Assembly (NCBI GenBank): GCA_025360125.1
Contig: JANYCU010000012.1
Location: forward strand, 89,445 to 153,444
Direction of reading: 5' to 3'
From: Armatimonadota bacterium
GTDB lineage: Bacteria; Armatimonadota; Fimbriimonadia; Fimbriimonadales; Fimbriimonadaceae
Length of the DNA stretch: 64,000 nt
Of this stretch, positions 1-64,000 are shown one piece after another. Position numbers and translations under genes: made by a program. Positions within the stretch are counted from its first letter, which is position 1. The number at the start of each line of letters is the position of its first letter. The notes beneath the pieces are model-generated. The model was given only the letters and a program-made list of their open reading frames with translations. It was not told where the DNA came from and searched no databases.

Positions 1-2
1 CC

Positions 3-1319
3 GTTGGCGCGGTCTTGATTGGCGACGACACCAAGATTCGTGAAGGCGATGCAGTCCGAGAAACCGGACGCATTATCCAAGTTCCCGTTGGCAAAGCACT
101 CCTCGGACGTGTTGTCAACGCACTTGGCCAGCCAATCGATAACAAGGGTCCAATCAATTCCGACATCTTCCAACGTTTAGAAACGATGGCACCTGGCGTT
201 GTTCAACGACAGCCAGTTACCGAGCCACTTCAAACTGGTATCAAAGCTATCGACGCAATGATCCCAATCGGACGCGGACAGCGAGAACTCGTTATCGGCG
301 ACCGACAAACTGGAAAGACCGCGATTTGTATCGACACGATCATCAACCAGAAGAAGACCCACGAGCCCGGCGGCAGTCCCGTTTACTGCATCTATGTCGC
401 TTGTGGACAAAAGGCTTCGAACGTTGCCCGTGTTGTAAAGACTCTCGAAGAGAATGGCGCGTTGGAATACACGACCATAGTTCTCGCTTCGGCATCCGAC
501 TCCAACGCTGAGCAATACCTTGCTCCGTTCGCTGGTGCCGCTATCGGTGAGTACTACCGAGACAACGGCATGCACGCCCTGGTCATCTACGATGACTTGA
601 CCAAGCAAGCTCAGGCCTACCGAGCTGTTTCGCTCCTTCTGCGACGACCGCCAGGACGAGAAGCTTATCCTGGAGACGTGTTCTACCTTCACTCCCGACT
701 ACTCGAGCGAGCCGCTAAGGTTTCAGACGAATTGGGTGGTGGATCGCTCACCGCACTTCCGATCATTGAGACCCAATCGGGCGACGTTTCGGCGTACATT
801 CCGACCAACGTTATTTCGATTACCGATGGACAGATCTACCTTGAGCCTGACCTCTTCTTTGCTGGCGTTCGCCCTGCAATTAACGTTGGTATCTCGGTTA
901 GCCGGGTCGGTGGAAATGCCCAGATCAAGGCGATGAAGCAGGTCGCTGGAAAACTGAAGCTCGAAATGGCTCAGTTCCGCGACGTTGCTGCTTTTGCTCA
1001 GTTTGCTTCGGACCTTGATAAGTCGACGCAAATGCAGCTCATCCGAGGTCAGCGATTGACCGAGTTGCTCAAGCAAGACCTCGTTAGTCCGAAAGACGTT
1101 GTCGACCAAATCATTGCGATCTATGCTGGCTCAATGGGTGTTCTTGATGACATCCGAAACGACCAAGTTAAGGATTTCGAAATAGGAGTTCTCGCTCATA
1201 TCCACGCAAAGTACAGCGACGTGGTCGAATCCGTTCGATCGACGAAAGCACTTTCGAAGGAAATGGAAGAGCAATTGAAGAAGGGCATCCAAGAATTCTC
1301 AGACTCATTTGGTAAGTAA
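3..1319 (+). CDS. atpA: ATP synthase F1 subunit alpha (5' end outside window)
   Basis: This is the regulatory nucleotide-binding alpha subunit of the F1 catalytic head, which couples proton flow to ATP synthesis on the cytoplasmic face of the inner membrane. The reading frame is already open at base 3, so the N-terminal beta-barrel is cut off by the window edge and about 438 residues remain. The Walker A loop GDRQTGKT is encoded near 298-321. The alpha-type segment [17 protein letters not shown], the SRVGGNAQ segment and a full C-terminal helical domain follow. atpG starts 26 bases downstream, the usual alpha-gamma order. No frame defect is visible. Identification is essentially certain from conservation of the family. 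Confidence 0.98.
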
Positions 1320-1345
1320 TTTTGTGGGTGGCAAGTAAGTAAGAC

Positions 1346-2200
1346 ATGGCAACGCTAAAACAGATCCGACAACGTATTCGCGCCGCGAAAAACATCCAGC
1401 AAATCACGAAAGCGATGAAGCTGGTTGCGGCGGCGCGTCTAAAGAAGTCTACGGATCGAGTTCTCGAAGCAAGACCTTACGCTGACAAGCTCTTGGACAT
1501 CATGACGGACATGTCGGCGTCGGGAACCTTGCCAAGTCACCCACTGCTAACCAAGCGGGACGTCAAGAATGTTCTCGTGATTGTCCTTACGTCGGATCGT
1601 GGTTTGGCTGGTGGCTTTAACACGACGATCATCCGAAAAGCAGTCGAACTAATCAAGACTCTCGACGGAAAGCCAGTTCAGTTGATCAGCTACGGAAAGA
1701 AAGCCAATCTCTTCTTCAGCAAGCGTGGCTATAACATGGTTGACAACTATTCGGCTCCTTCGGCTGGTGCACGACTGCAGGATGCGGTTGCCCTCACGCG
1801 AAAGGCGAGAGAGTTGTTCGAGTCTGGTGAGGTCGACGCGGTTTACGTCGTCTACGCTAAGTTCTATTCAGCCGTCCGACAGGTTCCTCAATGCGTTCAA
1901 TTGCTTCCTATCGAAGCACCGGATGGTACTGGAGCCGCTGGTGGCGAGGTCGAATTCGAACCGAGTGCCGACATTGTTCTCAACACGCTTCTTCCCCGCT
2001 ACTTCCAGACCCTCGTTTGGCAGTCGATGCTGGAGTCAACTGCTTCCGAATTCGGTGCTCGAATGAGCGCGATGACGGCCGCAACCGACAACGCTGGCAA
2101 GATGATCCAAACGCTCACACTAAAAGCCAACCGAGAGCGACAGGCCGCGATCACCAAGGAAATCTTGGAAGTCGTCGGCGGCGCCGAAGCGCTTAAGTAG
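1346..2200 (+). CDS. atpG: ATP synthase F1 subunit gamma
   Basis: The gamma subunit is the rotating central shaft of F1, transmitting torque from the c-ring to the alpha/beta hexamer. The 284-residue product has the usual family length. It opens with the hallmark amphipathic helix ATLKQIRQRIRAAKNIQQIT followed by KAMKLVAAARLKK, and it ends with the second conserved coiled-coil half, where ARMSAMTAATDNAGKMI is recognisable. It lies 26 bases after atpA and is followed at once by a strong terminator. It is therefore the last gene of this transcript, and beta and epsilon must be elsewhere unless they lie upstream of alpha. Confidence 0.98.
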   Translation: MATLKQIRQRIRAAKNIQQITKAMKLVAAARLKKSTDRVLEARPYADKLLDIMTDMSASGTLPSHPLLTKRDVKNVLVIVLTSDRGLAGGFNTTIIRKAVELIKTLDGKPVQLISYGKKANLFFSKRGYNMVDNYSAPSAGARLQDAVALTRKARELFESGEVDAVYVVYAKFYSAVRQVPQCVQLLPIEAPDGTGAAGGEVEFEPSADIVLNTLLPRYFQTLVWQSMLESTASEFGARMSAMTAATDNAGKMIQTLTLKANRERQAAITKEILEVVGGAEALK

Positions 2201-2210
2201 GACTCGTATA

Positions 2211-2248
2211 AAAAAAAGCCTCAGCATAAAATGCTGGGGCTTTTTTTT
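2211..2248 (+). terminator. Intrinsic terminator of the atp operon
   Basis: An A-run is followed by an inverted repeat (AGCCTCAGCAT / ATGCTGGGGCT, one G-U pair, AAA loop) and then eight T residues. It begins 10 bases after the atpG stop. The A-run on the other side could also let it stop antisense transcription. Confidence 0.9.
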
Positions 2249-2281
2249 GAGCGATACCTCGACCCTTAAGGCGAATATTTT

Positions 2282-2310
2282 TTGCTCGAGCGAAACCGAT
2301 TTGCTAGTAT
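2282..2310 (+). promoter_or_regulatory. Candidate sigma70-type promoter
   Basis: A -35-like TTGCTC (2282-2287) and a -10-like TAGTAT (2305-2310) are separated by exactly 17 bases. TG precedes the -10 box at 2302-2303 in an extended -10 arrangement. The predicted start is near 2317, where a hairpin begins. The Tat-signal protein gene starts at 2440, so the transcript would carry a leader of about 120 bases. Confidence 0.5.
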
Positions 2311-2316
2311 TCGCCT

Positions 2317-2398
2317 GTAGCGTCGAGGTTAAGTTCTTTAGACTCAACGCTACAAGTGGCAATTCTCCGTCATCAGAGTCGTGTCTGATTCGCCACTT
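2317..2398 (+). ncRNA. Structured 5' leader or small RNA candidate
   Basis: Two adjacent hairpins are visible. The first pairs GTAGCGTCGAG (2317-2327) with CTCAACGCTAC (2343-2353), with 10 of 11 positions matching. The second pairs AAGTGGC (2354-2360) with GCCACTT (2392-2398) and encloses an inner stem ATCAGA/TCTGAT (2372-2377/2384-2389). The block starts where the candidate promoter would initiate and lies 42 bases before the GTG start of the next gene. It matches no riboswitch class I recognise. A cis-regulatory leader is favoured, and an independent small RNA is the alternative. Confidence 0.4.
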
Positions 2399-2439
2399 TA
2401 AGCGTTGAGGCATCGCGGCTTTCGGATATCCTTAGACCT

Positions 2440-4119
2440 GTGATTTCCCGGCGCGACCTTCTCAAAACAACTGGCCAAGCTTCCCTTTCTTTGGGCATCG
2501 CGCCATTAGTGAGTTCAGTCATGGAACGAGATATGATCGTCGCAAACAAACCGATGCGGTGTATCAACATCGTCAATTTCATCCGCGCCATCGAGCCGCG
2601 ATTCAAAACCGACCTCCTCCTCCCGGTTCAAAAACAAATGGAGATCATCAAAGGGCACAACTTCCCTGCCACCTGGCTCCTTCAATTCGATGCCCTCGTC
2701 TCTGGCCCATTTGTGAAGTACCTAAAGGAAAACATGGCCGAAAGCCACGAAGTCGGCTTCTGGTTCGAGATGAACGAGATGCACTGCAACGCCGCCGGAG
2801 TCAAGTGGCGTGGCCGCCCCGGCTACGAGTGGGACCACTACCCCAACGTCGCCTTCACCATCGGTTACACCGCCGATGAGCGCATCAAGCTCGCCGATAC
2901 CGCAATGACCAAATTCAAGGAGATTTGGGGCAAATATCCCAAGTCGGTCGCCAGTTGGAACCTCGATGCCATCACCTGTGCCCATCTAGTCGACAAGTAC
3001 AAGGTCGACGCCTTTGCCGTTTGCCGGGACCAAATCGCAACCGACGGATTCACCATCTGGGGCGCGCCAATCGCAGGCTACTACCCGAGCAAAACCAACT
3101 GCTGGAGCCCGGCCGTCGACGCCAAGAACCAGATCAACGCCCCAATCTTCCGGATGCTCGGCCAAGACCCGGTTTACTACTACAACCGCGAATACACCAT
3201 GCCCGACGGCAAACGCCACAGTGCACCCGACACCATGGAGCCAGTCTGGCCCTCGGGACGATCCACAACGTTCGTTCAAACTTTCCTCGACATGATCGGG
3301 CACGCCCCGACCGGGCAATTCGCCTACGCCCAACTCGGACAAGAAAACAGCTTCCCGTGGCCCGAACAAGAACCCGGCTACGCACCCCAGTTCAAAGCTT
3401 TAGCCGCATTCGTCAAAAACGGAACCACTACCATCGAAACCATGGGAGCATCCGGACGCCGATTCAAAAAAGCCTTCCGAACAACGCCCGTTCAGGCCCA
3501 AGTTCAACTGACCGACCCATTTGGTAACACCAGCCCCGAAGAGCGCTCAGTTTGGTACCAGAGTCGCTTCTACCGCGCGAATTTACACTTCAAGGGGAAT
3601 ATGCCCTTCCTCCGCGACATCACGATCTACAGCGACGAATTTCCTCAACCGTTCCTCCATAAGGCGACAACCTCCCAAGACGTTGAACAAAAAATGCCCC
3701 CCGTCCTCGACGGCTACCACTGGAGAAAAGATGGCGCAGCCGTGCCTGGTGCCGGTGGCTTTTTTGAGTACAACGGTCAACCGGTGCGCTTAACCGGAAA
3801 AGTAAGAGTTCATGAGACTAGCAATCGAATGGAGGTTGGATTCGAAATCCAAGATGGGAAAATGCTCATTGTTGGCTTTAACGAACGATCAATCGACATT
3901 CATATCCTAATGGAGGTTGACCCAAAAATAACCCTTAGATTCAAGTGGGATCCAAAGAAGTCAGCCCTCGTTAGCGTTGAACCCAAGAAGGCATCGTTCA
4001 AATTCCAAAATTTCGGGTATCACGTTGGAGTCATTCAGGGAGCCGCAAAAGCAACCGATGATGGCTGGACCGTCTCGGCTGGCGAGAATTCAATCCGATT
4101 AAACCTAGCCCAACACTAG
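2440..4119 (+). CDS. Tat-exported polysaccharide-deacetylase-like protein
   Basis: The 559-residue product begins with a twin-arginine signal (SRRDLLKTTGQASLSLG), so it is probably exported folded. The GTG at 2440 is chosen because it retains that signal; the next start, ATG 2521, would lose it. Residues of roughly 30-330 resemble the seven-stranded barrel of deacetylase or GH57/GH38-like enzymes, with acidic and histidine-rich segments such as WFEMNEMHC, GYEWDHYPN and SWNLDAITC. The last 200 residues look like a beta-sandwich. No close family is recognised, the substrate is unknown and function is inferred only from fold-like motifs. The structured leader at 2317-2398 may regulate it. Confidence 0.6.
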   Translation: MISRRDLLKTTGQASLSLGIAPLVSSVMERDMIVANKPMRCINIVNFIRAIEPRFKTDLLLPVQKQMEIIKGHNFPATWLLQFDALVSGPFVKYLKENMAESHEVGFWFEMNEMHCNAAGVKWRGRPGYEWDHYPNVAFTIGYTADERIKLADTAMTKFKEIWGKYPKSVASWNLDAITCAHLVDKYKVDAFAVCRDQIATDGFTIWGAPIAGYYPSKTNCWSPAVDAKNQINAPIFRMLGQDPVYYYNREYTMPDGKRHSAPDTMEPVWPSGRSTTFVQTFLDMIGHAPTGQFAYAQLGQENSFPWPEQEPGYAPQFKALAAFVKNGTTTIETMGASGRRFKKAFRTTPVQAQVQLTDPFGNTSPEERSVWYQSRFYRANLHFKGNMPFLRDITIYSDEFPQPFLHKATTSQDVEQKMPPVLDGYHWRKDGAAVPGAGGFFEYNGQPVRLTGKVRVHETSNRMEVGFEIQDGKMLIVGFNERSIDIHILMEVDPKITLRFKWDPKKSALVSVEPKKASFKFQNFGYHVGVIQGAAKATDDGWTVSAGENSIRLNLAQH

Positions 4120-4297
4120 AACCAACCCTTGCTCATTGGCGAACCTCTGTTTGGGCGGGGTTATCTTGTGTGGCACTGGCAGTTACATCTGCGCAACGGA
4201 GAGGAGAGGACTCAAGATCGTTGGCGCTAGCCAAACTGAAATCAATGCATCTCTGATAGAATGCATTTGATGTCACATGTGATGTGGGCTCGGTGAA

Positions 4298-5482
4298 GTG
4301 GGTTACCATGTCGTCAAACTTCTTCTCGACCTCGGCGAAGAAGTGACGATTGTCACTCTCTCATCGCGCGACGAGTGGCTCAACAATGTCAAAGGCCAGG
4401 GGGCCAAGGTTTTCATTGGTGACGCCCGCGACGAATCGTTTCTCATCAAATCCGGAATCGAAAACGTAGACGCCGTTATCGCTTGCACCCACAATGACGG
4501 CACGAATGTCGAGATCTCGCTCGATGTCAATCGCATCTGTCACAACAAGCGAACCATCGCCCGAATCATCGATCCGAGCCTCGCTCGCCATGCCGAAAAG
4601 CACCTTGGCGTTCACCGAGCAATCGCTATGACCGCGGCCGCCGCTCCAACATTTGCCGCCGCCACATTCGGCGACTCGGTCCTCACAGAACTAAAGGTCA
4701 ATCATGAAAGATATTTGGCTCTCCGAGTCGATGGACCCCACCACCTTACCGAGAAGCCACTCGTCGCTATCTCACCGACTGGCGAATGCCTTTTTCATGA
4801 ACGAAAAGAGCTTCAGGCGGGCGAAACCGCCGTTGTCATGACTCACTCCGATACCATGATCGAACGCGCACCGAAGCATCAGCGAACTCACTCGCTCCTC
4901 AAAGCCCTTGCGCCAACATCCGTCTTCAAATTCATTCACAGCGTTTGGGGAAATACCTCGGTACAACTTCGAGCCGTTCTGGTCGCAATCTTCTCCGTCA
5001 TCGTCATCAGCGTTCTTGTCTTTCAGAACGGAATGAAGCTTTCGCTGGTCGACAGTCTGTACTTTACGGTGACGACGGCGACAACCACCGGCTACGGAGA
5101 CCTCTCGCCGAAGGATGCAGCAAACTGGGTCAAACTCTACACTTGCGGCATGATGGTGATCTGCTCGGCCGGGCTGGCCATCCTCTTTTCCGTTGTTACT
5201 GACTACATCCTCACCGCGAGGATGTTGCAGTTGAGAGGGCACCACCATGTACCCGAGCGCGGCCACGTAATCGTGGTTGGCGTCGGTACCGTTGGTTATC
5301 GAACCGTCGCAGAACTGGTTCGCCTAAAAACTCCGCTTGTGGCGGTCGAACAAAGCGAGGACTCTCCTTACCTTTCTCATATTCGGCCCAACACCCACGT
5401 CGTGGTAGGCGATGGGCGTGAACCGGAGACATTAATCATCATGCGAAAGCGATCGTGGCCCTCACTCCTAGCGACGCGGTAA
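4298..5482 (+). CDS. RCK / potassium channel pore / RCK protein, main fragment (frameshifted)
   Basis: This is a predicted K+ channel with an unusual order: an N-terminal TrkA-N/RCK nucleotide-binding domain with a TrkA-C-like region (about residues 1-185), two membrane helices flanking the selectivity filter TTATTTGYGD (about 215-295), and a second TrkA-N domain (HVIVVGVGTVGYRT onward). The glycine-rich loop of the first RCK, CGLGEVGYHV, starts at 4283, upstream of the GTG at 4298. An in-frame TGA at 4280 blocks extension. An ATG at 4270 in another frame encodes MSHV, which would complete the missing beta-strand, so the 5' end probably carries an indel. The frame is lost again near 5434 and resumes in the fragment at 5455. 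Either a pseudogene or consensus error. Confidence 0.7.
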   Translation: MGYHVVKLLLDLGEEVTIVTLSSRDEWLNNVKGQGAKVFIGDARDESFLIKSGIENVDAVIACTHNDGTNVEISLDVNRICHNKRTIARIIDPSLARHAEKHLGVHRAIAMTAAAAPTFAAATFGDSVLTELKVNHERYLALRVDGPHHLTEKPLVAISPTGECLFHERKELQAGETAVVMTHSDTMIERAPKHQRTHSLLKALAPTSVFKFIHSVWGNTSVQLRAVLVAIFSVIVISVLVFQNGMKLSLVDSLYFTVTTATTTGYGDLSPKDAANWVKLYTCGMMVICSAGLAILFSVVTDYILTARMLQLRGHHHVPERGHVIVVGVGTVGYRTVAELVRLKTPLVAVEQSEDSPYLSHIRPNTHVVVGDGREPETLIIMRKRSWPSLLATR

Positions 5483-5781
5483 ATCTTGGTATCGGTTTGA
5501 CCGCGAAAGAACTCAATCCCGATATCAGAGTCGTGCTCAGCATTTTTGATGCTGACTTTGCCGAAAAGGTAGACGCAATCGAGGAGATCGACGCTGCGCT
5601 GAGTGCGCCAGTTCTCGCCGCACCGACCTTTGTCGGTGCGGCACTTTACGACAACGCAGTAGCCTCATTCCTGCTCGGCCCCATGTTTTTCACTTTGTGC
5701 AAAGATGACCAGGGCCCGGTCAAATTAGGTAATCAGCACATGAAGCTCGAATACCGAAATCTAGACATGGCAAGCCACTGA
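5455..5781 (+). CDS. RCK domain, C-terminal fragment of the preceding potassium channel
   Basis: This continues the second TrkA-N domain of the upstream channel in the other frame. After GDGREPETL the expected continuation HAKAIVALTPSDAVNLGIGL is encoded here. Restoring one A in the AA of TTAATC at 5432-5437 would join both pieces into one protein of about 510 residues. The remaining sequence contains a typical RCK strand-helix pattern and a hydrophobic stretch, ASFLLGPMFF. The GTG at 5455 is a nominal start only. It converges with corA across a short GCACTCA repeat. Confidence 0.65.
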   Translation: MALTPSDAVNLGIGLTAKELNPDIRVVLSIFDADFAEKVDAIEEIDAALSAPVLAAPTFVGAALYDNAVASFLLGPMFFTLCKDDQGPVKLGNQHMKLEYRNLDMASH

Positions 5782-5786
5782 GTGTC

Positions 5787-5807
5787 GCACTCAGCACTCA
5801 GCACTCC
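5787..5807. repeat. Short GCACTCA tandem repeat
   Basis: Three copies of a heptamer (GCACTCA, GCACTCA, GCACTCC) lie in the 28-base gap between the converging channel gene and corA. Similar GCACT-type repeats occur at the ends of other genes in this window. Confidence 0.75.
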
Positions 5808-5809
5808 GC

Positions 5810-6778
5810 CTACAGCCAATCCTTCCGCTTAAACTGCCACAGAATCAAGAGGCTAGAAACCACCATTAGCCCAAGACAATAGACGTAGCCGTATTTCCAC
5901 CCCAATTCAGGAATATCCTTAAAGTTCATGCCGTAAACTCCGGCGATAAGCGCGCTCGACATGAGGACGGTCGAAATGACCGTCATTTTCTTCATGACTT
6001 GGTTCAAATTATTCGACACCGTCGAAAGGTGGATGTCGAGCAATCCGGTCAAAGCATCTCGGTTCGTATCAACCAATTCAGTCAATCGCAACGTGTTGTC
6101 GAACAAATCGTGGAAGTAAGGCGCGACTGGGTCAGTAACAAAATCCAATTCGCGGCGAAGTAGCGAATTCATCACGTCGCGAAAAGGACCAAGGCGGCGA
6201 CGCATGTGAAGCATACGCCTCTTGATGACCAACAGGTCGCGCATGCGATGGATGTCGCCCTCGTATATTTGGTCCGATATCTCGTCGATTCGCTCCTCAA
6301 TCGCATCGAGGCGCGGAAAATAGTCATCCAAGATCGAATCCAGCAAGGCAAAAACGATGTATCCAACCTCTGGCTTGGAAAGAATCATCTTCGTTTCCCA
6401 TCGCTTCCACAGAGTCAGCAAGCACGGAATTTTGGTATGCGAGACGGTGACAATCGTCTGCCCCTGGACAAAGATGCCGACCTCGTCATATTCCTCTTCC
6501 CCACTCTCGCTTCCAACGACCGCCGGGGCAACCAAGAATACATGGTCGTCAAACTCCTTCAGTTCTGGGCGTTCTTCCCGACCAACCGCATCATCAACCG
6601 CCACCGGATGAAATTTAAAGTCATCCGTGAGCTGTTTGGCCACTCGAGCGGCATCGTCATCAAAGATATGAATCCACGTAACTTCCGTTCCATTGCGAAA
6701 CCGCTGAAGCGCGGTTTCGTAATCAATCTCCGATATTTTCCTGTCGGGACTAATCGCGAGGGCTTTGGATTCGATCAT
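5810..6778 (-). CDS. corA: CorA family magnesium transporter
   Basis: A pentameric inner-membrane Mg2+ (and Co2+) channel. The 322-residue product has the usual family length: an acidic cytoplasmic domain, a long stalk helix (about 150-260) and two C-terminal transmembrane helices. The signature YGMNF is at the end of the first, followed by a basic tail KRKDWL. The variant PELGW loop after GMN is normal for bacterial homologues. It is encoded 4 bases downstream of the large PA14/DUF1080 gene on the same strand. There is no obvious functional link, but they may share a transcript. Confidence 0.95.
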   Translation of the reverse strand: MIESKALAISPDRKISEIDYETALQRFRNGTEVTWIHIFDDDAARVAKQLTDDFKFHPVAVDDAVGREERPELKEFDDHVFLVAPAVVGSESGEEEYDEVGIFVQGQTIVTVSHTKIPCLLTLWKRWETKMILSKPEVGYIVFALLDSILDDYFPRLDAIEERIDEISDQIYEGDIHRMRDLLVIKRRMLHMRRRLGPFRDVMNSLLRRELDFVTDPVAPYFHDLFDNTLRLTELVDTNRDALTGLLDIHLSTVSNNLNQVMKKMTVISTVLMSSALIAGVYGMNFKDIPELGWKYGYVYCLGLMVVSSLLILWQFKRKDWL

Positions 6779-6782
6779 AGGA

Positions 6783-9700
6783 TTAAAGTTTTCGTATCCG
6801 AATGTTTCGATAGGCTACTACTTCACCATGGTCTTGGAAAGCAATGTGCCCGGTTGCGTACATGCCAAATTCATTCCAGTCCTTGTACTTGCTCTTCGCT
6901 ACTCGCTCCTTCCAGTCGGCTGAGTCCTTCTCATACTCGAGGATTTTAGCCCCGTTCATCCAATGCTCAACGTGTTTGCCTTTCGACAGAATTCGAATCG
7001 AATTCCATTCATTTGCCTGCAAAACCACCTTCTGCGACGGCGCATACAGTGCATATGCCGAGCCCGCGGACGTGAGAGGATTCTTGCCGTCGCCATGCCG
7101 AGCATCATCCAGAACCTGCATTTCCATGCCAGTTTCAAACGTCGCATTCTTGGTTTCCATTACATGGTAAATCACACCGGAGTTGCCGCCTTCGGAAATC
7201 TTCCACTCCAGTCTGAGGTCAAAGTCGCCGTATTGTTCTTTCGTCATGACATCGCCACCCTCGACACCAGGAACATACGCCATGATTCCATCGGCAATCA
7301 CCCAGCCTTTTGGCATGTCGGTGCGCTTGTACCCGCGGAACGAGCTTAGACTTGACCCATCAAACAAGAACTGGAATCCCAGAGCTTTCTCCTCGGCACT
7401 CAACAAATTTCGAGCGGCTACCGCCTTCACTGGGTTAACTTTGCCCGCCCGATTTGGAACGTTGTTGACCGTTGTCCAGGCCTCGGTTGACCACATCAGC
7501 TCGCCACTAGCCGATTGAAGTTCGGATGGCATTTTGAAGTAAATGATGCGGTTTGCCGCCTCGCCATCAAACTCAAGGAAGAGTTTCTTTCGGTCAGAAC
7601 TCAGGCTAGCCGACTTAACTCGCAGTTCCTTCTCATCGACCTTTGGTCCACCATAAGTGTTCTCCGGAACAAACGTATAGCTATCCACATAGAAGTCCGA
7701 AAGGTAGTACGGCAAGCCGTTATCCTTCAAAGGCTCGGTAAATTCGATCTCGGCACCATTTGCCATCGGTCGAACCGCCAACATCTCAAACGTCGTCTTC
7801 GCGTTGTAGGTCAATCGCTGAAGGCCAAATCGCTCCTTCCCTTCCTGACCCCAGTTACCCGTGGACCCAATTCCGCCCACATAGATTGATTGGTCAGGGC
7901 CGATCACGACGCGGTTAATCCCCGCCTCAAGCCCCTGGGTCATTCGGAAAGCCGTTCCCTGGTATTCCCCGTTTACCTTCTCCATGAAGACTCGTTTCAA
8001 GCCACCGTGAGTGACGTCACCAACGATCATTTGCCCTTTGTAGGGGCCATATTCAAACGGAGCTGGCTGGCTCGTCGAGTTTCCGATTTCTCCTTCAGGG
8101 AACCAAACCGTGGGCAACGTATCCTTAACGTTTTTCATTCCAACCGGGTCAACCGATCGATTGCCATAGAACGCGCCAGCTTTCAAAGCGATCAATTTAC
8201 AGGCGGGAATCCAGTCACCCTGGTTATCGGTAATGAAGATTTCACCCTTCTGATTCTTCGCAATTCCGTTAGGAGTTCTCAGTCCTGCCGCTACATACAC
8301 AAAGTCCCCAGTGGCCATGCTGATCTTCATGACCCTTCCCCGGTCAATATTCTGCTCGGCCGTGCTACGTCCACCAGCGTCAATACCAATGGCAAGGTTC
8401 GCATAAAGGTAGCCCTTGTCTTCGATCAGTCCGAAAGTAAATTCATGGAAGTTTGAGGTCACTCCGAACTTGTTCGCCAAGGTGTAGTACTCGTCAATAA
8501 TTCCATCGCCATCGAGGTCTCTTAAACGAGTGATCTCCTGCTTTTGGGCAATATAGATGTCTTTGCCAACAATCTTGATGCCAAGTGGTTCGGCGAGTCC
8601 CACCGCAATCCGCTTAATTTTGACCTTGCTAGGGTCACCCAAGGTCGTTCCGCTTAACTCATAAACGGCTCCGTCTGCATCCCAAGTACAAACCAACATG
8701 CGCCCATCGGGGTAGAAGTCAATCCCGCCAACCCGAGGGTTGAAATCTTTTGGACGGGGGGTCGTTAACGTAAACGAAGGGTGAACCTCGGTCTCAGGTC
8801 GTCCGTCTCCTGGCCGTTGAGGAAATAAAGCATCAATGACTTTCTTGATGCCTGGGTTCACAACGTGTACTTCATCCGCGACGGTCTCAAATGCTTCTTC
8901 AGGTACCAAATCCCAATTTGTATCGCCTGGTTTCTTCCACTCAAGCTGCAGAAATTCGTCCGGAGTGTTGTTAAAATACTCAACTCGAATAGCGTGGGAA
9001 CCGACCCCAAGCTCCACCGCGCCTTCCTTCGAAGTCGCCTCATGAATTCCGTCATTGTCGATTATTTTTTGATCGCGAATAAAGAGCCTCGAACCGTCAT
9101 CCGAACCCAGTCTAAATTGATATTTTCCGGCGGCAGCGATCTTCACCCAACCCGAAATGTTCACGTAAAACTTGTCTTTGATTCCAAAATCGCTGGCATC
9201 CGCAAACGCAATCTGGTCGATTTTCTTGTTGATGTTTGGCGTCTGGTTTGGTACTAGCCGAGGAATCACTAAAAGGGCACGATCAAGTTGATAGGCTCGA
9301 TAAGCGAGTCCTTTCTCTCTTGCATCGCCCTTTGCTTGGCTTCCGCCACCACCAAGAGGATCAATCGAGGCCAACAGGTCAGAACTTGACTCAGTGCCAG
9401 CCGTTGGCGCATCAAAAAACGCATCGACAAATGCGTCGTTTGTCGTAATTTCCAACTCGTTATTGCCCTTGAAAACTGAGTATTTGGCACCGGAAGTCTT
9501 GAAGTCTTTAAAAATCCCATTCGCTTTTCCGATAGTGACCAAGAGAGACATCGTTCCCATGTTCCTCGGGACGAACACTCCTTTTTGATCGTCTCCGACC
9601 CTGAATTCACGACGAAGGCCAATTGGCTTACCATCACGCCAAAGCATTGTTGGAGTCTCATTGACTCGGATCGTCTTGCCTGCAACCTTAAAATCGTATT

Positions 9701-10100
9701 GAAAATGAACGATTGTGCGATCTTTAAGATCGAACGCATGACCTCGGAATTGAGGCTTCAACGGCATTTGCTGACCGTTTACTGATGCCCACCAAACCGA
9801 TCCCTCGCTCGTCCCTTCTTCCAGTGCCGCACCATCACTGGTTGGCTGTGGACCGTGAACTGTCGTATAAACCGCGCCATTGAACTTAACATCGCCGTTC
9901 CAAAACTTATAGAGCCCACAGTTCAACGCGTCATAACTCAACCAGTAACTGGGAGCCAGGGCCATGGTCACGATTCGGGCATGTTTGTCTAGAACGGACC
10001 GAAAAACCCATACGTCGCGAGCAGGCTGGTTCTTGGCAACCACGTCAACATGATGTGCAGGCAATAAGAAAAGGGCAATGCAGGATGCAAGCAACGGCAT
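6783..10100 (-). CDS. Large secreted PA14 / propeller / DUF1080 fusion protein
   Basis: The 1105-residue protein starts with a hydrophobic signal sequence (LLASCIALFLLPAHH). In order it shows: an N-terminal region (about 45-230) with the PSYWLSYDALNCGLYKFWNG type motif common in planctomycete-like secreted proteins; a PA14 lectin-like domain (about 300-415, SGWVKIAAAGKYQFRLGSDDGSR); a six-bladed propeller of the sorbosone-dehydrogenase kind (about 455-800, with GLRTPNGIA and FITDNQGDW); a beta-sandwich linker; and a C-terminal DUF1080 domain (about 910-1105, LFDGSSLSSFRG), the 3-keto-disaccharide hydrolase family. A periplasmic or surface role in sugar breakdown is inferred. The exact reaction is not determinable. 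Redox heme motifs often fused to such proteins are absent. Confidence 0.8.
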   Translation of the reverse strand: MPLLASCIALFLLPAHHVDVVAKNQPARDVWVFRSVLDKHARIVTMALAPSYWLSYDALNCGLYKFWNGDVKFNGAVYTTVHGPQPTSDGAALEEGTSEGSVWWASVNGQQMPLKPQFRGHAFDLKDRTIVHFQYDFKVAGKTIRVNETPTMLWRDGKPIGLRREFRVGDDQKGVFVPRNMGTMSLLVTIGKANGIFKDFKTSGAKYSVFKGNNELEITTNDAFVDAFFDAPTAGTESSSDLLASIDPLGGGGSQAKGDAREKGLAYRAYQLDRALLVIPRLVPNQTPNINKKIDQIAFADASDFGIKDKFYVNISGWVKIAAAGKYQFRLGSDDGSRLFIRDQKIIDNDGIHEATSKEGAVELGVGSHAIRVEYFNNTPDEFLQLEWKKPGDTNWDLVPEEAFETVADEVHVVNPGIKKVIDALFPQRPGDGRPETEVHPSFTLTTPRPKDFNPRVGGIDFYPDGRMLVCTWDADGAVYELSGTTLGDPSKVKIKRIAVGLAEPLGIKIVGKDIYIAQKQEITRLRDLDGDGIIDEYYTLANKFGVTSNFHEFTFGLIEDKGYLYANLAIGIDAGGRSTAEQNIDRGRVMKISMATGDFVYVAAGLRTPNGIAKNQKGEIFITDNQGDWIPACKLIALKAGAFYGNRSVDPVGMKNVKDTLPTVWFPEGEIGNSTSQPAPFEYGPYKGQMIVGDVTHGGLKRVFMEKVNGEYQGTAFRMTQGLEAGINRVVIGPDQSIYVGGIGSTGNWGQEGKERFGLQRLTYNAKTTFEMLAVRPMANGAEIEFTEPLKDNGLPYYLSDFYVDSYTFVPENTYGGPKVDEKELRVKSASLSSDRKKLFLEFDGEAANRIIYFKMPSELQSASGELMWSTEAWTTVNNVPNRAGKVNPVKAVAARNLLSAEEKALGFQFLFDGSSLSSFRGYKRTDMPKGWVIADGIMAYVPGVEGGDVMTKEQYGDFDLRLEWKISEGGNSGVIYHVMETKNATFETGMEMQVLDDARHGDGKNPLTSAGSAYALYAPSQKVVLQANEWNSIRILSKGKHVEHWMNGAKILEYEKDSADWKERVAKSKYKDWNEFGMYATGHIAFQDHGEVVAYRNIRIRKL

Positions 10101-10132
10101 TGCACTAGTTTCTCACAAACCATCCGGCAGAA

Positions 10133-11791
10133 TCACCGGATATTAAAGTACTTTGCTTCGGGATGATGAACAATGATCGCACTCGTGCTCTGTTCTGGGG
10201 ACAGCATGAACTCATCCGTCATCTCAATCCCAATATCTTGCGGGTTCAAAAGTTCAAATAACTTTGATTGGTCCTCAAGGTTCGGACATGCAGGATAGCC
10301 AAATGAGTATCGCGCTCCGTGATACTTTGCGCTAAACAGCAACCTCATTTCGTCCGGTTCTTGGTCATCAATACCCATTTCCTGGCGGACAATCTTGTGC
10401 CAGTACTCAGCCAAAGCCTCGGCCGTCTCGACGCCCATGCCGTGGGTAAAAAGATAGTCCTGAAAATCTCCCTTCTTAAATAGCTCCTGCTCTTTCCTAC
10501 TGACCTCAGAACCAACCGTCACAACCTGAAATCCAACAACATCAGGTTCGGTACCAACGGGACGAAAATAATCCGAGAGACATGAGAGCCGACCGTCTCG
10601 CTGGCGCGGAAAAGAAAACCGCATCCGCTCCGTTTTCGAGTCATCCTGGTAGATAATTAGATCGTTTCCGTCGCTATGACAGGGGAAATAACCCCACTTA
10701 ACCCTTGGTTGCAAAACATTCGCCAACTCTCGACTAAGCCGCTCAAAGATTGGGTCTACATTTTCCTTCAGCCAGTCGTTGAATTCCAGGTTCCCCATTC
10801 CGTCTTGGCGCTTAAACTGCCACTGCCCCCGATACAAAGCAATGGGGTTGATGTACTTGTACAGTTCGAAGATGTCAAATTTGGTTTGCTTTTTGGCCCC
10901 GTAAAACGGAAGCTCCGGACTCTTCTCAAGCGGCACGATTTCCGACCGAACTCCGTTAAACACATACAAGTCTTTGTGCAGAACATCAACGCGGTGCGAG
11001 GTTACACGTGGAGTTAATTCTTCAAGGTCCTCGGTCTCTTCGATTTCGTCATTGACCGTCTCCATCAACCGCAAGCCTTCAAAGGCATCTTGGGCATAAA
11101 AGACCTTCCCCTTATAAATCATTCTCAGGTCCTCCTCGACGTAACCGCGAGTAAGAGCTGCTCCGCCCAAAATAACTGGGAATCCCGCCAGGCCCCGTTC
11201 ATTGAGTTCCAGCAAGTTGTCCCTCATGATCAAAGTGCTCTTTACCAGCAACCCGCTCATGCCAATAACTTGACAATTTTCCCGTTGCGCTCCCTCAATT
11301 ATCGCGTTGATCGACTGCTTGATTCCGATATTGACAACTCGGTAGCCATTGTTGGAGAGGATAATGTCAACCAAGTTCTTGCCAATATCGTGGACGTCGC
11401 CAGATACGGTGGCCAAAAGAATCGAGCCCTTTTCGGATCCTTCGACTTTCTCCATCAGCGGCTCTAATTGCCGCACCGCCGTCTTCATGACTTCTGCGCT
11501 TTGCAAAACAAACGGCAGTTGCATTTTGCCCGAGCCAAATAGCTCACCGACCGTTTTCATTCCATCGAGCAAAATCGTATTGATAATCTCGAGCGGAGTG
11601 TAGGTTTCGAGCGCAGTTTCGATTCGGGTTTCAAGGTTCTTTTTGATCCCGTCGACTATGTGCTTTTTGAGTTGATCTTCCGTGCTTAAGCCTTCAAAAG
11701 CGTTAATTCCGGTATCGCTGACTCGAACATCTTCGAATCTTTTCATGAGTTCGATTAGCGGATCATAGGTACAAACTCGCTCGTCGGACAT
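10133..11791 (-). CDS. metH: Methionine synthase, cobalamin-binding and reactivation half
   Basis: The 552 residues correspond to the C-terminal half of cobalamin-dependent methionine synthase. A helical cap comes first (about 30-115). The B12-binding Rossmann domain (about 120-250) has the lower-axial-ligand motif GDVHDIGKN, plus SGLLVKST and GGAAL. The AdoMet-binding reactivation domain (about 320-545) contains PNLEDQSKLFELLNP near its end. The homocysteine and folate barrels are missing, so they must be encoded elsewhere as in known split MetH systems. I chose the ATG at 11791 (MSDERV) over upstream extensions that lack similarity. It is divergent from the beta-barrel gene at 11909. Confidence 0.92.
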   Translation of the reverse strand: MSDERVCTYDPLIELMKRFEDVRVSDTGINAFEGLSTEDQLKKHIVDGIKKNLETRIETALETYTPLEIINTILLDGMKTVGELFGSGKMQLPFVLQSAEVMKTAVRQLEPLMEKVEGSEKGSILLATVSGDVHDIGKNLVDIILSNNGYRVVNIGIKQSINAIIEGAQRENCQVIGMSGLLVKSTLIMRDNLLELNERGLAGFPVILGGAALTRGYVEEDLRMIYKGKVFYAQDAFEGLRLMETVNDEIEETEDLEELTPRVTSHRVDVLHKDLYVFNGVRSEIVPLEKSPELPFYGAKKQTKFDIFELYKYINPIALYRGQWQFKRQDGMGNLEFNDWLKENVDPIFERLSRELANVLQPRVKWGYFPCHSDGNDLIIYQDDSKTERMRFSFPRQRDGRLSCLSDYFRPVGTEPDVVGFQVVTVGSEVSRKEQELFKKGDFQDYLFTHGMGVETAEALAEYWHKIVRQEMGIDDQEPDEMRLLFSAKYHGARYSFGYPACPNLEDQSKLFELLNPQDIGIEMTDEFMLSPEQSTSAIIVHHPEAKYFNIR

Positions 11792-11908
11792 CTGTAAATC
11801 AGAGTACCAGAGTCGCTTGAAGCTGTACCGCTTGCATGATTTGATGCAAATCCCGTAAAATGCCAGCATCCGTAACGGAATATGGATCGTCCGTTTTGGA
11901 GGGAACCA

Positions 11909-12505
11909 ATGAAATTAACAAAATACGCAATCGTCGCAGGAGCAGTCCTCGGCGCAGTTTCGGCTCACGCACAATTCGGTGCAGTTTCAAAAGCTGATCT
12001 CGAAGTCAGTGGCAACAAGCAAGGTGTCTACCTCAGCTACAGCCCATTTGCCCGATTTTCGGCTAGCGGTGGTGGGTCATCCAACGGGTACCTGATCGCA
12101 GCCGAAAAGGCAATCAGCGAAGGTAAGAACGGCCCTAATGTTCTCGGCGGATTTTTCTCCCGAGTAAACGGTTCAAGCCTTTACGAAATCAGCTACCGAA
12201 TGTACATGGATGCCGACTCATCGTTAGGATTGGGAATTCTTGGCGGCGACGGATTCAGCGGAAAAAATGACTTCTCAGCTATGTACTTCAAGGATCTAGC
12301 CAAGTCAAAGGATATGCCACTGGCTCTTCAAGTTGGTGCGGGTGTTTACTATGACTCCGTTGGAAGCAAAGCAAACTTGTCTGCGGCAGTTCGGGCGTCC
12401 TACCCACTTCAAAATCAATTCAGTATTGATGCTTCGTTCTGGTACTTCCACCAAGGTGGAAACAGCGGCAACTTGCTGACCCTCGGCATCGGCTACCGAA
12501 TGTAG
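11909..12505 (+). CDS. Outer-membrane beta-barrel-like protein
   Basis: This 198-residue exported protein has a clear signal peptide (MKLTKYAIVAGAVLGAVSAHA, cleavage before QFG). Alternating hydrophobic strands rich in glycine, serine and tyrosine follow, and the C-terminal strand LLTLGIGYRM ends in a hydrophobic residue pattern seen in barrels. The start at 11909 is supported by GGAGGG about 7 bases upstream. Upstream ATG 11882 lacks a ribosome site. The specific function is unknown. It suggests an outer membrane is present. Confidence 0.65.
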   Translation: MKLTKYAIVAGAVLGAVSAHAQFGAVSKADLEVSGNKQGVYLSYSPFARFSASGGGSSNGYLIAAEKAISEGKNGPNVLGGFFSRVNGSSLYEISYRMYMDADSSLGLGILGGDGFSGKNDFSAMYFKDLAKSKDMPLALQVGAGVYYDSVGSKANLSAAVRASYPLQNQFSIDASFWYFHQGGNSGNLLTLGIGYRM

Positions 12506-12522
12506 TCTCTTCAAAAAAGCAG

Positions 12523-12554
12523 AAATGGCGGGTTGGAATTCCAACCCGCCATTT
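12523..12554. terminator. Bidirectional terminator between convergent genes
   Basis: A perfect 14-bp inverted repeat (AAATGGCGGGTTGG / CCAACCCGCCATTT, loop AATT) lies between the beta-barrel gene and kbl. The A/T ends give U-rich tails in both directions. Confidence 0.85.
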
Positions 12555-12555
12555 C

Positions 12556-13752
12556 TTATTTCAGCTTGTCTCGTACTCGCTTGAACGCTTCTAGTGCAAA
12601 GGCCAAATCTTCGTGTGTGTGAGCCGCACTTGGCATTGTTCGCAAACGCGCCTTCCCTCGACCAACGGTTGGAAAAACGATCGCTAGGGCGTATACGCCT
12701 TCGTCCCACAGCATTTTCTCCATCAATTGCGCCTTGGCCTCATCACCGACATAAACAGGCGTAATGGGAGTCTCGCTGCCCATTGTGTCAAATCCTTCAT
12801 CAGCCAAAGCCTTTTTCCACCACCGAGTGTTATCCCAAAGGCGCTTCATTGGCTCCGGATCATTCTCCATGATGTCCAATGCCGCAATCAAAGCCGCAGC
12901 AACCATCGGCGGATGCCCAGTGCTAAACAAATAAGGACGCCCTCGATTGATCAGCCACTCTTTGAGGTTACTGGACCCAGCGATATAGCCACCTATTACC
13001 CCTAGCGCTTTCGACAGCGTTCCCAACTGGATATCCACTCGGCCAGTCAATCCGAAGTGAGAAGTTGTTCCGGCCCCTTTTTCGCCCAAAACTCCACTGG
13101 CATGAGCGTCGTCAATCATCACCAGGGCGTCATACTGCTCGGCAAGTCGTACGATGTCCGGCATTGGAGCAATGTCTCCGTCCATCGAAAACACGCCGTC
13201 GGTGATGATCATCTTCTTCGCAAAGCCTTTCTCGTTAGCCCGCTTCAGACAATCCTCAAGCTGATCCATGTCCTTATGGCCATAAACCCAACCGTTTGAC
13301 TTTCGATATTCGGCTGCGCTCAGTCGAACTCCGTCGATAATCGACGCATGATTGAGCTCATCGCTGATAACCACGTCCTTATCGGTCAAAACCGCGGGAA
13401 TACAGCCTGAATTCGCAGTAAAGCCGCCTGTAAACACCAAAACTGCTTCCGTGTGCTTAAACTTGGCCAGTCGCTCTTCAAGCTCTTGATGAACAGTCAT
13501 CGTTCCACCAATCCAGCGCACAGCACCCGCCCCAACTCCCCATCGCTCAATCGCGTCGAGGGCTGCCTGGCGAACCTTAGGATGGTTTGCTAAGCCTAAA
13601 TAATTATTGCTTGATAGATTGACAACCTCTTTTCCGTTCATCCGGACTCGACCACCCGCAGGCGTTTCGAGGATTTTCGGCGTCTTATAGAGATGTTGAT
13701 CGCGAAGGAGTTGCAGTTGGTCGGATAACCAACCTTCAAAACCGGAATTCAT
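12556..13752 (-). CDS. kbl: Glycine C-acetyltransferase (2-amino-3-ketobutyrate CoA ligase)
   Basis: A cytoplasmic PLP enzyme of the alpha-oxoamine synthase family, which cleaves 2-amino-3-ketobutyrate with CoA to glycine and acetyl-CoA in threonine breakdown. The 398-residue length, NLSSNNYLGLANHP, DELNHASIID, DDAHASGVLGEKGAGT and the PLP lysine in GTLSKALG all fit Kbl. The related enzyme BioF is the main alternative, but there are no biotin genes nearby. No tdh is adjacent either, so the pathway is inferred. The ATG is 7 bases from a TACAAT box, suggesting leaderless mRNA. Confidence 0.88.
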   Translation of the reverse strand: MNSGFEGWLSDQLQLLRDQHLYKTPKILETPAGGRVRMNGKEVVNLSSNNYLGLANHPKVRQAALDAIERWGVGAGAVRWIGGTMTVHQELEERLAKFKHTEAVLVFTGGFTANSGCIPAVLTDKDVVISDELNHASIIDGVRLSAAEYRKSNGWVYGHKDMDQLEDCLKRANEKGFAKKMIITDGVFSMDGDIAPMPDIVRLAEQYDALVMIDDAHASGVLGEKGAGTTSHFGLTGRVDIQLGTLSKALGVIGGYIAGSSNLKEWLINRGRPYLFSTGHPPMVAAALIAALDIMENDPEPMKRLWDNTRWWKKALADEGFDTMGSETPITPVYVGDEAKAQLMEKMLWDEGVYALAIVFPTVGRGKARLRTMPSAAHTHEDLAFALEAFKRVRDKLK

Positions 13753-13759
13753 GCCAATG

Positions 13760-13765
13760 ATTGTA
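13760..13765 (-). promoter_or_regulatory. -10 box of kbl (leaderless)
   Basis: TACAAT on the minus strand ends 7 bases before the kbl ATG, with no Shine-Dalgarno sequence between. Confidence 0.5.
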
Positions 13766-13856
13766 CTCGCCAGAGCAAATAACAGGTTTTAGTTAAGAAC
13801 CTCCCTAATCGTGCTAGGTTTAACTTTTTGAATCCAAAAACCTCACAACATGCTCT

Positions 13857-13862
13857 ATAATT
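13857..13862 (+). promoter_or_regulatory. -10 box before the glycosyltransferase gene
   Basis: A consensus TATAAT lies 18 bases before the ATG at 13881. The implied leader is only about 11 bases and has no ribosome-binding site. No good -35 is visible at 17 bases. Confidence 0.5.
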
Positions 13863-13880
13863 TCCCTTGTCTCACCAGAA

Positions 13881-14630
13881 ATGATGTTTGAATTCGAACT
13901 TTCCGTTATCGTGCCCGCGCTCAATGAAGAGGCAACCATTGCAGAAGTCATTAACCGACTGTTTGCGCTCCCATTCAGCACCCAAATCATTGTTGTGAAT
14001 GATGGAAGCACGGATCAAACGGCCCAAATTCTCGAATCTTTTGGAGACAAAATTGAGGTTATTACCAATGAAATTCCTTCGGGCAAAGGCAACGCGATTC
14101 GTAAAGCTCTACCACGCATTAAAGGGCTCGCGACAATTATTCAAGACGCAGATTTAGAGTACGAAAGTTCTGAAATCCCGGCACTCATCACCCCAATCGT
14201 CGAAGGTCGCGAAAAAGTTGTCTTCGGTAGCCGATTCGCCAACGGACTCCCAGCCGGAATGGCAATCCCCAACAAGATCGTGAACGTGCTGTTGGCGCTC
14301 AATGTTCGACTCCTCTACGGCGTCAAGCTCTCCGACGAGGCCACCTGCTACAAGGCTCTCCGCTCAGATGTCTTGCAAGCCATGGAGTTGCAATGCAAAC
14401 GATTCGAATTCTGCCCCGAAGTCACTTCAAAAGCGATTCGCCTCGGCTGCCACATCGCCGAAGTGCCAATCTCCTACACCCCGCGCAGCAAAAACCAGGG
14501 TAAAAAAATCCGCTGGACCGACGCCCCCGAAGCATTCTCTACCCTTTTCAAATATCGATTTTGGAAGTCAAGCAAAGTCCTTCTCGACGACAAAGTCGTC
14601 AGCCAGGCCGCCACCGCTTTCCTGAGATAA
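13881..14630 (+). CDS. Family 2 glycosyltransferase
   Basis: A GT-A fold transferase of the dolichyl-phosphate-mannose synthase kind, predicted to move a sugar from a nucleotide donor to a lipid or glycan. The 249 residues include SVIVPALNEE near the N-terminus, the nucleotide-binding VNDGSTDQT and the metal-binding region QDADLEY. No membrane helices follow, unlike many DPM1-like enzymes. The membrane protein starting 4 bases after its stop may supply the membrane step. Substrate unknown. Two adjacent ATG codons (13881, 13884) are both possible starts. Confidence 0.85.
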   Translation: MMFEFELSVIVPALNEEATIAEVINRLFALPFSTQIIVVNDGSTDQTAQILESFGDKIEVITNEIPSGKGNAIRKALPRIKGLATIIQDADLEYESSEIPALITPIVEGREKVVFGSRFANGLPAGMAIPNKIVNVLLALNVRLLYGVKLSDEATCYKALRSDVLQAMELQCKRFEFCPEVTSKAIRLGCHIAEVPISYTPRSKNQGKKIRWTDAPEAFSTLFKYRFWKSSKVLLDDKVVSQAATAFLR

Positions 14631-14634
14631 CGCC

Positions 14635-15900
14635 ATGCTAAAAGGACGAGCAAAAATTCTGTTGGCGTGGCTAGTTGGCACCCTTTTTCTCGCCGTCTGG
14701 TATCCCTATTTCTCAACTGAACTTCGGCCCCACAACGACTCTTGGTCTGACGCCCTGGTCACCAACGCATTGCTCCACGCGAGCGGCAAAGGTACGGTTC
14801 CAGACAGCTATCTTGGCACTTCACTTCCCTTTACCCAAGGCGAAGTCAACGAGATGCTCAAAAACACTCCCAACGAGACTTACAAGTCCGCATTTGGGTT
14901 GCAAGGTTACTTTGCAGTTTGGACGTGGAAAGCGATGGGTTCGGGCGATTTGCTCCGAACAACGCGTGTTCTTCGCATCCTTTATTCCGGACTTCTCGGT
15001 GGAATGTTGATCGCCCTCGCCTGGGATATTCGAAAGAAATTTGGACTCCTTGCGGGCGTGCTCGTCGGTATCACCATTGTCTCATCGCCATTCATTGCCT
15101 TCTTTGGCCGAAGTCTTCACTGGCAGGGCTGGCTCATCTTCCTCCCGTTTGTGTTCAGTTGGGTCATGTATCCCAAGTACGCCGCGAACAACAAGACCAA
15201 GCAGTTCTGGGGCATCATCGCCATCATGGTCATGGTACGTAGCCTCGTCGGATACGAATTCCTATCTAACATCTGCATCGCTGCATGCATTCGGCCGATG
15301 CTCTACCATCTCGACCAATTGAACCTAAAAATGCGCTGGAAAGGCATTGTCCTCTCTAGTCTGCTGGCGACCACGGTTGGGTTTGCCGGTGCAGCTACCG
15401 TTCATGTCGGCGCATTAACCAAAGAAGTTGGTAGCCCTATCGAAGCGATCAAGCACATCAAATCTCGCGCGGTTGACCGAATGTCCAGCAAGATCAGTGT
15501 CGCAGACGCAGCGTTGATGAAAGCTAAGCCAAGGCCCGTTTCTGATGTTGCAAAGGATTATCTGAAGGACTATGGCATGTTCATGATTCCCCAAGGCGTC
15601 TGCATCCTCGGCTCGATCATCCTCCTGGGAATGGCGTGGCGAGATCGAAAGACGGCCATGGCCGACGTGATCATGCTTGGAATGGGTGCAATGGGTTCAT
15701 TCTCATGGGCCGTCCTAATGCCGAACCACATGTACATTGGCGCGGTTCACAACAAGATCATCTTCTTCTTGCCCATGTACTTCATGTTCGCCATCGTGCT
15801 CGCCCGACGCCTCGATGCGGCATCAAAAGCCGATCATGCAGTTCGAACCATCACTCATGCAGTCATTGGCGAACCAGAACGAGTTCCGGTTGAAGCTTAA
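14635..15900 (+). CDS. Polytopic membrane protein, possible GT-C-type glycosyltransferase
   Basis: The 421-residue protein has about nine hydrophobic helices. A first helix is followed by a loop with RPHNDSWSD; acidic residues in the first loop are typical of GT-C enzymes. It follows the family 2 transferase by 4 bases and is clearly co-transcribed, so a joint role in lipid-linked sugar transfer is inferred. I recognise no named family. The product ends with a soluble tail (about 395-421). Its stop overlaps the end of the converging oxidoreductase gene by 4 bases. Confidence 0.65.
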   Translation: MLKGRAKILLAWLVGTLFLAVWYPYFSTELRPHNDSWSDALVTNALLHASGKGTVPDSYLGTSLPFTQGEVNEMLKNTPNETYKSAFGLQGYFAVWTWKAMGSGDLLRTTRVLRILYSGLLGGMLIALAWDIRKKFGLLAGVLVGITIVSSPFIAFFGRSLHWQGWLIFLPFVFSWVMYPKYAANNKTKQFWGIIAIMVMVRSLVGYEFLSNICIAACIRPMLYHLDQLNLKMRWKGIVLSSLLATTVGFAGAATVHVGALTKEVGSPIEAIKHIKSRAVDRMSSKISVADAALMKAKPRPVSDVAKDYLKDYGMFMIPQGVCILGSIILLGMAWRDRKTAMADVIMLGMGAMGSFSWAVLMPNHMYIGAVHNKIIFFLPMYFMFAIVLARRLDAASKADHAVRTITHAVIGEPERVPVEA

Positions 15901-16847
15901 AAGAAAACGGGTTGACTGCTGACCGCACTTCGCCGACACGCGTCCGCCAGTTCGAGTGCAGCATACGCTTCCTCAATTGACACGTTTGCAGGTTTCCCCG
16001 CCTGAGCGCACGTCACAAAATCCAGGAGCTGCAAGTAAAACGGATCATCGTCGGGATGGTGGTTTTGCTCCAACTTAGTTCCCGTTCGCAAGGTCGCATT
16101 CGTCCTAGAGTCGTAGTCGAGCAAGCCATCCGATCCAGCAATTTCGAACGCAGTTCTTGGCTCTTGCGCATCCATCCATGTCGATTCGACGTGAGCCACG
16201 CAGCCATTCGCAAATGAAATCGTCGCCAAACCATAGTCGGCCCCATGGCCAACTTTTGCCCCTACGGACTTGGCATAGACTTCTGTTGCGGGTCCAATCG
16301 TCCACAGGAGCCAGTCGAGATCATGGATTGCAAGGTCCATAAAAATTCCACCGGACCGAGCATGGTCGGCAAACCATCCCGATTCGCCGCCAGGCATTCC
16401 GCCGCCCCGGGTCATGCGAATCGCCGCAGGCTTCCCAACCGCCCCAGATTGCACGAGATCGTGCGCTTTTCGGTACATCGAGAAATATCGCAAAACGTGT
16501 CCGACTTGAATGGTCACTGGCGCAGACTTTGCCGCCTCAACCACCCGTTTCGCATTGACAACCGATACGTCCAGCGGCTTTTCAAGGAACGTGTGTTTGC
16601 CTGCCTCGATGGCCTTCACGGCAATTTCGGCGTGCAAGTCGTTGGGAACAATGATATCAACGGCGTCAACTTCGGCGAGAAGCTCATCAAAGGATCGAAC
16701 CGCCGTTCCGGGATATTCGGACGCCAACTCTTGCGCTCGGTCAAACTCCTGATCGTAAAAATGGAATGAAAGGTCGGGAATTCGGGAAAGGTGCCGCAAA
16801 TGGACCCTCGAAAGTCGTCCTGTTCCCACTACGCCGATCTTGAACAT
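15897..16847 (-). CDS. Gfo/Idh/MocA family NAD(P)-dependent oxidoreductase
   Basis: A cytoplasmic dehydrogenase of sugars or inositols. The 316-residue product opens with the Rossmann motif FKIGVVGTGRLSRVH. The family marker EKPLD at the end of the nucleotide domain (about residue 88) and a C-terminal beta-sheet substrate domain with the GGIFMDLAIHDLDWL segment follow. The substrate cannot be told. I choose the ATG at 16847 because it gives the canonical N-terminus and is 7 bases from a CATAAT box. A longer form from 16883 would run into the upstream gene. Confidence 0.88.
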   Translation of the reverse strand: MFKIGVVGTGRLSRVHLRHLSRIPDLSFHFYDQEFDRAQELASEYPGTAVRSFDELLAEVDAVDIIVPNDLHAEIAVKAIEAGKHTFLEKPLDVSVVNAKRVVEAAKSAPVTIQVGHVLRYFSMYRKAHDLVQSGAVGKPAAIRMTRGGGMPGGESGWFADHARSGGIFMDLAIHDLDWLLWTIGPATEVYAKSVGAKVGHGADYGLATISFANGCVAHVESTWMDAQEPRTAFEIAGSDGLLDYDSRTNATLRTGTKLEQNHHPDDDPFYLQLLDFVTCAQAGKPANVSIEEAYAALELADACRRSAVSSQPVFF

Positions 16848-16854
16848 AAACTCT

Positions 16855-16860
16855 ATTATG
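16855..16860 (-). promoter_or_regulatory. -10 box of the oxidoreductase gene (leaderless)
   Basis: CATAAT on the minus strand ends 7 bases before the ATG at 16847. It overlaps the last codons of the phosphoesterase gene upstream. Confidence 0.45.
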
Positions 16861-17212
16861 TCGCCCGAGTAAGCGTAATGCATGCTACATCGGGCAACGC
16901 AAAGAGCCGAAGGTGGTTCAATCGAGCAATACCCTTCGAAACAAAAACTGGATGCCGCTTGCCCTGAACATAGCCACGACTGAATTTGGATCCATATTGA
17001 CTGACCTTCGTAGTCGGATCATATATTCCGGGAAGCACAATTTGTCCGCCGTGCGTATGCCCACTTATCTGAAAATCAACCCGCGTTCCGTCATCGTGGG
17101 CCACATGTTCAGCCACATCTGGGTTATGAGAAAGGAGGATTCGTGGCATGTCGCTCGGAATAGTCTTAAATGCAGCACCTAAGTCCACCGTGTCCTCCCA
17201 TAAATCGCCCAC
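16856..17212 (-). CDS. Metallophosphoesterase, C-terminal fragment (frameshifted)
   Basis: This carries the second half of a calcineurin-like phosphoesterase: VDLGAAFKTIPSD, the metal histidine segment LLSHNPDVAE and the GHTHGGQ motif. The natural protein would read IALAGVGDLWED across the junction. That reading requires one extra G where the sequence has GCGGAGTGG (about 17203-17212 on the minus strand). The first half is the fragment at 17179-17709. The nominal ATG at 17212 is not a real start. Confidence 0.75.
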   Translation of the reverse strand: MGDLWEDTVDLGAAFKTIPSDMPRILLSHNPDVAEHVAHDDGTRVDFQISGHTHGGQIVLPGIYDPTTKVSQYGSKFSRGYVQGKRHPVFVSKGIARLNHLRLFALPDVACITLTRAT

Positions 17213-17709
17213 TCCGCCAGGGCAATCCGATCAGACCCCTTCTCGATCAAAACGTGGTCATTATCGATCAACCGAATCCCTGAATTCTTGTCGATTTCTC
17301 GCCGAACTTTGTCCGCGCCTGCCTTATGGTCATGGTTGCCAAGAACTCCAAAAAGACCGTGAGGAGCCTTGAGCCGATCAAGCATTCCCTCCCAGGGCGG
17401 AATTTCGGTCGGATGACGAAAAATGCTGTGGTAGAAATCGCCGGGAACAACAATCATGTCCGGCTTTAAGCTCATGAGCAAATCCGATGCCCTATTAATG
17501 AACGGATGGTCAATGGCGTGCCCCCAATGAATGTCGCTTAGAATTCCGATTCGAAATGCTTCGAAGTTTGCGGGCAAATCCTTGATCGCTACACGTCGCT
17601 CAATCGTTTCTAATCGATTCGGCTCAAGTAGAGCCTCTGTAAGTAGTCCACCAAAAACCACCGCAGAACCCCACTTCAGAACTTGGCGTCGAGTGGACTT
17701 CTTCTTCAT
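17179..17709 (-). CDS. Metallophosphoesterase, Tat-signal N-terminal fragment (frameshifted)
   Basis: The N-terminal half of a predicted exported calcineurin-like phosphoesterase. MKKKSTRRQVLKWGSAV is a twin-arginine-type signal. Metal-binding motifs GILSDIHWGH, PGDFYHS and GNHDHK are intact. The frame runs off into unrelated residues after DRIALAE and stops, while the proper continuation lies one frame over. A single-base loss in a G run would explain it. The ATG at 17709 has AAAGGA immediately upstream. If the break is real, the gene is a recent pseudogene, because all motifs are preserved. Confidence 0.78.
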   Translation of the reverse strand: MKKKSTRRQVLKWGSAVVFGGLLTEALLEPNRLETIERRVAIKDLPANFEAFRIGILSDIHWGHAIDHPFINRASDLLMSLKPDMIVVPGDFYHSIFRHPTEIPPWEGMLDRLKAPHGLFGVLGNHDHKAGADKVRREIDKNSGIRLIDNDHVLIEKGSDRIALAEWAIYGRTRWT

Positions 17710-17846
17710 TTCCTTTCTTGACACGATATGCATGAAAAGTGTTTCGACTTAAGCCCGCCGGCTGAGCCTAATTTTCTCAACGCTAGCTAGGAAGTAAATG
17801 TTCCCAGCATCTTGGCAAATAGCTGAAAGCTAACAGCTTCCCGGCT

Positions 17847-17886
17847 AAAAAAAAAGGGGGCGCCTCCCCTCCAAGGTCGGCACCCC
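17847..17886 (-). terminator. Intrinsic terminator after the CxxC protein gene
   Basis: Read on the minus strand: GGGGTGCC, a 14-base loop, GGCGCCCC, then G/T ending in nine T residues. It lies 45 bases past the stop of the gene ending at 17932. Confidence 0.7.
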
Positions 17887-17931
17887 AAATACATGAGCCG
17901 AAGCTCAATGCATTTTTAACCCTCCTCTGCC

Positions 17932-18138
17932 CTAAGCTGCTTCATCTTCGCGTACTTGAACATCGGTTGCCATTTCGGCACTTGTCATGTCCCAATTATC
18001 ACAATCCAGTCGACGACAGTAGATCATCCTCTGCTTGCCTCCGCTCGCAGTCTCTACATCGGCGATTTGTGCGAATCTGCAGTTTAAGCACATCTCCGGT
18101 TCGAGAAGTCGAACGACTTTCATATGGCGATCAGACAT
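17932..18138 (-). CDS. Small CxxC...C protein, possible zinc ribbon
   Basis: This 68-residue hypothetical protein carries Cys17, Cys20, Cys41 and Cys46 (ECLNC-like and YCRRLDC), a spacing that could bind one zinc. The ATG at 18138 is preferred because GGGGG lies about 8 bases upstream. A longer frame exists but overlaps the divergent methyltransferase promoter region. The C-terminus is acidic. No family recognised. It might be a small regulator or metal-binding accessory protein. Confidence 0.6.
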   Translation of the reverse strand: MSDRHMKVVRLLEPEMCLNCRFAQIADVETASGGKQRMIYCRRLDCDNWDMTSAEMATDVQVREDEAA

Positions 18139-18255
18139 TTTTTTATCCCCCATCAGTTGCACATCCCGTGCGCCCTCCGGCTTAGCTGGTACTTTCCTTA
18201 GCCAGTAAAAATTCAGCCCATTAGAAATACGGGTATTCCAGTATTCTAAGCGTTG

Positions 18256-18870
18256 ATGAGACTCAATTACCGTGAGCGCCAGGCCCGAATGAGACAGATT
18301 GCCGAGTCTGCATGGCAAGACATTGAGACGCTCCCGGAGTCAATAAGGGAGCGAGCTGACATTCTCCCGCGCATGCCGATCGAGATCATCGCCTGTCCAC
18401 TCGGTAAAGCCGTCAACCACGGCGGGTTGCTTCGGATCGGGGAGGCATTTCGAGTACAAATGGTCACTTTCGCGTTTGAAAATGACAGAGGAAACGACTT
18501 TAGCGGTCACCGAGGAGCCATTCGGTGGCAACCTTATCGGTGGATGTCGGCGCTTGATGCCCTCGATGAAGCCAAGGATCGACAAAAGGTAGCCTTGACG
18601 CTCTCGCCAGACGCAGTCAATTTCGAGGACTTCGAATTCAAATTTCCAGTGAGCTTGGTCGTTGGCTCAGAAATCGACGGAATTCCACCGGAAGTTCTCG
18701 AACGATGTGACGCCAGTGTCGCGATACCCATGTTTGGGCTGATGGGCTCACTTAATGTTGCGACTGCAACCGCAATCGTGATTCAGCACTTGGCGAGCCA
18801 GTATGCACATGCCAACGGATTTGAGCCTTTACGAGAGTCTTCGAAAAGTTTACTCGCGGTCGATGATTGA
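18256..18870 (+). CDS. SpoU/TrmH-family RNA 2'-O-methyltransferase
   Basis: A cytoplasmic AdoMet-dependent methylase with a trefoil-knot fold that modifies tRNA or rRNA ribose. The 204-residue product shows motif 1 (AVNHGGLLRIGEAF), motif 2 (VVGSEIDGIPPEVLERCD) and motif 3 (IPMFGLMGSLNVATATAIV). The target nucleotide cannot be told from sequence. The ATG at 18256 is chosen. The TTG just before would add one residue. Its 3' end overlaps the converging membrane-protein gene by 21 bases. Confidence 0.9.
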   Translation: MRLNYRERQARMRQIAESAWQDIETLPESIRERADILPRMPIEIIACPLGKAVNHGGLLRIGEAFRVQMVTFAFENDRGNDFSGHRGAIRWQPYRWMSALDALDEAKDRQKVALTLSPDAVNFEDFEFKFPVSLVVGSEIDGIPPEVLERCDASVAIPMFGLMGSLNVATATAIVIQHLASQYAHANGFEPLRESSKSLLAVDD

Positions 18871-19341
18871 AACCAACTCTTCGCTTGGCTCGATTTTCAT
18901 GTGCGTGACCGCATTCTTTAAAGTACCGCGAAGTTCATTCGAAAGGGGGGTCGGCATAAACGTTGGCGCACCAACAATTTTTTGCGATGCTTCAATCATC
19001 ATAACTCGAATCTTTTGCTCTTCCTCGATAAATTGTTCAGCTTGATTTCGGCTCCTCCAAAGGAATCCTAGTGAGGCTACACACACGATAACCGAGAAGA
19101 TCTGCCAGCTTCGGAGAGAATCCTTCATTGTTTCGGGAGCAAAGTACGCCCCGATCATGAACAACAAAGCTAGGGCACCCGAACCAATAACGATATTGGT
19201 AAAAAACCCAAGTTTTCCTCGTCGCTCGATTTGTTCGGCACCAATTCTGAGCACCGCCGAAAGCGACCTCATATTGTGATCTTGAGATAGTCGGTCAAAC
19301 GCCGATTGAATCTCTTGGATGGTCATTAATCTTGATGCCAT
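18850..19341 (-). CDS. Membrane protein of unknown function, two helices
   Basis: The 163-residue protein has a helical N-terminal cytoplasmic part, two closely spaced transmembrane helices (about 55-75 and 88-106, FFTNIVIGSGALALLFMIGA and a following IFSVIVCVASLGFLW), and a charged C-terminal helix. The ATG at 19341 has AAGGAG about 6 bases upstream. It lies downstream of aat on the same strand. I do not recognise a family. Confidence 0.65.
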   Translation of the reverse strand: MASRLMTIQEIQSAFDRLSQDHNMRSLSAVLRIGAEQIERRGKLGFFTNIVIGSGALALLFMIGAYFAPETMKDSLRSWQIFSVIVCVASLGFLWRSRNQAEQFIEEEQKIRVMMIEASQKIVGAPTFMPTPLSNELRGTLKNAVTHMKIEPSEELVSIIDRE

Positions 19342-19376
19342 TGATTGCTCCTTTTTAACACGTTTCTCATTATAAG

Positions 19377-19967
19377 TCAAGCGGACCATTCGGTTTGAAC
19401 CTGCAGACCCAACTTTAACTGACGCTGATATTCTTTATTCGAAATCTCATAAGCCCCTAGTGAGAGTAAATGAGGATTCATGATCTGCGCATCAAAGATT
19501 ACGAACCCTTTGGCTCTACAAGTTTCCACAAGAGCCTGAAGTGCGACTTTTGACGCATCGGTTTCCCGATGAAACATAGACTCCGCACAAAACACGCCAC
19601 CGATACCAATTCCGTAAACTCCCCCTACCAGGTTTTCACCAATCCAGCATTCTGCACAGTGAGCCCATCCTTGCTGGTAAATTTGCGTATAAACTCGGAT
19701 AAAGTCTTCGTTAATCCAGTTCCCGTCTGGTCGGCGGCAGTTCGAAATCACCTGCTCGAACGAAGTGTCAAATCGAATTTCGAACCGATTTTGGCGAATC
19801 GTCTTGGCCAACGATTTCGAAACATGAACTCCCTCAATCGAAAATAAGCACCGCTGCTTCGGTTGAAACCAGCCCGTCTGCCCGGTTTCTTCGTCCACCA
19901 TCATCGGAAACCAACCTTCGCGGTAGCCCGCAAAAATCATGTCTGGTGTCAAGTCCGAGCTATGCAC
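19377..19967 (-). CDS. aat: Leucyl/phenylalanyl-tRNA--protein transferase
   Basis: This N-end-rule enzyme adds Leu or Phe from charged tRNA to proteins with N-terminal Arg or Lys, marking them for ClpAP. The 196 residues include the characteristic GYREGWFPM near the start, VHVSKSLAKTIR, WIGENLVGGVYGI and GGVFCAESMFH, and FVIFDAQIMNPHLLSLGA. The start is GTG 19967. A TAGAAT box on the minus strand (19980-19985) lies 12 bases upstream. That box overlaps the -10 box of the divergent DinB gene. Confidence 0.95.
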   Translation of the reverse strand: MHSSDLTPDMIFAGYREGWFPMMVDEETGQTGWFQPKQRCLFSIEGVHVSKSLAKTIRQNRFEIRFDTSFEQVISNCRRPDGNWINEDFIRVYTQIYQQGWAHCAECWIGENLVGGVYGIGIGGVFCAESMFHRETDASKVALQALVETCRAKGFVIFDAQIMNPHLLSLGAYEISNKEYQRQLKLGLQVQTEWSA

Positions 19968-19979
19968 AATGCCACCATC

Positions 19980-19989
19980 ATTCTATACT
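19980..19989. promoter_or_regulatory. Overlapping divergent -10 boxes for aat and dinB-like gene
   Basis: ATTCTATACT holds TATACT on the plus strand (19984-19989, 6 bases before ATG 19996) and TAGAAT on the minus strand (19980-19985, 12 bases before GTG 19967). Both transcripts would be leaderless or nearly so. Confidence 0.5.
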
Positions 19990-19995
19990 TTAGGC

Positions 19996-20415
19996 ATGAC
20001 CGGAAAAGACTTTGCCATCAGTCTGCTCGAAGAAAGTGGCTATCAATTCAAAATGTGCCTCGCCAACATCTCCAACGATGGGTTCATTGCGAAGCCTCTT
20101 GGACACTTGATGTCTCTGCGAGAAGCCCTCGAACATCAAACCGAAGCCTGCATCGCCGTCCAGATGGACGCCGCTGGCGAAAAACATCAATGGGGGACAT
20201 ACCACTTCCCCGAGTCTCCAATCGCTGATCTGATCGAACTCTATGATGTCGAACGAGCCAAAGCGGTGGACATCGCGTTGGACAAATTCGATGACCATCC
20301 CCACTATGCCAAGGACTATCTCATCGCTCACGAGTTCTATCACGTCGGCCAAATGGCAGCCGTTCGATTGGCATTGAACGACGGCTTCGAGGCCTACAGC
20401 ATCTATCGGTTCTAA
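19996..20415 (+). CDS. DinB-like four-helix protein
   Basis: The 139-residue product resembles DinB/YfiT-type four-helix metalloproteins. A helix with SLREALEHQTEA and a C-terminal helix with AHEFYHVGQMAAVRLAL supply the expected His residues. Known relatives are thiol-dependent S-transferases, often stress-linked. The substrate here is unknown. The ATG at 19996 is preferred over a longer frame overlapping aat, because TATACT lies 6 bases upstream. Confidence 0.7.
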   Translation: MTGKDFAISLLEESGYQFKMCLANISNDGFIAKPLGHLMSLREALEHQTEACIAVQMDAAGEKHQWGTYHFPESPIADLIELYDVERAKAVDIALDKFDDHPHYAKDYLIAHEFYHVGQMAAVRLALNDGFEAYSIYRF

Positions 20416-20596
20416 TTTCAGGGCAAGGGCAAGGGCGTGTTGCACGGACAGAAAAGCCTTGGATTGGCTCCCTCAATAGCTCACGAGCAAACGTCAGCTA
20501 AAGTTCAGTTTGCGTTCTCACATCAAAGGTTTAGCGATTGAGGGCAAGAAATCTTTGTCTGAAATGGCCTAAACAACAGGCTCATTTGAAAACAAA
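20416..20596. other. Intergenic stretch, no clear gene
   Basis: It opens with a short GGGCAA repeat (about 20420-20434) of the same kind as the CCCTTG array at 51740 read on the other strand. The rest shows no convincing gene, promoter or terminator. Confidence 0.4.
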
Positions 20597-21181
20597 ATGT
20601 CTATAGAATTAATTCACGCATCGGAAAAGGGAAATTTAGAGTCGGTAAACGAACTCCTGAAGACTAACGTCGATATCGACGCTGTTGACGATCGAGGACG
20701 GACCGCCGTCATGGCAGCGACCCACGGAAACCATCCCAGCGTGGTCAAAGCCCTCATCGATGCCGGAGCCAATATCCACATTCAAGACAACATGAAGGAT
20801 AATCCCTTCTTGTACGCGGGGGCCGAAGGATTGCTCGAGATTCTCCGACTGACGATCGCCGCCGGGCCCAACACCAAAATCATCAATCGATATGGTGGTT
20901 CGGCTCTCATCCCGGCCTGTCACCACGGATATCCCGACTGCGTTCTGGAGCTATTAAATACCTCCGACGTGGACATCAATCATGTGAATAACCTCGGCTG
21001 GACGGCCCTGATCGAAGCCGTAATCCTGTCTGACGGCGGTCCAATTCATCAACGAATTGTCCAGATCCTAGTCGACCACGGCGCAGATATTTCGATTGGC
21101 GATAACGACGGAGTCACCGCCCTCGATCACGCCCGAAAACGCGACTACTCCGAAATGGTCCAGATTTTAGACATGAGATAA
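20597..21181 (+). CDS. Ankyrin-repeat protein
   Basis: The 194-residue cytoplasmic protein is built of about five ankyrin repeats: for example DDRGRTAVMAATHGNHPSV, NLGWTALIEAVIL and DNDGVTALDHARKRDYSEM. There is no signal peptide, so an intracellular protein-binding role is likely, with partner unknown. No Shine-Dalgarno sequence precedes the ATG. Confidence 0.85.
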   Translation: MSIELIHASEKGNLESVNELLKTNVDIDAVDDRGRTAVMAATHGNHPSVVKALIDAGANIHIQDNMKDNPFLYAGAEGLLEILRLTIAAGPNTKIINRYGGSALIPACHHGYPDCVLELLNTSDVDINHVNNLGWTALIEAVILSDGGPIHQRIVQILVDHGADISIGDNDGVTALDHARKRDYSEMVQILDMR

Positions 21182-21250
21182 ATTCGCTATAAAGGCAAGA
21201 TTCGGTGTCTTAACCTACCGAGTACAATTCCCTTGCACTTTGCACTTCCC

Positions 21251-21718
21251 ATGCCCACCCAACCCAATTTCGACGACCCGCAAGTAGAGGAAGAGTGGTG
21301 CCTGATTCAACAGGAGCACGTTGAGTGGTTCCTCGATCTCCAAGCGATCCAACACGGACGAATCGGCGAATGGCCCGCCTTCCACATCGCGCCCCACCTA
21401 TCCGTTTGGGCCATCGAGAGCGGCGTTGAAGAGAATCTCCTTGGCTGGTGGGTCATAACGGGAGACCTCCCGACCGACTATTTCTCGGCGCTCGATATCC
21501 ACCATCCGCGCCAAGTCCTTACCGCCGCTGCCGACCGATGGGAAAAGCTGCTTACGAACATTGAAAAAGGGATCACCGATGATGAGATGACCATCGAGGG
21601 CCTCGCTGAAGACAAGGAGCGGCAAAACATTCTTCGAGTCCGAATCGATTTACTTCGAAAAACCGCCGAACCTGATGAATTCTGGAAAAAATTTGATGAG
21701 GAGCTAGAAGAAAACTAG
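21251..21718 (+). CDS. DUF4826-like protein
   Basis: The 155-residue cytoplasmic protein carries the family-like block HGRIGEWPAFHIAPHLSVWA followed by IES and WWVITGDLPTDY, which I associate with DUF4826. Its function is unknown. The C-terminal third is charged and helical. TACAAT at 21223-21228 is followed by an in-frame TTG at 21233 and this ATG at 21251. The ATG is preferred, but a TTG start on a leaderless transcript is possible. Confidence 0.65.
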   Translation: MPTQPNFDDPQVEEEWCLIQQEHVEWFLDLQAIQHGRIGEWPAFHIAPHLSVWAIESGVEENLLGWWVITGDLPTDYFSALDIHHPRQVLTAAADRWEKLLTNIEKGITDDEMTIEGLAEDKERQNILRVRIDLLRKTAEPDEFWKKFDEELEEN

Positions 21719-21777
21719 CCCCATCACACGAGCAAGGTGGGGCATGGAAATAAGTGTCGATGAATCTACTTCCAAGA

Positions 21778-21805
21778 TTGAGGCTTGAGGCTTGAGGCTT
21801 GAGGC
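21778..21805. repeat. TTGAGGC tandem repeat
   Basis: Four perfect copies of a 7-bp unit lie in the gap between two convergent genes, 12 bases before the rhomboid stop. Confidence 0.9.
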
Positions 21806-21816
21806 TAGTCGCTCCT

Positions 21817-22728
21817 TCACTTCGGCTCGCCAAATTCTTGCACAACGACGGTCGCGTCATTCGGAGCCAGTTTTCGAAGTCGCATGATCGCCTCCTTATA
21901 TTCAGGCAGATGCTTTCGTTGGCCCTCAATAATCGCAATATTGTGCCATACCGCCATGTCTCGCAAACCGAGTTCATCGCATCGGCGATAGAATCGAATC
22001 GCCGTATCATAATCCTTCCGCCCATGAGCTTTATAGGCTTTGGCAAAAAGCCAATCAGTCGATAGCGGATTCCAATAAACGGGCACAAATGCGACGACCG
22101 CCATGACGACAACCCCAATTCGCGCCAGCCACATCTTCTTCGTCTCGATTAGGCCAATCAACGCTCCCGCAGCGGCTCCAGAAATGTGGGCAACATTGGC
22201 CACTGGTAGCACCCCAAGCTGATCCAAGACGATACAAAGAACTCCCCAACCCGCAAAGGTCATCAGTATTCGGTCGCTAAAATATCGCTTAAGTTCCGGG
22301 TCCGATTCGCGAACGATCCAGCCAAATCCTACAATCGCAAACCCAACTCCCGAAAACCCAATTCCCGCGTGAGTCGTAGCTAGCTGCCAACCTGAACTAA
22401 TAATGGCGGTGATGAGGACAAACAAAAGCGACTTGACCGATCCAAATTTTCGCTCCAAGACCGGACCCAAGATCATCAGCCAGTACATGTTGAAGAAGAT
22501 ATGGATGACTTCGCGGTGAACAAACGCCGAAGTGATGAGCGCGTACCATCGCCCCTCAAAGATTTGCGTGATTGGATAGTAGCCAAATTTCGAGAACGTT
22601 GCCCACGACGAATCCTTGGTCGAATTGATCGCCAAAAAGACCACCACGCTCCAGGCTAAACAGAGGATCGTGACGATGGGATAGGGCTTCGAGAAAACAG
22701 CTGACGGCTTAATGGACTGATTGTACAT
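21817..22728 (-). CDS. Rhomboid intramembrane serine protease with C-terminal helical repeats
   Basis: The 303-residue inner-membrane protease has about six or seven membrane helices. The loop helix HREVIHIFFNMYWLMILGP (the H/N oxyanion region), the catalytic serine in GFSG (usual GASG; x varies) and the catalytic histidine in VAHISGAAAGALIG are all in place. The last 80 residues (AKAYKAHGRKDYDTAIRFYR) look like a TPR-type pair on the cytoplasmic side, which is not universal in the family. Substrate unknown. A protease is well supported. Confidence 0.9.
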   Translation of the reverse strand: MYNQSIKPSAVFSKPYPIVTILCLAWSVVVFLAINSTKDSSWATFSKFGYYPITQIFEGRWYALITSAFVHREVIHIFFNMYWLMILGPVLERKFGSVKSLLFVLITAIISSGWQLATTHAGIGFSGVGFAIVGFGWIVRESDPELKRYFSDRILMTFAGWGVLCIVLDQLGVLPVANVAHISGAAAGALIGLIETKKMWLARIGVVVMAVVAFVPVYWNPLSTDWLFAKAYKAHGRKDYDTAIRFYRRCDELGLRDMAVWHNIAIIEGQRKHLPEYKEAIMRLRKLAPNDATVVVQEFGEPK

Positions 22729-22802
22729 TGAAATTCAATTGGCCAGGCAGACGAAAAACTCCGCTCCTCTGTACCCGGATTGAACCGAAAAGGACGTTCA
22801 AA

Positions 22803-22831
22803 TTATCTGACTCCACCCTCAATGCTATAAA
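22803..22831 (+). promoter_or_regulatory. Promoter of the beta-propeller gene
   Basis: TTATCT (22803-22808) and TATAAA (22826-22831) are spaced by 17 bases, with an upstream TG at 22823-22824. The gene's ATG is at 22880. Confidence 0.5.
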
Positions 22832-22879
22832 ATATCCAACCTGGGAATCATTCCAGTCACTCGAACAGTAAGAACCTCC

Positions 22880-23866
22880 ATGATTGTCTCGCTCGCCATC
22901 TTAGCCCTCCTCGCCAAACCTTCTGGATTAGTTGTGGTGGTCAATCAGGAGTCCGATACCGCCTCGATTGTAGACCTCACGACGAAAACAGCCGTCCATG
23001 TACCCGTCGGCAGTGGTCCGCACGAATCGGCAGTTTCACCGAACGGCAAGCGAGCAATCGTGTCGAATTACTATAAACCTGGCGTTGGCCCTGGCTCATC
23101 GCTAAGCGTGCTCGACCTTGAATCCAAAAAGGAGATCAAGCGCATCGAGCTTGACCGGAAAGCCATGCCCCATGGCGTTCAATGGGTCAATGATCAAGAA
23201 CTAGTTTGCACCGACGAAAAGAATCAACGTCTGCTTCTGGTCGACGTCGATGCCGGAAAAGTTGAAAAGGAATTCACAACTGGTCAAGCCGGGTCGCACA
23301 TGCTCTCCTTAAACCTCAAGGCGAACCGACTTGTCTGCTCAAACATGGGCGGCGGCAGCGTGGCAATCTTCGATTTCAAAAGTGGTGAGAAGCTAGAAAC
23401 CGTTACCACTGGCAAAGAGTGCGAGGGAGTCGGAATCGCCCCGGATGGCAAAACAATTTGGGCCGGAAACCGAGCCGAAGACACGATTTCCGTCATCGAC
23501 ATGACCACCCACAAGGTCATCAAGAAGATTGAATCGAAAGGCTTTCCGTATCGAGTGCAATTCACCCCGAACGGAAAATGGGCCCTGATTCCCCATGCGA
23601 CATCCGGTGAATTAGTCGTGTGCGATGTCAAACAAATGACCGTCACCCGGCGAATCAAGTTAGGAGCCAGCGGAATCAATATCCCCGCCGCCGACCCATC
23701 CCCCGCCGGAGTTTGGCCATACTCCGACAGCCATTTTGCCTTGGTTACCGTCCGCAACGACAACTCCCTGGTAACTGTGAATCTCGATAACGGTGAGACA
23801 ATCAGCCGCATCGAAGTCCAGAAAAGCCCGGACGGCGTCTCAATGCGTCCCACCATTCGGAATTGA
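22880..23866 (+). CDS. Exported YVTN/lactonase-like beta-propeller protein
   Basis: The 328-residue protein begins with a short hydrophobic signal (MIVSLAILALLAKP). It continues as about seven repeats such as VVNQESDTASIVDLTTKTAV, SNYYKPG and WAGNRAEDTISVIDMTTHKV, the YVTN-type propeller pattern. Known relatives bind ligands or act as lactonases. No catalytic signature fixes a reaction here. It is monocistronic by position. Confidence 0.8.
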   Translation: MIVSLAILALLAKPSGLVVVVNQESDTASIVDLTTKTAVHVPVGSGPHESAVSPNGKRAIVSNYYKPGVGPGSSLSVLDLESKKEIKRIELDRKAMPHGVQWVNDQELVCTDEKNQRLLLVDVDAGKVEKEFTTGQAGSHMLSLNLKANRLVCSNMGGGSVAIFDFKSGEKLETVTTGKECEGVGIAPDGKTIWAGNRAEDTISVIDMTTHKVIKKIESKGFPYRVQFTPNGKWALIPHATSGELVVCDVKQMTVTRRIKLGASGINIPAADPSPAGVWPYSDSHFALVTVRNDNSLVTVNLDNGETISRIEVQKSPDGVSMRPTIRN

Positions 23867-23940
23867 GTGGCAGTAAATATCTAAAGAGGCTCCCCTCCTT
23901 TTTTGTCGAGGGTCGATGACTGGACATGCTGTACCAGAGT

Positions 23941-24120
23941 TCAGATAACTTTTTTTCGAAGCACAACAATCACCCCGACTAACCCACCAAAGAAGGTGAA
24001 CACCGCTACGGCGCGCAGAAAATTAGGAATGGGAAGGACATCAACCATGGTTGCGACAGACGAACCATAGCAAATCATTAAGAATCCAAAAATCAGCCAG
24101 TTCTTTTTTTTCGCCGTCAT
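23941..24120 (-). CDS. Small two-helix membrane protein
   Basis: This 59-residue hypothetical protein consists of a lysine-rich N-terminus (MTAKKKNW), two transmembrane helices (WLIFGFLMICYGSSVATMV and AVAVFTFFGGLVGVIVVL) and a basic end. The ATG at 24120 is preferred, because a TATTCT box lies exactly 9 bases upstream. The longer frame to 24162 would contain that promoter. Function unknown. Confidence 0.55.
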   Translation of the reverse strand: MTAKKKNWLIFGFLMICYGSSVATMVDVLPIPNFLRAVAVFTFFGGLVGVIVVLRKKVI

Positions 24121-24129
24121 CCTTGTTTT

Positions 24130-24135
24130 AGAATA
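24130..24135 (-). promoter_or_regulatory. -10 box of the small membrane protein (leaderless)
   Basis: TATTCT on the minus strand, 9 bases before ATG 24120, no ribosome-binding site. Confidence 0.45.
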
Positions 24136-24242
24136 ACTGATAACTGGCCAAGTTGGTCTCATCTGCTTTCACTTCCCCAGGTTCCTTGCTCCCCTGCTTC
24201 CCGCGCTTCTTCCGCTTCTTCCGCTCCCCACCCTTCCCGAGG

Positions 24243-24248
24243 TATACT
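24243..24248 (+). promoter_or_regulatory. -10 box of the rpsB-tsf operon
   Basis: TATACT lies 119 bases before the rpsB ATG, implying a leader of about 110 bases. An rpsB leader is often a site of S2 autoregulation in bacteria, but I see no match to a known structure. Confidence 0.45.
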
Positions 24249-24367
24249 CACCCCGATCACACATGAATCCGTGGCACGACCAGGTTCTGAGATAGCCAAA
24301 AGCGACTCAAAGTTCTCCGTGCACAAAACCCACGCGATTCAGCGGTTAAACCTGGAGATATAAGAAA

Positions 24368-25180
24368 ATGGTTGAATTGAGCATGAAAGAGCTCTTGGAA
24401 TCTGGCGTGCATTTCGGGCACCAAACCCGACGCTGGAACCCCAAGATGAAACGTTACATCTACGGCGCCCGAAACGGCATTTACATCCTTGACCTGCATC
24501 AGACGATTAAGATGTTCGAGGATGCACTGAACTACGTGAAGAAGATCGTCGAAGACGGCGGAACCGTTCTTTTCGTTGGTACAAAGAAGCAAGCCCAAGC
24601 TGCGGTCAAAGAAGCAGCCGAGCGAAGCGGACAGCACTTTGTCTGCGAGCGATGGCTCGGTGGAACGTTGACCAACTGGAAAACGATTAGCCTCCGAATT
24701 CAACGACTCAAAGAACTCGACCGAATGGAAGCCGACGGCTACTTCGATCGATTGCCAAAGAAAGAAGCTTTGGACCGACGAACCGAGCGAGCTTCGCTTC
24801 AATTGGTTCTCGGTGGAATCCGAAACATGAACGCCATGCCAGGAGTTATGTTCGTTGTCGACCTTAACAAAGAAGCGATCGCGGTTGCCGAAGCCAAAAA
24901 GCTCGGTATTCCTGTCGTCGCCATTGTTGACACCAACTGTGACCCCGACAAAGCCGACGTCATCATCCCTGGCAACGACGACGCGATCCGCGCGATCCGA
25001 CTCGTTACCCAGAAGATGAGCGAAGCGATTCTCGAAGCCCGACCGCTCAGCGAAGCGCTGACCGAAGGCATCTTGAGCGAAGGCGGAGCCGAATTGGCCG
25101 CTGAGATGGACGAAGAAGCTCCAATCCATGTTGACGATGAATTGCTCAAAGCGTTTGGCGCAGACAAAGAAGGCGTATAA
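24368..25180 (+). CDS. rpsB: 30S ribosomal protein S2
   Basis: The protein binds the 30S platform and is needed for S1 docking and initiation. The 270 residues match the family: [50 protein letters not shown] and the VDTNCDP segment. GGAG lies about 12 bases upstream of the ATG. It is followed 6 bases later by tsf, the classic pairing. Of 17 arginine codons 14 are CGA, which is unusual for a highly expressed gene. Confidence 0.99.
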
Positions 25181-25186
25181 AAATCT

Positions 25187-25993
25187 ATGAGTAATTACAC
25201 AGCACAAGATGTAAAAAAATTGCGCGAAGAAACTGATGCTCCGATGATGGAGTGCAAAGGTGCACTCGAAGAAGCCGATGGAGATATGACTCGGGCGAAA
25301 GAAATTCTTCGCGAAAAAGGCAAGGCTAGCGCTGGCAAGAAAGCTGGACGCGAAACCAACGCTGGCCGAGTTGGCATCACCCTAAGCGACGACGCCACCA
25401 AAGCTGGAGTTGCATTGGTCGAAAGCGAAACCGACTTCGTTTCCAATAACGAAGGATTTGTTGGCGCAACGAACGATGTCGCCAAAGAGGCCCTGGCAAG
25501 CGGAACGTTGAGCGATGCTCGAAAGCAAGAGCTCAGTGTTGACGTTGTTGCCAAGTTCCGCGAGAACTGCGTAGTTAAAATTGCCGACCAAATGACGACG
25601 AGTGGTAAGTTCTCGATCTACGTTCACCACGACGGGTCGAAGGGTGCCATCATCGAGTCAGAAGGCGATGCAGCAGGCTCGGAAGCCATTCGAAAGTTGG
25701 CCGTTCAAGTCGTCGCGTCACCTCCACAGGTCGTTTCGAAAGATCAACTTTCGCAAACGCTTCTCAACAGCGAGTACCAGATTCAATACACCCGAGCAAT
25801 CGGTGAAGGGAAACCTGCGAACATCGCCGAGAACATTGCCAAGGGCCGCGTCAACAAGGAATTCATCAAGGAAGCCGTTCTCATGGAACAGCCTTTCTAT
25901 GCTGACCCTTCGAAGACGGTCGGACAATATTTGGCCGAAGAAGCAAAGAACACGAAGGTGTTGAGCTTTAGACTCATCGCCGTGGGACAATAG
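25187..25993 (+). CDS. tsf: Translation elongation factor Ts
   Basis: The guanine nucleotide exchange factor that recycles EF-Tu-GDP. The 268 residues contain the UBA-like N-terminal domain (LREETDAPMMECKGALEEADGD) and the core ESETDFVSNNEGF with the TDFV motif that contacts EF-Tu. The conserved C-terminal end SFRLIAVGQ is present. It is co-transcribed with rpsB. A REP-like palindrome and a terminator follow immediately. Confidence 0.99.
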   Translation: MSNYTAQDVKKLREETDAPMMECKGALEEADGDMTRAKEILREKGKASAGKKAGRETNAGRVGITLSDDATKAGVALVESETDFVSNNEGFVGATNDVAKEALASGTLSDARKQELSVDVVAKFRENCVVKIADQMTTSGKFSIYVHHDGSKGAIIESEGDAAGSEAIRKLAVQVVASPPQVVSKDQLSQTLLNSEYQIQYTRAIGEGKPANIAENIAKGRVNKEFIKEAVLMEQPFYADPSKTVGQYLAEEAKNTKVLSFRLIAVGQ

Positions 25994-25995
25994 CC

Positions 25996-26016
25996 GGAGC
26001 GCGGGCGTCCCGCCTG
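25996..26016. repeat. REP-like palindrome, copy 1
   Basis: GGAGCGCGGGCGTCCCGCCTG contains the imperfect stem GCGGG/CCCGC. It lies 2 bases after the tsf stop. Two relatives are at 38458 and 39297, also at gene ends. Confidence 0.8.
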
Positions 26017-26023
26017 TAGAAGG

Positions 26024-26055
26024 AGCCTCCAGAAGAAATTCTGGAGGCTTTTTTT
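26024..26055 (+). terminator. Terminator of rpsB-tsf
   Basis: An 11-bp perfect stem (AGCCTCCAGAA / TTCTGGAGGCT) with a GAAA loop is followed by a run of seven T residues. Confidence 0.95.
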
Positions 26056-26059
26056 ATGC

Positions 26060-26599
26060 TTAAAGCGTTGCTAGAGACAGGCTTTCGTCGAGGCGGCACA
26101 ACATGACCGAGCAAAGCATCAGCAAATCCCGCTCTCGGCTGGTGTAACTTGATTTGATGGTGATCTGGGCGATCATGTCTTTCTTATCTTTTGCTGGCAC
26201 TTTGCGAACCGAAATTTGGTTCATCCCAGTTCTGTTGGCGGCGTTCAAGTGAGCCGCATAGATATCGAGTCCGGCAATATGAATTGTGACATCGGTACCA
26301 CTTGTCCTTCCATCGGCGACGAGCTCTGAATCTGGTCCTTCGTAAACGCTTAAGTTGTATATGCTAACTAAACCGTCGATGACCGAGGGAACTTTGCCCT
26401 TGACTTCGTAATGGAAACCTTCGGTGTGATAGGTTCCTTTCTGGTCTGAACCAATCTGAAGCTCACCGACCTTTAAGTCTCCAGCTTTAAAAATGAGTCC
26501 GTTCTCGAGACCAAGGCGATGCCAAAGATCGTCCATTTGGCGGTAGACATCGATAATCACATAATCAGATTGCAGGATTTCGGATGGCATTTGATTCAA
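26060..26599 (-). CDS. Hypothetical protein
   Basis: The 179-residue protein has no signal peptide or membrane segment. A helical start (SEILQSDYVIIDVYRQMDDLW) is followed by strand-rich sequence (GTYHTEGFHYEVKGKVPSV, TDVTIHIAGLDIYAA). I recognise no family. The coding frame is uninterrupted and uses CGA and GAA codons in the local style, so it is probably real. The ATG at 26599 is the first of two (26599, 26590). Confidence 0.5.
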   Translation of the reverse strand: MNQMPSEILQSDYVIIDVYRQMDDLWHRLGLENGLIFKAGDLKVGELQIGSDQKGTYHTEGFHYEVKGKVPSVIDGLVSIYNLSVYEGPDSELVADGRTSGTDVTIHIAGLDIYAAHLNAANRTGMNQISVRKVPAKDKKDMIAQITIKSSYTSRERDLLMLCSVMLCRLDESLSLATL

Positions 26600-26760
26600 T
26601 TTTCATCATGCACCATTTATTCTCAGGGGGCTTTTTTCTTCCGCGGATATGCTGCCTCGCTAATCCGCCCCCTACCAAGTTCGGAATTCGCTCAAAACAA
26701 ATTGGCGAGGCTAAGAAACGTTCGAATCTAGGCACAGAACCAAGAATTGCTGCAAACCCA

Positions 26761-26860
26761 GCTCCAACGGAGCGCCAATGGTTCAGCCCAGATCGGAGCT
26801 CCGGCTTTGCGGAGCGTAGGTCTGGGTAGAAATCAAATCCATTCTTTTCCAAGATCGCTC
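26761..26860. repeat. Structured intergenic repeat, copy S1
   Basis: It opens with a small hairpin (GCTCC AAC GGAGC). The core is CAGCCCAGATCGGAGCTCCG ... GCGTAGGTCTGGG, whose ends pair (CCCAGA/TCTGGG), and a tail ends in GATCGCTC. The same plan recurs at 36795, 52935, 56160 and 56322 and in the flanks of the transposase at 38615. The surrounding 26600-27011 shows nothing else convincing. Confidence 0.7.
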
Positions 26861-27011
26861 CTACTCAACTCGAAACACAGGCGTCAAAAGTGAGCGATCC
26901 CGGTTGTTACAACCGCTTCTCTGTAGAAAACTACTTCGCTTCAAAAGTGCCCGATAGCCAGGCCCACTTGCATAGTTAGCCAAATAGGACTAAAATCCTT
27001 ATGGGGAAAAC

Positions 27012-27419
27012 ATGAACTGGAGTTTGTTGCTAAAGCTATCTGCATTTGGAGGCGTCATGGCCTTCGCAACCATCAATTTCATACCATTTGAATTTGAATT
27101 CGTCGTTTGGCTCTTCGTTTACGGGTTCTGCGCCTACGCAATCTCAAAATCGTGCCAGGATCGATTCTTTACCCATGGGTTCCTGCTTGGCATCATCAAC
27201 TGCATCTTTTACTCGGCATTCCATTTAGCCTTTTTTGAGTCATACACATCAGCCCATACCCTCCTGATGAGCCAGGTCAACACGATCGTCCCAGCACCCG
27301 CAAATCAGCGTCCAATCGTTCTCGCAATCGGGGTCGTGATGTGCATTCTAGGTGCATTACTTCAGGGTCTAATCTGTCACTTCGTTTCCAAAAAAATGCA
27401 AAAGCCAGTTGCAGTTTAA
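27012..27419 (+). CDS. Four-helix membrane protein, first gene of the paralogue operon
   Basis: The 135-residue polytopic protein has four hydrophobic helices (about 8-27, 31-48, 55-78 and 102-125) and a short basic C-terminus. Its stop codon touches the ATG of the next gene, so the two are translationally coupled. No family recognised, although the layout resembles small bacterial membrane proteins of unknown function. Its position suggests it belongs to the same system as the five anchored proteins that follow. Confidence 0.65.
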   Translation: MNWSLLLKLSAFGGVMAFATINFIPFEFEFVVWLFVYGFCAYAISKSCQDRFFTHGFLLGIINCIFYSAFHLAFFESYTSAHTLLMSQVNTIVPAPANQRPIVLAIGVVMCILGALLQGLICHFVSKKMQKPVAV

Positions 27420-28847
27420 ATGAAGTCCAAAATCGTAAAGTCAGTCCTCATCTTCGTGGCAGGCGGAGCCATTCTGTTCGGCGGACTTAAGTTCAAGCAG
27501 CATCTTGACTTCAATGCAAATGAGACAGAAATCCGACGACTTCTCACCCACGCCGAGTCGCGAGGATTCATCACCAATGGCGACAAATTTGTTGTTAAAC
27601 GCCCCGATGAGCAAAACGCGTGGATCGAAATTGGACAAATACTGCAAAAGCGCGATCCATCGAAAAAGAACCAACCAGCCTTTGACAATCAGTACGCTGG
27701 CACCCTGCTAAATCGTGCTGAGATCAGCGATATTGGCCTCATCGACTCCGCCGTCGCTCTCAACAAAACCGACCGAGAAAGGATCATCGAAGTCCTGAAC
27801 AAAAAAGGCCACCTTCAAATCCCCTTCAATTTCAACCAAGGATACTTGATGCTGTACGACCAAATGATGCCCTTACGAATGCTCGTAAACGACATTTGCC
27901 TCATGGCGCTATCACATGGCTATAAACGAGACAGTGCTGCCGCAATCGCCAATCTTGAAGCGGCTTACCTCATCGGTAGCGAATTGATGGCCCAGCGAGA
28001 CACCATTCCTCGACTGGCGGGAACAGTCATCTATCAAACGATCTCGAAGACGGCACTGCGAATCATCGAATTTGATCCATCAATGATTCACCCCCTAAAA
28101 CAACTCAATGAAAAATGGAGCCCGCTGTTCGATGAAGACCCGTTCGACGACTACAAGTGGATTTTCCTGGAGCACCTCGCAGCATGCCGAAACTTCGATA
28201 GCCCGGAAATGGATCGTCCCGTCCCTTTCTTCCCGCTGGACAAATTCGTCAAACGACCGAACATCGAAGATGGTGAAAAAGCCAACGAAATCCGACCAGG
28301 CGACTATCTCCCAAATTCTTACAACATGCGAAAGTACATGTTAACCACGCTTCAACAATGGATGCCCATTTTCGACATCGTTTCAGATCCGAAATCCAAA
28401 CGTGACAGTACAACCAATAAATCAATCCTCGACCAAATCAATTGGGAGACCGATTGCCCCCCGCCGCTAAAAACAATTTTCGCAAGCCTCCTGACTGAAA
28501 AGGACAAAGATGTAGAAATGCCTTTTGCTGCATCCTATTTGGACCTCAACCGGGAAATGTTTCGTCAACTCGAATACAAACAAGCATACGGAACCTTTGC
28601 CCCCAAGCTATTCACTACCATTCGATCGTTCCATCAAACCGACAAATTTTCCATATCCCCCCGAGGAAAAGGAATCCAAATTGGCGCCGGAGTTCTCGAT
28701 TCCGACGGCCTCCACAAAGTCAGGGTTTGTTTTCCTTATTCGGGTGGCCTCACGGCAGCGACATATTCCAAGACAATGAGCAAACTCCGCGACGGGTCAC
28801 TTAAAGTGAATGCGCCATCGAACACACCCCCAATGATCAGCCCGTAA
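27420..28847 (+). CDS. Membrane-anchored paralogue A (unknown function)
   Basis: The 475-residue protein has a single N-terminal anchor (IVKSVLIFVAGGAILFGGLK) and an extracytoplasmic body that is mainly helical. Near residues 65-75 it has PDEQNAWIEI, a motif shared with D and E. Near 255-315 it has the array's signature: FDSPEMD, a proline-rich stretch, GDYLPNS and a terminal LQQW. It is the most divergent member at the N-terminus. It starts directly after the preceding stop. No enzymatic motif is visible. Confidence 0.75.
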   Translation: MKSKIVKSVLIFVAGGAILFGGLKFKQHLDFNANETEIRRLLTHAESRGFITNGDKFVVKRPDEQNAWIEIGQILQKRDPSKKNQPAFDNQYAGTLLNRAEISDIGLIDSAVALNKTDRERIIEVLNKKGHLQIPFNFNQGYLMLYDQMMPLRMLVNDICLMALSHGYKRDSAAAIANLEAAYLIGSELMAQRDTIPRLAGTVIYQTISKTALRIIEFDPSMIHPLKQLNEKWSPLFDEDPFDDYKWIFLEHLAACRNFDSPEMDRPVPFFPLDKFVKRPNIEDGEKANEIRPGDYLPNSYNMRKYMLTTLQQWMPIFDIVSDPKSKRDSTTNKSILDQINWETDCPPPLKTIFASLLTEKDKDVEMPFAASYLDLNREMFRQLEYKQAYGTFAPKLFTTIRSFHQTDKFSISPRGKGIQIGAGVLDSDGLHKVRVCFPYSGGLTAATYSKTMSKLRDGSLKVNAPSNTPPMISP

Positions 28848-28873
28848 GGCTTAGTAGTATAGGGAAGCGAGCC

Positions 28874-30298
28874 ATGAAGCCACTACCAATCGCGTTAACC
28901 ATTATTGGCGGAGCCCTTTTCCTCACTGCCGGCCTCTCGCTCAAGGCGAACGCGGATCGTGGTCGGCTCGAAGATCAAGTTAGGACCCAATTGTCCGCGA
29001 TCAAGGCAATGGGATTTTGCACGACTAGCGCCGAATTCGCCAAGGAAAGTGAACCGGACAAATCGGACGCCTGGTGGGACCTCAAGCAATATTTGACCGC
29101 CAAGGCATCCGAGAATTACTCACCGAACACATTCGATCCGCGCTCAATGATTTTTGTCGCCGGGCAAGCCGATCTACCTACGATCCGAACCTACCTCCAA
29201 CAAAGCCAGGCGGCGCGCATCGCCGTTTTGTCGGCAATGCAGCAACATAAGTCACTGACGATTCCCGAATCTTTGTCTGGCGGAAGCCCGCCCTTTGTTG
29301 ACGGTCAAATGCGGCATGCCATACAAGATTTCATCGTTGCCGCCGAAAGCGAAGCGATGATCGGCAAGCAAGCCCAGGTCATGCAAAATTTGAACGCTGC
29401 CGCATATCTTGCCAACAGCTTGGTTCGTGAATGGACTAGCTATATAGGCACCAACTGTTGGCAAGTGACCATCATCCCAGGCGCGCTTCGAGTCATGGAG
29501 ATCGCTCCAACCATGGCTCCCGAAATTGAATTGTTCCTCAACCAACCGAATTTGATCGCCGAAGCGAATTCGAAAAAAATATGCGAAGTCTATTTTCTGA
29601 TCGCTTTGGCCCAAATTCAGTCAAGAGATTCTCCCTTGATTGACCGCGCCGCTCGGCCAAAATGGCTTCAAACGGTCGTTCATTCGCCGAGCATTGAAGA
29701 GATATGGGACGCCACTAAGGACAAATCCGATGGATATATACCCAAAAGCGCCCTGTGCCTCAATGCAATCCATCAATCCTTGAGCCGCTGGACGCCTCTG
29801 TTAATGAAAGTAAAAAATGGATCGTCAATTACCAAGGCCGAATATGACCGAACTGATGAGCCATTCACCGGAATGAACAAAGACTTATCCGACGTCCTGA
29901 CACTTGGAAAAGATTTTGACCCGACTGACATGATTAACGAAGTATCCGAACTCAAGACTCTCAAGTCAATGATCGTCAAGATTGTGGCAATCAAGCGGAA
30001 AAGTGGTGCGTACCCGAAAGCTCTCAGCGAAATTGTCGGTCCCTCCGACGTGAAGAATGTCGCATATCATAACAATATCAATGGATTTTCGGTTAATTCC
30101 ATGACCACTGATCCATCGACAGCTGCGTTGCGAGTCCGCATCATTTTCCCGCCGAGCCAACGCTTCCCCGCTCGCACGTTGGCGATGTACCGCGACCAAC
30201 TTAAAAGGGCGAGAGAAGGCAAACTCGACGTGTTGCATCCCGAACCCAAAAAAGTACTGCCTAAATGGCTGGGTGGGCCGCGAAAGCCCTCACCATGA
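28874..30298 (+). CDS. Membrane-anchored paralogue B (unknown function)
   Basis: The 474-residue paralogue has anchor MKPLPIALTIIGGALFLTAG, the shared DAWWDL variant of the NAW motif, and the signature RDSPLIDRAARPKW ... DGYIPKS ... LSRW near 250-310. The C-terminal part (KSGAYPKALSEIVGPSD) resembles the G-x-YP-x-x-L pattern seen in pseudopilin-like C-termini, but no prepilin leader is present. The last bases overlap the start of paralogue C (ATGA). Confidence 0.75.
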   Translation: MKPLPIALTIIGGALFLTAGLSLKANADRGRLEDQVRTQLSAIKAMGFCTTSAEFAKESEPDKSDAWWDLKQYLTAKASENYSPNTFDPRSMIFVAGQADLPTIRTYLQQSQAARIAVLSAMQQHKSLTIPESLSGGSPPFVDGQMRHAIQDFIVAAESEAMIGKQAQVMQNLNAAAYLANSLVREWTSYIGTNCWQVTIIPGALRVMEIAPTMAPEIELFLNQPNLIAEANSKKICEVYFLIALAQIQSRDSPLIDRAARPKWLQTVVHSPSIEEIWDATKDKSDGYIPKSALCLNAIHQSLSRWTPLLMKVKNGSSITKAEYDRTDEPFTGMNKDLSDVLTLGKDFDPTDMINEVSELKTLKSMIVKIVAIKRKSGAYPKALSEIVGPSDVKNVAYHNNINGFSVNSMTTDPSTAALRVRIIFPPSQRFPARTLAMYRDQLKRAREGKLDVLHPEPKKVLPKWLGGPRKPSP

Positions 30299-31632
30299 AG
30301 CCGCTAAAAATCATCATTGGAATCGTAGGCGGTGCAATCGTCATCACTGGCGGCCTCGCCCTCAAATCCAAAATCGCTTATGACCAAGACGGCCAAGCAA
30401 TCACCAAACTCATTGCCGAATACAAAGCCCTCGGAGTCCCAACCACCAAAGCAGCTTTTACAAAGCTCTATCCGCAAATAACCCTGACTGCTCAAGATGA
30501 AAAAAACCTGGTGGGGCAGATCCCCCGAGGTCCATCCCAAATTGCAAAGGCTATCCTGCTCGGCTGCATTCCTAGCGATGCACCTTTCTTAGAAAGAGTC
30601 CTTCAACAAACAAAGAAGCAGCGAGATGAATTCATATCTGGTCGTCGTGTTCGGTACCTGCTGATGATTGATGACAATTTGGTGTTAAGTTTTCTTTTGG
30701 CCGCCCTTCTAGAGTCATACAAACACAATCCTGGCTCGATGGAATTAAATCTCAAGCAAGCCGTTTCAATAATCAATTACAGCATTATCTGGCCCCGATC
30801 AATCGACGCCTATGTCGGAGCCTACATGTCAAGGTATGTTCTCCAAACTTTCCTTCGCATCATCGAACAGTCCCCGACAATGACATCGAAAATTCTCTCA
30901 ATGATGGGCAATCCGAATTTAATTCTTCCCATCAACACAAAGGGTGTCATTTACGAACAGTTCTTGAACGATCTTGTTGCCGCACGTCACCTCGACTCCC
31001 CCATTCTCGACAAAAAAAGACCTCCGTCCTTTCTGCGCCGATTTATCAAAGTGCCTACCGACGATGAGATCCTTAACGCGATGAAGGATCATTCTGGGGA
31101 CTATGTCCCTGAAAGTAAAACTGCCCGATTTATTCTCCGAGAGCGGCTTGAAAAATGGAATTCAGTAATCAAAGCGGTTGCCAAAGCCACGGATCCCGAG
31201 GTTCTACCCAGTTCAGATGACCTCCTTGAAGCCAGCACACTTTCGACCTCAATACCGTCCGATATAGCAAACTTTTTCAACCAGGACGAAACGCTGACCC
31301 AAGGAACTAAAATCTTCCAGTCCAACACTGACTTCCGAGTCCTCCTTCAAATCGTCACCCACGCGCTAACAATAAAATCATCCAAAGGAGTCTTTCCAGA
31401 AAAACTGGCCGAAGTCCTGCCACCCGCGGACCCCAACGACTATCGCTACCAAACCATTCCTGGAGGTTTTAAAGCCGAGATCATTTGGCATGACGCCAAA
31501 CGACCATCCTATGTTCACTATCGCATTTCTTATCCCCTCGAATCGTCTGTCGGGGTTAGACTGATGGCAATCTATCGAAACCAAATTGCCAAAGCGAAAA
31601 AGGAATTAGTTTCGTCCTCACCCAAAGGCTAA
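30295..31632 (+). CDS. Membrane-anchored paralogue C (unknown function)
   Basis: The 445-residue paralogue starts at ATG 30295, overlapping the stop of B. After the anchor comes QAITKLIAEYKALGVPT, which is identical to the same stretch of paralogue E, showing C and E are the closest pair or share a converted segment. The signature HLDSPILDKKRPPSFL ... GDYVPES ... LEKW sits near 232-290. It lacks the NAW motif. The C-terminus has KGVFPEKLAEVLPPADP. Confidence 0.75.
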   Translation: MKPLKIIIGIVGGAIVITGGLALKSKIAYDQDGQAITKLIAEYKALGVPTTKAAFTKLYPQITLTAQDEKNLVGQIPRGPSQIAKAILLGCIPSDAPFLERVLQQTKKQRDEFISGRRVRYLLMIDDNLVLSFLLAALLESYKHNPGSMELNLKQAVSIINYSIIWPRSIDAYVGAYMSRYVLQTFLRIIEQSPTMTSKILSMMGNPNLILPINTKGVIYEQFLNDLVAARHLDSPILDKKRPPSFLRRFIKVPTDDEILNAMKDHSGDYVPESKTARFILRERLEKWNSVIKAVAKATDPEVLPSSDDLLEASTLSTSIPSDIANFFNQDETLTQGTKIFQSNTDFRVLLQIVTHALTIKSSKGVFPEKLAEVLPPADPNDYRYQTIPGGFKAEIIWHDAKRPSYVHYRISYPLESSVGVRLMAIYRNQIAKAKKELVSSSPKG

Positions 31633-31636
31633 CAAA

Positions 31637-33019
31637 ATGAAGCCGCTCCACATTGCAATCGGTATCGGCGGAATCGCCGTCGTGGTCCTTGGGGTCATGG
31701 CCCTAAGGTCCAAACTCGAATACAACCGAGACGTGAGCGAAATCTCAAATCTCCTTGGCGAAATAAAGGCGTCGGGTGCCCCTACCAACATCGAAGACTA
31801 CAGTCCAAGAATTCCCGACTCTCAAAACGCGTGGGTAGAGCTCAACTCCGTCTATCTTCCTCGCGAAGGAGAAGCGATATTCGTTAAGTTCTGCTCTCCA
31901 TTTTCAGCAGAGCTGATTTCTTATGGCACCCAAGCCACCCTTCCCACCATCCGAAACTATGTTACATTCAACCAAAAGTGGCGGACCGATACTGAGAAGA
32001 TCTTGACCAAGAAATCAAAACTTCAACTGCCACTGGAATTCACATTTGGGACTAGCTTGCCCCGATCAAATGCCTTGCGCGGCCTCGCAGAAAGCTCACC
32101 GGACTACTGCCTTGCAGCATTGCAAGCAGCCTACGACAACCAAGGCGACGACTGTATAAGGCAATTAAGCTCTGCCATTCGAATCTCCAATGAACTATTC
32201 AGGATGAATCAAAAGGACTCAGTCTATTTTGGCGTGACCTCGCAACTTGAGATTTACCGGACGGTCTTCCACATCGCGGAGCAAAATCCAACCTTGGGTC
32301 AAAGAGCCAGAGAATTAATCCAAACTCCCTCACAATTGGCTCATACCGACCTCAAAAAAGTCCTTGACTGTGAGTTTTTGAAGCAAATCACGTTGCTCAG
32401 GCAACACGACGACCCCTCGATCGACAAATCGACCCTGCCCTACCCTCTCAGTTTGCTTCAAAATCTTGCCACCGGAACTTCAACATCGCTAGACCGTCAA
32501 TTACCAGTTGGTGACACTATTCCACGAAGCAAGAAAGTCCGGCAATTTTTCATCGAGCGGCTCAGAATCTGGAAGGACCTCACTCGATCACTTCGCACAT
32601 CCAACGTCTCCGAAATGATCCCAACAGTTCGGAAAAGTCTGTCAAAAATGGAGATGTGGCGAGGAGCGCCCGAAGCAATCACCGATCCAAAGATTATCGG
32701 TGAAGAAATGTCTGATGACCAAGAAAATTGGAATGATCGTCTCTGGACCGACGCTAACACGGTAATTTGGCAATTGATCGACCAGAAGCAGAAGTCCGGA
32801 AAATTCCCGACTTCCCAATCAAACTCTCAACAAGAACAAACGAAGGTACTGACATTCGCTGCAAATCAAAATTCAGTTGCATTTGTTTCAAAGACAAAAT
32901 TTCGGGGACGTGACGTAAAGCTTGGATTTCCAATGTCCCTCATCCGGGCTGGCACATTCGAACCAGTGAACGATGCGAGCATCCAAACGCGAATTAAAGG
33001 TTTGAAGCGATGGCGATGA
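31637..33019 (+). CDS. Membrane-anchored paralogue D (unknown function)
   Basis: The 460-residue paralogue has anchor MKPLHIAIGIGGIAVVVLGV followed by IPDSQNAWVELN. The signature is partly degraded: HDDPSIDKSTLPYPL ... DTIPRSKK ... LRIW near 256-310, with GDY replaced by GDT. The C-terminal domain is shortened and less similar. It starts 4 bases after C and overlaps E by four bases (ATGA). Confidence 0.75.
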   Translation: MKPLHIAIGIGGIAVVVLGVMALRSKLEYNRDVSEISNLLGEIKASGAPTNIEDYSPRIPDSQNAWVELNSVYLPREGEAIFVKFCSPFSAELISYGTQATLPTIRNYVTFNQKWRTDTEKILTKKSKLQLPLEFTFGTSLPRSNALRGLAESSPDYCLAALQAAYDNQGDDCIRQLSSAIRISNELFRMNQKDSVYFGVTSQLEIYRTVFHIAEQNPTLGQRARELIQTPSQLAHTDLKKVLDCEFLKQITLLRQHDDPSIDKSTLPYPLSLLQNLATGTSTSLDRQLPVGDTIPRSKKVRQFFIERLRIWKDLTRSLRTSNVSEMIPTVRKSLSKMEMWRGAPEAITDPKIIGEEMSDDQENWNDRLWTDANTVIWQLIDQKQKSGKFPTSQSNSQQEQTKVLTFAANQNSVAFVSKTKFRGRDVKLGFPMSLIRAGTFEPVNDASIQTRIKGLKRWR

Positions 33020-34482
33020 AACCCTTCACCGTCGCTATCAGCATCGGCGGAATCGCGCTCCTCATGGTCGGAGCATCCGCAATTAAATCCAAAATTGCCT
33101 ACGACAACGACGAGCAGGCAATTACTAAACTCATCGCCGAATATAAAGCCCTCGGCGTTCCAACCAATGGTGCCGGGCTTCAGCAACCGATCTCCCCTTC
33201 CTTAAATGCCTGGACCGAAATTGGCCCGATGCTCCTGTCCAAGCAAGGCAACGGTACTGGATTGCTCTTCAAATCTGGCGAGGCTCTCGAACTGTTGCTG
33301 ACTTGCAGCAAACAAGACCTACCGCTTATTAAGAAATACCTCGCCGAAAACAAATCACAAAGGGACAAAATCGAGGCGGCTCTCAATGCAAAGCCAAAAC
33401 TCCAGATCCTCCATGATTACGATGAAGGATTCTCCCTTCTCTTGCCCGAGTTCGCCGCAATTCGACCCCTCATCCGCGAATACTGCCTTGCCGCCTACGC
33501 CGCCGGAATCGAAGGCAACATGGCCGAAGTCAAACGCAACCTCGACCTCGCCAACCGCTTTGTTTCCCATTGCGCCCATCGCACCGAATTTATCGCCATT
33601 GCTGTCGAAGCAGGCCTCCACAAGAACTTATTCCAAACCGGTTTTCAAATCATCCAGGCTAATCCTTCCTTGTCGCCCCAAATTCAGAAACTATTAGCCA
33701 GCTACGATGCCATCGACCAACCTGATTTCAAGCTGACCGCCGAAAGTGAATTCGTTGCCCACCTCGCAACCGCGCGCTACTTCGATTCCTCCGAACTGGA
33801 TCACCCCACCGTTCCCAAGTTCCTCGAAGGGCTATTTAAACAGAAAAGCCCGGATGAGCTGATGAAATTGGGCGGAGCTCACCACGGCGACTATATTCCC
33901 ACCAGTCACGCAATGCGTGCATTCCTCAGATCTCGGCTAGAGATGTGGTTACCATGGTTTCAAGATTACAAGCGAACGGGCAAGCCTTCGGTTCAGGGTT
34001 TCGAGCGAGCAACCGACTTTATGCAAGAGCTCCCAAGCCAATTGGCCTTTATGGCACCATCGAGTTCGCCGACCAATGACATGATTTTCCAGATCGTGGG
34101 TCTTCCTCGGCAGCATAGCGACTTGGCCAAAAATATTTTTCGAGCCATGGAAATCAAGGAGAAATCAGGCAAATATCCGACCACCCTCGACGCGATTGGG
34201 ATTCCCATTCAACCAACGGTACTCAACGATCACTTCACCATCGAATCAAGCTCGGCCGGAATCACGATCAAAGGTAACCATGGAATCACCGATGGCGAAC
34301 TCGAAGGCACAAGCCTTTCCTTCCCCGTGACCTTGTCAATCTCGCCGAAACTACTGAGCAAATATCGGGACACAGTGAAAAACTTTCGCCTCGGAAGAAT
34401 CAACGTTGCAGGGACGAGTACACGAGCAACCAAGCTTAGACCACCACCGATTCCCCCAGGCGCACCACCACGGGCGCCTTAG
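33016..34482 (+). CDS. Membrane-anchored paralogue E (unknown function)
   Basis: The 488-residue paralogue is the last of the operon. The ATG at 33016 gives the MKPF start matching its relatives; ATG 33010 would add two residues. It has the NAWTEIG motif, the signature YFDSSELDHPTVPKFL ... GDYIPTS ... LEMW near 255-315, and KSGKYPTTLDAIG at the C-terminus, ending in a proline-rich tail (PPPIPPGAPP). No terminator directly follows; structured DNA lies at 34548-34611. Confidence 0.75.
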   Translation: MKPFTVAISIGGIALLMVGASAIKSKIAYDNDEQAITKLIAEYKALGVPTNGAGLQQPISPSLNAWTEIGPMLLSKQGNGTGLLFKSGEALELLLTCSKQDLPLIKKYLAENKSQRDKIEAALNAKPKLQILHDYDEGFSLLLPEFAAIRPLIREYCLAAYAAGIEGNMAEVKRNLDLANRFVSHCAHRTEFIAIAVEAGLHKNLFQTGFQIIQANPSLSPQIQKLLASYDAIDQPDFKLTAESEFVAHLATARYFDSSELDHPTVPKFLEGLFKQKSPDELMKLGGAHHGDYIPTSHAMRAFLRSRLEMWLPWFQDYKRTGKPSVQGFERATDFMQELPSQLAFMAPSSSPTNDMIFQIVGLPRQHSDLAKNIFRAMEIKEKSGKYPTTLDAIGIPIQPTVLNDHFTIESSSAGITIKGNHGITDGELEGTSLSFPVTLSISPKLLSKYRDTVKNFRLGRINVAGTSTRATKLRPPPIPPGAPPRAP

Positions 34483-34547
34483 TCCTTACTTTTTGAAGCA
34501 ATCAAGCTATATTTCATAGCCCACTCCGGATTGCCCAAGCCTAAGAT

Positions 34548-34611
34548 GCTCTCCTTGAGGAGAGCTGGCACGAGCTTCATCCCAGGAATTTCTTCACCAA
34601 TGAAGCTCGTG
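34548..34611. other. Double hairpin region in a convergent gap
   Basis: Two adjacent stems lie in the 200-base gap between paralogue E and the dipeptidase gene: GCTCTCC/GGAGAGC (34548-34554/34559-34565, TTGA loop), and a perfect 12-bp stem CACGAGCTTCAT/ATGAAGCTCGTG (34569-34580/34600-34611, 19-base loop). No T-run follows either, so they are not classic terminators. Just beyond, about 34620-34634, the sequence GGGGGATTCGAACCC resembles a tRNA T-arm on the minus strand. Confidence 0.5.
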
Positions 34612-34683
34612 ACTGAGAGGGGGATTCGAACCCAGACATGTGAAAGCGCGGGCAATTCCTCTGGGTGCCCCGCCCCGCGCTCC

Positions 34684-35427
34684 TTAATTTTTCTCAAGAA
34701 ACGGATTCTCGCGCGTCGCCATCGCCGCAATCCACTGTTTCTCTTGTTCAGCGTACGCCTCTAATGGCAGGTCAACCCGCCCGTAACAACACTCCGTCTC
34801 ACCCGTTCGAACCGCCCAACCCGCGTCGCCCCAACTGTAGTGCCACCACTCGTCCCTGCAATTCGAAAATCCTGCTCCAAGCATCGTCTCAACCAAGATG
34901 GTGCGATTGCGATGCGCAGCCTCACTCAAACCCAACGTATAGGTCGGGGCCGCGCCAAATCGATCATAAGGCGAAACCACATCAATACTCTCTCCCGAAG
35001 GCGTGACCAACCAAACGTCCACCGCCGCGCCAGTACAGTGCCCCGGAGGGGCTTTCTGGTCAGTCGGAGCCACCCATCGGCAAACTGTCCGTCGCAAAGC
35101 CGTGTCGGTCCGGTCCGGAAAGACTTCCTTTCCGCAGTTCCAAACAAAGTCATAGATTCGCTGCTGACGATCAAAAGGCCGCCAAGCATCAATCACCCCG
35201 AGCAAAATTCCCTCGGGAAGCGACTGGGCCGCCCGCTCCAACATCTCCGCAACGTGGCGTCGCAAAAATGGAATCACCGCCGGACGCAAAATCCTCACCG
35301 ATGGACTGACCACGGCAAGGTCTGCCAATGGTTCGCCGTTCTCAATCTCATCAATGAGATTGAGCAAGCGAATGGGCTCCGGACTTCCCTTCGTGCGGTC
35401 CCATTTCACAGGCTTTCTAACCGTCAC
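34684..35427 (-). CDS. D-alanyl-D-alanine dipeptidase, VanX/DdpX type
   Basis: A zinc metallopeptidase of family M15 that hydrolyses D-Ala-D-Ala, for peptidoglycan recycling or vancomycin-like resistance. The 247 residues carry the substrate arginine in DAWRPFDRQQ and metal ligands in GHCTGAAVDVWL (the x-H-x-x-G-x-A-x-D pattern) and EWWHYSWGD. No vanH or vanA ligases are near, so a recycling role is more likely. There is no signal peptide. It overlaps the SLBB gene upstream by 4 bases (ATGA), so the two are co-translated. Confidence 0.9.
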   Translation of the reverse strand: MTVRKPVKWDRTKGSPEPIRLLNLIDEIENGEPLADLAVVSPSVRILRPAVIPFLRRHVAEMLERAAQSLPEGILLGVIDAWRPFDRQQRIYDFVWNCGKEVFPDRTDTALRRTVCRWVAPTDQKAPPGHCTGAAVDVWLVTPSGESIDVVSPYDRFGAAPTYTLGLSEAAHRNRTILVETMLGAGFSNCRDEWWHYSWGDAGWAVRTGETECCYGRVDLPLEAYAEQEKQWIAAMATRENPFLEKN

Positions 35428-36404
35428 TTCTCGACCACTTCCACAACGTCGCCCGGCTCTAAATAAATATCCTTAGTCTTGTCCTTGTCAAAATCACTCC
35501 ACCGAATCTTGACCTCAGGCTTATTTACTTTCGAAATCGAACGCACAATCAGGAAGTTCTTCGCGTTCAAAACTCCCCCTGCTTGCCTTACCGCTTCTTT
35601 AGCCGTCAGACTCGCCGTCCATTCAAGATTGATCGGTTTCCGAACTAATCCCGTCACCGCGATGTACTGAACATCCTCTTTAGATTCAACCCGAACCGAA
35701 TCGCCCCGCTGAAGTTTGATGTCGCCCTTGGTCGCCAAATCAAACGGCCCCATCGAGATTCCTCTTAAAATAAAAACGCGCTTCGCATCGCCCCGAGCGG
35801 ATACTCCGCCTGCCATTTCGACCGCGGTCTTGATCGTCATTCCTTCTATAAAAGGAATTGAACCAACTTTCGTGACTCCACCGACGACATAAACCTGGGC
35901 GCGAGCCTGCTCGATCGGAATTCGAATGCGATCACCCGGACGAACGAGTCCGTTTATTGGGTTTGGCCGACCGTTGATGTCGGTCGAAATCGAAATATTG
36001 ACGTCCCCCGAATCCAGAACGTCTACCAGACTAATCAGCTCTTTGGCCGTCATCCCGTGCGGTGCGGTCAGCAACAATTCGTTCTTGATCGCGCCCGTTA
36101 TCGTGACCGCCGACGCCCGATCCGACACCAATTTCACCACGATGTGCTCTCGGAACCCCAGGGCCTCCGAAATCTTTGCCTCAACCATCGACTGAATCAA
36201 TTCAGGAGTACGAGTCACGACGACAATGCGCCCAAGCGAAGGAATATTGATCGAACCGTTCGACAAAACCCGGTATCGACCACTCAGACGGGTCTCGGTT
36301 TCGCAGTGAATGACCACAACATCCCGAAACTGTGCGACCTGAGTTGCAGGTTGTTGCCCAAACCCAAGGCATGGAACCGCCAGTAATGTTGTGAGAAAAA
36401 TAAT
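35424..36404 (-). CDS. SLBB-domain polysaccharide-export-like protein, probable ATT start
   Basis: The exported protein of about 326 residues has a signal-like start (IIFLTTLLAVPCLGFG, cleavage before QQP), a polysaccharide-export domain (about 25-100, YRVLSNGSINIPSLGRI), and two or three SLBB-type beta-grasp domains (about 110-320, PGDRIRIPI, GGVTKVGSIPF, LEPGDVVEVVE). No ATG, GTG or TTG lies in frame between the tRNA-Phe gene and the mature protein. The only plausible starts are ATT 36404 (its A is the last A of the tRNA CCA) or ATT 36401. The first domain would otherwise be lost. Confidence 0.75.
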   Translation of the reverse strand: MIFLTTLLAVPCLGFGQQPATQVAQFRDVVVIHCETETRLSGRYRVLSNGSINIPSLGRIVVVTRTPELIQSMVEAKISEALGFREHIVVKLVSDRASAVTITGAIKNELLLTAPHGMTAKELISLVDVLDSGDVNISISTDINGRPNPINGLVRPGDRIRIPIEQARAQVYVVGGVTKVGSIPFIEGMTIKTAVEMAGGVSARGDAKRVFILRGISMGPFDLATKGDIKLQRGDSVRVESKEDVQYIAVTGLVRKPINLEWTASLTAKEAVRQAGGVLNAKNFLIVRSISKVNKPEVKIRWSDFDKDKTKDIYLEPGDVVEVVEK

Positions 36405-36479
36405 GGTGCCACAAGCCGGACTCGAACCGGCGACCCAAGCATTTTCAGTGCTTTGCTCTACCAACTGAGCTACCGTGGC
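36404..36479 (-). tRNA. tRNA-Phe (GAA)
   Basis: Minus-strand cloverleaf: acceptor GCCACGG/TTGTGGC, D-arm GCTC...GAGC, anticodon loop CTGAAAA with anticodon GAA closed by AAGCA/TGCTT, T-arm GCCGG TTCGAGT CCGGC, discriminator A and encoded CCA. Confidence 0.97.
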
Positions 36480-36486
36480 ACAAAAC

Positions 36487-36562
<76 letters not shown>

Positions 36563-36574
36563 GTTGGAAAGGAA

Positions 36575-36604
36575 AGTATGACATTTTCATGCGCCTAAGA
36601 TCAA
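36575..36604 (-). promoter_or_regulatory. Promoter of the tRNA-Asp/tRNA-Phe operon
   Basis: On the minus strand -35 TTGATC (36599-36604) and -10 CATACT (36575-36580) are 18 bases apart. The -10 ends 12 bases before the mature tRNA-Asp. The SLBB and dipeptidase genes may be read from the same promoter. Confidence 0.65.
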
Positions 36605-36794
36605 CCTCTGTGAAAAGATGCATACGATCAATGCCATTCCTTGCTTTTATTATGTCGCTTTCACGACATATATTGAGGGAGGTTGAACCTAAATTCAACC
36701 AAGGCTCTGCTCATAAAAATGTAAGAACTCTTAGCAATCACGCTCTCGGTCAATGAACTTTTATAGAAAATAGACCTTCCATCATTAGAACAGT

Positions 36795-36921
36795 CCCTCT
36801 GGAGGTCCGAAAGGTCGAAAGTATTTCAGCCCAGGTTTGAGTCCTATCTTGAGCAATTCTATGCTCAAGATAGGACGGAGGCCTGGGTGGAAATCGAAAT
36901 TAGTCCTTTTCACGGTCGCTC
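36795..36921. repeat. Structured intergenic repeat, copy S2
   Basis: Same plan as the other copies: CAGCCCAGG ... GGCCTGGGT enclosing a perfect 15-bp stem (36841-36855/36862-36876, loop ATTCTA), followed by a tail ending CACGGTCGCTC. It opens with CCTCTGGAGG. The rest of the 36563-37053 gap holds the tRNA promoter and the promoter of the next gene. Confidence 0.7.
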
Positions 36922-37037
36922 TAACCAACTAAGGAACATCTTTGGCGATGCGAGCGACCCCGCCGACAGGCAATTGTGGTCTAACGTTTTCAGTTCAAAT
37001 TGACCCTTGCTCTCAAATTTAATCGCCCAATCGGCGG

Positions 37038-37043
37038 TAAAAT
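37038..37043 (+). promoter_or_regulatory. -10 box of the GH4 gene (leaderless)
   Basis: TAAAAT ends 10 bases before ATG 37054, with no Shine-Dalgarno sequence in between. Confidence 0.45.
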
Positions 37044-37053
37044 CCCCGCTGAC

Positions 37054-38454
37054 ATGGCAGCCGTAACCGAATCGCACCTCGACCACACCAAACCCGACGA
37101 ACGAAACGGACTACCCGGCGCAATGCCCCGAAAAATCAATGTCGTCATGATGGGCGCGGGCAGCGGATTCACCAACTCAGTCCTCCGCGATGTCGTCCTC
37201 ATTCCCGATAACCTCGGTGGCGAGCTCCGCCTCTGCGACATCGACCCTGTACGCCTTGCCTTGCAGACCAAACTCATGCAAAAGGTCGTGGACGCCGTCG
37301 GACAAACCGACAAGTGGGTGCTCAAATCCTCCACCGATCGACGCGAGCTCCTCCCCGGGGCCGACTACGTCGTCAACTCAATCGAAGTCAGCGGCGTCGA
37401 CTGCGTCCGATTCGATAACGATATCCCGCTCGAATTCGGCATCAGCCAAAACATCGGCGACACCATCGGCCCCGGCGGCCTCATGAAGGCCATGCGCACC
37501 GTCCCCGTCTATATCCAAATTCTCCAAGACATGCGCGAACTCTGCCCTCGCGCCAAAATGCTGAATTACACCAACCCGATGAACATGATGATCCTCGCCG
37601 GATCGCGAGCCGTACCCGAAATTCCGCAGATCGGCCTTTGCCACTCGGTCCAGGGCACGTCGCGCATGCTCGCTGGGTTCGCCGAAGTTCCCTACGAGCA
37701 AGTCCAGTGGCAATGCGCAGGAATCAACCACCTCGCCTGGTTCACCGAATTCAATGGCCCAGACGGCAAGTCGCTCTATCCTAAACTCATGGCAATGGCT
37801 GCCGACCGAGAGTCAGAATTCTCCAAAAAGGAACCCGTCCGATCAGATATGATGACCCACTTCGGCGCATTCATCACCGAGTCCAGTGGCCACCTGAGCG
37901 AGTACCTTCCCTACTACCGCAAACGTAAAGATCTGTTGGAGAAATACACCGACACCGGATACCGAGGCGAAGAATCGTTCTATGCCAACAACTGGCCAAC
38001 GTGGCGAAAGAGTTCGGACGAAAATCGCGACAAGATGCTCAACGGAGAAAAAGAGCTTAATCTTGAGCGGTCGTACGAATACGGCGCGTGGATCATCGAA
38101 TCAATCGAAAAGAACGCTCCAATCGTGGTTTACGGCAACATGGCTCCCAACGAAGGTTGCATCGCCAACCTGCCGTCGGACGGCTGTATCGAGGTCGCGT
38201 GCCTCATCAATCACAACGGTTTCCAACCATCCAAATACGGCCGGCTCCCTCGACAGATGGCCGCAATCTGCGACTCGAACATGCGCATGTTCGACCTCGG
38301 CGCCGAAGCCGCCATCCACCGTTCGAAGCAGTACGCCGAATGGGCTCTCATGATGGACCCGCTCACCGCCGCAGTCTGCTCACCTGCAGAAATCAAAGAA
38401 CTAACGCGGCGGCTGTTCGAAGCCGAAGCCCAGTTCTTGCCGGGATTTAAATAG
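37054..38454 (+). CDS. Family 4 glycoside hydrolase (NAD+/Mn2+ dependent)
   Basis: A cytoplasmic glycosidase using the GH4 redox-elimination mechanism. The Rossmann motif VMMGAGSGFTNSVLRDV, the NYTNPMNMM block, the metal-ligand cysteine in CHSVQGT and the metal-ligand histidine in GINHLAWF are all present. The 466-residue length is normal. It is more like alpha-galactosidase/alpha-glucuronidase members than 6-phospho enzymes, but the substrate cannot be fixed. The ATG at 37054 is chosen because of the upstream TAAAAT box. A start at 37123 (MPRKINVV) also fits the family N-terminus. Confidence 0.88.
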   Translation: MAAVTESHLDHTKPDERNGLPGAMPRKINVVMMGAGSGFTNSVLRDVVLIPDNLGGELRLCDIDPVRLALQTKLMQKVVDAVGQTDKWVLKSSTDRRELLPGADYVVNSIEVSGVDCVRFDNDIPLEFGISQNIGDTIGPGGLMKAMRTVPVYIQILQDMRELCPRAKMLNYTNPMNMMILAGSRAVPEIPQIGLCHSVQGTSRMLAGFAEVPYEQVQWQCAGINHLAWFTEFNGPDGKSLYPKLMAMAADRESEFSKKEPVRSDMMTHFGAFITESSGHLSEYLPYYRKRKDLLEKYTDTGYRGEESFYANNWPTWRKSSDENRDKMLNGEKELNLERSYEYGAWIIESIEKNAPIVVYGNMAPNEGCIANLPSDGCIEVACLINHNGFQPSKYGRLPRQMAAICDSNMRMFDLGAEAAIHRSKQYAEWALMMDPLTAAVCSPAEIKELTRRLFEAEAQFLPGFK

Positions 38455-38457
38455 CTG

Positions 38458-38479
38458 GGAGCGCGGGCGTCCCGCCTGC
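38458..38479. repeat. REP-like palindrome, copy 2
   Basis: GGAGCGCGGGCGTCCCGCCTGC lies 3 bases after the GH4 stop and matches copy 1 at 25996 base for base over 21 positions. Confidence 0.8.
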
Positions 38480-38512
38480 AAAAAAGCATTCGAACCATTG
38501 TCAAAAAAATCT

Positions 38513-38610
38513 GGCCCGAAGGGTCATTCAGAATTCAGCCTGGGTTGCACGAGCGTCAGCGAGTAAGGCCCAGGAAGATTGCACATTTTCTTGCGGCCTG
38601 TAAGGTCGCC
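38513..38610. repeat. Left inverted repeat of the RAYT element
   Basis: About 98 bases running GGCCCGAAGGGTCATTC ... GCGGCCTGTAAGGTCGCC. It is the near-exact inverted match of 39087-39185 apart from the variable inner hairpin (GGGTTGC...GTAAGGCCC). It abuts the stop of the transposase. Confidence 0.85.
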
Positions 38611-38614
38611 GGAC

Positions 38615-39061
38615 TTAATCCCACAAATACCGTTCATCGTAAGGAATGCCGTGATCTTCCAGCATTTTTCTAAATTCGTCCTTGAAAGACAGATTCATAT
38701 GATGGGCCTTTTGGTTTAAAACGTATTTTGCCGTATTCGCAACATCAGATTCCGAAACACCGAAGATGCCATAGCCCACTTGCCAATGAAAGTCATCGAC
38801 ACCCATTGATTGTAGCCATCGACCTGATCCAACCTTTACAATCTCGACGGCCTTAGAAATTGTTTGTGTTCGTGAAAGGGCGAACAGCGCGTGCACATGA
38901 TCAACGTCCCCACCGATTGCAATCGGAGTATGGCCCTCACTTTTCAAAATCCCTGCCATGTAACTGTATAGGCGTTCATCTAGGCTGGGATCGAGAACTG
39001 GAACTCGATTTTTCGTGCTAAAGACCAATTGAACTGGCACGCGGGCAAGAGATTGAGGCAT
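38615..39061 (-). CDS. RAYT / Y1 (IS200-like) transposase
   Basis: A single-strand DNA transposase of the HUH superfamily. The 148 residues start with the RAYT-like MPQSLARVPVQLVFSTKNR. The HUH pair is in VDHVHALFAL, and the catalytic tyrosine is in AKYVLNQKAHH. The C-terminus DEFRKMLEDHGIPYDERYLW matches the group. All key residues are intact, so the protein may be active. The ATG at 39061 is the family start; an extension to 39079 adds six non-conserved residues. Confidence 0.93.
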   Translation of the reverse strand: MPQSLARVPVQLVFSTKNRVPVLDPSLDERLYSYMAGILKSEGHTPIAIGGDVDHVHALFALSRTQTISKAVEIVKVGSGRWLQSMGVDDFHWQVGYGIFGVSESDVANTAKYVLNQKAHHMNLSFKDEFRKMLEDHGIPYDERYLWD

Positions 39062-39086
39062 CGATAGGCATGTTACCAATTTCCAG

Positions 39087-39185
39087 GCGACCTTTCAGGC
39101 CGCGAATTTAATGAATCTTTCCCGGGCCTCAGAACCGCAATGCGGTTCTTCAACCCGGGCTGAATTCCGAATGACCCTTCGGGCC
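39087..39185. repeat. Right inverted repeat of the RAYT element
   Basis: Inverse complement of the left repeat over both outer blocks. The inner hairpin differs (AGAACCGCA/TGCGGTTCT, a perfect 9-bp stem). It starts 25 bases before the transposase start codon, so it may also carry its promoter. Confidence 0.85.
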
Positions 39186-39260
39186 AACAATGCTCCTGCC
39201 CAGCATCAAAAAAACACAAAACCATGTTTCAAGAGCGACATTGGAATTATATGAAGAAGC

Positions 39261-39292
39261 AAAAAGCCCCGAGTCATTCCTGACTCGGGGCT
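39261..39292 (-). terminator. Terminator of the DEAD-box helicase gene
   Basis: A perfect 12-bp stem AGCCCCGAGTCA/TGACTCGGGGCT with a four-base loop, followed on the minus strand by five T residues. Confidence 0.9.
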
Positions 39293-39296
39293 CTAT

Positions 39297-39318
39297 GGAG
39301 CGCAGGCATCTTGCCTGC
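39297..39318. repeat. REP-like palindrome, copy 3
   Basis: GGAGCGCAGGCATCTTGCCTGC, a variant of copies 1 and 2 with compensating changes in the stem (GCAGGC/GCCTGC). It lies 2 bases past the helicase stop. Confidence 0.75.
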
Positions 39319-39320
39319 TT

Positions 39321-40721
39321 TTACCAGCGTCCGCCAGTATTTCCGCCGCTTCGGTTTCCGCCACCACCAAAGCTCTTTCCGCCCCGGTTTTGGCCCGGAG
39401 CGAATCGTCGTGGCTTGCCGCCCTGTGGGCTCTGGTGTCGTTGCATTTCTGGCAACGACGAAGTCGAAAGGTTCGATCGCTCGAATTGCATCTTAATCAG
39501 CTTTTCGATATCTCGCACGTCTCGGTGCTGGTCAGGAGCCGCAATGGTGATCGCGTGTCCCTTCTTCCCGGCTCGACCAGTTCGGCCAATTCGGTGAACA
39601 TAGTCGTCAGCGCACTCAGGGATGTCGTAATTGATAACTAACGAGATGTCCTTAACGTCAATTCCTCGAGCCGCGATGTCGGTCGCAACCAAGATTCGGT
39701 ACTGACCAGACTTGAATCCGTTCAGAGCTGCAATTCGCTGAGCCAACGTTCGGTCAGAGTGAATCTCCGCCGCCGTATGACCCTGTCGATTGATCGACTG
39801 AGCAATCTTTCGAGCGCCATGTCGAGTTCGAGCGAATACCAAAACCGTGCCCTTGTTGTCGTAAAGCAACTTAGTCAGCATGTCCGGCTTCGTCTCTTTA
39901 TCGATGACGATTAATTCTTGAGTGACCGTGTCTGCCGTCAGTGATTCCCGCTTGATTTCAACCCGAATCGGGTCGATCATGAAGTCATCGGCAATGTCGG
40001 CAACGATTCGTGAGAAAGTCGCCGAGAACAACATTGTGTGTCGTGTCTTTGGCGTTTTGCCCAAGATCTCGCGGATCGCGGTGATGAAGCCCATATCGAG
40101 CATTCGATCGGCTTCGTCCAAAACCACGCTTTGGATGAATCGAAGATCAATGAGCTTCTGATTCATGTGGTCCATAAGTCGGCCCGGCGTCGCGACGATA
40201 ATTCGTGGGTTGCTTCGAAGCTGCTGAATCTGGCGATTCATCGGCGCTCCGCCAATAAGCAGTGCGGTTCGAACTCCCAGTTTGCGGAAGGTCTCTTCGA
40301 TCTGCATGGCAAGCTCTCGAGTTGGAGCAAGTACGAGTCCCTGCTCGTTACCCTTAAGGTTCATGAGCATCGGGAGGCCGAAGGCAAGGGTCTTGCCAGT
40401 GCCAGTTTGTGCGAGGCCAACAAGGTCTCGTTTGGTGAGGGCAACCGGAATCGCCATCTCCTGGATTGGAGTTGGAGTCATGATCTGCTGGCTGCCGACG
40501 CGAGCACAAAGCTCTTCGGAGATTCCGAGGGCGACAAACTCAGTCGCTACAATTCGAGGACCAGAAGGCTTTGCTTCAGTTGGTTGCTCGACGTATCGGT
40601 TGTTATTACCGGAGAATCGAGGTCTTGCTTGGTCGCGGTTGTAAGGTTTGTTTGTTCCGTAGTTACGATATTCTGATTTAGGCGCACGCTCAGGCGTGAC
40701 CGTACTTTTAGTGTTTGGCAT
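39321..40721 (-). CDS. DEAD-box ATP-dependent RNA helicase
   Basis: An RNA-remodelling helicase (RhlE/CsdA/DeaD group) acting in ribosome assembly or cold adaptation. The 466 residues show the Q-motif region (TPTPIQEMAIP), motif I AQTGTGKT, Ia PTRELA, TPGR, DEAD in VLDEADRMLD, SAT in LFSATFS, and the C-terminal RecA lobe with ARGIDV and HRIGRTGRAG. Both ends are disordered: an N-terminal RNP-like basic tail and a C-terminal Gly/Arg-rich tail (GGGGNRSGGNTGGRW) that likely binds RNA. Start ATG 40721. Confidence 0.96.
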   Translation of the reverse strand: MPNTKSTVTPERAPKSEYRNYGTNKPYNRDQARPRFSGNNNRYVEQPTEAKPSGPRIVATEFVALGISEELCARVGSQQIMTPTPIQEMAIPVALTKRDLVGLAQTGTGKTLAFGLPMLMNLKGNEQGLVLAPTRELAMQIEETFRKLGVRTALLIGGAPMNRQIQQLRSNPRIIVATPGRLMDHMNQKLIDLRFIQSVVLDEADRMLDMGFITAIREILGKTPKTRHTMLFSATFSRIVADIADDFMIDPIRVEIKRESLTADTVTQELIVIDKETKPDMLTKLLYDNKGTVLVFARTRHGARKIAQSINRQGHTAAEIHSDRTLAQRIAALNGFKSGQYRILVATDIAARGIDVKDISLVINYDIPECADDYVHRIGRTGRAGKKGHAITIAAPDQHRDVRDIEKLIKMQFERSNLSTSSLPEMQRHQSPQGGKPRRFAPGQNRGGKSFGGGGNRSGGNTGGRW

Positions 40722-41131
40722 TAGGGTTGTCGCACACAAAAGTAAATCTTGTTCAGGCGACTAGGTTCATTATGGCACATTTCGGGCCACTCATGCTGAG
40801 TTATCCACATTTTGAACTTATCATGAACCATTCAGAAGTCAATGTTCGTGAATGAACGTGACCAGAATTGCCCCTCGGAATACCACCCACATAGTGACTT
40901 CCACCGAGCAATGGGCAAGTGAAATTACGGGGTTTTGGCTGAAATAGAATAAGAAATCTAACAAAGCACTTCAGGTTTGGGGCTATTCATGTCATTCTAT
41001 AAACACGGAAAAAAGACTTGCGATTTTTCGCGATCTATTTCTGTGTTTTGTGGGCCGAAGGCAAATTGGCCGCACAAGGAAATATTCCTTTTGGATTCGC
41101 CAAAGCGAATCTAGGGTTTTTGGGTTAAAAA
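40722..41131. other. Long intergenic region with hairpins before the PEP-CTERM gene
   Basis: This 410-base AT-rich gap separates divergent genes. Near its right end GATTCGC CAAA GCGAATC (about 41095-41112) forms a tight hairpin. An imperfect GTGGGCC/GGCCGCAC pairing (about 41050-41076) sits upstream. No extra gene is convincing. A regulatory leader for the PEP-CTERM gene is likely. Confidence 0.4.
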
Positions 41132-41878
41132 ATGAAATTACGATCTATTCTTATTTTGGGCGCAGCATCAATCGTTGCCAGTTCCAACGCGTCACTCGTC
41201 GGCAGCCTCTACCTTGCACAAGGTGGCGGAACAACGACATCCAACTTCGTCGATCAAATCTTTGAACCAGGAAATGCAGCATTTTCAACTGTTTCTGGCA
41301 ACGTGGTCACTGTTGGCGCTTCCGGCTGGAACATTGCCAACATTCAAGCAGAGTTTTTCGACAGTGGCACAGTTGTAGCTGGTGGTCTCAATTCCATGCT
41401 TCTTACGGTTTCAACATTTTCAGCATCGCCAAATACTAACCACACATCAGGTGTAAGCGCAGGTGGCGGAATTGTTTTCAGTGGTCTCGTTACTTCAACG
41501 ATTACAAACAGCGGAACGGCTCCAATTTTCAACATGGAAACGAACACAAGTGGAATTGGCGCACTTCAAGGCTTGGCTGCTGGTCAATACTTGTTCACCT
41601 ACTCACTCAATGCTTCGTTCGCAACTTTTGGTCAAGGCTTCCACACCATTTCAACCAACACGTCAACAAACGGTTGGTCACGAAATGCTGGTGGCGGATT
41701 TGCATTGCCAGGCGGCACAAACTGGGCTACCTACGCTACTCAAAATCCAGGCGATACAACAGGCAAGCAATTCAGCCTCGGTATCAACGGAACAAACGCA
41801 GTTCCAGAACCAGCGTCCATCGCCATTCTTGGTCTTGGTGCACTTGGACTCTTGGTTCGACGACGAAAGAACTCGTAA
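41132..41878 (+). CDS. PEP-CTERM sorting-signal protein
   Basis: The 248-residue exported protein has a signal peptide (MKLRSILILGAASIVASSNA) and a low-complexity Thr/Ser/Asn/Gly-rich body. It ends in the tripartite PEP-CTERM tail VPEPASIAILGLGALGLLVR plus RRKNS, recognised by exosortase in diderm bacteria that make extracellular polysaccharide. No exosortase gene is in the window. The function of the body is unknown. A long leader with hairpins precedes it. Confidence 0.9.
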   Translation: MKLRSILILGAASIVASSNASLVGSLYLAQGGGTTTSNFVDQIFEPGNAAFSTVSGNVVTVGASGWNIANIQAEFFDSGTVVAGGLNSMLLTVSTFSASPNTNHTSGVSAGGGIVFSGLVTSTITNSGTAPIFNMETNTSGIGALQGLAAGQYLFTYSLNASFATFGQGFHTISTNTSTNGWSRNAGGGFALPGGTNWATYATQNPGDTTGKQFSLGINGTNAVPEPASIAILGLGALGLLVRRRKNS

Positions 41879-41898
41879 GAGTTTTTGAACTAGAAATG

Positions 41899-41926
41899 AG
41901 GAGGCCAAACTTGGCCTCCTTTTTTA
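41899..41926 (+). terminator. Terminator of the PEP-CTERM gene
   Basis: AGGAGGCCAA/TTGGCCTCCT stem followed by six T residues. It touches the end of the converging sirtuin gene. Confidence 0.9.
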
Positions 41927-42601
41927 TGTCTTCAATTCCTTCAGTAAGCGGGCAACGCCCGTCGTCGCTGGCTCCGCAATTAAAATAATCTCCCCAAATC
42001 GAGAGAAAACCTGAGGCGGATTCGGATCCACCACGTAAATCTTCTTCGCCCGAGTCACGTCCACCAAGCCCGCCGCCGGATAAACCGCCAGCGATGTCCC
42101 CACGACGACAAAAACGTCCGCGTCCATCGCCAAATACTGAACCCGATCCCAATGAAACGGCATCTCGTGAAAGAAGCAAATGTGCGGCCTTAACTGCCCT
42201 CCATCTGGCGCCAAATCTCCCACGTTCAAATCGCCAAAACACTCAAACTGAACTGATTCATCATGCACGCTGCGCGACTTAAAAATCTCGCCATGAATGT
42301 GAATGATCTTCGAGCTACCGCCTCGCTCGTGCAGGTCATCGATGTTCTGCGTGACGATCGTTACATCGTGGTCTTCCTCCAACGAAGCCAACCCAAAATG
42401 ACCCGCATTCGGCTCAACCGAAGCGACTTCCCTTCTTCGCATATTATAGAAATCGAGCACCCGCTGCGGGTCCCGCGCCAGCGCCATCGGAGTGCAGACG
42501 TCCTCGATCCGATGTCCAGCCCACAGTCCGTCGCTATCCCGAAACGTCTTTATCCCCGACTCACGCGAAATCCCCGCCCCGGTCAAAACAACGATTTTCA
42601 T
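41924..42601 (-). CDS. cobB: Sir2-family NAD-dependent protein deacylase lacking zinc cysteines
   Basis: A sirtuin that removes acyl groups from lysine using NAD+. The 225 residues carry TGAGISRESGIKTFR, TQNIDDLHERG, the catalytic histidine in HIHGE, GTSLAVYPAAGLV and VDPNP. The zinc-ribbon region (about 105-140) has only one cysteine in the expected area and no CxxC pair, as in a known subgroup without structural zinc. Activity is still likely. The ATG 42601 is 10 bases from a TATTCT box. Confidence 0.92.
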   Translation of the reverse strand: MKIVVLTGAGISRESGIKTFRDSDGLWAGHRIEDVCTPMALARDPQRVLDFYNMRRREVASVEPNAGHFGLASLEEDHDVTIVTQNIDDLHERGGSSKIIHIHGEIFKSRSVHDESVQFECFGDLNVGDLAPDGGQLRPHICFFHEMPFHWDRVQYLAMDADVFVVVGTSLAVYPAAGLVDVTRAKKIYVVDPNPPQVFSRFGEIILIAEPATTGVARLLKELKT

Positions 42602-42611
42602 GGACTTAATG

Positions 42612-42617
42612 AGAATA
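42612..42617 (-). promoter_or_regulatory. -10 box of the sirtuin gene (leaderless)
   Basis: TATTCT on the minus strand ends 10 bases before the ATG at 42601, no ribosome site. Confidence 0.45.
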
Positions 42618-42634
42618 CGACTTAGCTCCGGATT

Positions 42635-43174
42635 TTAGCGACTCAACCAGTCGAAAATCGTACTGACTTCAAATTTCTTGAGTGGTCGAATGACTAGTTT
42701 GCATGTGAACGAACCTTTGCCTTTCGGGATGGTAAAGAAGTCTGCATCTCGTCCAGAGCGAAGCTTAACTGTTAAGCCCATAACTTCCATTCCATTGTCG
42801 TGTTCGAAAGTTTCCTTTCCTTTGTAACTGGTTGACATCATTGCCGTAAACGAGTCTTTTATGGTTTGTAAATATTTTGAATCCCCTCCGACCTCGGCAA
42901 AGACAATTAGGGGGTCTTGAGTGAATTTGAAAACTCGACAACGTTCCGTCTTGAACATGACGATGTCATTTGGCATTGATTGATTGACCAAAGGTTCATC
43001 ACCCCAAGATTGAACGGGATGGAACTGGCGGACTTCCCGGAATGGGTCGACCGATACAATCGCAACAAACATTCCTGCCGCCACAATGACGGCAACAATC
43101 AAGGTCCATTTGACCTTCGCCCGTTGAACTTTCGGTCGACAAAGCTCGTCCCGCACGTTTCCATAATAACGCAC
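42635..43174 (-). CDS. Single-pass membrane protein, duplicated copy 2
   Basis: The 179-residue protein has a basic N-terminus, one membrane helix (WTLIVAVIVAAGMFVAIVSV) and an extracytoplasmic domain ending LVIRPLKKFE. It is clearly a paralogue of the gene at 43208-43759 (shared SVDPFREVRQFHP, VFKFTQDPL, TVKLRSGRDA and IPKG). The GTG at 43174 aligns with the GTG start of its relative. No family recognised; no enzymatic motif. Confidence 0.65.
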   Translation of the reverse strand: MRYYGNVRDELCRPKVQRAKVKWTLIVAVIVAAGMFVAIVSVDPFREVRQFHPVQSWGDEPLVNQSMPNDIVMFKTERCRVFKFTQDPLIVFAEVGGDSKYLQTIKDSFTAMMSTSYKGKETFEHDNGMEVMGLTVKLRSGRDADFFTIPKGKGSFTCKLVIRPLKKFEVSTIFDWLSR

Positions 43175-43207
43175 GACAGGTAGAGCTGTGTATCCATTGG
43201 CCAGGCC

Positions 43208-43759
43208 TTAGCGAATAATCCAATCTACAAATGCTCCAAATCCAAACTTCGTTAATGGGAGAATCACCAGCTTGCATGTATAGCGTTCGCCCTTTGGGAT
43301 CAGAAAGAACCCCGCCTCTCTGCCCGAACGCAGCTTCACTGTCGCGCCTATCCAGGGCAAGGGAAGATTTTTCTTCGTCCATACAGTTTTCCTCGCTTCA
43401 GCACTTTGTTCCGATAGATTTTCTAGCCACTCCCTCATGCTTGATATGTCTTCCTTCTTTCCTCCAATCGCAGCTAAGACTGCAATTGGATCCTGAGTAA
43501 ATCTGAATACCCGAGAATGCACGGTTGAACTCAGAACTATATCAGACGGTTGATCAGTCTGCGGTAACTCAATTACGTCCTCATTCATCCAAACTTGTGC
43601 AGGATGGAACTGGCGGACTTCCCGAAATGGATCGACCGACACCACAACAACAAACATTCCTGCCGCCAAGACAGCGGCAACCATCAATGTCCATTTAATC
43701 TTTGCCCGTTGAGCCTTCGGTCGACAAGATTCATCCCGCACAATTCCATAATATCGCAC
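43208..43759 (-). CDS. Single-pass membrane protein, duplicated copy 1
   Basis: The 183-residue paralogue of the preceding gene has helix WTLMVAAVLAAGMFVVVVSV and a similar outer domain. I chose GTG 43759 because it aligns with the start of the copy at 43174. An ATG at 43774 is possible and would share bases with the start codon of the divergent gene at 43773. The two copies lie 33 bases apart and look like a tandem duplication. Confidence 0.65.
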   Translation of the reverse strand: MRYYGIVRDESCRPKAQRAKIKWTLMVAAVLAAGMFVVVVSVDPFREVRQFHPAQVWMNEDVIELPQTDQPSDIVLSSTVHSRVFRFTQDPIAVLAAIGGKKEDISSMREWLENLSEQSAEARKTVWTKKNLPLPWIGATVKLRSGREAGFFLIPKGERYTCKLVILPLTKFGFGAFVDWIIR

Positions 43760-43772
43760 AATAGTAAGAACC

Positions 43773-44312
43773 ATGTATCCATTCGCCGAACCGCTCAATG
43801 ACCTCAAGCATAGAATCAAGAGTGAAAACTACTCTCTAACCGAGGAAGACCACACGTTGCTTCACAACGCTTACTGGGATGGACACGAGGACTCGGTTTC
43901 CGTCGCCCTCACCATTATTTGCCGCAAGCCCGATCCTGCCGAGATGCATATTCTTCTTGACGCCTGCAGTCCGGGCTCCGACTGGATCGAACGATGCGAC
44001 GCTGCCCAAGCATTCAGCGGACTTGGCGAAGAGGGCCGAAAAATGCTACATATTATGCTCGGTCGAGAGAAACATTTTAAGGTGCGATTCTATGTCCAAA
44101 GAGAGCTGATCGACATCAAGGACGAATCGATGAACCCACTTCTCAATGGCCCAATACCGCCAAACTCGTCGCCCGGACAGCGCTCCTTGTGGGTCTACGG
44201 CAACTACGAGCGCGGCGACTTATCCGCCGACGATGCCCTTGCGAAGATTGAAAAGCTACTGCAGGATCCAAAGCGAAGGACCGATTGGCTCCGAGACCAC
44301 CTCGAATCTTAG
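43773..44312 (+). CDS. HEAT-like helical protein of unknown function
   Basis: The 179-residue soluble, helix-rich protein (EMHILLDACSPGSDWIERCDAAQAFSGLG followed by a repeat-like helix pair) resembles short HEAT-repeat proteins. No signal peptide. It is divergent from the duplicated membrane protein. The first bases of this gene are mirrored in the duplicated DNA at 43189-43203. No family name can be given. Confidence 0.6.
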   Translation: MYPFAEPLNDLKHRIKSENYSLTEEDHTLLHNAYWDGHEDSVSVALTIICRKPDPAEMHILLDACSPGSDWIERCDAAQAFSGLGEEGRKMLHIMLGREKHFKVRFYVQRELIDIKDESMNPLLNGPIPPNSSPGQRSLWVYGNYERGDLSADDALAKIEKLLQDPKRRTDWLRDHLES

Positions 44313-44456
44313 TCCGAGCCGCTAGGTCTACTCCCCGGTTCTTTGGTCGGTTAGCCCAATCATCTCGTATTTTTGAAACTGTTGGGCGAATCACGGAACG
44401 AAGTTCCCAAGGAGTAGAATTTTTCTTCCGAGAAAGTTTCTTTGCCCCCGCTCGCG

Positions 44457-45521
44457 TCAGCGAACCTTCTTCACCGTTCGGTAAACGTACGCCAAAACTT
44501 CCGCCACGCTCTGGAACAAATCCCGAGGAACAAAGTCCCCAACTTCGCACTGCTTGTGCAAAGCCCGCGCCAAAGGTCGATTCTCGACGATCGGAACCTT
44601 CGCCTCCGTCGCCAATTCCCTGATCCGCAAAGCCAAGTGGTCCACACCCTTCGCCACCACGACCGGAGCATGATTCTTCTCCGCGTTATATTGAATCGCC
44701 ACCGCATAGTGAGTCGGGTTCGTAATAATCACGTCCGCCGCCGCAACCGCTTGCGACATCCGCATTTTCGAGAACTTCCGCGCCATCCGCATCCGCTGAC
44801 CCTTCATCTCCGGCGAAGACTCGGCGTCCTTCATCTCCTGCCGAACCTCGTCTTTTGTCATCATCAATTGGCTATTCACCTGCTTCTTCTGAAACACATA
44901 GTCACCAACTGCCAGCAACAACCAAGCCATGCCGACTCGCATCAAGATGGTTCGAGCAATGCCGCCAATGACTCCCATAGATCCAAGCGGAGTGAGTGAC
45001 CAAATCATGCCAATCTCGGGCCAATGGTCGCGAATCGACGAATAAACCATGAACGAAAACAAAAACAGCTTGATCAAACTCTTGAAGAGGTCGAACACCG
45101 CAGGCTTGCCAAACAGTCGCTTCAATCCATTGGCCGGATTGATCTTGTTGAAATTCGGCTTCATCGCCTCGCTGCTGATGTTAAATCCAACCTGGGCAAA
45201 GTTCCCAACCAAGCCAACCCCCATCGCAATCGCCATGATCATCACGAGCGGTGGAAGCATCGGAATCAGCGCCGCCGTCGTGATTTTGTTGACCGTCGCC
45301 AATGAAAAATCATTGGTCGAAGTTTGGATCGAAGACCGAAACCCATGCGTAAAGCCCTTATAGCCAGCTTGCATCACCGAGGGCATCGCCATCAAAATGC
45401 TGACTAATACCGCCGCGCTGATCATATCGACCGATTTCGCAACCGTACCTTTTTTACGCGCCTCTTTCTTGCGCCTGTCGGTTGGCTGTTCTGACTTTTC
45501 CTGACCGCTACTATTCGACAT
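44457..45521 (-). CDS. flhB: Flagellar type III export switch protein FlhB
   Basis: The export-gate protein that switches substrate class from rod/hook to filament. The 354 residues have a charged N-terminus (EQPTDRRKKEARKKG), four membrane helices (about 30-215) and a cytoplasmic C-domain with the autocleavage site NPTH in ITNPTHYAVAIQY. The usual ENRPLARALH follows. It starts 3 bases after fliR. flhA, which often follows, is not here. Confidence 0.97.
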   Translation of the reverse strand: MSNSSGQEKSEQPTDRRKKEARKKGTVAKSVDMISAAVLVSILMAMPSVMQAGYKGFTHGFRSSIQTSTNDFSLATVNKITTAALIPMLPPLVMIMAIAMGVGLVGNFAQVGFNISSEAMKPNFNKINPANGLKRLFGKPAVFDLFKSLIKLFLFSFMVYSSIRDHWPEIGMIWSLTPLGSMGVIGGIARTILMRVGMAWLLLAVGDYVFQKKQVNSQLMMTKDEVRQEMKDAESSPEMKGQRMRMARKFSKMRMSQAVAAADVIITNPTHYAVAIQYNAEKNHAPVVVAKGVDHLALRIRELATEAKVPIVENRPLARALHKQCEVGDFVPRDLFQSVAEVLAYVYRTVKKVR

Positions 45522-45524
45522 AAA

Positions 45525-46295
45525 CTATCTCGCAAATACTCGACCAATCAGGTCCATGCTCTGAGCAACGCCGTGTTGGGTTGCCGCAACCAGAGCCGGA
45601 AGACACAACGAAACCGAAGCCATACCCAGGGCCAACTTAGCTGGCGCACCAATCTGGATCGGCTGCAACTGAGGTAACGCCTTTGACATCAAACCAAGGG
45701 CCGCGTCAATAATGATGCTGACACCCAAAACCGGAGCCGCAATCTGAATGCTCAGCAGCATAAAATTGCCCAGCAAATGAACAACCCCGGTCTGAAGAAT
45801 TCCCATGTCTGACAGGGTTAAAGTCGGAGCGACCTTATAGCTATTCACAATCGATTGGATCACCATGTGGTGTCCATCCATCGACAAAAAGATCATCGTC
45901 GCCAACATCACCTTAAATTGACCAATGATCGTCACCGGAATTCCGAGCAAGGGGTTCATGGTCTGGCTCATTCCCAATCCAATTTGCATATCCAAAAAGC
46001 TTCCCGCGATCATCGCAATTTGAATCACCAACTGAAGCAACATTCCGATCAAAAGCCCCGATGCAACCTCGTTTAAGATCGCCATGATGAACGCCCCAAG
46101 GTTTGGCGGAGTATGACCAATGTTCGCTTTCACCACGAGGCTAATCGCAAAACTCACCGCAAGCGAAGTCAAGATTCGGACATTTACAGGAGTATTCTGC
46201 GCGCCAAACAACGGCGACGACATAAACGCCGCGCTGCAACGGGTGAAAACCATAAAGAGCCCAAATAAGGCGTCAAGGTCGTTGAGCGGCAACAT
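45525..46295 (-). CDS. fliR: Flagellar export protein FliR
   Basis: An integral component of the export gate with FliP and FliQ. The 256 residues form about six hydrophobic helices, with the family pattern RCSAAFMSSPLFG near the start and PVLGVSIIIDAALGLMSKALPQ in the second half. It is followed by flhB with 3 bases between. Confidence 0.95.
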   Translation of the reverse strand: MLPLNDLDALFGLFMVFTRCSAAFMSSPLFGAQNTPVNVRILTSLAVSFAISLVVKANIGHTPPNLGAFIMAILNEVASGLLIGMLLQLVIQIAMIAGSFLDMQIGLGMSQTMNPLLGIPVTIIGQFKVMLATMIFLSMDGHHMVIQSIVNSYKVAPTLTLSDMGILQTGVVHLLGNFMLLSIQIAAPVLGVSIIIDAALGLMSKALPQLQPIQIGAPAKLALGMASVSLCLPALVAATQHGVAQSMDLIGRVFAR

Positions 46296-46301
46296 GATTT
46301 C

Positions 46302-46574
46302 TTAGTGAAGTCCGAGAGTAGCGGCACGTTGAAAGCAAAGGTGAACAAACGAAACCATCGTCCCTAACATCCAGTGTCCCAAAACCATCGAAGCAATTCC
46401 GACGCCGAGCAATTTCGGCACGAACGTCAAAGTCGCCTCTTGAACTTGGGTTACCGCTTGAAAAACGCTAACCATCAGACCAATCATGAGACTGGTACCC
46501 AACACTGGAAGCGAAACCATCAGGGCGGTCTGCATGCCAAGTCGAGCCGTATCGAGTGCGAGTGCTTGTTCCAT
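46302..46574 (-). CDS. fliQ: Flagellar export protein FliQ
   Basis: A 90-residue two-helix export-gate subunit, the usual size for FliQ. It has VSLPVLGTSLMIGLMVSVFQ and the QEATLTFVPK segment. I chose ATG 46574 (MEQALALDT), 2 bases after the fliP stop; a longer frame overlaps fliP. Confidence 0.95.
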   Translation of the reverse strand: MEQALALDTARLGMQTALMVSLPVLGTSLMIGLMVSVFQAVTQVQEATLTFVPKLLGVGIASMVLGHWMLGTMVSFVHLCFQRAATLGLH

Positions 46575-46576
46575 TG

Positions 46577-47311
46577 TTATCGGTATCCTGCGAGAATCGC
46601 CGAGACGAGGGTTCCCCACCCGTCGGCTAAGACAAAGACCAAAAGTTTGGCGGGTAACGAAACCATCGAGGGCGGAAGCATCATCATTCCCATACTCATC
46701 AAGCCACTAGCAACGATGAGGTCGATGATCAAGAACGGGATGAAGATGTAGAACCCAACAATAAAGGCGGTCTTTAGCTCACTGATGACAAACGCAGGGA
46801 CCAATGTCGTCAGCGAAACATCTTTCTTCGTCTTTGGCTTTTCATGTCGAATATTCAAGAAAAGCTTTAAGTCCTTCTCGTAGGTGTTTTTCAACATGAA
46901 TTCTCGAACCGGAATAGTCGCGCGCTCAATCGCTACCTTCTGGTCAATCTTCTTTTCAAAATATGGCTGAACCGCTTGAGTGTTAACCTTCTCCCAAGTT
47001 GGCCCCATCACAAAGAAAGTCAAAAAGAGGGATAGTCCGATGATCACCTGGTTCGGCGGAATCGACTGGGTGCCGATCGCTGTTCGAACAAAGCTGAGGA
47101 TAATAACGATGCGAGTAAAAGCGGTGGTCAGAATCATCAATGCAGGTGCCAAGCTCAAAACGGTGAGCAACGCCATAATTTGCAAAGATGAAGAAACATC
47201 ACCCTGAGAGTGAGCTTGATCCATTCCGATACTGATTTTGGGGATCCCTGCTTGAGCCGATGCAAATTGCATCAAACCGAGGGTTACCAAGATCCAAAAG
47301 AGTTTTTTCAT
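46577..47311 (-). CDS. fliP: Flagellar export protein FliP
   Basis: The core export-gate protein that forms the channel with FliQ/FliR. The 244 residues start with a cleavable signal (LFWILVTLGLMQFASA). The family blocks MILTTAFTRIVIILSFVRTA, GTQSIPPNQVIIGLSLFLT, KTAFIVGFYIFIPFLIIDL and MMMLPPSMVSLPAKLLVFV follow. It starts 4 bases after fliO. Confidence 0.98.
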   Translation of the reverse strand: MKKLFWILVTLGLMQFASAQAGIPKISIGMDQAHSQGDVSSSLQIMALLTVLSLAPALMILTTAFTRIVIILSFVRTAIGTQSIPPNQVIIGLSLFLTFFVMGPTWEKVNTQAVQPYFEKKIDQKVAIERATIPVREFMLKNTYEKDLKLFLNIRHEKPKTKKDVSLTTLVPAFVISELKTAFIVGFYIFIPFLIIDLIVASGLMSMGMMMLPPSMVSLPAKLLVFVLADGWGTLVSAILAGYR

Positions 47312-47315
47312 TGGG

Positions 47316-47882
47316 TTATCCGATCAACTTCTGAAGTCGCTGCAAAGCATCCTTGGCTTGACTTCCCTGTTGAACAGTTCCCTGCTCAACCACCGCATAT
47401 CCCGGTGTAAATACCTGCGTCATTTCGACTTCGGCGATTGGCTCTGTATTAAAAGCTTTCGATTCGTCAGCAACGTCAAGGATTTCCATGAATGTCGGAC
47501 CTGGATCCGGTTTAGATACCGTACCAAGGTCGGCAAGGGTCGAAAGGTTCGTTCCCGACACGCCCAACAAAAGCGAGCGATCCTTCACGGTAACTAAGTA
47601 AAGTGTTCCTCCCTGGAACGATGCTGACTCCTCGATCTTGATCGAGCTGCCAACTCCAGGGTTTAGCTTGCCGCCAAACTTCGCCATCATTTTTGGTAGG
47701 AAATACTTCATAAGGCCGAAGACCACCAAGACCGCAATGACCATCTGCAAAAGGCTGCCGCCTGAAGAGGTCGGTCCCTGCAAAGCAGGTACCGAATCGC
47801 TCTTCGTTCCGAGCACTCCATCAGCCGCAAAGGCGACCGATGAACCCAAAACAGTGCAAATCAAGAGGATAAGTCGATTCAT
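47316..47882 (-). CDS. fliO: Flagellar biosynthesis protein FliO
   Basis: A FliP-stabilising membrane protein. The 188 residues have a signal-like start (ILLICTVLGSSVAFA), one membrane helix (LLQMVIAVLVVFGLMKYF), and the cytoplasmic domain with a FliO-type beta region (GTLYLVTVKDRSLLLGVSGT). The tail is variable as in other FliO. ATG 47882 is preferred; the previous frame start overlaps fliY's stop. Confidence 0.85.
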   Translation of the reverse strand: MNRLILLICTVLGSSVAFAADGVLGTKSDSVPALQGPTSSGGSLLQMVIAVLVVFGLMKYFLPKMMAKFGGKLNPGVGSSIKIEESASFQGGTLYLVTVKDRSLLLGVSGTNLSTLADLGTVSKPDPGPTFMEILDVADESKAFNTEPIAEVEMTQVFTPGYAVVEQGTVQQGSQAKDALQRLQKLIG

Positions 47883-47883
47883 T

Positions 47884-48786
47884 TTAAGCAGCCGCATCAA
47901 GTCGGAATCGCTCAGCCGGATTCAAAATCTCGGTAATACGAACACCAAAGTTGTCTTCAATAACCACGACTTCACCTTTGGCAACCAATCGACCGTTAAC
48001 CATAACATCGACTGGCTCACCAGCAGCTTTGTCGACTTCGATAATCGAACCTGTTCCCAAGTCAAGTACTTCTCGCACCATCATTTTCATCCGGCCAAGT
48101 TCAACCGAAATCTCAAGTGGAACATCTAAGAGAACTTCCATGCTGGTGTCAAACTCTGGTCGCGAAACGCCCAACTGAGGTCTTTGTCCGTCAGATTCTG
48201 TCATCGACGGGATCACAGGTGCAGAGAATTCCTGTTCCACTTCCTTTCCGGTGATGTACAAAGCAGTCTCTTCATCCATCAACCAAAGGACGACACCCGA
48301 AACTTGCTGAATGGTCAATGCCACTTGGGTTCGAATGATGGATGGTGAATTGGCCAAATTCTCGGGAAGTTGAAAATCTCGGTATCGAATACTCATTCCC
48401 GCCGCAACAACCGTCTCATGAAGATTTCCGCCGACCGCAACGCATATACCTTGGACGATCGCTTCAGCAAACGGTCGGACCTCGGTCTGAACGTTTTCAT
48501 CGACCTCATCCCAAGCAACACCTGTCGCCACTTTCGCAATCTCAAGGATCGTTTCGGTTCGGATAACCACTGTTTGCATCGACTCTGGATGGGCAACCAT
48601 CGAGAATTCGATCATCAGCATGTTGCCACCAAGCTCCGCAGTAAGGTCCTGTGGAGTCGCGCTCATTGCAATAGAAGATTCAAAGTTAGCGGGTGATGGC
48701 GAAGAATTCGACACCGTGTCGCTAACGGTTAACCAGATGTCCGGGAGGACCTCACTGATTTGTTGGAGAAGTTGCATTTGATTCAT
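47884..48786 (-). CDS. fliY: Flagellar motor switch protein FliY/FliN
   Basis: A C-ring component controlling rotation direction. The 300-residue length suggests a FliY form: an N-terminal CheC-like region (about 1-195) plus a FliN/SpoA domain (about 210-292) with LLDVPLEISVELGRMKMMV, LDLGTGSIIEVDKAAGEPV and VMVNGRLVAKGEVVVI. I do not see the strict CheC phosphatase motif, so dephosphorylation of CheY is uncertain. It sits between fliM and fliO. Confidence 0.9.
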   Translation of the reverse strand: MNQMQLLQQISEVLPDIWLTVSDTVSNSSPSPANFESSIAMSATPQDLTAELGGNMLMIEFSMVAHPESMQTVVIRTETILEIAKVATGVAWDEVDENVQTEVRPFAEAIVQGICVAVGGNLHETVVAAGMSIRYRDFQLPENLANSPSIIRTQVALTIQQVSGVVLWLMDEETALYITGKEVEQEFSAPVIPSMTESDGQRPQLGVSRPEFDTSMEVLLDVPLEISVELGRMKMMVREVLDLGTGSIIEVDKAAGEPVDVMVNGRLVAKGEVVVIEDNFGVRITEILNPAERFRLDAAA

Positions 48787-48795
48787 AGATTGGCC

Positions 48796-49827
48796 TTATT
48801 GCTGAATTGGGTCGGTAACTGAGAAAACATATTTTCTGCCGTTCATCATCGGTCGTCCTTTGTACTTAGGAACATTGCCAATGAGTAAGGTCAGGTCTTT
48901 TTGGGTGTCTTGGTCGAGCTTAATAACGTCTCCCACCTTGATTTGGTAGAAGTCTTCGAAAGCCATGGTCGACTTTCCAAGGAGGACCGAAAGGTCCATC
49001 GTTGAACTGGTCACCTGGCTGGTCATCAATCGTCGGGTTTGCGGGTTGTGTCGTCGTCCCGAGTTGGCAAACCACTTTTGCGCACTCAGCTTGATCGTGA
49101 TTGGCTTCAATACCAAGTAAGGAATACAAAGGCTCATCGCCGTTCGTACTTCACCTATCTTGACTTCAAAAAGAATAACGAGAACAATGTCGTTCGGAGG
49201 GGCAACGCTCACAAACTGGCTGCTGGTCTCAAGGCCGTCTACGGTTGGAGTGACCACGATGACCGCCTCCCATGCCTGCTTCAAAGCGCCAAGGATTCGC
49301 TCAAGGATCGATTTAACAAGCGGCTTTTCGATGTCAGTTAACATCTGTCGCTCAATAGGCCGCCCTGGCCCACCCAACATCTTGTCTACGAGGGCAAAAA
49401 TAAGACTGGTCTCCATTTCCACGACAACCTGTCCAGAAAGAGGAGGAAGTGAGACGATTCCAAAGACTGACGCGCTAATAGATCGCAAGTACTCGTCGTA
49501 AGGAATCTGCTCCATCGAGATCATTTCGACGCTAATCGAAGATCGTGTGAGAGCGGAAATTGAAGATCCTGTTGCCCGAGCAAAAGTGTCGTGAAGCATT
49601 CCCAGAGTTCGAAGCTGGTCCTTGCTGAGCTTGTCGGGTCTTCGGAAGTCGTACAGTTCGTAGGAAACCGCAGTCGAATGACTCATTCGATGTCCGGCCA
49701 TTTGATCGGTTTGCCTCTTTTGAGGTGTACCAGAAGCCGAAGTTGACGGGGCTGGGGTGCCGCCAACTTCATTACTGAGCGAACTCAGTAACTGCTCGAT
49801 TTCGGATTGAGAAAGAATGTCTGACAA
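48796..49827 (-). CDS. fliM: Flagellar motor switch protein FliM
   Basis: A C-ring component that binds phospho-CheY. The 343-residue product begins LSDILSQSEIEQLL, the family's CheY-binding start, from TTG 49827 preceded by AAGGAA. It continues with YDFRRPDKLSKDQLRTL, the central EMETSLIFALVDKMLGGPG and a SpoA domain at the C-terminus. A longer frame to 49863 exists but lacks a ribosome site. Confidence 0.95.
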   Translation of the reverse strand: MSDILSQSEIEQLLSSLSNEVGGTPAPSTSASGTPQKRQTDQMAGHRMSHSTAVSYELYDFRRPDKLSKDQLRTLGMLHDTFARATGSSISALTRSSISVEMISMEQIPYDEYLRSISASVFGIVSLPPLSGQVVVEMETSLIFALVDKMLGGPGRPIERQMLTDIEKPLVKSILERILGALKQAWEAVIVVTPTVDGLETSSQFVSVAPPNDIVLVILFEVKIGEVRTAMSLCIPYLVLKPITIKLSAQKWFANSGRRHNPQTRRLMTSQVTSSTMDLSVLLGKSTMAFEDFYQIKVGDVIKLDQDTQKDLTLLIGNVPKYKGRPMMNGRKYVFSVTDPIQQ

Positions 49828-49900
49828 AGTTGATTTCCTTTTTTGGATCTTCCAAGAAATCAAATCGGCTGAATTGGCAGGTTCTTGAGGGGGGAAAATG

Positions 49901-49929
49901 AAAAACCTGAAGTATTTCTTCAGGTTTTT
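49901..49929. terminator. Bidirectional terminator between fliL and fliM
   Basis: A perfect 12-bp inverted repeat (AAAAACCTGAAG/CTTCAGGTTTTT, loop TATTT). It follows fliL by 6 bases on the minus strand. fliM and downstream genes would need their own start or read-through. Confidence 0.85.
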
Positions 49930-49934
49930 TAATT

Positions 49935-50546
49935 TTACTGGGTGGCAAGGGCTTTAAAGAAAACCTTCAGGATTGGTCCATCAGCTGAATCCCATCCTTC
50001 AGGAATCTTCTTATCTGATTCCTTTGCCTTCTTCTTGTCCGACTTTGGATCTTCGTTGGAGCTCTCATCCTTATTCGACGACTCATCCGCAGATTTGCTA
50101 TCTTTAGCTGCCTCGTCCTTCTTTGCTCCGTCCTTCTTCGGCTCGGCTTCTTCAAAAATCTTATTCAACGCCGTGGCTATTCGAATTTTCAGCTTTTTAA
50201 CCTGAACTTCCGTAATAACTTCGTCCGAACGGGTTGTTTTGAGAATGGACAAAATAACGTCCGATATCTCAGCGTTGTGTCCGGTGACCTCTTCAGCCTT
50301 AAACCCTTCTTTGGCACGAAACCCAATCTTGGCACGCACATAGCTTTGACCATCAAACATGTTCACAATGAACTCGTCCGGCAACAGAATCTCTTCTTTG
50401 CCGAGTTTGATCTCTGGTTTCGCGGGCTTCCCTCCCTTCTTCGACATGAAGAACCCACCGCCAGCCAACATTAACACCAATGCGATGATAATGGGCATTT
50501 TGCCGCCTTTTTTCTTAGCGCCTTCTTCTTTTACTTCTTCGGACAT
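49935..50546 (-). CDS. fliL: Flagellar basal body protein FliL
   Basis: An inner-membrane protein linked to motor torque. One helix (MPIIIALVLMLAGGGFFM) is followed by a periplasmic domain (about 45-130). The 203-residue length is longer than usual because of an insertion of Lys, Asp, Glu and Ser-rich sequence at about 136-185 (KSADESSNKDESSNED). The conserved C-terminal block ILKVFFKALATQ follows it. GGAGGA precedes the ATG. Confidence 0.9.
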   Translation of the reverse strand: MSEEVKEEGAKKKGGKMPIIIALVLMLAGGGFFMSKKGGKPAKPEIKLGKEEILLPDEFIVNMFDGQSYVRAKIGFRAKEGFKAEEVTGHNAEISDVILSILKTTRSDEVITEVQVKKLKIRIATALNKIFEEAEPKKDGAKKDEAAKDSKSADESSNKDESSNEDPKSDKKKAKESDKKIPEGWDSADGPILKVFFKALATQ

Positions 50547-50596
50547 ACTTCCTCCACAAATAATTGTCGGAAGTGCAAAGAGCTTAACTCTAGGTG

Positions 50597-51043
50597 TTAT
50601 TCCTCTTTGATCGGTTCCAAAAGCATTTCTTTCGTGAAAATGAAGTCTTCACGGTCGTAATTGGCCAATTCAAAGTCCTTTCGAAGCACAATCGCACCCG
50701 TTGGGCACGCATCTTGGCAATATCCACAGAAGATGCAGCGGATCATGTTTATCTCGTACCTGGCGGCATACCGCTCGCCCGGGCTATATCGCTCCTCATC
50801 GGTGTTCTCGGCCGCAACAACATTAATGCACCGAGCCGGACAAGCACCCGCGCAAAGCGAGCAGCCAATACACTTTTCGAGGCCGCTGTCATAGCGAGTC
50901 AAAACGTGGCGCCATCGGGTTCGTTCGAACTGCTCCCGCTTCTCTTCGGGATACATGATCGTTTCTTTTTCATGGCCAAGACGTTTGCCCGTGATCCCCA
51001 TTCCATCAACAAGCGGTTTGATAACCTTATCGAGCAGCGACAT
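50597..51043 (-). CDS. nuoI: NADH-quinone oxidoreductase subunit I
   Basis: Carries two 4Fe-4S clusters (N6a, N6b) in the peripheral arm of complex I. The 148 residues contain both ferredoxin motifs, CIGCSLCAGACP and CIFCGYCQDACPTGAI. Its start (ATG 51043) shares one base with the nuoB stop, so the two are co-translated. In most operons nuoI is far from nuoB, so this pair is unusual. Confidence 0.95.
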   Translation of the reverse strand: MSLLDKVIKPLVDGMGITGKRLGHEKETIMYPEEKREQFERTRWRHVLTRYDSGLEKCIGCSLCAGACPARCINVVAAENTDEERYSPGERYAARYEINMIRCIFCGYCQDACPTGAIVLRKDFELANYDREDFIFTKEMLLEPIKEE

Positions 51044-51621
51044 TAGACGGACATCACCTCTTGCGGAGTTGGGTTCAATTCAATAAGCCTCAAATCACTC
51101 ATCGTCTTTGCGCGGCCCCGCTTGATCTTCTCTTGAAGCTTCATAATGCCGTAAATCAAAGCGTCAGGCGATGGTGGGCAACCCGGAACATAAACATCAA
51201 CCGGGACGACTTGATCTGCACCCTGAACGATTGCGTAGTTATTGTAAACGCCACCCGATGAAGCACATGCTCCCATCGAGATAACCCACTTAGGTTCGGG
51301 CATTTGGTCGTAAATTTGTCGAAGAACAGGAGCCATTTTCTTGCTAAGACGGCCCGCAATGATCATGACGTCTGCTTGGCGCGGAGTGGCTCGAAAGGCT
51401 TCCGATCCAAACCGAGCAATATCAAATCGAGGGTCTGCCGCGCTCATCATTTCAATCGCGCAACAAGCTAATCCAAAGGTAACCGGCCAAAGCGAATTAG
51501 CTCGCGCTTGACCAACAAGGGTCTCAAGCGAAGTGACAATAAAATTGCCTCCCTTCTCGGCACCCGGAATGGCTGGCATACTGCTGTCATGTAAGACTAC
51601 GGTTTCGACTCTTTTTGGCAT
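51043..51621 (-). CDS. nuoB: NADH-quinone oxidoreductase subunit B
   Basis: Holds the terminal cluster N2 that passes electrons to quinone. The 192 residues have the four cysteine ligands: the CC pair in [17 protein letters not shown] and [20 protein letters not shown] box (51638-51643, minus) lies 16 bases before the ATG. Directly downstream is nuoI. A CCCTTG microsatellite lies upstream. Confidence 0.97.
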
Positions 51622-51739
51622 GGATACGCTCTCATCTATTCTACCGAGAACTGGCTAGTTTTTCCTCTCCTCTTTAACGGAGCGAAGCATCCTGGAGCTT
51701 GGAAAGTGAGAGGAACGGAGTTCCCGAGCTAGGTATCTT

Positions 51740-51875
51740 CCCTTGCCCTTGCCCTTGCCCTTGCCCTTGCCCTTGCCCTTGCCCTTGCCCTTGCCCTTGC
51801 CCTTGCCCTTGCCCTTGCCCTTGCCCTTGCCCTTGCACTCTGCACTCTGCACTCTGCACTCTGCACTCTGCACTC
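51740..51875. repeat. CCCTTG hexamer array followed by CACTCTG heptamer array
   Basis: Sixteen perfect copies of CCCTTG (51740-51835) run directly into five copies of CACTCTG (51836-51870) plus a partial. It lies between the nuoB promoter and the end of the ornithine-cyclodeaminase-like gene. It is not coding: all frames give meaningless dipeptide repeats. Confidence 0.97.
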
Positions 51876-51879
51876 GCCC

Positions 51880-52782
51880 TTAAGCCCCACCCAACAACCG
51901 ATAACACGTCCACGCCGCCAACGCATCCTGCGCCGCCGACCCAATTGACTTGTACAACGTCCGACCCGAAACCCCTTCGCTCGACATCAAATCGCCAAAC
52001 AATCGCACATCCGGCTTAATGTCGATCAAATCCCCACTGGTCTCCAACGAAGCTAAATTATCAACCCAAATCGCCGAAGCCCGAACCAAATCCGGTGACA
52101 ACTCCCGCATCGACGGGCGATATGAACCGATCTCCGAAACATGTGTCTCTGCCCCAACCATGTCAAGCGACAACAACGGAGCCTCGCTATTTGTCGCCAT
52201 CACGATCATCTCCGCTCCATCGGCAACTTCAGCGACGCTCGAACACGAGACGACTGGCAAGCCAACCGCCGCCACCGCATCAACGTGTCGATCCATAACC
52301 CGAACTTCCGAAATCGGTCGTAAGACGGCCAGTGCCCGCAACGTGCTCAACCCTTGCGGACCAGCCCCCACCAATCCAAGCACCGTCGCTTCCGGTCGAG
52401 CCAATCGATGCGTCGCCAGCGCCGTACTCACCCCTGTTCGCAACGCCGTTAAGGAAGCAGCGTCAAATGTTGCCAACGGCAACCCAGACTGAATATCGAA
52501 CAGAATCGTTACGCCCTGAAAGCGTGCCTGCCCTGCCGCCCGATTCCCCGGAATATCGTTAAACAGCTTCACCGCGTAGATATCGGGAAAGACACCATCC
52601 GGCGACGCCCGAATGTACGCAGGCATGACCAACCCATTCCCCCCCGAAGCCTCTAAGGAAACGTATTGTCGCGACGGAATCTCAGCCGCCCCGCTCGCCA
52701 CCGCCCGAAATGCCCACGACATGGCATCTAAAATCTCGACCGGATAACCCAGCCCAACAATCTCCTCCGCCGAAATGTTCAT
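51880..52782 (-). CDS. Ornithine cyclodeaminase / mu-crystallin family protein
   Basis: A cytoplasmic NAD(P)-dependent enzyme of the family including ornithine cyclodeaminase, alanine dehydrogenase and ketimine reductase. The 300 residues include the substrate lysine in YAVKLFNDIPGN, SLTALRTG, and the Rossmann loop LVGAGPQG (usual GxGxQ). The true substrate cannot be told. It is monocistronic, with TAAGAT 9 bases before the ATG. Ends beside the microsatellite. Confidence 0.88.
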   Translation of the reverse strand: MNISAEEIVGLGYPVEILDAMSWAFRAVASGAAEIPSRQYVSLEASGGNGLVMPAYIRASPDGVFPDIYAVKLFNDIPGNRAAGQARFQGVTILFDIQSGLPLATFDAASLTALRTGVSTALATHRLARPEATVLGLVGAGPQGLSTLRALAVLRPISEVRVMDRHVDAVAAVGLPVVSCSSVAEVADGAEMIVMATNSEAPLLSLDMVGAETHVSEIGSYRPSMRELSPDLVRASAIWVDNLASLETSGDLIDIKPDVRLFGDLMSSEGVSGRTLYKSIGSAAQDALAAWTCYRLLGGA

Positions 52783-52791
52783 GCCAAAACA

Positions 52792-52797
52792 ATCTTA
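52792..52797 (-). promoter_or_regulatory. -10 box of the ornithine-cyclodeaminase-like gene (leaderless)
   Basis: TAAGAT on the minus strand ends 9 bases before the ATG at 52782. Confidence 0.4.
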
Positions 52798-52934
52798 CTT
52801 GTATTGAATTTCGTTTCGAGGAATGACTTTAAAATGCAATTGACAAATAGATGATTTTGATGTCCAAATATATCTCGGGCATCCTGCATACCAATATGTG
52901 AATGCCATTCATGCATTTCTTAGGCGGTGGCACA

Positions 52935-53050
52935 GCCCCACAGGGGCGGTCCTGAGTCAGCCTAGGTCGTAGAAGTCGAGCATTGTCTCAGCAATGCAAG
53001 ACTTCGTAGGCCTAGGTAGCAAGGACAATCAGTCCCTTCCACGGCCGCTC
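52935..53050. repeat. Structured intergenic repeat, copy S3
   Basis: Full copy: GCCCC ACA GGGGC hairpin, CAGCCTAGGTCGTAGAAGTC ... GACTTCGTAGGCCTAGGT stem, then CCCTTCCACGGCCGCTC. It fills much of the 370-base gap 52783-53154. No gene in the gap. Confidence 0.75.
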
Positions 53051-53154
53051 CAATTCAACTTTGAAGTCGAATTATGAGACGAGCGGCCCCACATTTAGAA
53101 TAAAGAGATTTCCCGCCGTTCTATAGGACCCTCTACGCACTTCGCACTCCGCTC

Positions 53155-54063
53155 CTATTTCTTGACGCCCTTCGGCTTCGGAAAGAAATAGAGGTCATCC
53201 GCCGCCGCCGAATCCGCGCCGATGTCGATGTACCGATCAACCCAAGATCCGACCGGAATCTCCTTCGCCGAAATCCCCAGGCTTTTCGCAAAACCCTTTG
53301 TCGATCCTGAATTCAGGAATGTATGCCCCTGAAGCTCGGGGCTCCAAGCAAACTTCCCACCAATCGTCCCTTCCAAAGGTGTCGGAGAAATCACAAACAT
53401 CTCGTGGCGGATGCCATCGACCCAACAATCCTTGGGACTGGCATAAGGCACAAATGGTACTTCCGTCTTAAATGACAGGCGAACCGCGCTGGTGCGCAAC
53501 ACCTCACTCTTCGAATAAACCTGAAATGCCGTCAAAAACCACCGCTTCTGAACATAGGTTTCAAGCCACTTCTTTTGTTCTAAACTCGCCTTGTAGCCGT
53601 TTTTGTCCATCCATTCCGACAGCGCGATTACATCGCTCGCCAAGATTGTTGTCGCTTTCAGATTTCCAACCAATTCAACCTGCTTAACCTCAACCTTGCC
53701 CCGAATTAACGTTCCATAATTTGAATCAAGGTCATCCTCGTGATTCGGTTTTGGCGTAGCTGTCACTGGGCGAGGAGGGTAGATCAGAGACGAAAGGAAG
53801 GTAATTGGCTCATTCCCGACTTCCTTAACCTTTGGTATCGAGGGAGTAGGAACCAAGAATTCAAATTTCTCGGCTTTCGACATGAATGCCGAAGACTGAA
53901 CCAATTGCTCGGTCTTGGTCGCCGGGTCCCACACCAAAATATTGCACTGAGCCACCATTCCGACCGATGGCCACGCCATCGACGTCAAAATCATCGACCC
54001 AATACTATTCGAGGTCGCAAAAACTGCAATCCCAATTCCTATAAACCGTCTCGTCCTGCCCAT
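53155..54063 (-). CDS. DUF2330-like exported protein
   Basis: The 302-residue protein starts with a signal-like hydrophobic segment. The body has the DUF2330 pattern FLVPTPSIPKVKEV, LSEWMDKNGY, and a long strand-rich C-terminus with RLSFKTEVPFVPYASP. These proteins are exported and of unknown function. A proline-rich linker lies at about 93-105. The first methionine (54063) is followed by RTRR, and a weak Tat or Sec signal is possible. Confidence 0.72.
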   Translation of the reverse strand: MGRTRRFIGIGIAVFATSNSIGSMILTSMAWPSVGMVAQCNILVWDPATKTEQLVQSSAFMSKAEKFEFLVPTPSIPKVKEVGNEPITFLSSLIYPPRPVTATPKPNHEDDLDSNYGTLIRGKVEVKQVELVGNLKATTILASDVIALSEWMDKNGYKASLEQKKWLETYVQKRWFLTAFQVYSKSEVLRTSAVRLSFKTEVPFVPYASPKDCWVDGIRHEMFVISPTPLEGTIGGKFAWSPELQGHTFLNSGSTKGFAKSLGISAKEIPVGSWVDRYIDIGADSAAADDLYFFPKPKGVKK

Positions 54064-54096
54064 AAACGCGAAGAACGCGCGAATTTCCGAAAAGTT

Positions 54097-55224
54097 CTAT
54101 GGCAAAAGCGATTCTAAGACTAAGCGGTAAATCCGAACACATCCTTCGAGTTCGGCAACTCCAACGCATTCGTTCGCCGCATGAATCGTCGCGTTAATCG
54201 GCCCAAACTCCACCACCGGAATCTTGTGCGCGGCAAAAAATCGTGCATCCGACGTCCCGCCCCCGGTTGCTTGGCTCGGAGTCCGCTTGGTCTCCGCCTT
54301 TACTGCGCCCGCTATCGCATCAATTAATTTCGGATTGTGCGTGATGAACGGCTGAGCCGAGGCATTCCAAACAAACTGACAATCCAACTTATAAGCGTGA
54401 GCCATCATGGTGATCCGCTCTTCGATTAACTCAGCGGTAATTTCCGTGTTGTATCTCAAATTGAAATCGAGCGTCAAAGATCCCGGAACAACGTTCACCG
54501 CCCCAGTTCCCGCGTGAATATTCGATACCTGGAGGGTCGACGGAGGAAAGTCATCGTTCCCGCTGTCCCATCTAATGGCTAATAACTCGGTAAGAAAAGG
54601 AGCCAACCGATGAACCGGATTATCCGCCAAATGCGGGTATGCAACATGCCCTTGCTTTCCAAAAACCGTCATTTTCGCACTAACCGAGCCACGCCGACCG
54701 ACCTTGATCATGTCGCCAAACCGAGCATCGCTGGTCGGTTCGCCCACGAGCGCATAGTCAATTTTAACGCCACGGTCAACCAACGTCTGCAAAGCGCGCC
54801 CCGTCCCGTCAACCGCCATTCCCTCTTCATCGCTCGTGACCAATAAGCCAACCGTTCCAGCATGATTGGGGTTTTCCAGAACAAACTGCAACAGCGCAAC
54901 GCAAAGCGCCGCTAACGGCCCCTTCATGTCGGCGGAACCTCGCCCGAAGATCATTCCATCCCGAAGTGTAGGATCAAACGGCTGAGTGTCCCAGGATTCA
55001 AGCGCACCCGGCGGCACCACATCGCAGTGGCCATCGAAAACCACCAAAGGAACTCCCGAACCATGGGTAACCCACAAATTCCGAACGTCGCCATAATCCA
55101 GATGCTCAACCGAAAACCCTTGCGCCCCAAAAAGCGAAGCTAAATACTCCTGAATCCCCCCGTCCGAAGGCGTGATCGAGGGCCGCCGAATCAGTTCGCA
55201 AGCGAGATTGACGACCGATATCAT
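54097..55224 (-). CDS. dapE: Succinyl-diaminopimelate desuccinylase
   Basis: A zinc hydrolase that removes succinate from N-succinyl-LL-diaminopimelate in the lysine/peptidoglycan pathway. The 375 residues contain the ligands in DGHCDVVPPG, GRGSADMKGPL, TSDEEG, GEPTSD and the end NATIHAANE. It follows dapD by 4 bases, which strongly supports the succinylase branch rather than another M20 peptidase. Confidence 0.94.
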   Translation of the reverse strand: MISVVNLACELIRRPSITPSDGGIQEYLASLFGAQGFSVEHLDYGDVRNLWVTHGSGVPLVVFDGHCDVVPPGALESWDTQPFDPTLRDGMIFGRGSADMKGPLAALCVALLQFVLENPNHAGTVGLLVTSDEEGMAVDGTGRALQTLVDRGVKIDYALVGEPTSDARFGDMIKVGRRGSVSAKMTVFGKQGHVAYPHLADNPVHRLAPFLTELLAIRWDSGNDDFPPSTLQVSNIHAGTGAVNVVPGSLTLDFNLRYNTEITAELIEERITMMAHAYKLDCQFVWNASAQPFITHNPKLIDAIAGAVKAETKRTPSQATGGGTSDARFFAAHKIPVVEFGPINATIHAANECVGVAELEGCVRIYRLVLESLLP

Positions 55225-55228
55225 GTTT

Positions 55229-56047
55229 CTAGTCCCGCAGAAGGTCGTTCAACGAGGTCTTTGCCCGAGTCTGAGCATCGACTTTCTTCACGATGATCGC
55301 CGCATATAAACTATGCGATCCGTCCTTGCTCGGCAAGTTGCCCGGAACAACGACCGATCCTGCCGGAACCCGTCCGTACATAATTTCGCCCGTCTCCCGG
55401 TCATAAATCTTCGTACTTTGGCTAATGAAAACGCCCATTGATATGACCGAATTCTCTTCGACAATCACGCCTTCAACGATTTCCGATCGAGCACCAATGA
55501 AACAGTTGTCTTCGATTATGACTGGGTTTGCCTGAAGTGGTTCCAACACGCCACCAATTCCAACTCCTCCGCTCAAGTGAACATTCTTACCAATCTGAGC
55601 GCATGAGCCAACCGTCACCCAGGTGTCAACCATCGTTCCCGCGTCGACGTATGCCCCGATATTCACAAAGCTCGGCATCACAACCACATTTGAACCAAGA
55701 AAACATCCACGCCGAACCGTCGCACCCGGAACGACCCGGTAACCGCCTTGCTCAAAGTGGCTGTATTTGAAATGCTCAAACTTGAGAGGCACCTTGTCGA
55801 AATACTTGAGGCATCCGGCTTCACTGGTATCGCTTCCCGTCACCTTGAAGAACAAAAGAATGGCTTTCTTGATCCATTGATGGGTGATCCACTCGCCATT
55901 CACCTTTTCACAGACCCGCAATTCCCCGCTGTCAAGGCCATCCAAAACAACCTCAATCGCGAGTTTTAGGTCGTCGGAATAATTGGCAAAAGAAATATTG
56001 GCTCGGTCTTCCCAAGCGGATTCAATGATCGGAGCAAACTGGTGCAC
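55229..56047 (-). CDS. dapD: Tetrahydrodipicolinate N-succinyltransferase
   Basis: Transfers succinyl from succinyl-CoA to tetrahydrodipicolinate. The 272 residues form a left-handed parallel beta-helix with hexapeptide repeats ([50 protein letters not shown]). An N-terminal domain and a C-terminal [12 protein letters not shown] fit DapD. The start is GTG 56047. Pairs with dapE in one operon. Confidence 0.97.
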
Positions 56048-56159
56048 GGGAGTTAAGTTGTACCTGGAAACAGAAGATAAAGGCCCAACTTAGAAGGCAA
56101 CTGACAACACCTACCTCTTCATCATTCAAAATATTCACTGGAATTAAGACTAGCTTCAA

Positions 56160-56260
56160 GAGGGCGGCAACGTGTCAGCCTAGGTCGGAGAAGTTTTACG
56201 TTATCTCAGCAACGCAAAACTTCGAAGGCTAAGGTGGCAACCATCCATTCCACCATTCTT
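56160..56260. repeat. Structured intergenic repeat, copy S4 (partial)
   Basis: Contains the central part (CAGCCTAGGTCGGAGAAGTT ... AACTTCGAAGGCTAAGGT) but lacks the GCCCC front hairpin and the GGCCGCTC tail, and has a mutated right arm. It lies 61 bases from S5 in the same orientation. The gap 56048-56711 (664 bases) holds S4, S5 and a TGCACT array, with no gene seen. Confidence 0.65.
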
Positions 56261-56321
56261 GAATCCAACTATCGGTCCATGTCTTCGGTGCAAATCCAAG
56301 ACTATGAAGGAGTCAAAAACA

Positions 56322-56437
56322 GCCCCAAAGGGGCGGCTCTGTGTCAGCCTAGGTCGGAGATGTTTTACGTTGTCTCAGCAACGCAAAACTTCGTAGGCCT
56401 AGGTTCGTGACCGCAATAGTCCCTTCCGCGGCCGCTC
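56322..56437. repeat. Structured intergenic repeat, copy S5
   Basis: Full copy: GCCCC AAA GGGGC, CAGCCTAGGTCGGAGATGTT ... AACTTCGTAGGCCTAGGT, then CCCTTCCGCGGCCGCTC. It is near-identical to S3 over the outer blocks. Confidence 0.75.
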
Positions 56438-56660
56438 TATCAAACGTAGAATTCCAGGGCCCAGGCGAGCGGCCCACGGGCTTGTCGGCAAGCATCTAAC
56501 TCCAAACTCCAAACTATTACGTCCTAGCCCCGCGCCCTTGCCCTCGCCCTCGCTCTTTTAGTTGCCCCCGAGCCTAATCCTTCCCGAAGCAGGGGAAGGT
56601 GGCAGGTCGGTCACTCCGAAGTATTTGGAATCGCGTGACCGACCTGACGGAAGGGATGAT

Positions 56661-56690
56661 TGCACTTGCACTTGCACTTGCACTTGCACT
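56661..56690. repeat. TGCACT tandem repeat
   Basis: Five perfect copies of a 6-bp unit, followed by degenerate CGCACTC-type copies, 22 bases before the lipoprotein stop. Confidence 0.95.
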
Positions 56691-56711
56691 CCGCACTCCA
56701 CACTCCCGCCC

Positions 56712-57056
56712 TCACTGAACGGTTATCGATATATCCCCAGAATCCGCCTCACCCGTAAATAACGTAAACCCGGCGTGAATCGTATACGTTCCCGCCACCT
56801 GAGGAGCTTGGTAAACCGCACGGCTGTGGTCGTTAAAGACCGGAGTCACCGTCCCGTTTCCACTTCCCCCAACAACCTCATAGCTATAACTGACCGCATC
56901 GCCATTCGCGACTATGACCGTGAGCTTAACCGTTCCGCCAACGGTCGTCGTCGCATTGTGAGGCAAAACCGCAAACGAAGTCCCCGACTGATATCCTCCA
57001 CAACCTGACGACAGCACGACCAAGCCAACTATGAATCCAATCACAATTCGTCGCAT
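56712..57056 (-). CDS. Small Ig-like lipoprotein
   Basis: The 114-residue lipoprotein has a signal with a lipobox (VLSSGC, lipidated Cys19) and a single Ig-like beta-sandwich (TVGGTVKLTVIVANGDAVSY; QVAGTYTIHAGF). It resembles one repeat of the cyclophilin lipoprotein at 62295. Role unknown, surface or periplasmic. TAGAAT ends 7 bases before its ATG. Confidence 0.75.
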   Translation of the reverse strand: MRRIVIGFIVGLVVLSSGCGGYQSGTSFAVLPHNATTTVGGTVKLTVIVANGDAVSYSYEVVGGSGNGTVTPVFNDHSRAVYQAPQVAGTYTIHAGFTLFTGEADSGDISITVQ

Positions 57057-57063
57057 ATTCCCT

Positions 57064-57069
57064 ATTCTA
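57064..57069 (-). promoter_or_regulatory. -10 box of the Ig lipoprotein (leaderless)
   Basis: TAGAAT ends 7 bases before ATG 57056. The same bases read TATTCT on the plus strand (57063-57068), where they could start the FMN reductase transcript. Confidence 0.5.
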
Positions 57070-57110
57070 TGCCAATTATTGCCTTGTTCACCTCGTATTT
57101 TCTTGATGGA

Positions 57111-57602
57111 ATGATCATTGGTCTGTGCGGCAGTTTAAGGGAAAAATCCCTCAATCGAATGGTGCTTACCGCCCTTCTAACCAAAATCCCCGAGCTCACA
57201 ATTTGGGACGGAATGGGCCATCTCCCGTTGTTTAACCCCGATGTCGAATTCACCGAAAATCCATTCGTCCAGGACCTTCGAGCTCAACTTCGAGTGGCAA
57301 AAGTCGTGATCATCGCCAGCCCCGAGTACGCGCACGGTGTCACCGGAGTCATGAAAAACGCCCTCGATTGGGTCGTTGGCACGGGTGAATTTATGCAAAA
57401 GCCAACCGTGGTCATCAATTGCTCAGGTGCTGCGACCATTGCTAATCTTGCACTCCGCGAAACTCTTTCCGTCATGGAAGCACAAGTAATTCCCTTCACT
57501 ATTCCACTGAGAAGCCACGGTACGACAATCGAACAAATTCTCTCTGACGAAACCTTAAGGTCCGAGCTGAATCGAATCGCCGACTACTTAAAACTTCCCT
57601 GA
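57111..57602 (+). CDS. NADPH-dependent FMN reductase family protein
   Basis: A cytoplasmic flavodoxin-like reductase. The 163 residues start with the phosphate-binding IIGLCGSLREKSLNRM and contain the flavin loop ASPEYAHGVTGVMKNALDWV, typical of the ArsH/ChrR/azoreductase-like group. The electron acceptor is unknown. ATG 57111 is chosen over 57069 because the family starts just before the GSLR loop. Its stop codon lies inside a TCCCTGA repeat. Confidence 0.88.
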   Translation: MIIGLCGSLREKSLNRMVLTALLTKIPELTIWDGMGHLPLFNPDVEFTENPFVQDLRAQLRVAKVVIIASPEYAHGVTGVMKNALDWVVGTGEFMQKPTVVINCSGAATIANLALRETLSVMEAQVIPFTIPLRSHGTTIEQILSDETLRSELNRIADYLKLP

Positions 57603-57616
57603 TCCCTGATCCCTGA
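57596..57616. repeat. TCCCTGA tandem repeat overlapping a stop codon
   Basis: Three copies of a 7-bp unit. The first contains the TGA stop of the FMN reductase gene. Confidence 0.85.
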
Positions 57617-57623
57617 TCTCCGA

Positions 57624-57983
57624 TCAAAACAACCTACTGCCAATCTTCGCATCCAAGTTCATCGGAGTAATCAGCGTGGCTTCGCCGCTATCCATCTTCG
57701 GCACCTGCACACCCAGCGTCAAAAACTCAGACCGCACTCCCCCAATCTCCCTAGGTTCAAAATTCAAGACGCCAAAGATCAACTGCCCCATCAACTCTTC
57801 CTCCGAATGATTGGTAAACCTCCCCACGCTCGTCCGAACCCCATATTTCCCAAAATCCGCCTTAATTACGTACGACGGCTTCGGAGCATCCACCGCCTGC
57901 GCAATCTCAATAATCCGCCCCAACCGAATATCAAGCTGCTCAAAAACATCAAAGGAAACCGTCGGCTTTGTCTCAGCACTCAT
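57624..57983 (-). CDS. csaA: CsaA-like tRNA-binding-domain protein
   Basis: An OB-fold protein of the EMAP/tRNA-binding family, described as an export-related chaperone in Bacillus. The 119 residues include DIRLGRIIEIAQAVDAPKPS, KYGVRTSVGRFTNH and GVLNFEPREIGG. The length matches CsaA, and ATG 57983 is 6 bases from a CATAAT box. A longer frame to 58073 is not conserved. Confidence 0.88.
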   Translation of the reverse strand: MSAETKPTVSFDVFEQLDIRLGRIIEIAQAVDAPKPSYVIKADFGKYGVRTSVGRFTNHSEEELMGQLIFGVLNFEPREIGGVRSEFLTLGVQVPKMDSGEATLITPMNLDAKIGSRLF

Positions 57984-57989
57984 AGAATC

Positions 57990-57995
57990 ATTATG
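57990..57995 (-). promoter_or_regulatory. -10 box of csaA (leaderless)
   Basis: CATAAT on the minus strand, 6 bases before ATG 57983. Confidence 0.45.
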
Positions 57996-58168
57996 TGACT
58001 GCGCGAATTTATTCGCGCTCTCAGCTGCGCCATTTATTGCGCTGGATAACCGAATCAAAGTCGGCAATGGCAAAGAAACGCTCTGTCAGCCCACCTCACC
58101 CTTCAACACTTCGCACTCCAAACTGAAAAAACCTGAAACTATGAGCACTCCTCGCGCATTCTATTCGT

Positions 58169-58870
58169 ATGAAAATAAGAATGGTCAAGCATATGGGAAT
58201 CGCTGGTTTACTCGGAAGTTTCGTAATACTGACGGCATGCGCCATGAAGCAGGCTCCTGCGGCGCCTGCACCACAATCTGCCGCACCACAAATGAAGAAA
58301 ATGGAAGGAAAATCAATGATCGTCGCTGGCGGCTGTTTCTGGTGCGTCGAAGCCCAATTTGAAGAACTAAAAGGAGTCCTCGACGTCGAAAGCGCCTACG
58401 TCGGCGGAAAATCGGCGAAAACATCGTACGAGGAAGTCTGTGGAGGAGCAACAGGACACGCCGAAGCCGTCAAGATCACCTTCGACCCTAAAGTCGTGGA
58501 CGAGGCAGACTTGCTTCGAATATTCTTCGTTGCCCATGATCCGACCCAGCTAAACCAGCAAGGTAACGACCACGGAACTCAGTATCGTTCCGCAATTTTC
58601 TACTCATCGCCCGAAGAGAAGGCTCTCGCACAAAAAATCATTCACGAAATTGATGCTGCGAAAATCTTTTCGCAGAAAATCGTAACCACGCTCGAACCAA
58701 TTAAAAACTACATTCGCGCTGAAGAATATCACCAGGATTACTTCAAAAAATACGAACAGGCCACTGAAGAACAGCGAAGCCAAATGAATGCTGGCTACTG
58801 CTCGTTTGTTGTCTCTCCAAAAGTCAAACACTTCCGAGAAATGTTCAAAGACAAATTGAAGAAGGGCTAA
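58169..58870 (+). CDS. msrA: Peptide methionine sulfoxide reductase A, lipoprotein form
   Basis: Repairs methionine-S-sulfoxide in exported proteins. A lipoprotein signal (GLLGSFVILTAC, lipidated Cys24) and an Ala/Pro linker precede the catalytic domain (about 48-230) with the active site GGCFWCVE, GHAEAV and NDHGTQYRSAIFY. The C-terminal GYCSF carries the resolving cysteine. ATG 58169 is used; ATG 58181 would also keep the signal. Ends overlapping ppk2 by 4 bases. Confidence 0.95.
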   Translation: MKIRMVKHMGIAGLLGSFVILTACAMKQAPAAPAPQSAAPQMKKMEGKSMIVAGGCFWCVEAQFEELKGVLDVESAYVGGKSAKTSYEEVCGGATGHAEAVKITFDPKVVDEADLLRIFFVAHDPTQLNQQGNDHGTQYRSAIFYSSPEEKALAQKIIHEIDAAKIFSQKIVTTLEPIKNYIRAEEYHQDYFKKYEQATEEQRSQMNAGYCSFVVSPKVKHFREMFKDKLKKG

Positions 58871-59694
58871 CGTCCCTTCTCGTAAGCAGCAATATCCGCT
58901 AACGCTTTGGCGCCAATCGCCTCAAGCTTTGCCCGCCAAGACTCTTCATACGGCTTCAGAGCATCATGAATGGTTTCGACGACCGCTAGGTCTCGAAACC
59001 ATTTTTCATTGGCTGGAACAATGTGCCAAGGAGCTTTCTTTGTTGAACACTTGCCCAAAGCATCCTCATACGCCTCGATGTAGTCCTTCCAAAGCTCTCG
59101 CTCCTTCCAGTCGCCAACGTTTAGCTTCCATGCCTTGCGCGGGTCTTGTTGTCGCGCCAAAAGCCGTTTCTCTTGCTCATCCTTTGAAATGTAAAGGTAG
59201 AACTTCAGGACAATTGTCCCCGACTCCACCAAAGACTCCTCAAATTCATTGATCGTCTCATATCGTTTTTGCCACACGTCCTTTTCAACGAGGTCATGAA
59301 CGCGAACGATTAAAACGTCCTCGTAGTGCGATCGGTTAAAAATGACGGTCTCGCCTTTCCCAGGCGTCTGCTGATGAGTCCGCCAAAGAAAGTCGTGTGC
59401 AGCCTCAATAGGAGTTGGAACTTTAAACGATGCAACCCGCGTCGACTGAGGGTTCATGAACTTCATGATGTTCCGAATCGTGCCGTCCTTGCCCGATGTA
59501 TCACACCCCTGAAGAACCAACAATAACGGGTTTTCACCCGCCGCAAAATGAAGCTCCTGCAATTCTCGCAGCTTTTCCCCCAACTTCACCAGCTTCTCTT
59601 CGGCTGCGGCCTTATCCAATCCATCGGTCTTTGAAGGGTTAATCTCCTTGAGCATTACCTTCGAATCGGGCTTCACCAGTTTTGAATAAGGCAT
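58867..59694 (-). CDS. ppk2: Polyphosphate kinase 2 family protein
   Basis: Transfers phosphate between polyphosphate and nucleotides. The 275 residues have Walker A GCDTSGKDG, the RSHYEDVLIVRVH region (Walker B equivalent) and the lid-like RLLARQQDPRKAWKL, a pattern of the class III group that phosphorylates AMP and ADP. ATG 59694 lies 9 bases from a TAGAAT box shared with the divergent Nudix gene. Confidence 0.93.
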   Translation of the reverse strand: MPYSKLVKPDSKVMLKEINPSKTDGLDKAAAEEKLVKLGEKLRELQELHFAAGENPLLLVLQGCDTSGKDGTIRNIMKFMNPQSTRVASFKVPTPIEAAHDFLWRTHQQTPGKGETVIFNRSHYEDVLIVRVHDLVEKDVWQKRYETINEFEESLVESGTIVLKFYLYISKDEQEKRLLARQQDPRKAWKLNVGDWKERELWKDYIEAYEDALGKCSTKKAPWHIVPANEKWFRDLAVVETIHDALKPYEESWRAKLEAIGAKALADIAAYEKGR

Positions 59695-59702
59695 TGTCAA
59701 AG

Positions 59703-59709
59703 TATTCTA
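59703..59709. promoter_or_regulatory. Shared divergent -10 box for ppk2 and Nudix genes
   Basis: TATTCTA reads TATTCT forward (59703-59708, 8 bases before ATG 59717) and TAGAAT in reverse (59704-59709, 9 bases before ATG 59694). Both mRNAs would be leaderless and the two start sites would lie in opposite directions from the same core. Confidence 0.55.
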
Positions 59710-59716
59710 TCATGCG

Positions 59717-60136
59717 ATGCCAAAGGTTCAGACCACGAGAATTGGATGTTATGCCGTCATCGTCAAAGAGTCCCAAATCTTGCTCTGCCGCTTAAGCGTA
59801 AAATTACAACATCAAGGACGATGGACTCTCCCCGGCGGCGGACTCGAATTTGGTGAATCCCTCGAAGTTGGGCTCCAACGCGAGGTCCGAGAAGAAACGG
59901 GGCTTGATGTCATCCCAATAGCACTGCTTGCTCATCAATCGGGACTCTGGCAATTACCCGAAAAAGAAATCCATAGCTTTCAATTTCTCTTTTCCGTTGA
60001 AATAGTTGGAGGCTCACTAACCCACGAACAAAACGGATCTACCGACTGCGTAGAATGGGTGCAGTTCGACTCCATAACCGCAGATAATTCTGTAGATATT
60101 GTCCATCAAGCGTTAGGCTTGGCTAAGCGGCCTTAG
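59717..60136 (+). CDS. Nudix hydrolase
   Basis: A pyrophosphohydrolase of nucleotide derivatives. The 139 residues hold the complete Nudix box GGGLEFGESLEVGLQREV followed by REETGL (catalytic Glu pair EE). Substrate unknown, and no partner genes identify it, although co-regulation with a polyphosphate kinase is suggestive. Its end overlaps the converging diguanylate cyclase by 14 bases. Confidence 0.93.
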   Translation: MPKVQTTRIGCYAVIVKESQILLCRLSVKLQHQGRWTLPGGGLEFGESLEVGLQREVREETGLDVIPIALLAHQSGLWQLPEKEIHSFQFLFSVEIVGGSLTHEQNGSTDCVEWVQFDSITADNSVDIVHQALGLAKRP

Positions 60137-61526
60137 TCTCTAGACTGACCGTATCATCAAAGTGTGATACTCGGTCACGGCCGTTATGTTTTGAATAATA
60201 AAGGGCCGAATCAGCCTTCTCTACCATTTCGCGAGTACTTTCGATGCCGCAAAAGGTCGAACAGCCAATGCTTGCATGAATCTCTCGATACGGCCAGTTA
60301 TAGCAATTAATTGCTAACCGGAACCGTTCCGCCGCCAACAGCGAAGCTGCCTTATCACAGTTGTCCAAAATGATCGCAAACTCTTCTCCACCATATCGAG
60401 CAGGACGCTCATATCGCCGAGCAGTAGATCGTAAAACATTCGCAAATTTTTCGAGAATTTCATCTCCAGCCTGATGCCCAAACACATCATTAAGCGACTT
60501 GAAGTGGTCGATGTCAAACATCAGAACTGAAAAGGTCTGACTTTGTCGAACAGAACGATCCAAAACCTCTTCTAGCAGCTCGTTAAATCGCCGACGATTA
60601 GTCAAAGAAGTCAAACCATCGGTAACCGCAAGTCGTCGTAATTGACGATTCGCTTCCTGCAATTTGAGACGCTGCTTCTCCATCACCCGCAGGTAATTTC
60701 GGTTTTCTCGCATCTGCTCTTCAAGTTGCTCTTGAGCCAGAACTCGGGCCGTAATATCGAGGTTGCCAGCAATCGCCGCAACGACTTCGCCTTTTTTATT
60801 CGTAAGACTGACGATCTTGCACGCCAGATGAACGACTACGCCATCGTCTCTTGTAAAGGACCAGTCAAACTCAGTCCCTGATTCTGAAGTGAATATTTTG
60901 TCGACAACTTCACTCGACCAAGCTCCAGAGCAATCGGGATCCAAAGTATCCCAAACATAGTTCAAAAAGGCCTGATACCCTTCGATTCCAAAAATCTCCG
61001 TAGCTAATCCGTTCCACTCATGGATCATTCCTTTGGCATCAAAAGTAAAGCAGCCGACGGGCAAACCGTTGAACAGTGCCTCAAAACGACGAGATGCAAT
61101 CTCAAGGCTTTCGATACTTGCATGCAAATCGTCGCTCGATCGGTCAAATCGATCTTCCGATTCCCGCCACTGAACGCGATCTTCATAAATGTTAATCGCA
61201 AAATTTAAAAGGTGGACAAACTTAGAGTCAAATTCACGGCCAATAACGAGGTCAGCCCCGGTTTGTTGCCAAGCTTCGGCAAATCGACTTTCAGTCCAGA
61301 TAACCACCGTGTTCCGATTCTTCTGATCGGAACCTAGCATTTCTATCGCAGATTCAGATGGTGCTTGTCGAGCATGGACAATCGTCAGACCATTTGCTTC
61401 ATCTTTAAAGTTGTAGACCGTCGGGTCATCGCCGACGACAATTGAATACCCTCGAGACTCAAGGTGCTCAAAAACCTGAGGATCAAATTCCCCGACCCAA
61501 TGACAATTACCCCGTTGCGCGCTCAT
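60123..61526 (-). CDS. PAS-GGDEF diguanylate cyclase
   Basis: Makes c-di-GMP from two GTP. The 467 residues have an N-terminal alpha/beta domain (about 1-110) like a degenerate receiver, a PAS domain (about 145-265), a coiled coil (about 265-300, QLEEQMRENRNYLRVME) and a GGDEF domain (about 300-460). The GGDEF domain has VTDGLTSLTNRRRF and the active site RYGGEEFAII. No RxxD allosteric site is present before GGEEF, so product inhibition is likely absent. No EAL domain. Confidence 0.94.
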   Translation of the reverse strand: MSAQRGNCHWVGEFDPQVFEHLESRGYSIVVGDDPTVYNFKDEANGLTIVHARQAPSESAIEMLGSDQKNRNTVVIWTESRFAEAWQQTGADLVIGREFDSKFVHLLNFAINIYEDRVQWRESEDRFDRSSDDLHASIESLEIASRRFEALFNGLPVGCFTFDAKGMIHEWNGLATEIFGIEGYQAFLNYVWDTLDPDCSGAWSSEVVDKIFTSESGTEFDWSFTRDDGVVVHLACKIVSLTNKKGEVVAAIAGNLDITARVLAQEQLEEQMRENRNYLRVMEKQRLKLQEANRQLRRLAVTDGLTSLTNRRRFNELLEEVLDRSVRQSQTFSVLMFDIDHFKSLNDVFGHQAGDEILEKFANVLRSTARRYERPARYGGEEFAIILDNCDKAASLLAAERFRLAINCYNWPYREIHASIGCSTFCGIESTREMVEKADSALYYSKHNGRDRVSHFDDTVSLETKAA

Positions 61527-61593
61527 AAACCCCGAAAAGAATCCTACAAAGAGTTATCAGCCAATTAAAACTCGTTTCTCAGGGTTGTGTCCC

Positions 61594-62298
61594 CTATTGC
61601 CGATTCAAATTGTTCCAGGCTTCGCGGTAACGAGTATGGACATACCGGGGAATTTCAAAGAGATTGACTGCAGATTCTGCCTCCCGACATGCCTCCGAAA
61701 AAGCCGCCAAGTACCCAGCCTGCTTCGCAAGCTTTGATACTCGCGAGTCAAATTTTCCATTCGGATAGGCCAACTGATCAACTTTATGGCCCAACTTTGA
61801 CTCTAATTGAGCCTTGGAATTTCGAAACTCCGCCAACACCTGAACATCTGTCATCTTCGTCAAGTCTTCCGGGTGCGTGACGGTCTGAGACGCGATCGTG
61901 CACAGTCCAGATCGATCCAACTCAACCAGTTGGCTCCACGTCATCTTTGGCCGACCAACTGGTGAACCAGCAAATCCGGTGTGGACAAACTGAGTCACGG
62001 GTATCCGCTCCTTCTTCAAAATTGGCCAAGCGAACTTATAAAAGCCCAAATAATTGTCGGCGAAAGTAATGCAAATCGACTTTTTCGGCAAGGCTCGATG
62101 ATCTCGGACACTGCGATAAACCGTCCCAGAATCCACAAAAAACGCCCCCTGCTTTCTCAACCAAGCAATCTGACTCCTGAATTCTTGAACCGTACAGTCA
62201 AACCAGACTTTCTTGTTGCTCGCATCCGCAACAATATCGTGATAAGTAAGGATGGGAGTCTTAGCAACAACTCCCAAATAGAGCCAAACACCGATCAC
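61594..62298 (-). CDS. Polysaccharide-deacetylase-like protein, catalytic residues altered
   Basis: The 234-residue exported protein has the NodB fold: TPILTYHDIV, motif 1 and motif 2. The expected motif 1 TFDDG is TFADN, losing the catalytic base, and motif 2 H-x-x-x-H is SQTVTH, keeping one histidine. The sugar-binding segments remain (LAYPNGKFD). A pseudoenzyme or altered substrate is likely. Its start overlaps the cyclophilin lipoprotein gene by 4 bases, so the pair is one operon. Confidence 0.82.
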   Translation of the reverse strand: MIGVWLYLGVVAKTPILTYHDIVADASNKKVWFDCTVQEFRSQIAWLRKQGAFFVDSGTVYRSVRDHRALPKKSICITFADNYLGFYKFAWPILKKERIPVTQFVHTGFAGSPVGRPKMTWSQLVELDRSGLCTIASQTVTHPEDLTKMTDVQVLAEFRNSKAQLESKLGHKVDQLAYPNGKFDSRVSKLAKQAGYLAAFSEACREAESAVNLFEIPRYVHTRYREAWNNLNRQ

Positions 62299-63575
62299 GG
62301 CAATTCGACAGTCGCGGTCGAAATCTGGTCACCCTTTCGAAGGGCGTCAATGATAGCGGTTCCCGCTGCAACCGCTCCAAACACCACGTAATTGCCATCA
62401 AATCCAGGTTGATCCGAAAGGCAAATGTAGATTTGGCTACCGGCCGAGTTCAAATCCGAACCGCGCGCCATTCCTAACGAATAATGCAAGTTCAAGAGGC
62501 TATTTGGCTCAAAATTGATCGTATATCCGGGTCCACCTGTTCCAATCGAAGGGTCCGTCAACGGCTTTGTCTTCGTCAAAGGATCGCCCCACTGAACAAC
62601 GGTTCCCGCCTCATAACGATGGACAAATATTCCGTTATAGAACTTCTCGTTGGTCAAAGAAACCAAGTTTGCGCAAGTTATAGGAGCTTTGTCAGGTCGC
62701 AAGCTCAAAACAACGTCACCTTGACTCAAGAAAGAAAATCGAACGTTGAGATTCGGTGCCACCGTGACCGCGGTCGAATCGCTCTTCGAGTTGTCCGCCT
62801 TGCTTGTCGCCGTGATCGTCGCTGTTCCAGTAAACGATGAATTGGCCGTCCAAACGCCAGCTGTAGTAATCGTTCCCGTATCCGCCGACCAATCAACGTT
62901 CGTCGACACTTCACCACTAATCTTTGCCGTAAACGTATATCGCGAAAGTGGCAAGGCCAACTTCGTGTCCGATCCATTCACAATCGAAATTGGCGGAACC
63001 ACTCCAACTGGAATAGTTACCGACTTCCCTGGATCCAAAACACTCGTAGCGGTTACGTGGGCTGTTCCTGCTGTTCCCGGTGCCGAAAGCAATCCGCCCG
63101 ATGAAATTGAACCATAATCAGTCGCCCAGGTCACGTCATTCGACGATGCTCCGTTGACTTTAGCCGAAAGCTGCAACGTTCCGTTAAACGGAACGAAAAA
63201 TGGACCCGACGGAGAGTTCGCCGATGAAATAGAAAGGAAATAGCCGGAATCGACAATCGCATTGGCCATTCCAAATTTGGCAGGATTCGAGGTCAGGGCA
63301 ACCTGAACAACGTATGTTCCCGACGTAGATGGGGCTGTATATTCTCCCGTTTGTAAAATTGTTCCGCCATTTGGAGTATTAACCGACCATGTTATCGGGG
63401 CAGACCCGCCATCCAAAATTGCCGTTAATTGAACCTTCTGCGTCGGTTTCAAGTGGACCGGATTTGGGCTAATTGAAACATTGTTGACGGTGCCCGAAGG
63501 AGCAGCGCCCGAGCCTCCGCACCCAACCAAAAGACACGTAATCGTGCACAATAATCCAATCAAAAATGAGCGCAT
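62295..63575 (-). CDS. Ig-like / cyclophilin peptidyl-prolyl isomerase lipoprotein
   Basis: The 426-residue lipoprotein (LLVGC lipobox, Cys19) carries about three Ig-like domains (about 30-270: VSISPNPVHLKPTQKVQLTA, SISSANSPSG, PISIVNGSDTKL). A C-terminal cyclophilin-type isomerase domain follows (about 280-426, with KAPITCANLVSL, FYNGIFVHRYEAGTVVQWGD, and NYVVFGAVAAG). It probably folds exported proteins at the membrane. TACAAT lies 8 bases before the ATG. Confidence 0.85.
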   Translation of the reverse strand: MRSFLIGLLCTITCLLVGCGGSGAAPSGTVNNVSISPNPVHLKPTQKVQLTAILDGGSAPITWSVNTPNGGTILQTGEYTAPSTSGTYVVQVALTSNPAKFGMANAIVDSGYFLSISSANSPSGPFFVPFNGTLQLSAKVNGASSNDVTWATDYGSISSGGLLSAPGTAGTAHVTATSVLDPGKSVTIPVGVVPPISIVNGSDTKLALPLSRYTFTAKISGEVSTNVDWSADTGTITTAGVWTANSSFTGTATITATSKADNSKSDSTAVTVAPNLNVRFSFLSQGDVVLSLRPDKAPITCANLVSLTNEKFYNGIFVHRYEAGTVVQWGDPLTKTKPLTDPSIGTGGPGYTINFEPNSLLNLHYSLGMARGSDLNSAGSQIYICLSDQPGFDGNYVVFGAVAAGTAIIDALRKGDQISTATVELP

Positions 63576-63583
63576 TGTCCTCT

Positions 63584-63589
63584 ATTGTA
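63584..63589 (-). promoter_or_regulatory. -10 box of the cyclophilin lipoprotein (leaderless)
   Basis: TACAAT ends 8 bases before ATG 63575, directly past the stop of the next gene upstream. Confidence 0.5.
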
Positions 63590-63590
63590 A

Positions 63591-64000
63591 TCAATTTCTC
63601 TTTAGGTTAAGCTTTACGGGCAAAGAAACCCGCAAAACTGGGTGTGTCGTCCCTAGTTCGAACGATTCCCCAAAAGCCCCCCACGCTGTCAATCCGTCAA
63701 CAGTATCTGGCTGCAGTAGGTTAAACACGAGCAAGCCTAATGGCTGCCCCGTTGGCACAAAATATGACCCGCTCGGCACCTTAGCATCGGTCCAATTCCC
63801 TTCCAAAGTGATCAGCTTATGGCCCTGAAATGCACCCTTTGCTTGGTCAAATTTGGTGACGTGAAATTCTTGGGCCGAAACCGTTCCCGACCCATCGAGA
63901 TCATAAAACTGAACTCCGTGCAGTTTCATCAATTCCACTGCTTTCGTAGCACTCTTAGGCACGATGTAACCAAAAGGCAAAGGCTGATATCGATCTCCTT
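63591..64000 (-). CDS. M14-type zinc carboxypeptidase, C-terminal part (5' end outside window)
   Basis: The open frame continues past the right edge. The visible part begins near DRYQPLPFGYIVPKSATKAV followed by ELMKLHG and includes SGSYFVPTGQPLGLLVFNLL. The C-terminal block EPDTVDGLTAWGAF is like that of large bacterial M14 metallopeptidases. The catalytic domain is outside the window. Assignment rests on this tail only. The TTG at 63980 is not taken as a start. Confidence 0.6.
   Translation of the reverse strand, partial: GDRYQPLPFGYIVPKSATKAVELMKLHGVQFYDLDGSGTVSAQEFHVTKFDQAKGAFQGHKLITLEGNWTDAKVPSGSYFVPTGQPLGLLVFNLLQPDTVDGLTAWGAFGESFELGTTHPVLRVSLPVKLNLKRN

What the first reader, a model, noticed from the sequence alone, without database searches (positions are those of the whole stretch)
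27012..34482. Tightly coupled operon of one four-helix protein and five paralogous anchored proteins of unknown function
Genes A-E (27420, 28874, 30295, 31637, 33016) all begin with a near-identical MKP... membrane anchor. They share a central signature DSPxxD ... GDYIPxS ... Lxx W at about residues 250-315, and most end with a GxYPxxLxE-like segment. Stops and starts touch or overlap (ATGA twice, adjacency, 4 bases), so all are made together in fixed order. The five copies have diverged strongly, and C and E share an identical 17-residue stretch that suggests gene conversion. I know of no described system with this plan. It could be a multi-subunit surface complex or an expanded ligand-binding set.
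Basis: partly seen in the sequence, partly recalled or inferred. Interest (0 to 1): 0.72.

Follow-up and report, generated by a model that had tools for sequence, protein, structure and literature searches.

The report
Tandem membrane-anchored proteins with pseudopilin-like heads
Five neighbouring genes encode divergent copies of a membrane-tethered protein found across the phylum Armatimonadota, whose end domain has the shape of a secretion-pilus subunit although nothing suggests it is processed into a pilus; it is an undescribed but widespread family rather than a unique new system.

Summary
Two details fail. The anchors are not near-identical, and the identical 17 residues of C and E are coded with 7 silent differences in 51 bases, so recent gene conversion is not supported. 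The interpretation needs changing. The five are full-length members of a family with no Pfam or NCBIfam model of its own, found in 163 of 201 sampled Armatimonadota genomes and often in tandem. Each has an N-terminal membrane helix, about 300 mostly helical residues and a C-terminal domain. In phylum-wide members that domain matches GspG, the type II secretion major pseudopilin (profile E 6e-8). Gene E's domain, folded alone, matches pilins and PulG/GspG (Z 8.1 to 6.4); the next unrelated fold scores 4.7. No member scanned has a convincing prepilin cleavage site, a few are predicted lipoproteins, and the family neither tracks GspG nor sits beside prepilin genes. Best reading: extracytoplasmic tethered proteins that use a pseudopilin head without entering a filament. 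Partner and role are unknown. The five-copy array is a local expansion shared by three related genomes.

The parts
27012..27419 (+). Small four-helix membrane protein, 135 aa; within its family of 85 genomes found only in the three array genomes, other relatives mostly in Bacteroidota
   Evidence: no Pfam family at cut-off
27420..28847 (+). Gene A, 475 aa; signal anchor, helical domain, degenerate pseudopilin-like C-terminal domain
   Evidence: orthologue of G009 6497-7891 (support 100/100)
28874..30298 (+). Gene B, 474 aa, same architecture
30295..31632 (+). Gene C, 445 aa, same architecture
   Evidence: groups with G002 10370-11734
31637..33019 (+). Gene D, 460 aa, same architecture
33016..34482 (+). 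Gene E, 488 aa, same architecture; AlphaFold2 model mean pLDDT 88.9
   Evidence: groups with the last array gene of G002 and G009 (99/97)
34057..34401 (+). C-terminal pseudopilin-fold domain of gene E (residues 348-462; pilin match over about 353-441)
28485..28802 (+). Corresponding C-terminal domain of gene A
   Evidence: alignment A7
29921..30226 (+). Corresponding C-terminal domain of gene B
   Evidence: alignment A7
31282..31614 (+). Corresponding C-terminal domain of gene C
   Evidence: alignment A7
32702..33010 (+). Corresponding C-terminal domain of gene D
   Evidence: alignment A7

Best explanation
The five genes are a tandem expansion of a phylum-wide Armatimonadota family of extracytoplasmic, membrane-tethered proteins: N-terminal signal anchor (a lipoprotein signal in some relatives), about 300 mostly helical residues, and a C-terminal domain that shares ancestry with the major pseudopilin GspG. 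They are probably not made into a filament, because the prepilin leader is missing and the membrane helix is separated from the pilin helix by the helical domain. Most likely the pseudopilin head acts as a protein-contact module and the helical domain as the variable partner-binding or scaffold part; the co-transcribed, diverged copies then form a mixed complex on the outer face of the inner membrane. Shown: paralogy, family spread, predicted fold of the head, absence of prepilin sites in scanned members. Inferred: location, co-transcription, mixed complex, binding role.
For: Full-length profile match of the five to phylum-wide members, E 3.3e-18 over 404 columns. Family in 163/201 Armatimonadota genomes against 0/61 in a Bacteroidota sample searched with the phylum-wide profile. 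C-terminal part of phylum-wide members to GspG: probability 94.6%, E 6.4e-8; Pfam T2SSG 28.8 bits against cut-off 21 in one member, and cut-off-passing T2SSG matches at positions that coincide with family members in other genomes. Gene E domain alone: 18 best structural matches all pilins or pseudopilins, PilA4 Z 8.1, PulG 7.8, GspG 7.1-6.4, then unrelated PURA 4.7. No credible prepilin motif in any member scanned (one match, SITVPE, looks like chance), and clear lipoprotein signals in a few relatives, one of them in this genome. Presence independent of GspG: 31/40 with, 18/21 without, p 0.52. Prepilin-type genes within 5 kb in only 3 of 40 loci. Tandem arrangement in about half of the loci.
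Against: Profiles of the five alone give no GspG match; the link runs through relatives and the predicted fold. Foldseek E-values for the domain are weak (best 0.11), and Z near 8 is only modestly above what unrelated models can reach. No experimental or expression data. The independence test used genomes of unequal completeness and does not exclude type IV pili in GspG-less genomes. Topology was read from hydrophobicity only. Nothing bears directly on oligomers or ligands.
Confidence: 0.5

Rival explanations
1. They are atypical minor or tip pilins that enter a type IV pilus or pseudopilus without a standard leader, presenting the helical domain at the tip, as proposed for ComZ of Thermus thermophilus.
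For: Pseudopilin fold of the head. ComZ carries a large inserted domain, a hydrophobic helix at residues 5-27 and no predicted prepilin peptidase site (PMC6561018). Fimbriimonas has many PulG-type genes (79 reported in F. ginsengisoli, PMC4072686).
Against: The extra domain lies between membrane helix and pilin helix, unlike ComZ and GspK where it lies in the sheet. Some relatives are predicted lipoproteins. Family present without GspG, rarely near prepilin genes.
Confidence: 0.2
2. Each protein is an independent extracytoplasmic binding or sensing protein; tandem copies are an expanded ligand-binding repertoire, not one complex.
For: Strong divergence among copies (21-24% identity to gene A), copy number and order vary between relatives, many single-copy loci.
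Against: Orthologous groups (E with its counterparts, A with its counterpart) are kept across the array genomes, which is not what fast turnover of a repertoire would give; tight gene spacing suggests joint production.
Confidence: 0.25

Closest known systems
GspG / PulG, major pseudopilin of type II secretion (Pfam PF08334)
   Same: Fold of the C-terminal domain; in many family members also the GxYP...DPF...LxY...YSxGxDxxDxG sequence line
   Different: No prepilin leader, about 300 mostly helical residues between membrane helix and head; array copies have lost the DP and D-rich loop
ComZ of Thermus thermophilus (tip pilin with inserted beta-solenoid, PMC6561018)
   Same: Pseudopilin-like domain carrying a large extra domain, atypical N-terminus
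   Different: Extra domain is a beta-solenoid inserted in the sheet; encoded beside competence pilins
GspK, tip pseudopilin with a helical inserted domain (described in PMC6561018)
   Same: Pseudopilin fold plus helical domain
   Different: Inserted between third and fourth strands; here the helices precede the pilin helix
CpaL of Caulobacter (pilin-like module plus vWA domain, PMC12607857)
   Same: Pilin-like module combined with an unrelated domain
   Different: Pilin module carries a potential prepilin peptidase site and precedes the vWA domain

Membership tests
GspG/T2SSG pseudopilin | Pilin fold of long helix plus beta-meander | tested here: met
   predicted model only; gene E domain alone: PilA4 Z 8.1, PulG 7.8, GspG 7.1-6.4; whole-protein model also hits pilins over residues 359-442
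GspG/T2SSG pseudopilin | Sequence match to T2SSG profile | tested here: inconclusive
   none for the window genes at E 1; above cut-off in a phylum relative; A2 family profile E 1.3e-4 at probability 54%, A5 E 6.4e-8, five genes alone no match
GspG/T2SSG pseudopilin | Prepilin leader with Gly-Phe-Thr-Leu-x-Glu type site | tested here: not met
   absent in genes A-E; across the members scanned one chance-like pattern only
GspG/T2SSG pseudopilin | Conserved line DPW/DPF ... YSxGxDG (calcium-loop region) | tested here: not met
   lost in all array copies, kept in many relatives
GspG/T2SSG pseudopilin | Incorporation into a pseudopilus | not testable with these tools
   needs pilus purification; co-occurrence with GspG gives no support
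Armatimonadota anchored pseudopilin-head family (unnamed, defined here) | Full-length homology: anchor, helical domain, C-terminal head | tested here: met
   hhalign A1 vs A5 E 3.3e-18 over 404 columns; searches
[quoted passage not shown]
   model has the helical domain before the pilin helix; placement in GspK and ComZ from PMC6561018

The most novel reading that the evidence does not exclude
A phylum-wide class of membrane-tethered proteins has turned the pseudopilin fold into a non-filament assembly module, and tandem arrays such as this one build dedicated mixed complexes on the cell envelope of Armatimonadota.
Probability: 0.3. Interest if true: 0.6.

Novelty: new variant of a known kind. 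Interest (0 to 1): 0.36.

Why it matters
A large unnamed family, present in about four of five sampled genomes of a poorly studied phylum, gains a recognisable domain and hence a testable hypothesis: whether pseudopilin heads are used outside filaments. It would also correct automatic annotation, since family members can score as 'type II secretion protein G' without being part of that system.

Tried and rejected
Pfam and NCBIfam on the six proteins: nothing usable. Whole-model Foldseek: no significant match; the helical domain hits mostly designed repeat proteins, so no fold is claimed for it. Profile search of PDB sequences: only weak helical-repeat matches. Gene conversion C/E: not supported. 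T2SS component: no co-occurrence or linkage. Promoter and terminator scan: no excess over shuffles, so one transcript rests on spacing only. Context of the small membrane protein in Bacteroidota: no shared neighbours seen, so no clue to function. Plasmid search with a phylum relative: no match. Planctomycetota, where I recall similar proteins from memory, could not be searched.

Full report
Where it lies. The window is contig 41, bases 89445-153444, of a 4.13 Mb draft genome. One genome of the same genus in the sample has a contig of 5,231,762 bases and only one contig, which fits the 5.23 Mb chromosome of Fimbriimonas ginsengisoli (PMC4072686); the genus is therefore probably Fimbriimonas, phylum Armatimonadota (inference).

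Observation. The five large ones are homologous beyond doubt (E 1e-36 to 1e-23; alignment). The central block exists with variants. The anchors are similar in kind but not near-identical (2-15 of 25 positions). The identical 17 residues of C and E carry seven silent differences and no long exact DNA match, so recent gene conversion is not supported.

The family. A profile of the five finds relatives in 18 of the 40 other genomes searched; an iterated set of 41 members was gathered from the loci. A 38-member profile finds the family in 163 of 201 Armatimonadota genomes, often several copies each, while a profile of phylum-wide members finds none in 61 Bacteroidota genomes. About half of 40 inspected loci hold two or more members in tandem. 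The window genome has further members on other contigs, among them one with a lipoprotein signal and the intact C-terminal motif. Full-length homology of the five to phylum-wide members is clear.

The array itself. In the 85 genomes of the family only three have the small membrane protein, and these carry the array between tsf and an M15 peptidase gene: this one (TM+5), G002 (TM+3) and G009 (2+TM+3). tsf and the peptidase are each kept in nearly all genus members but, judging by the listed positions, apart from each other elsewhere. The 13 array proteins form one clade (100/98); E, A and B/C have identifiable counterparts in the other two genomes, and the E group is always next to the peptidase. 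So the copies diverged before these species split and have been kept.

The C-terminal domain. In many family members the C-terminus reads GxYPxxL ... DPFxGxPLxY ... GFxxYSVGxDxxDDGG, the line of the major pseudopilin GspG. Profile comparison with twelve Armatimonadota GspG sequences gives probability 94.6% and E 6.4e-8; one member passes the Pfam T2SSG cut-off, and cut-off-passing T2SSG matches elsewhere in the phylum fall on family members. In the array copies the DPF and D-rich loop is lost, which is why their sequence alone shows nothing. The fold remains: gene E was modelled at pLDDT 88.9, and its domain alone, at 84.7, aligns best to PilA4 (Z 8.1, rmsd 2.7, 83 residues), a Shewanella pilin (7.8), PulG (7.8) and GspG (7.1 to 6.4), with the first non-pilin at 4.7. 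Foldseek E-values are not significant on their own.

Not a prepilin, probably not a T2SS part. None of the members scanned has a credible prepilin site; the membrane helix is at the very N-terminus and separated from the pilin helix by about 300 residues. Clear lipoprotein signals in a few relatives point to an extracytoplasmic body. Family presence is independent of GspG (31/40 with it, 18/21 without) and prepilin-type genes lie within 5 kb in 3 of 40 loci (a fourth pattern match there is in a transporter-like ORF). That Armatimonadota have T2SS at all is reported in PMC6668835.

Mechanism. Best reading: tethered extracytoplasmic proteins that use the pseudopilin head for contacts and the helical domain for a partner, made together from one operon and possibly forming a mixed complex. 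Only the architecture and family are shown; the rest is inference. The main rivals are atypical tip pilins, for which ComZ is a precedent (PMC6561018), and independent binding proteins.

The small membrane protein. Its closest relatives in the named collection are almost all Bacteroidota proteins of about 130 residues (31-40% identical) with no shared context seen, suggesting acquisition by transfer; its role with the array is unknown.

Verdict. A real, undescribed (in the literature searched) and widespread family whose array in this window is a lineage-specific expansion; notable for the pseudopilin head, ordinary in most other respects.

Noticed in passing
window 36404-36562 (-): tRNA-Phe and tRNA-Asp genes lie inside the long ORF that holds the SLBB/Poly_export protein (35424-36698), so the ORF's N-terminal part is a mis-extension; the same tRNA pair lies near the array in G002 (L036 5575-5733).
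   Followed up: partly
window 38615-39079 (-): IS200-type transposase (Pfam Y1_Tnp).
   Followed up: partly
G085:C13:22517-22756, G056:C200:2223-2444, G075:C13:119416-119640 and others: T2SSG-type matches inside open frames of 1550-1705 residues in several Armatimonadota genomes, possibly another non-pilin setting of the domain.
   Followed up: no
window 27012-27419; L069, L070, L088 and others: The small four-helix protein is 31-40% identical to stand-alone Bacteroidota proteins that reach no Pfam cut-off.
   Followed up: partly
window 21817-22728 (-): Rhomboid-family membrane protease gene about 4.3 kb before the array.
   Followed up: no
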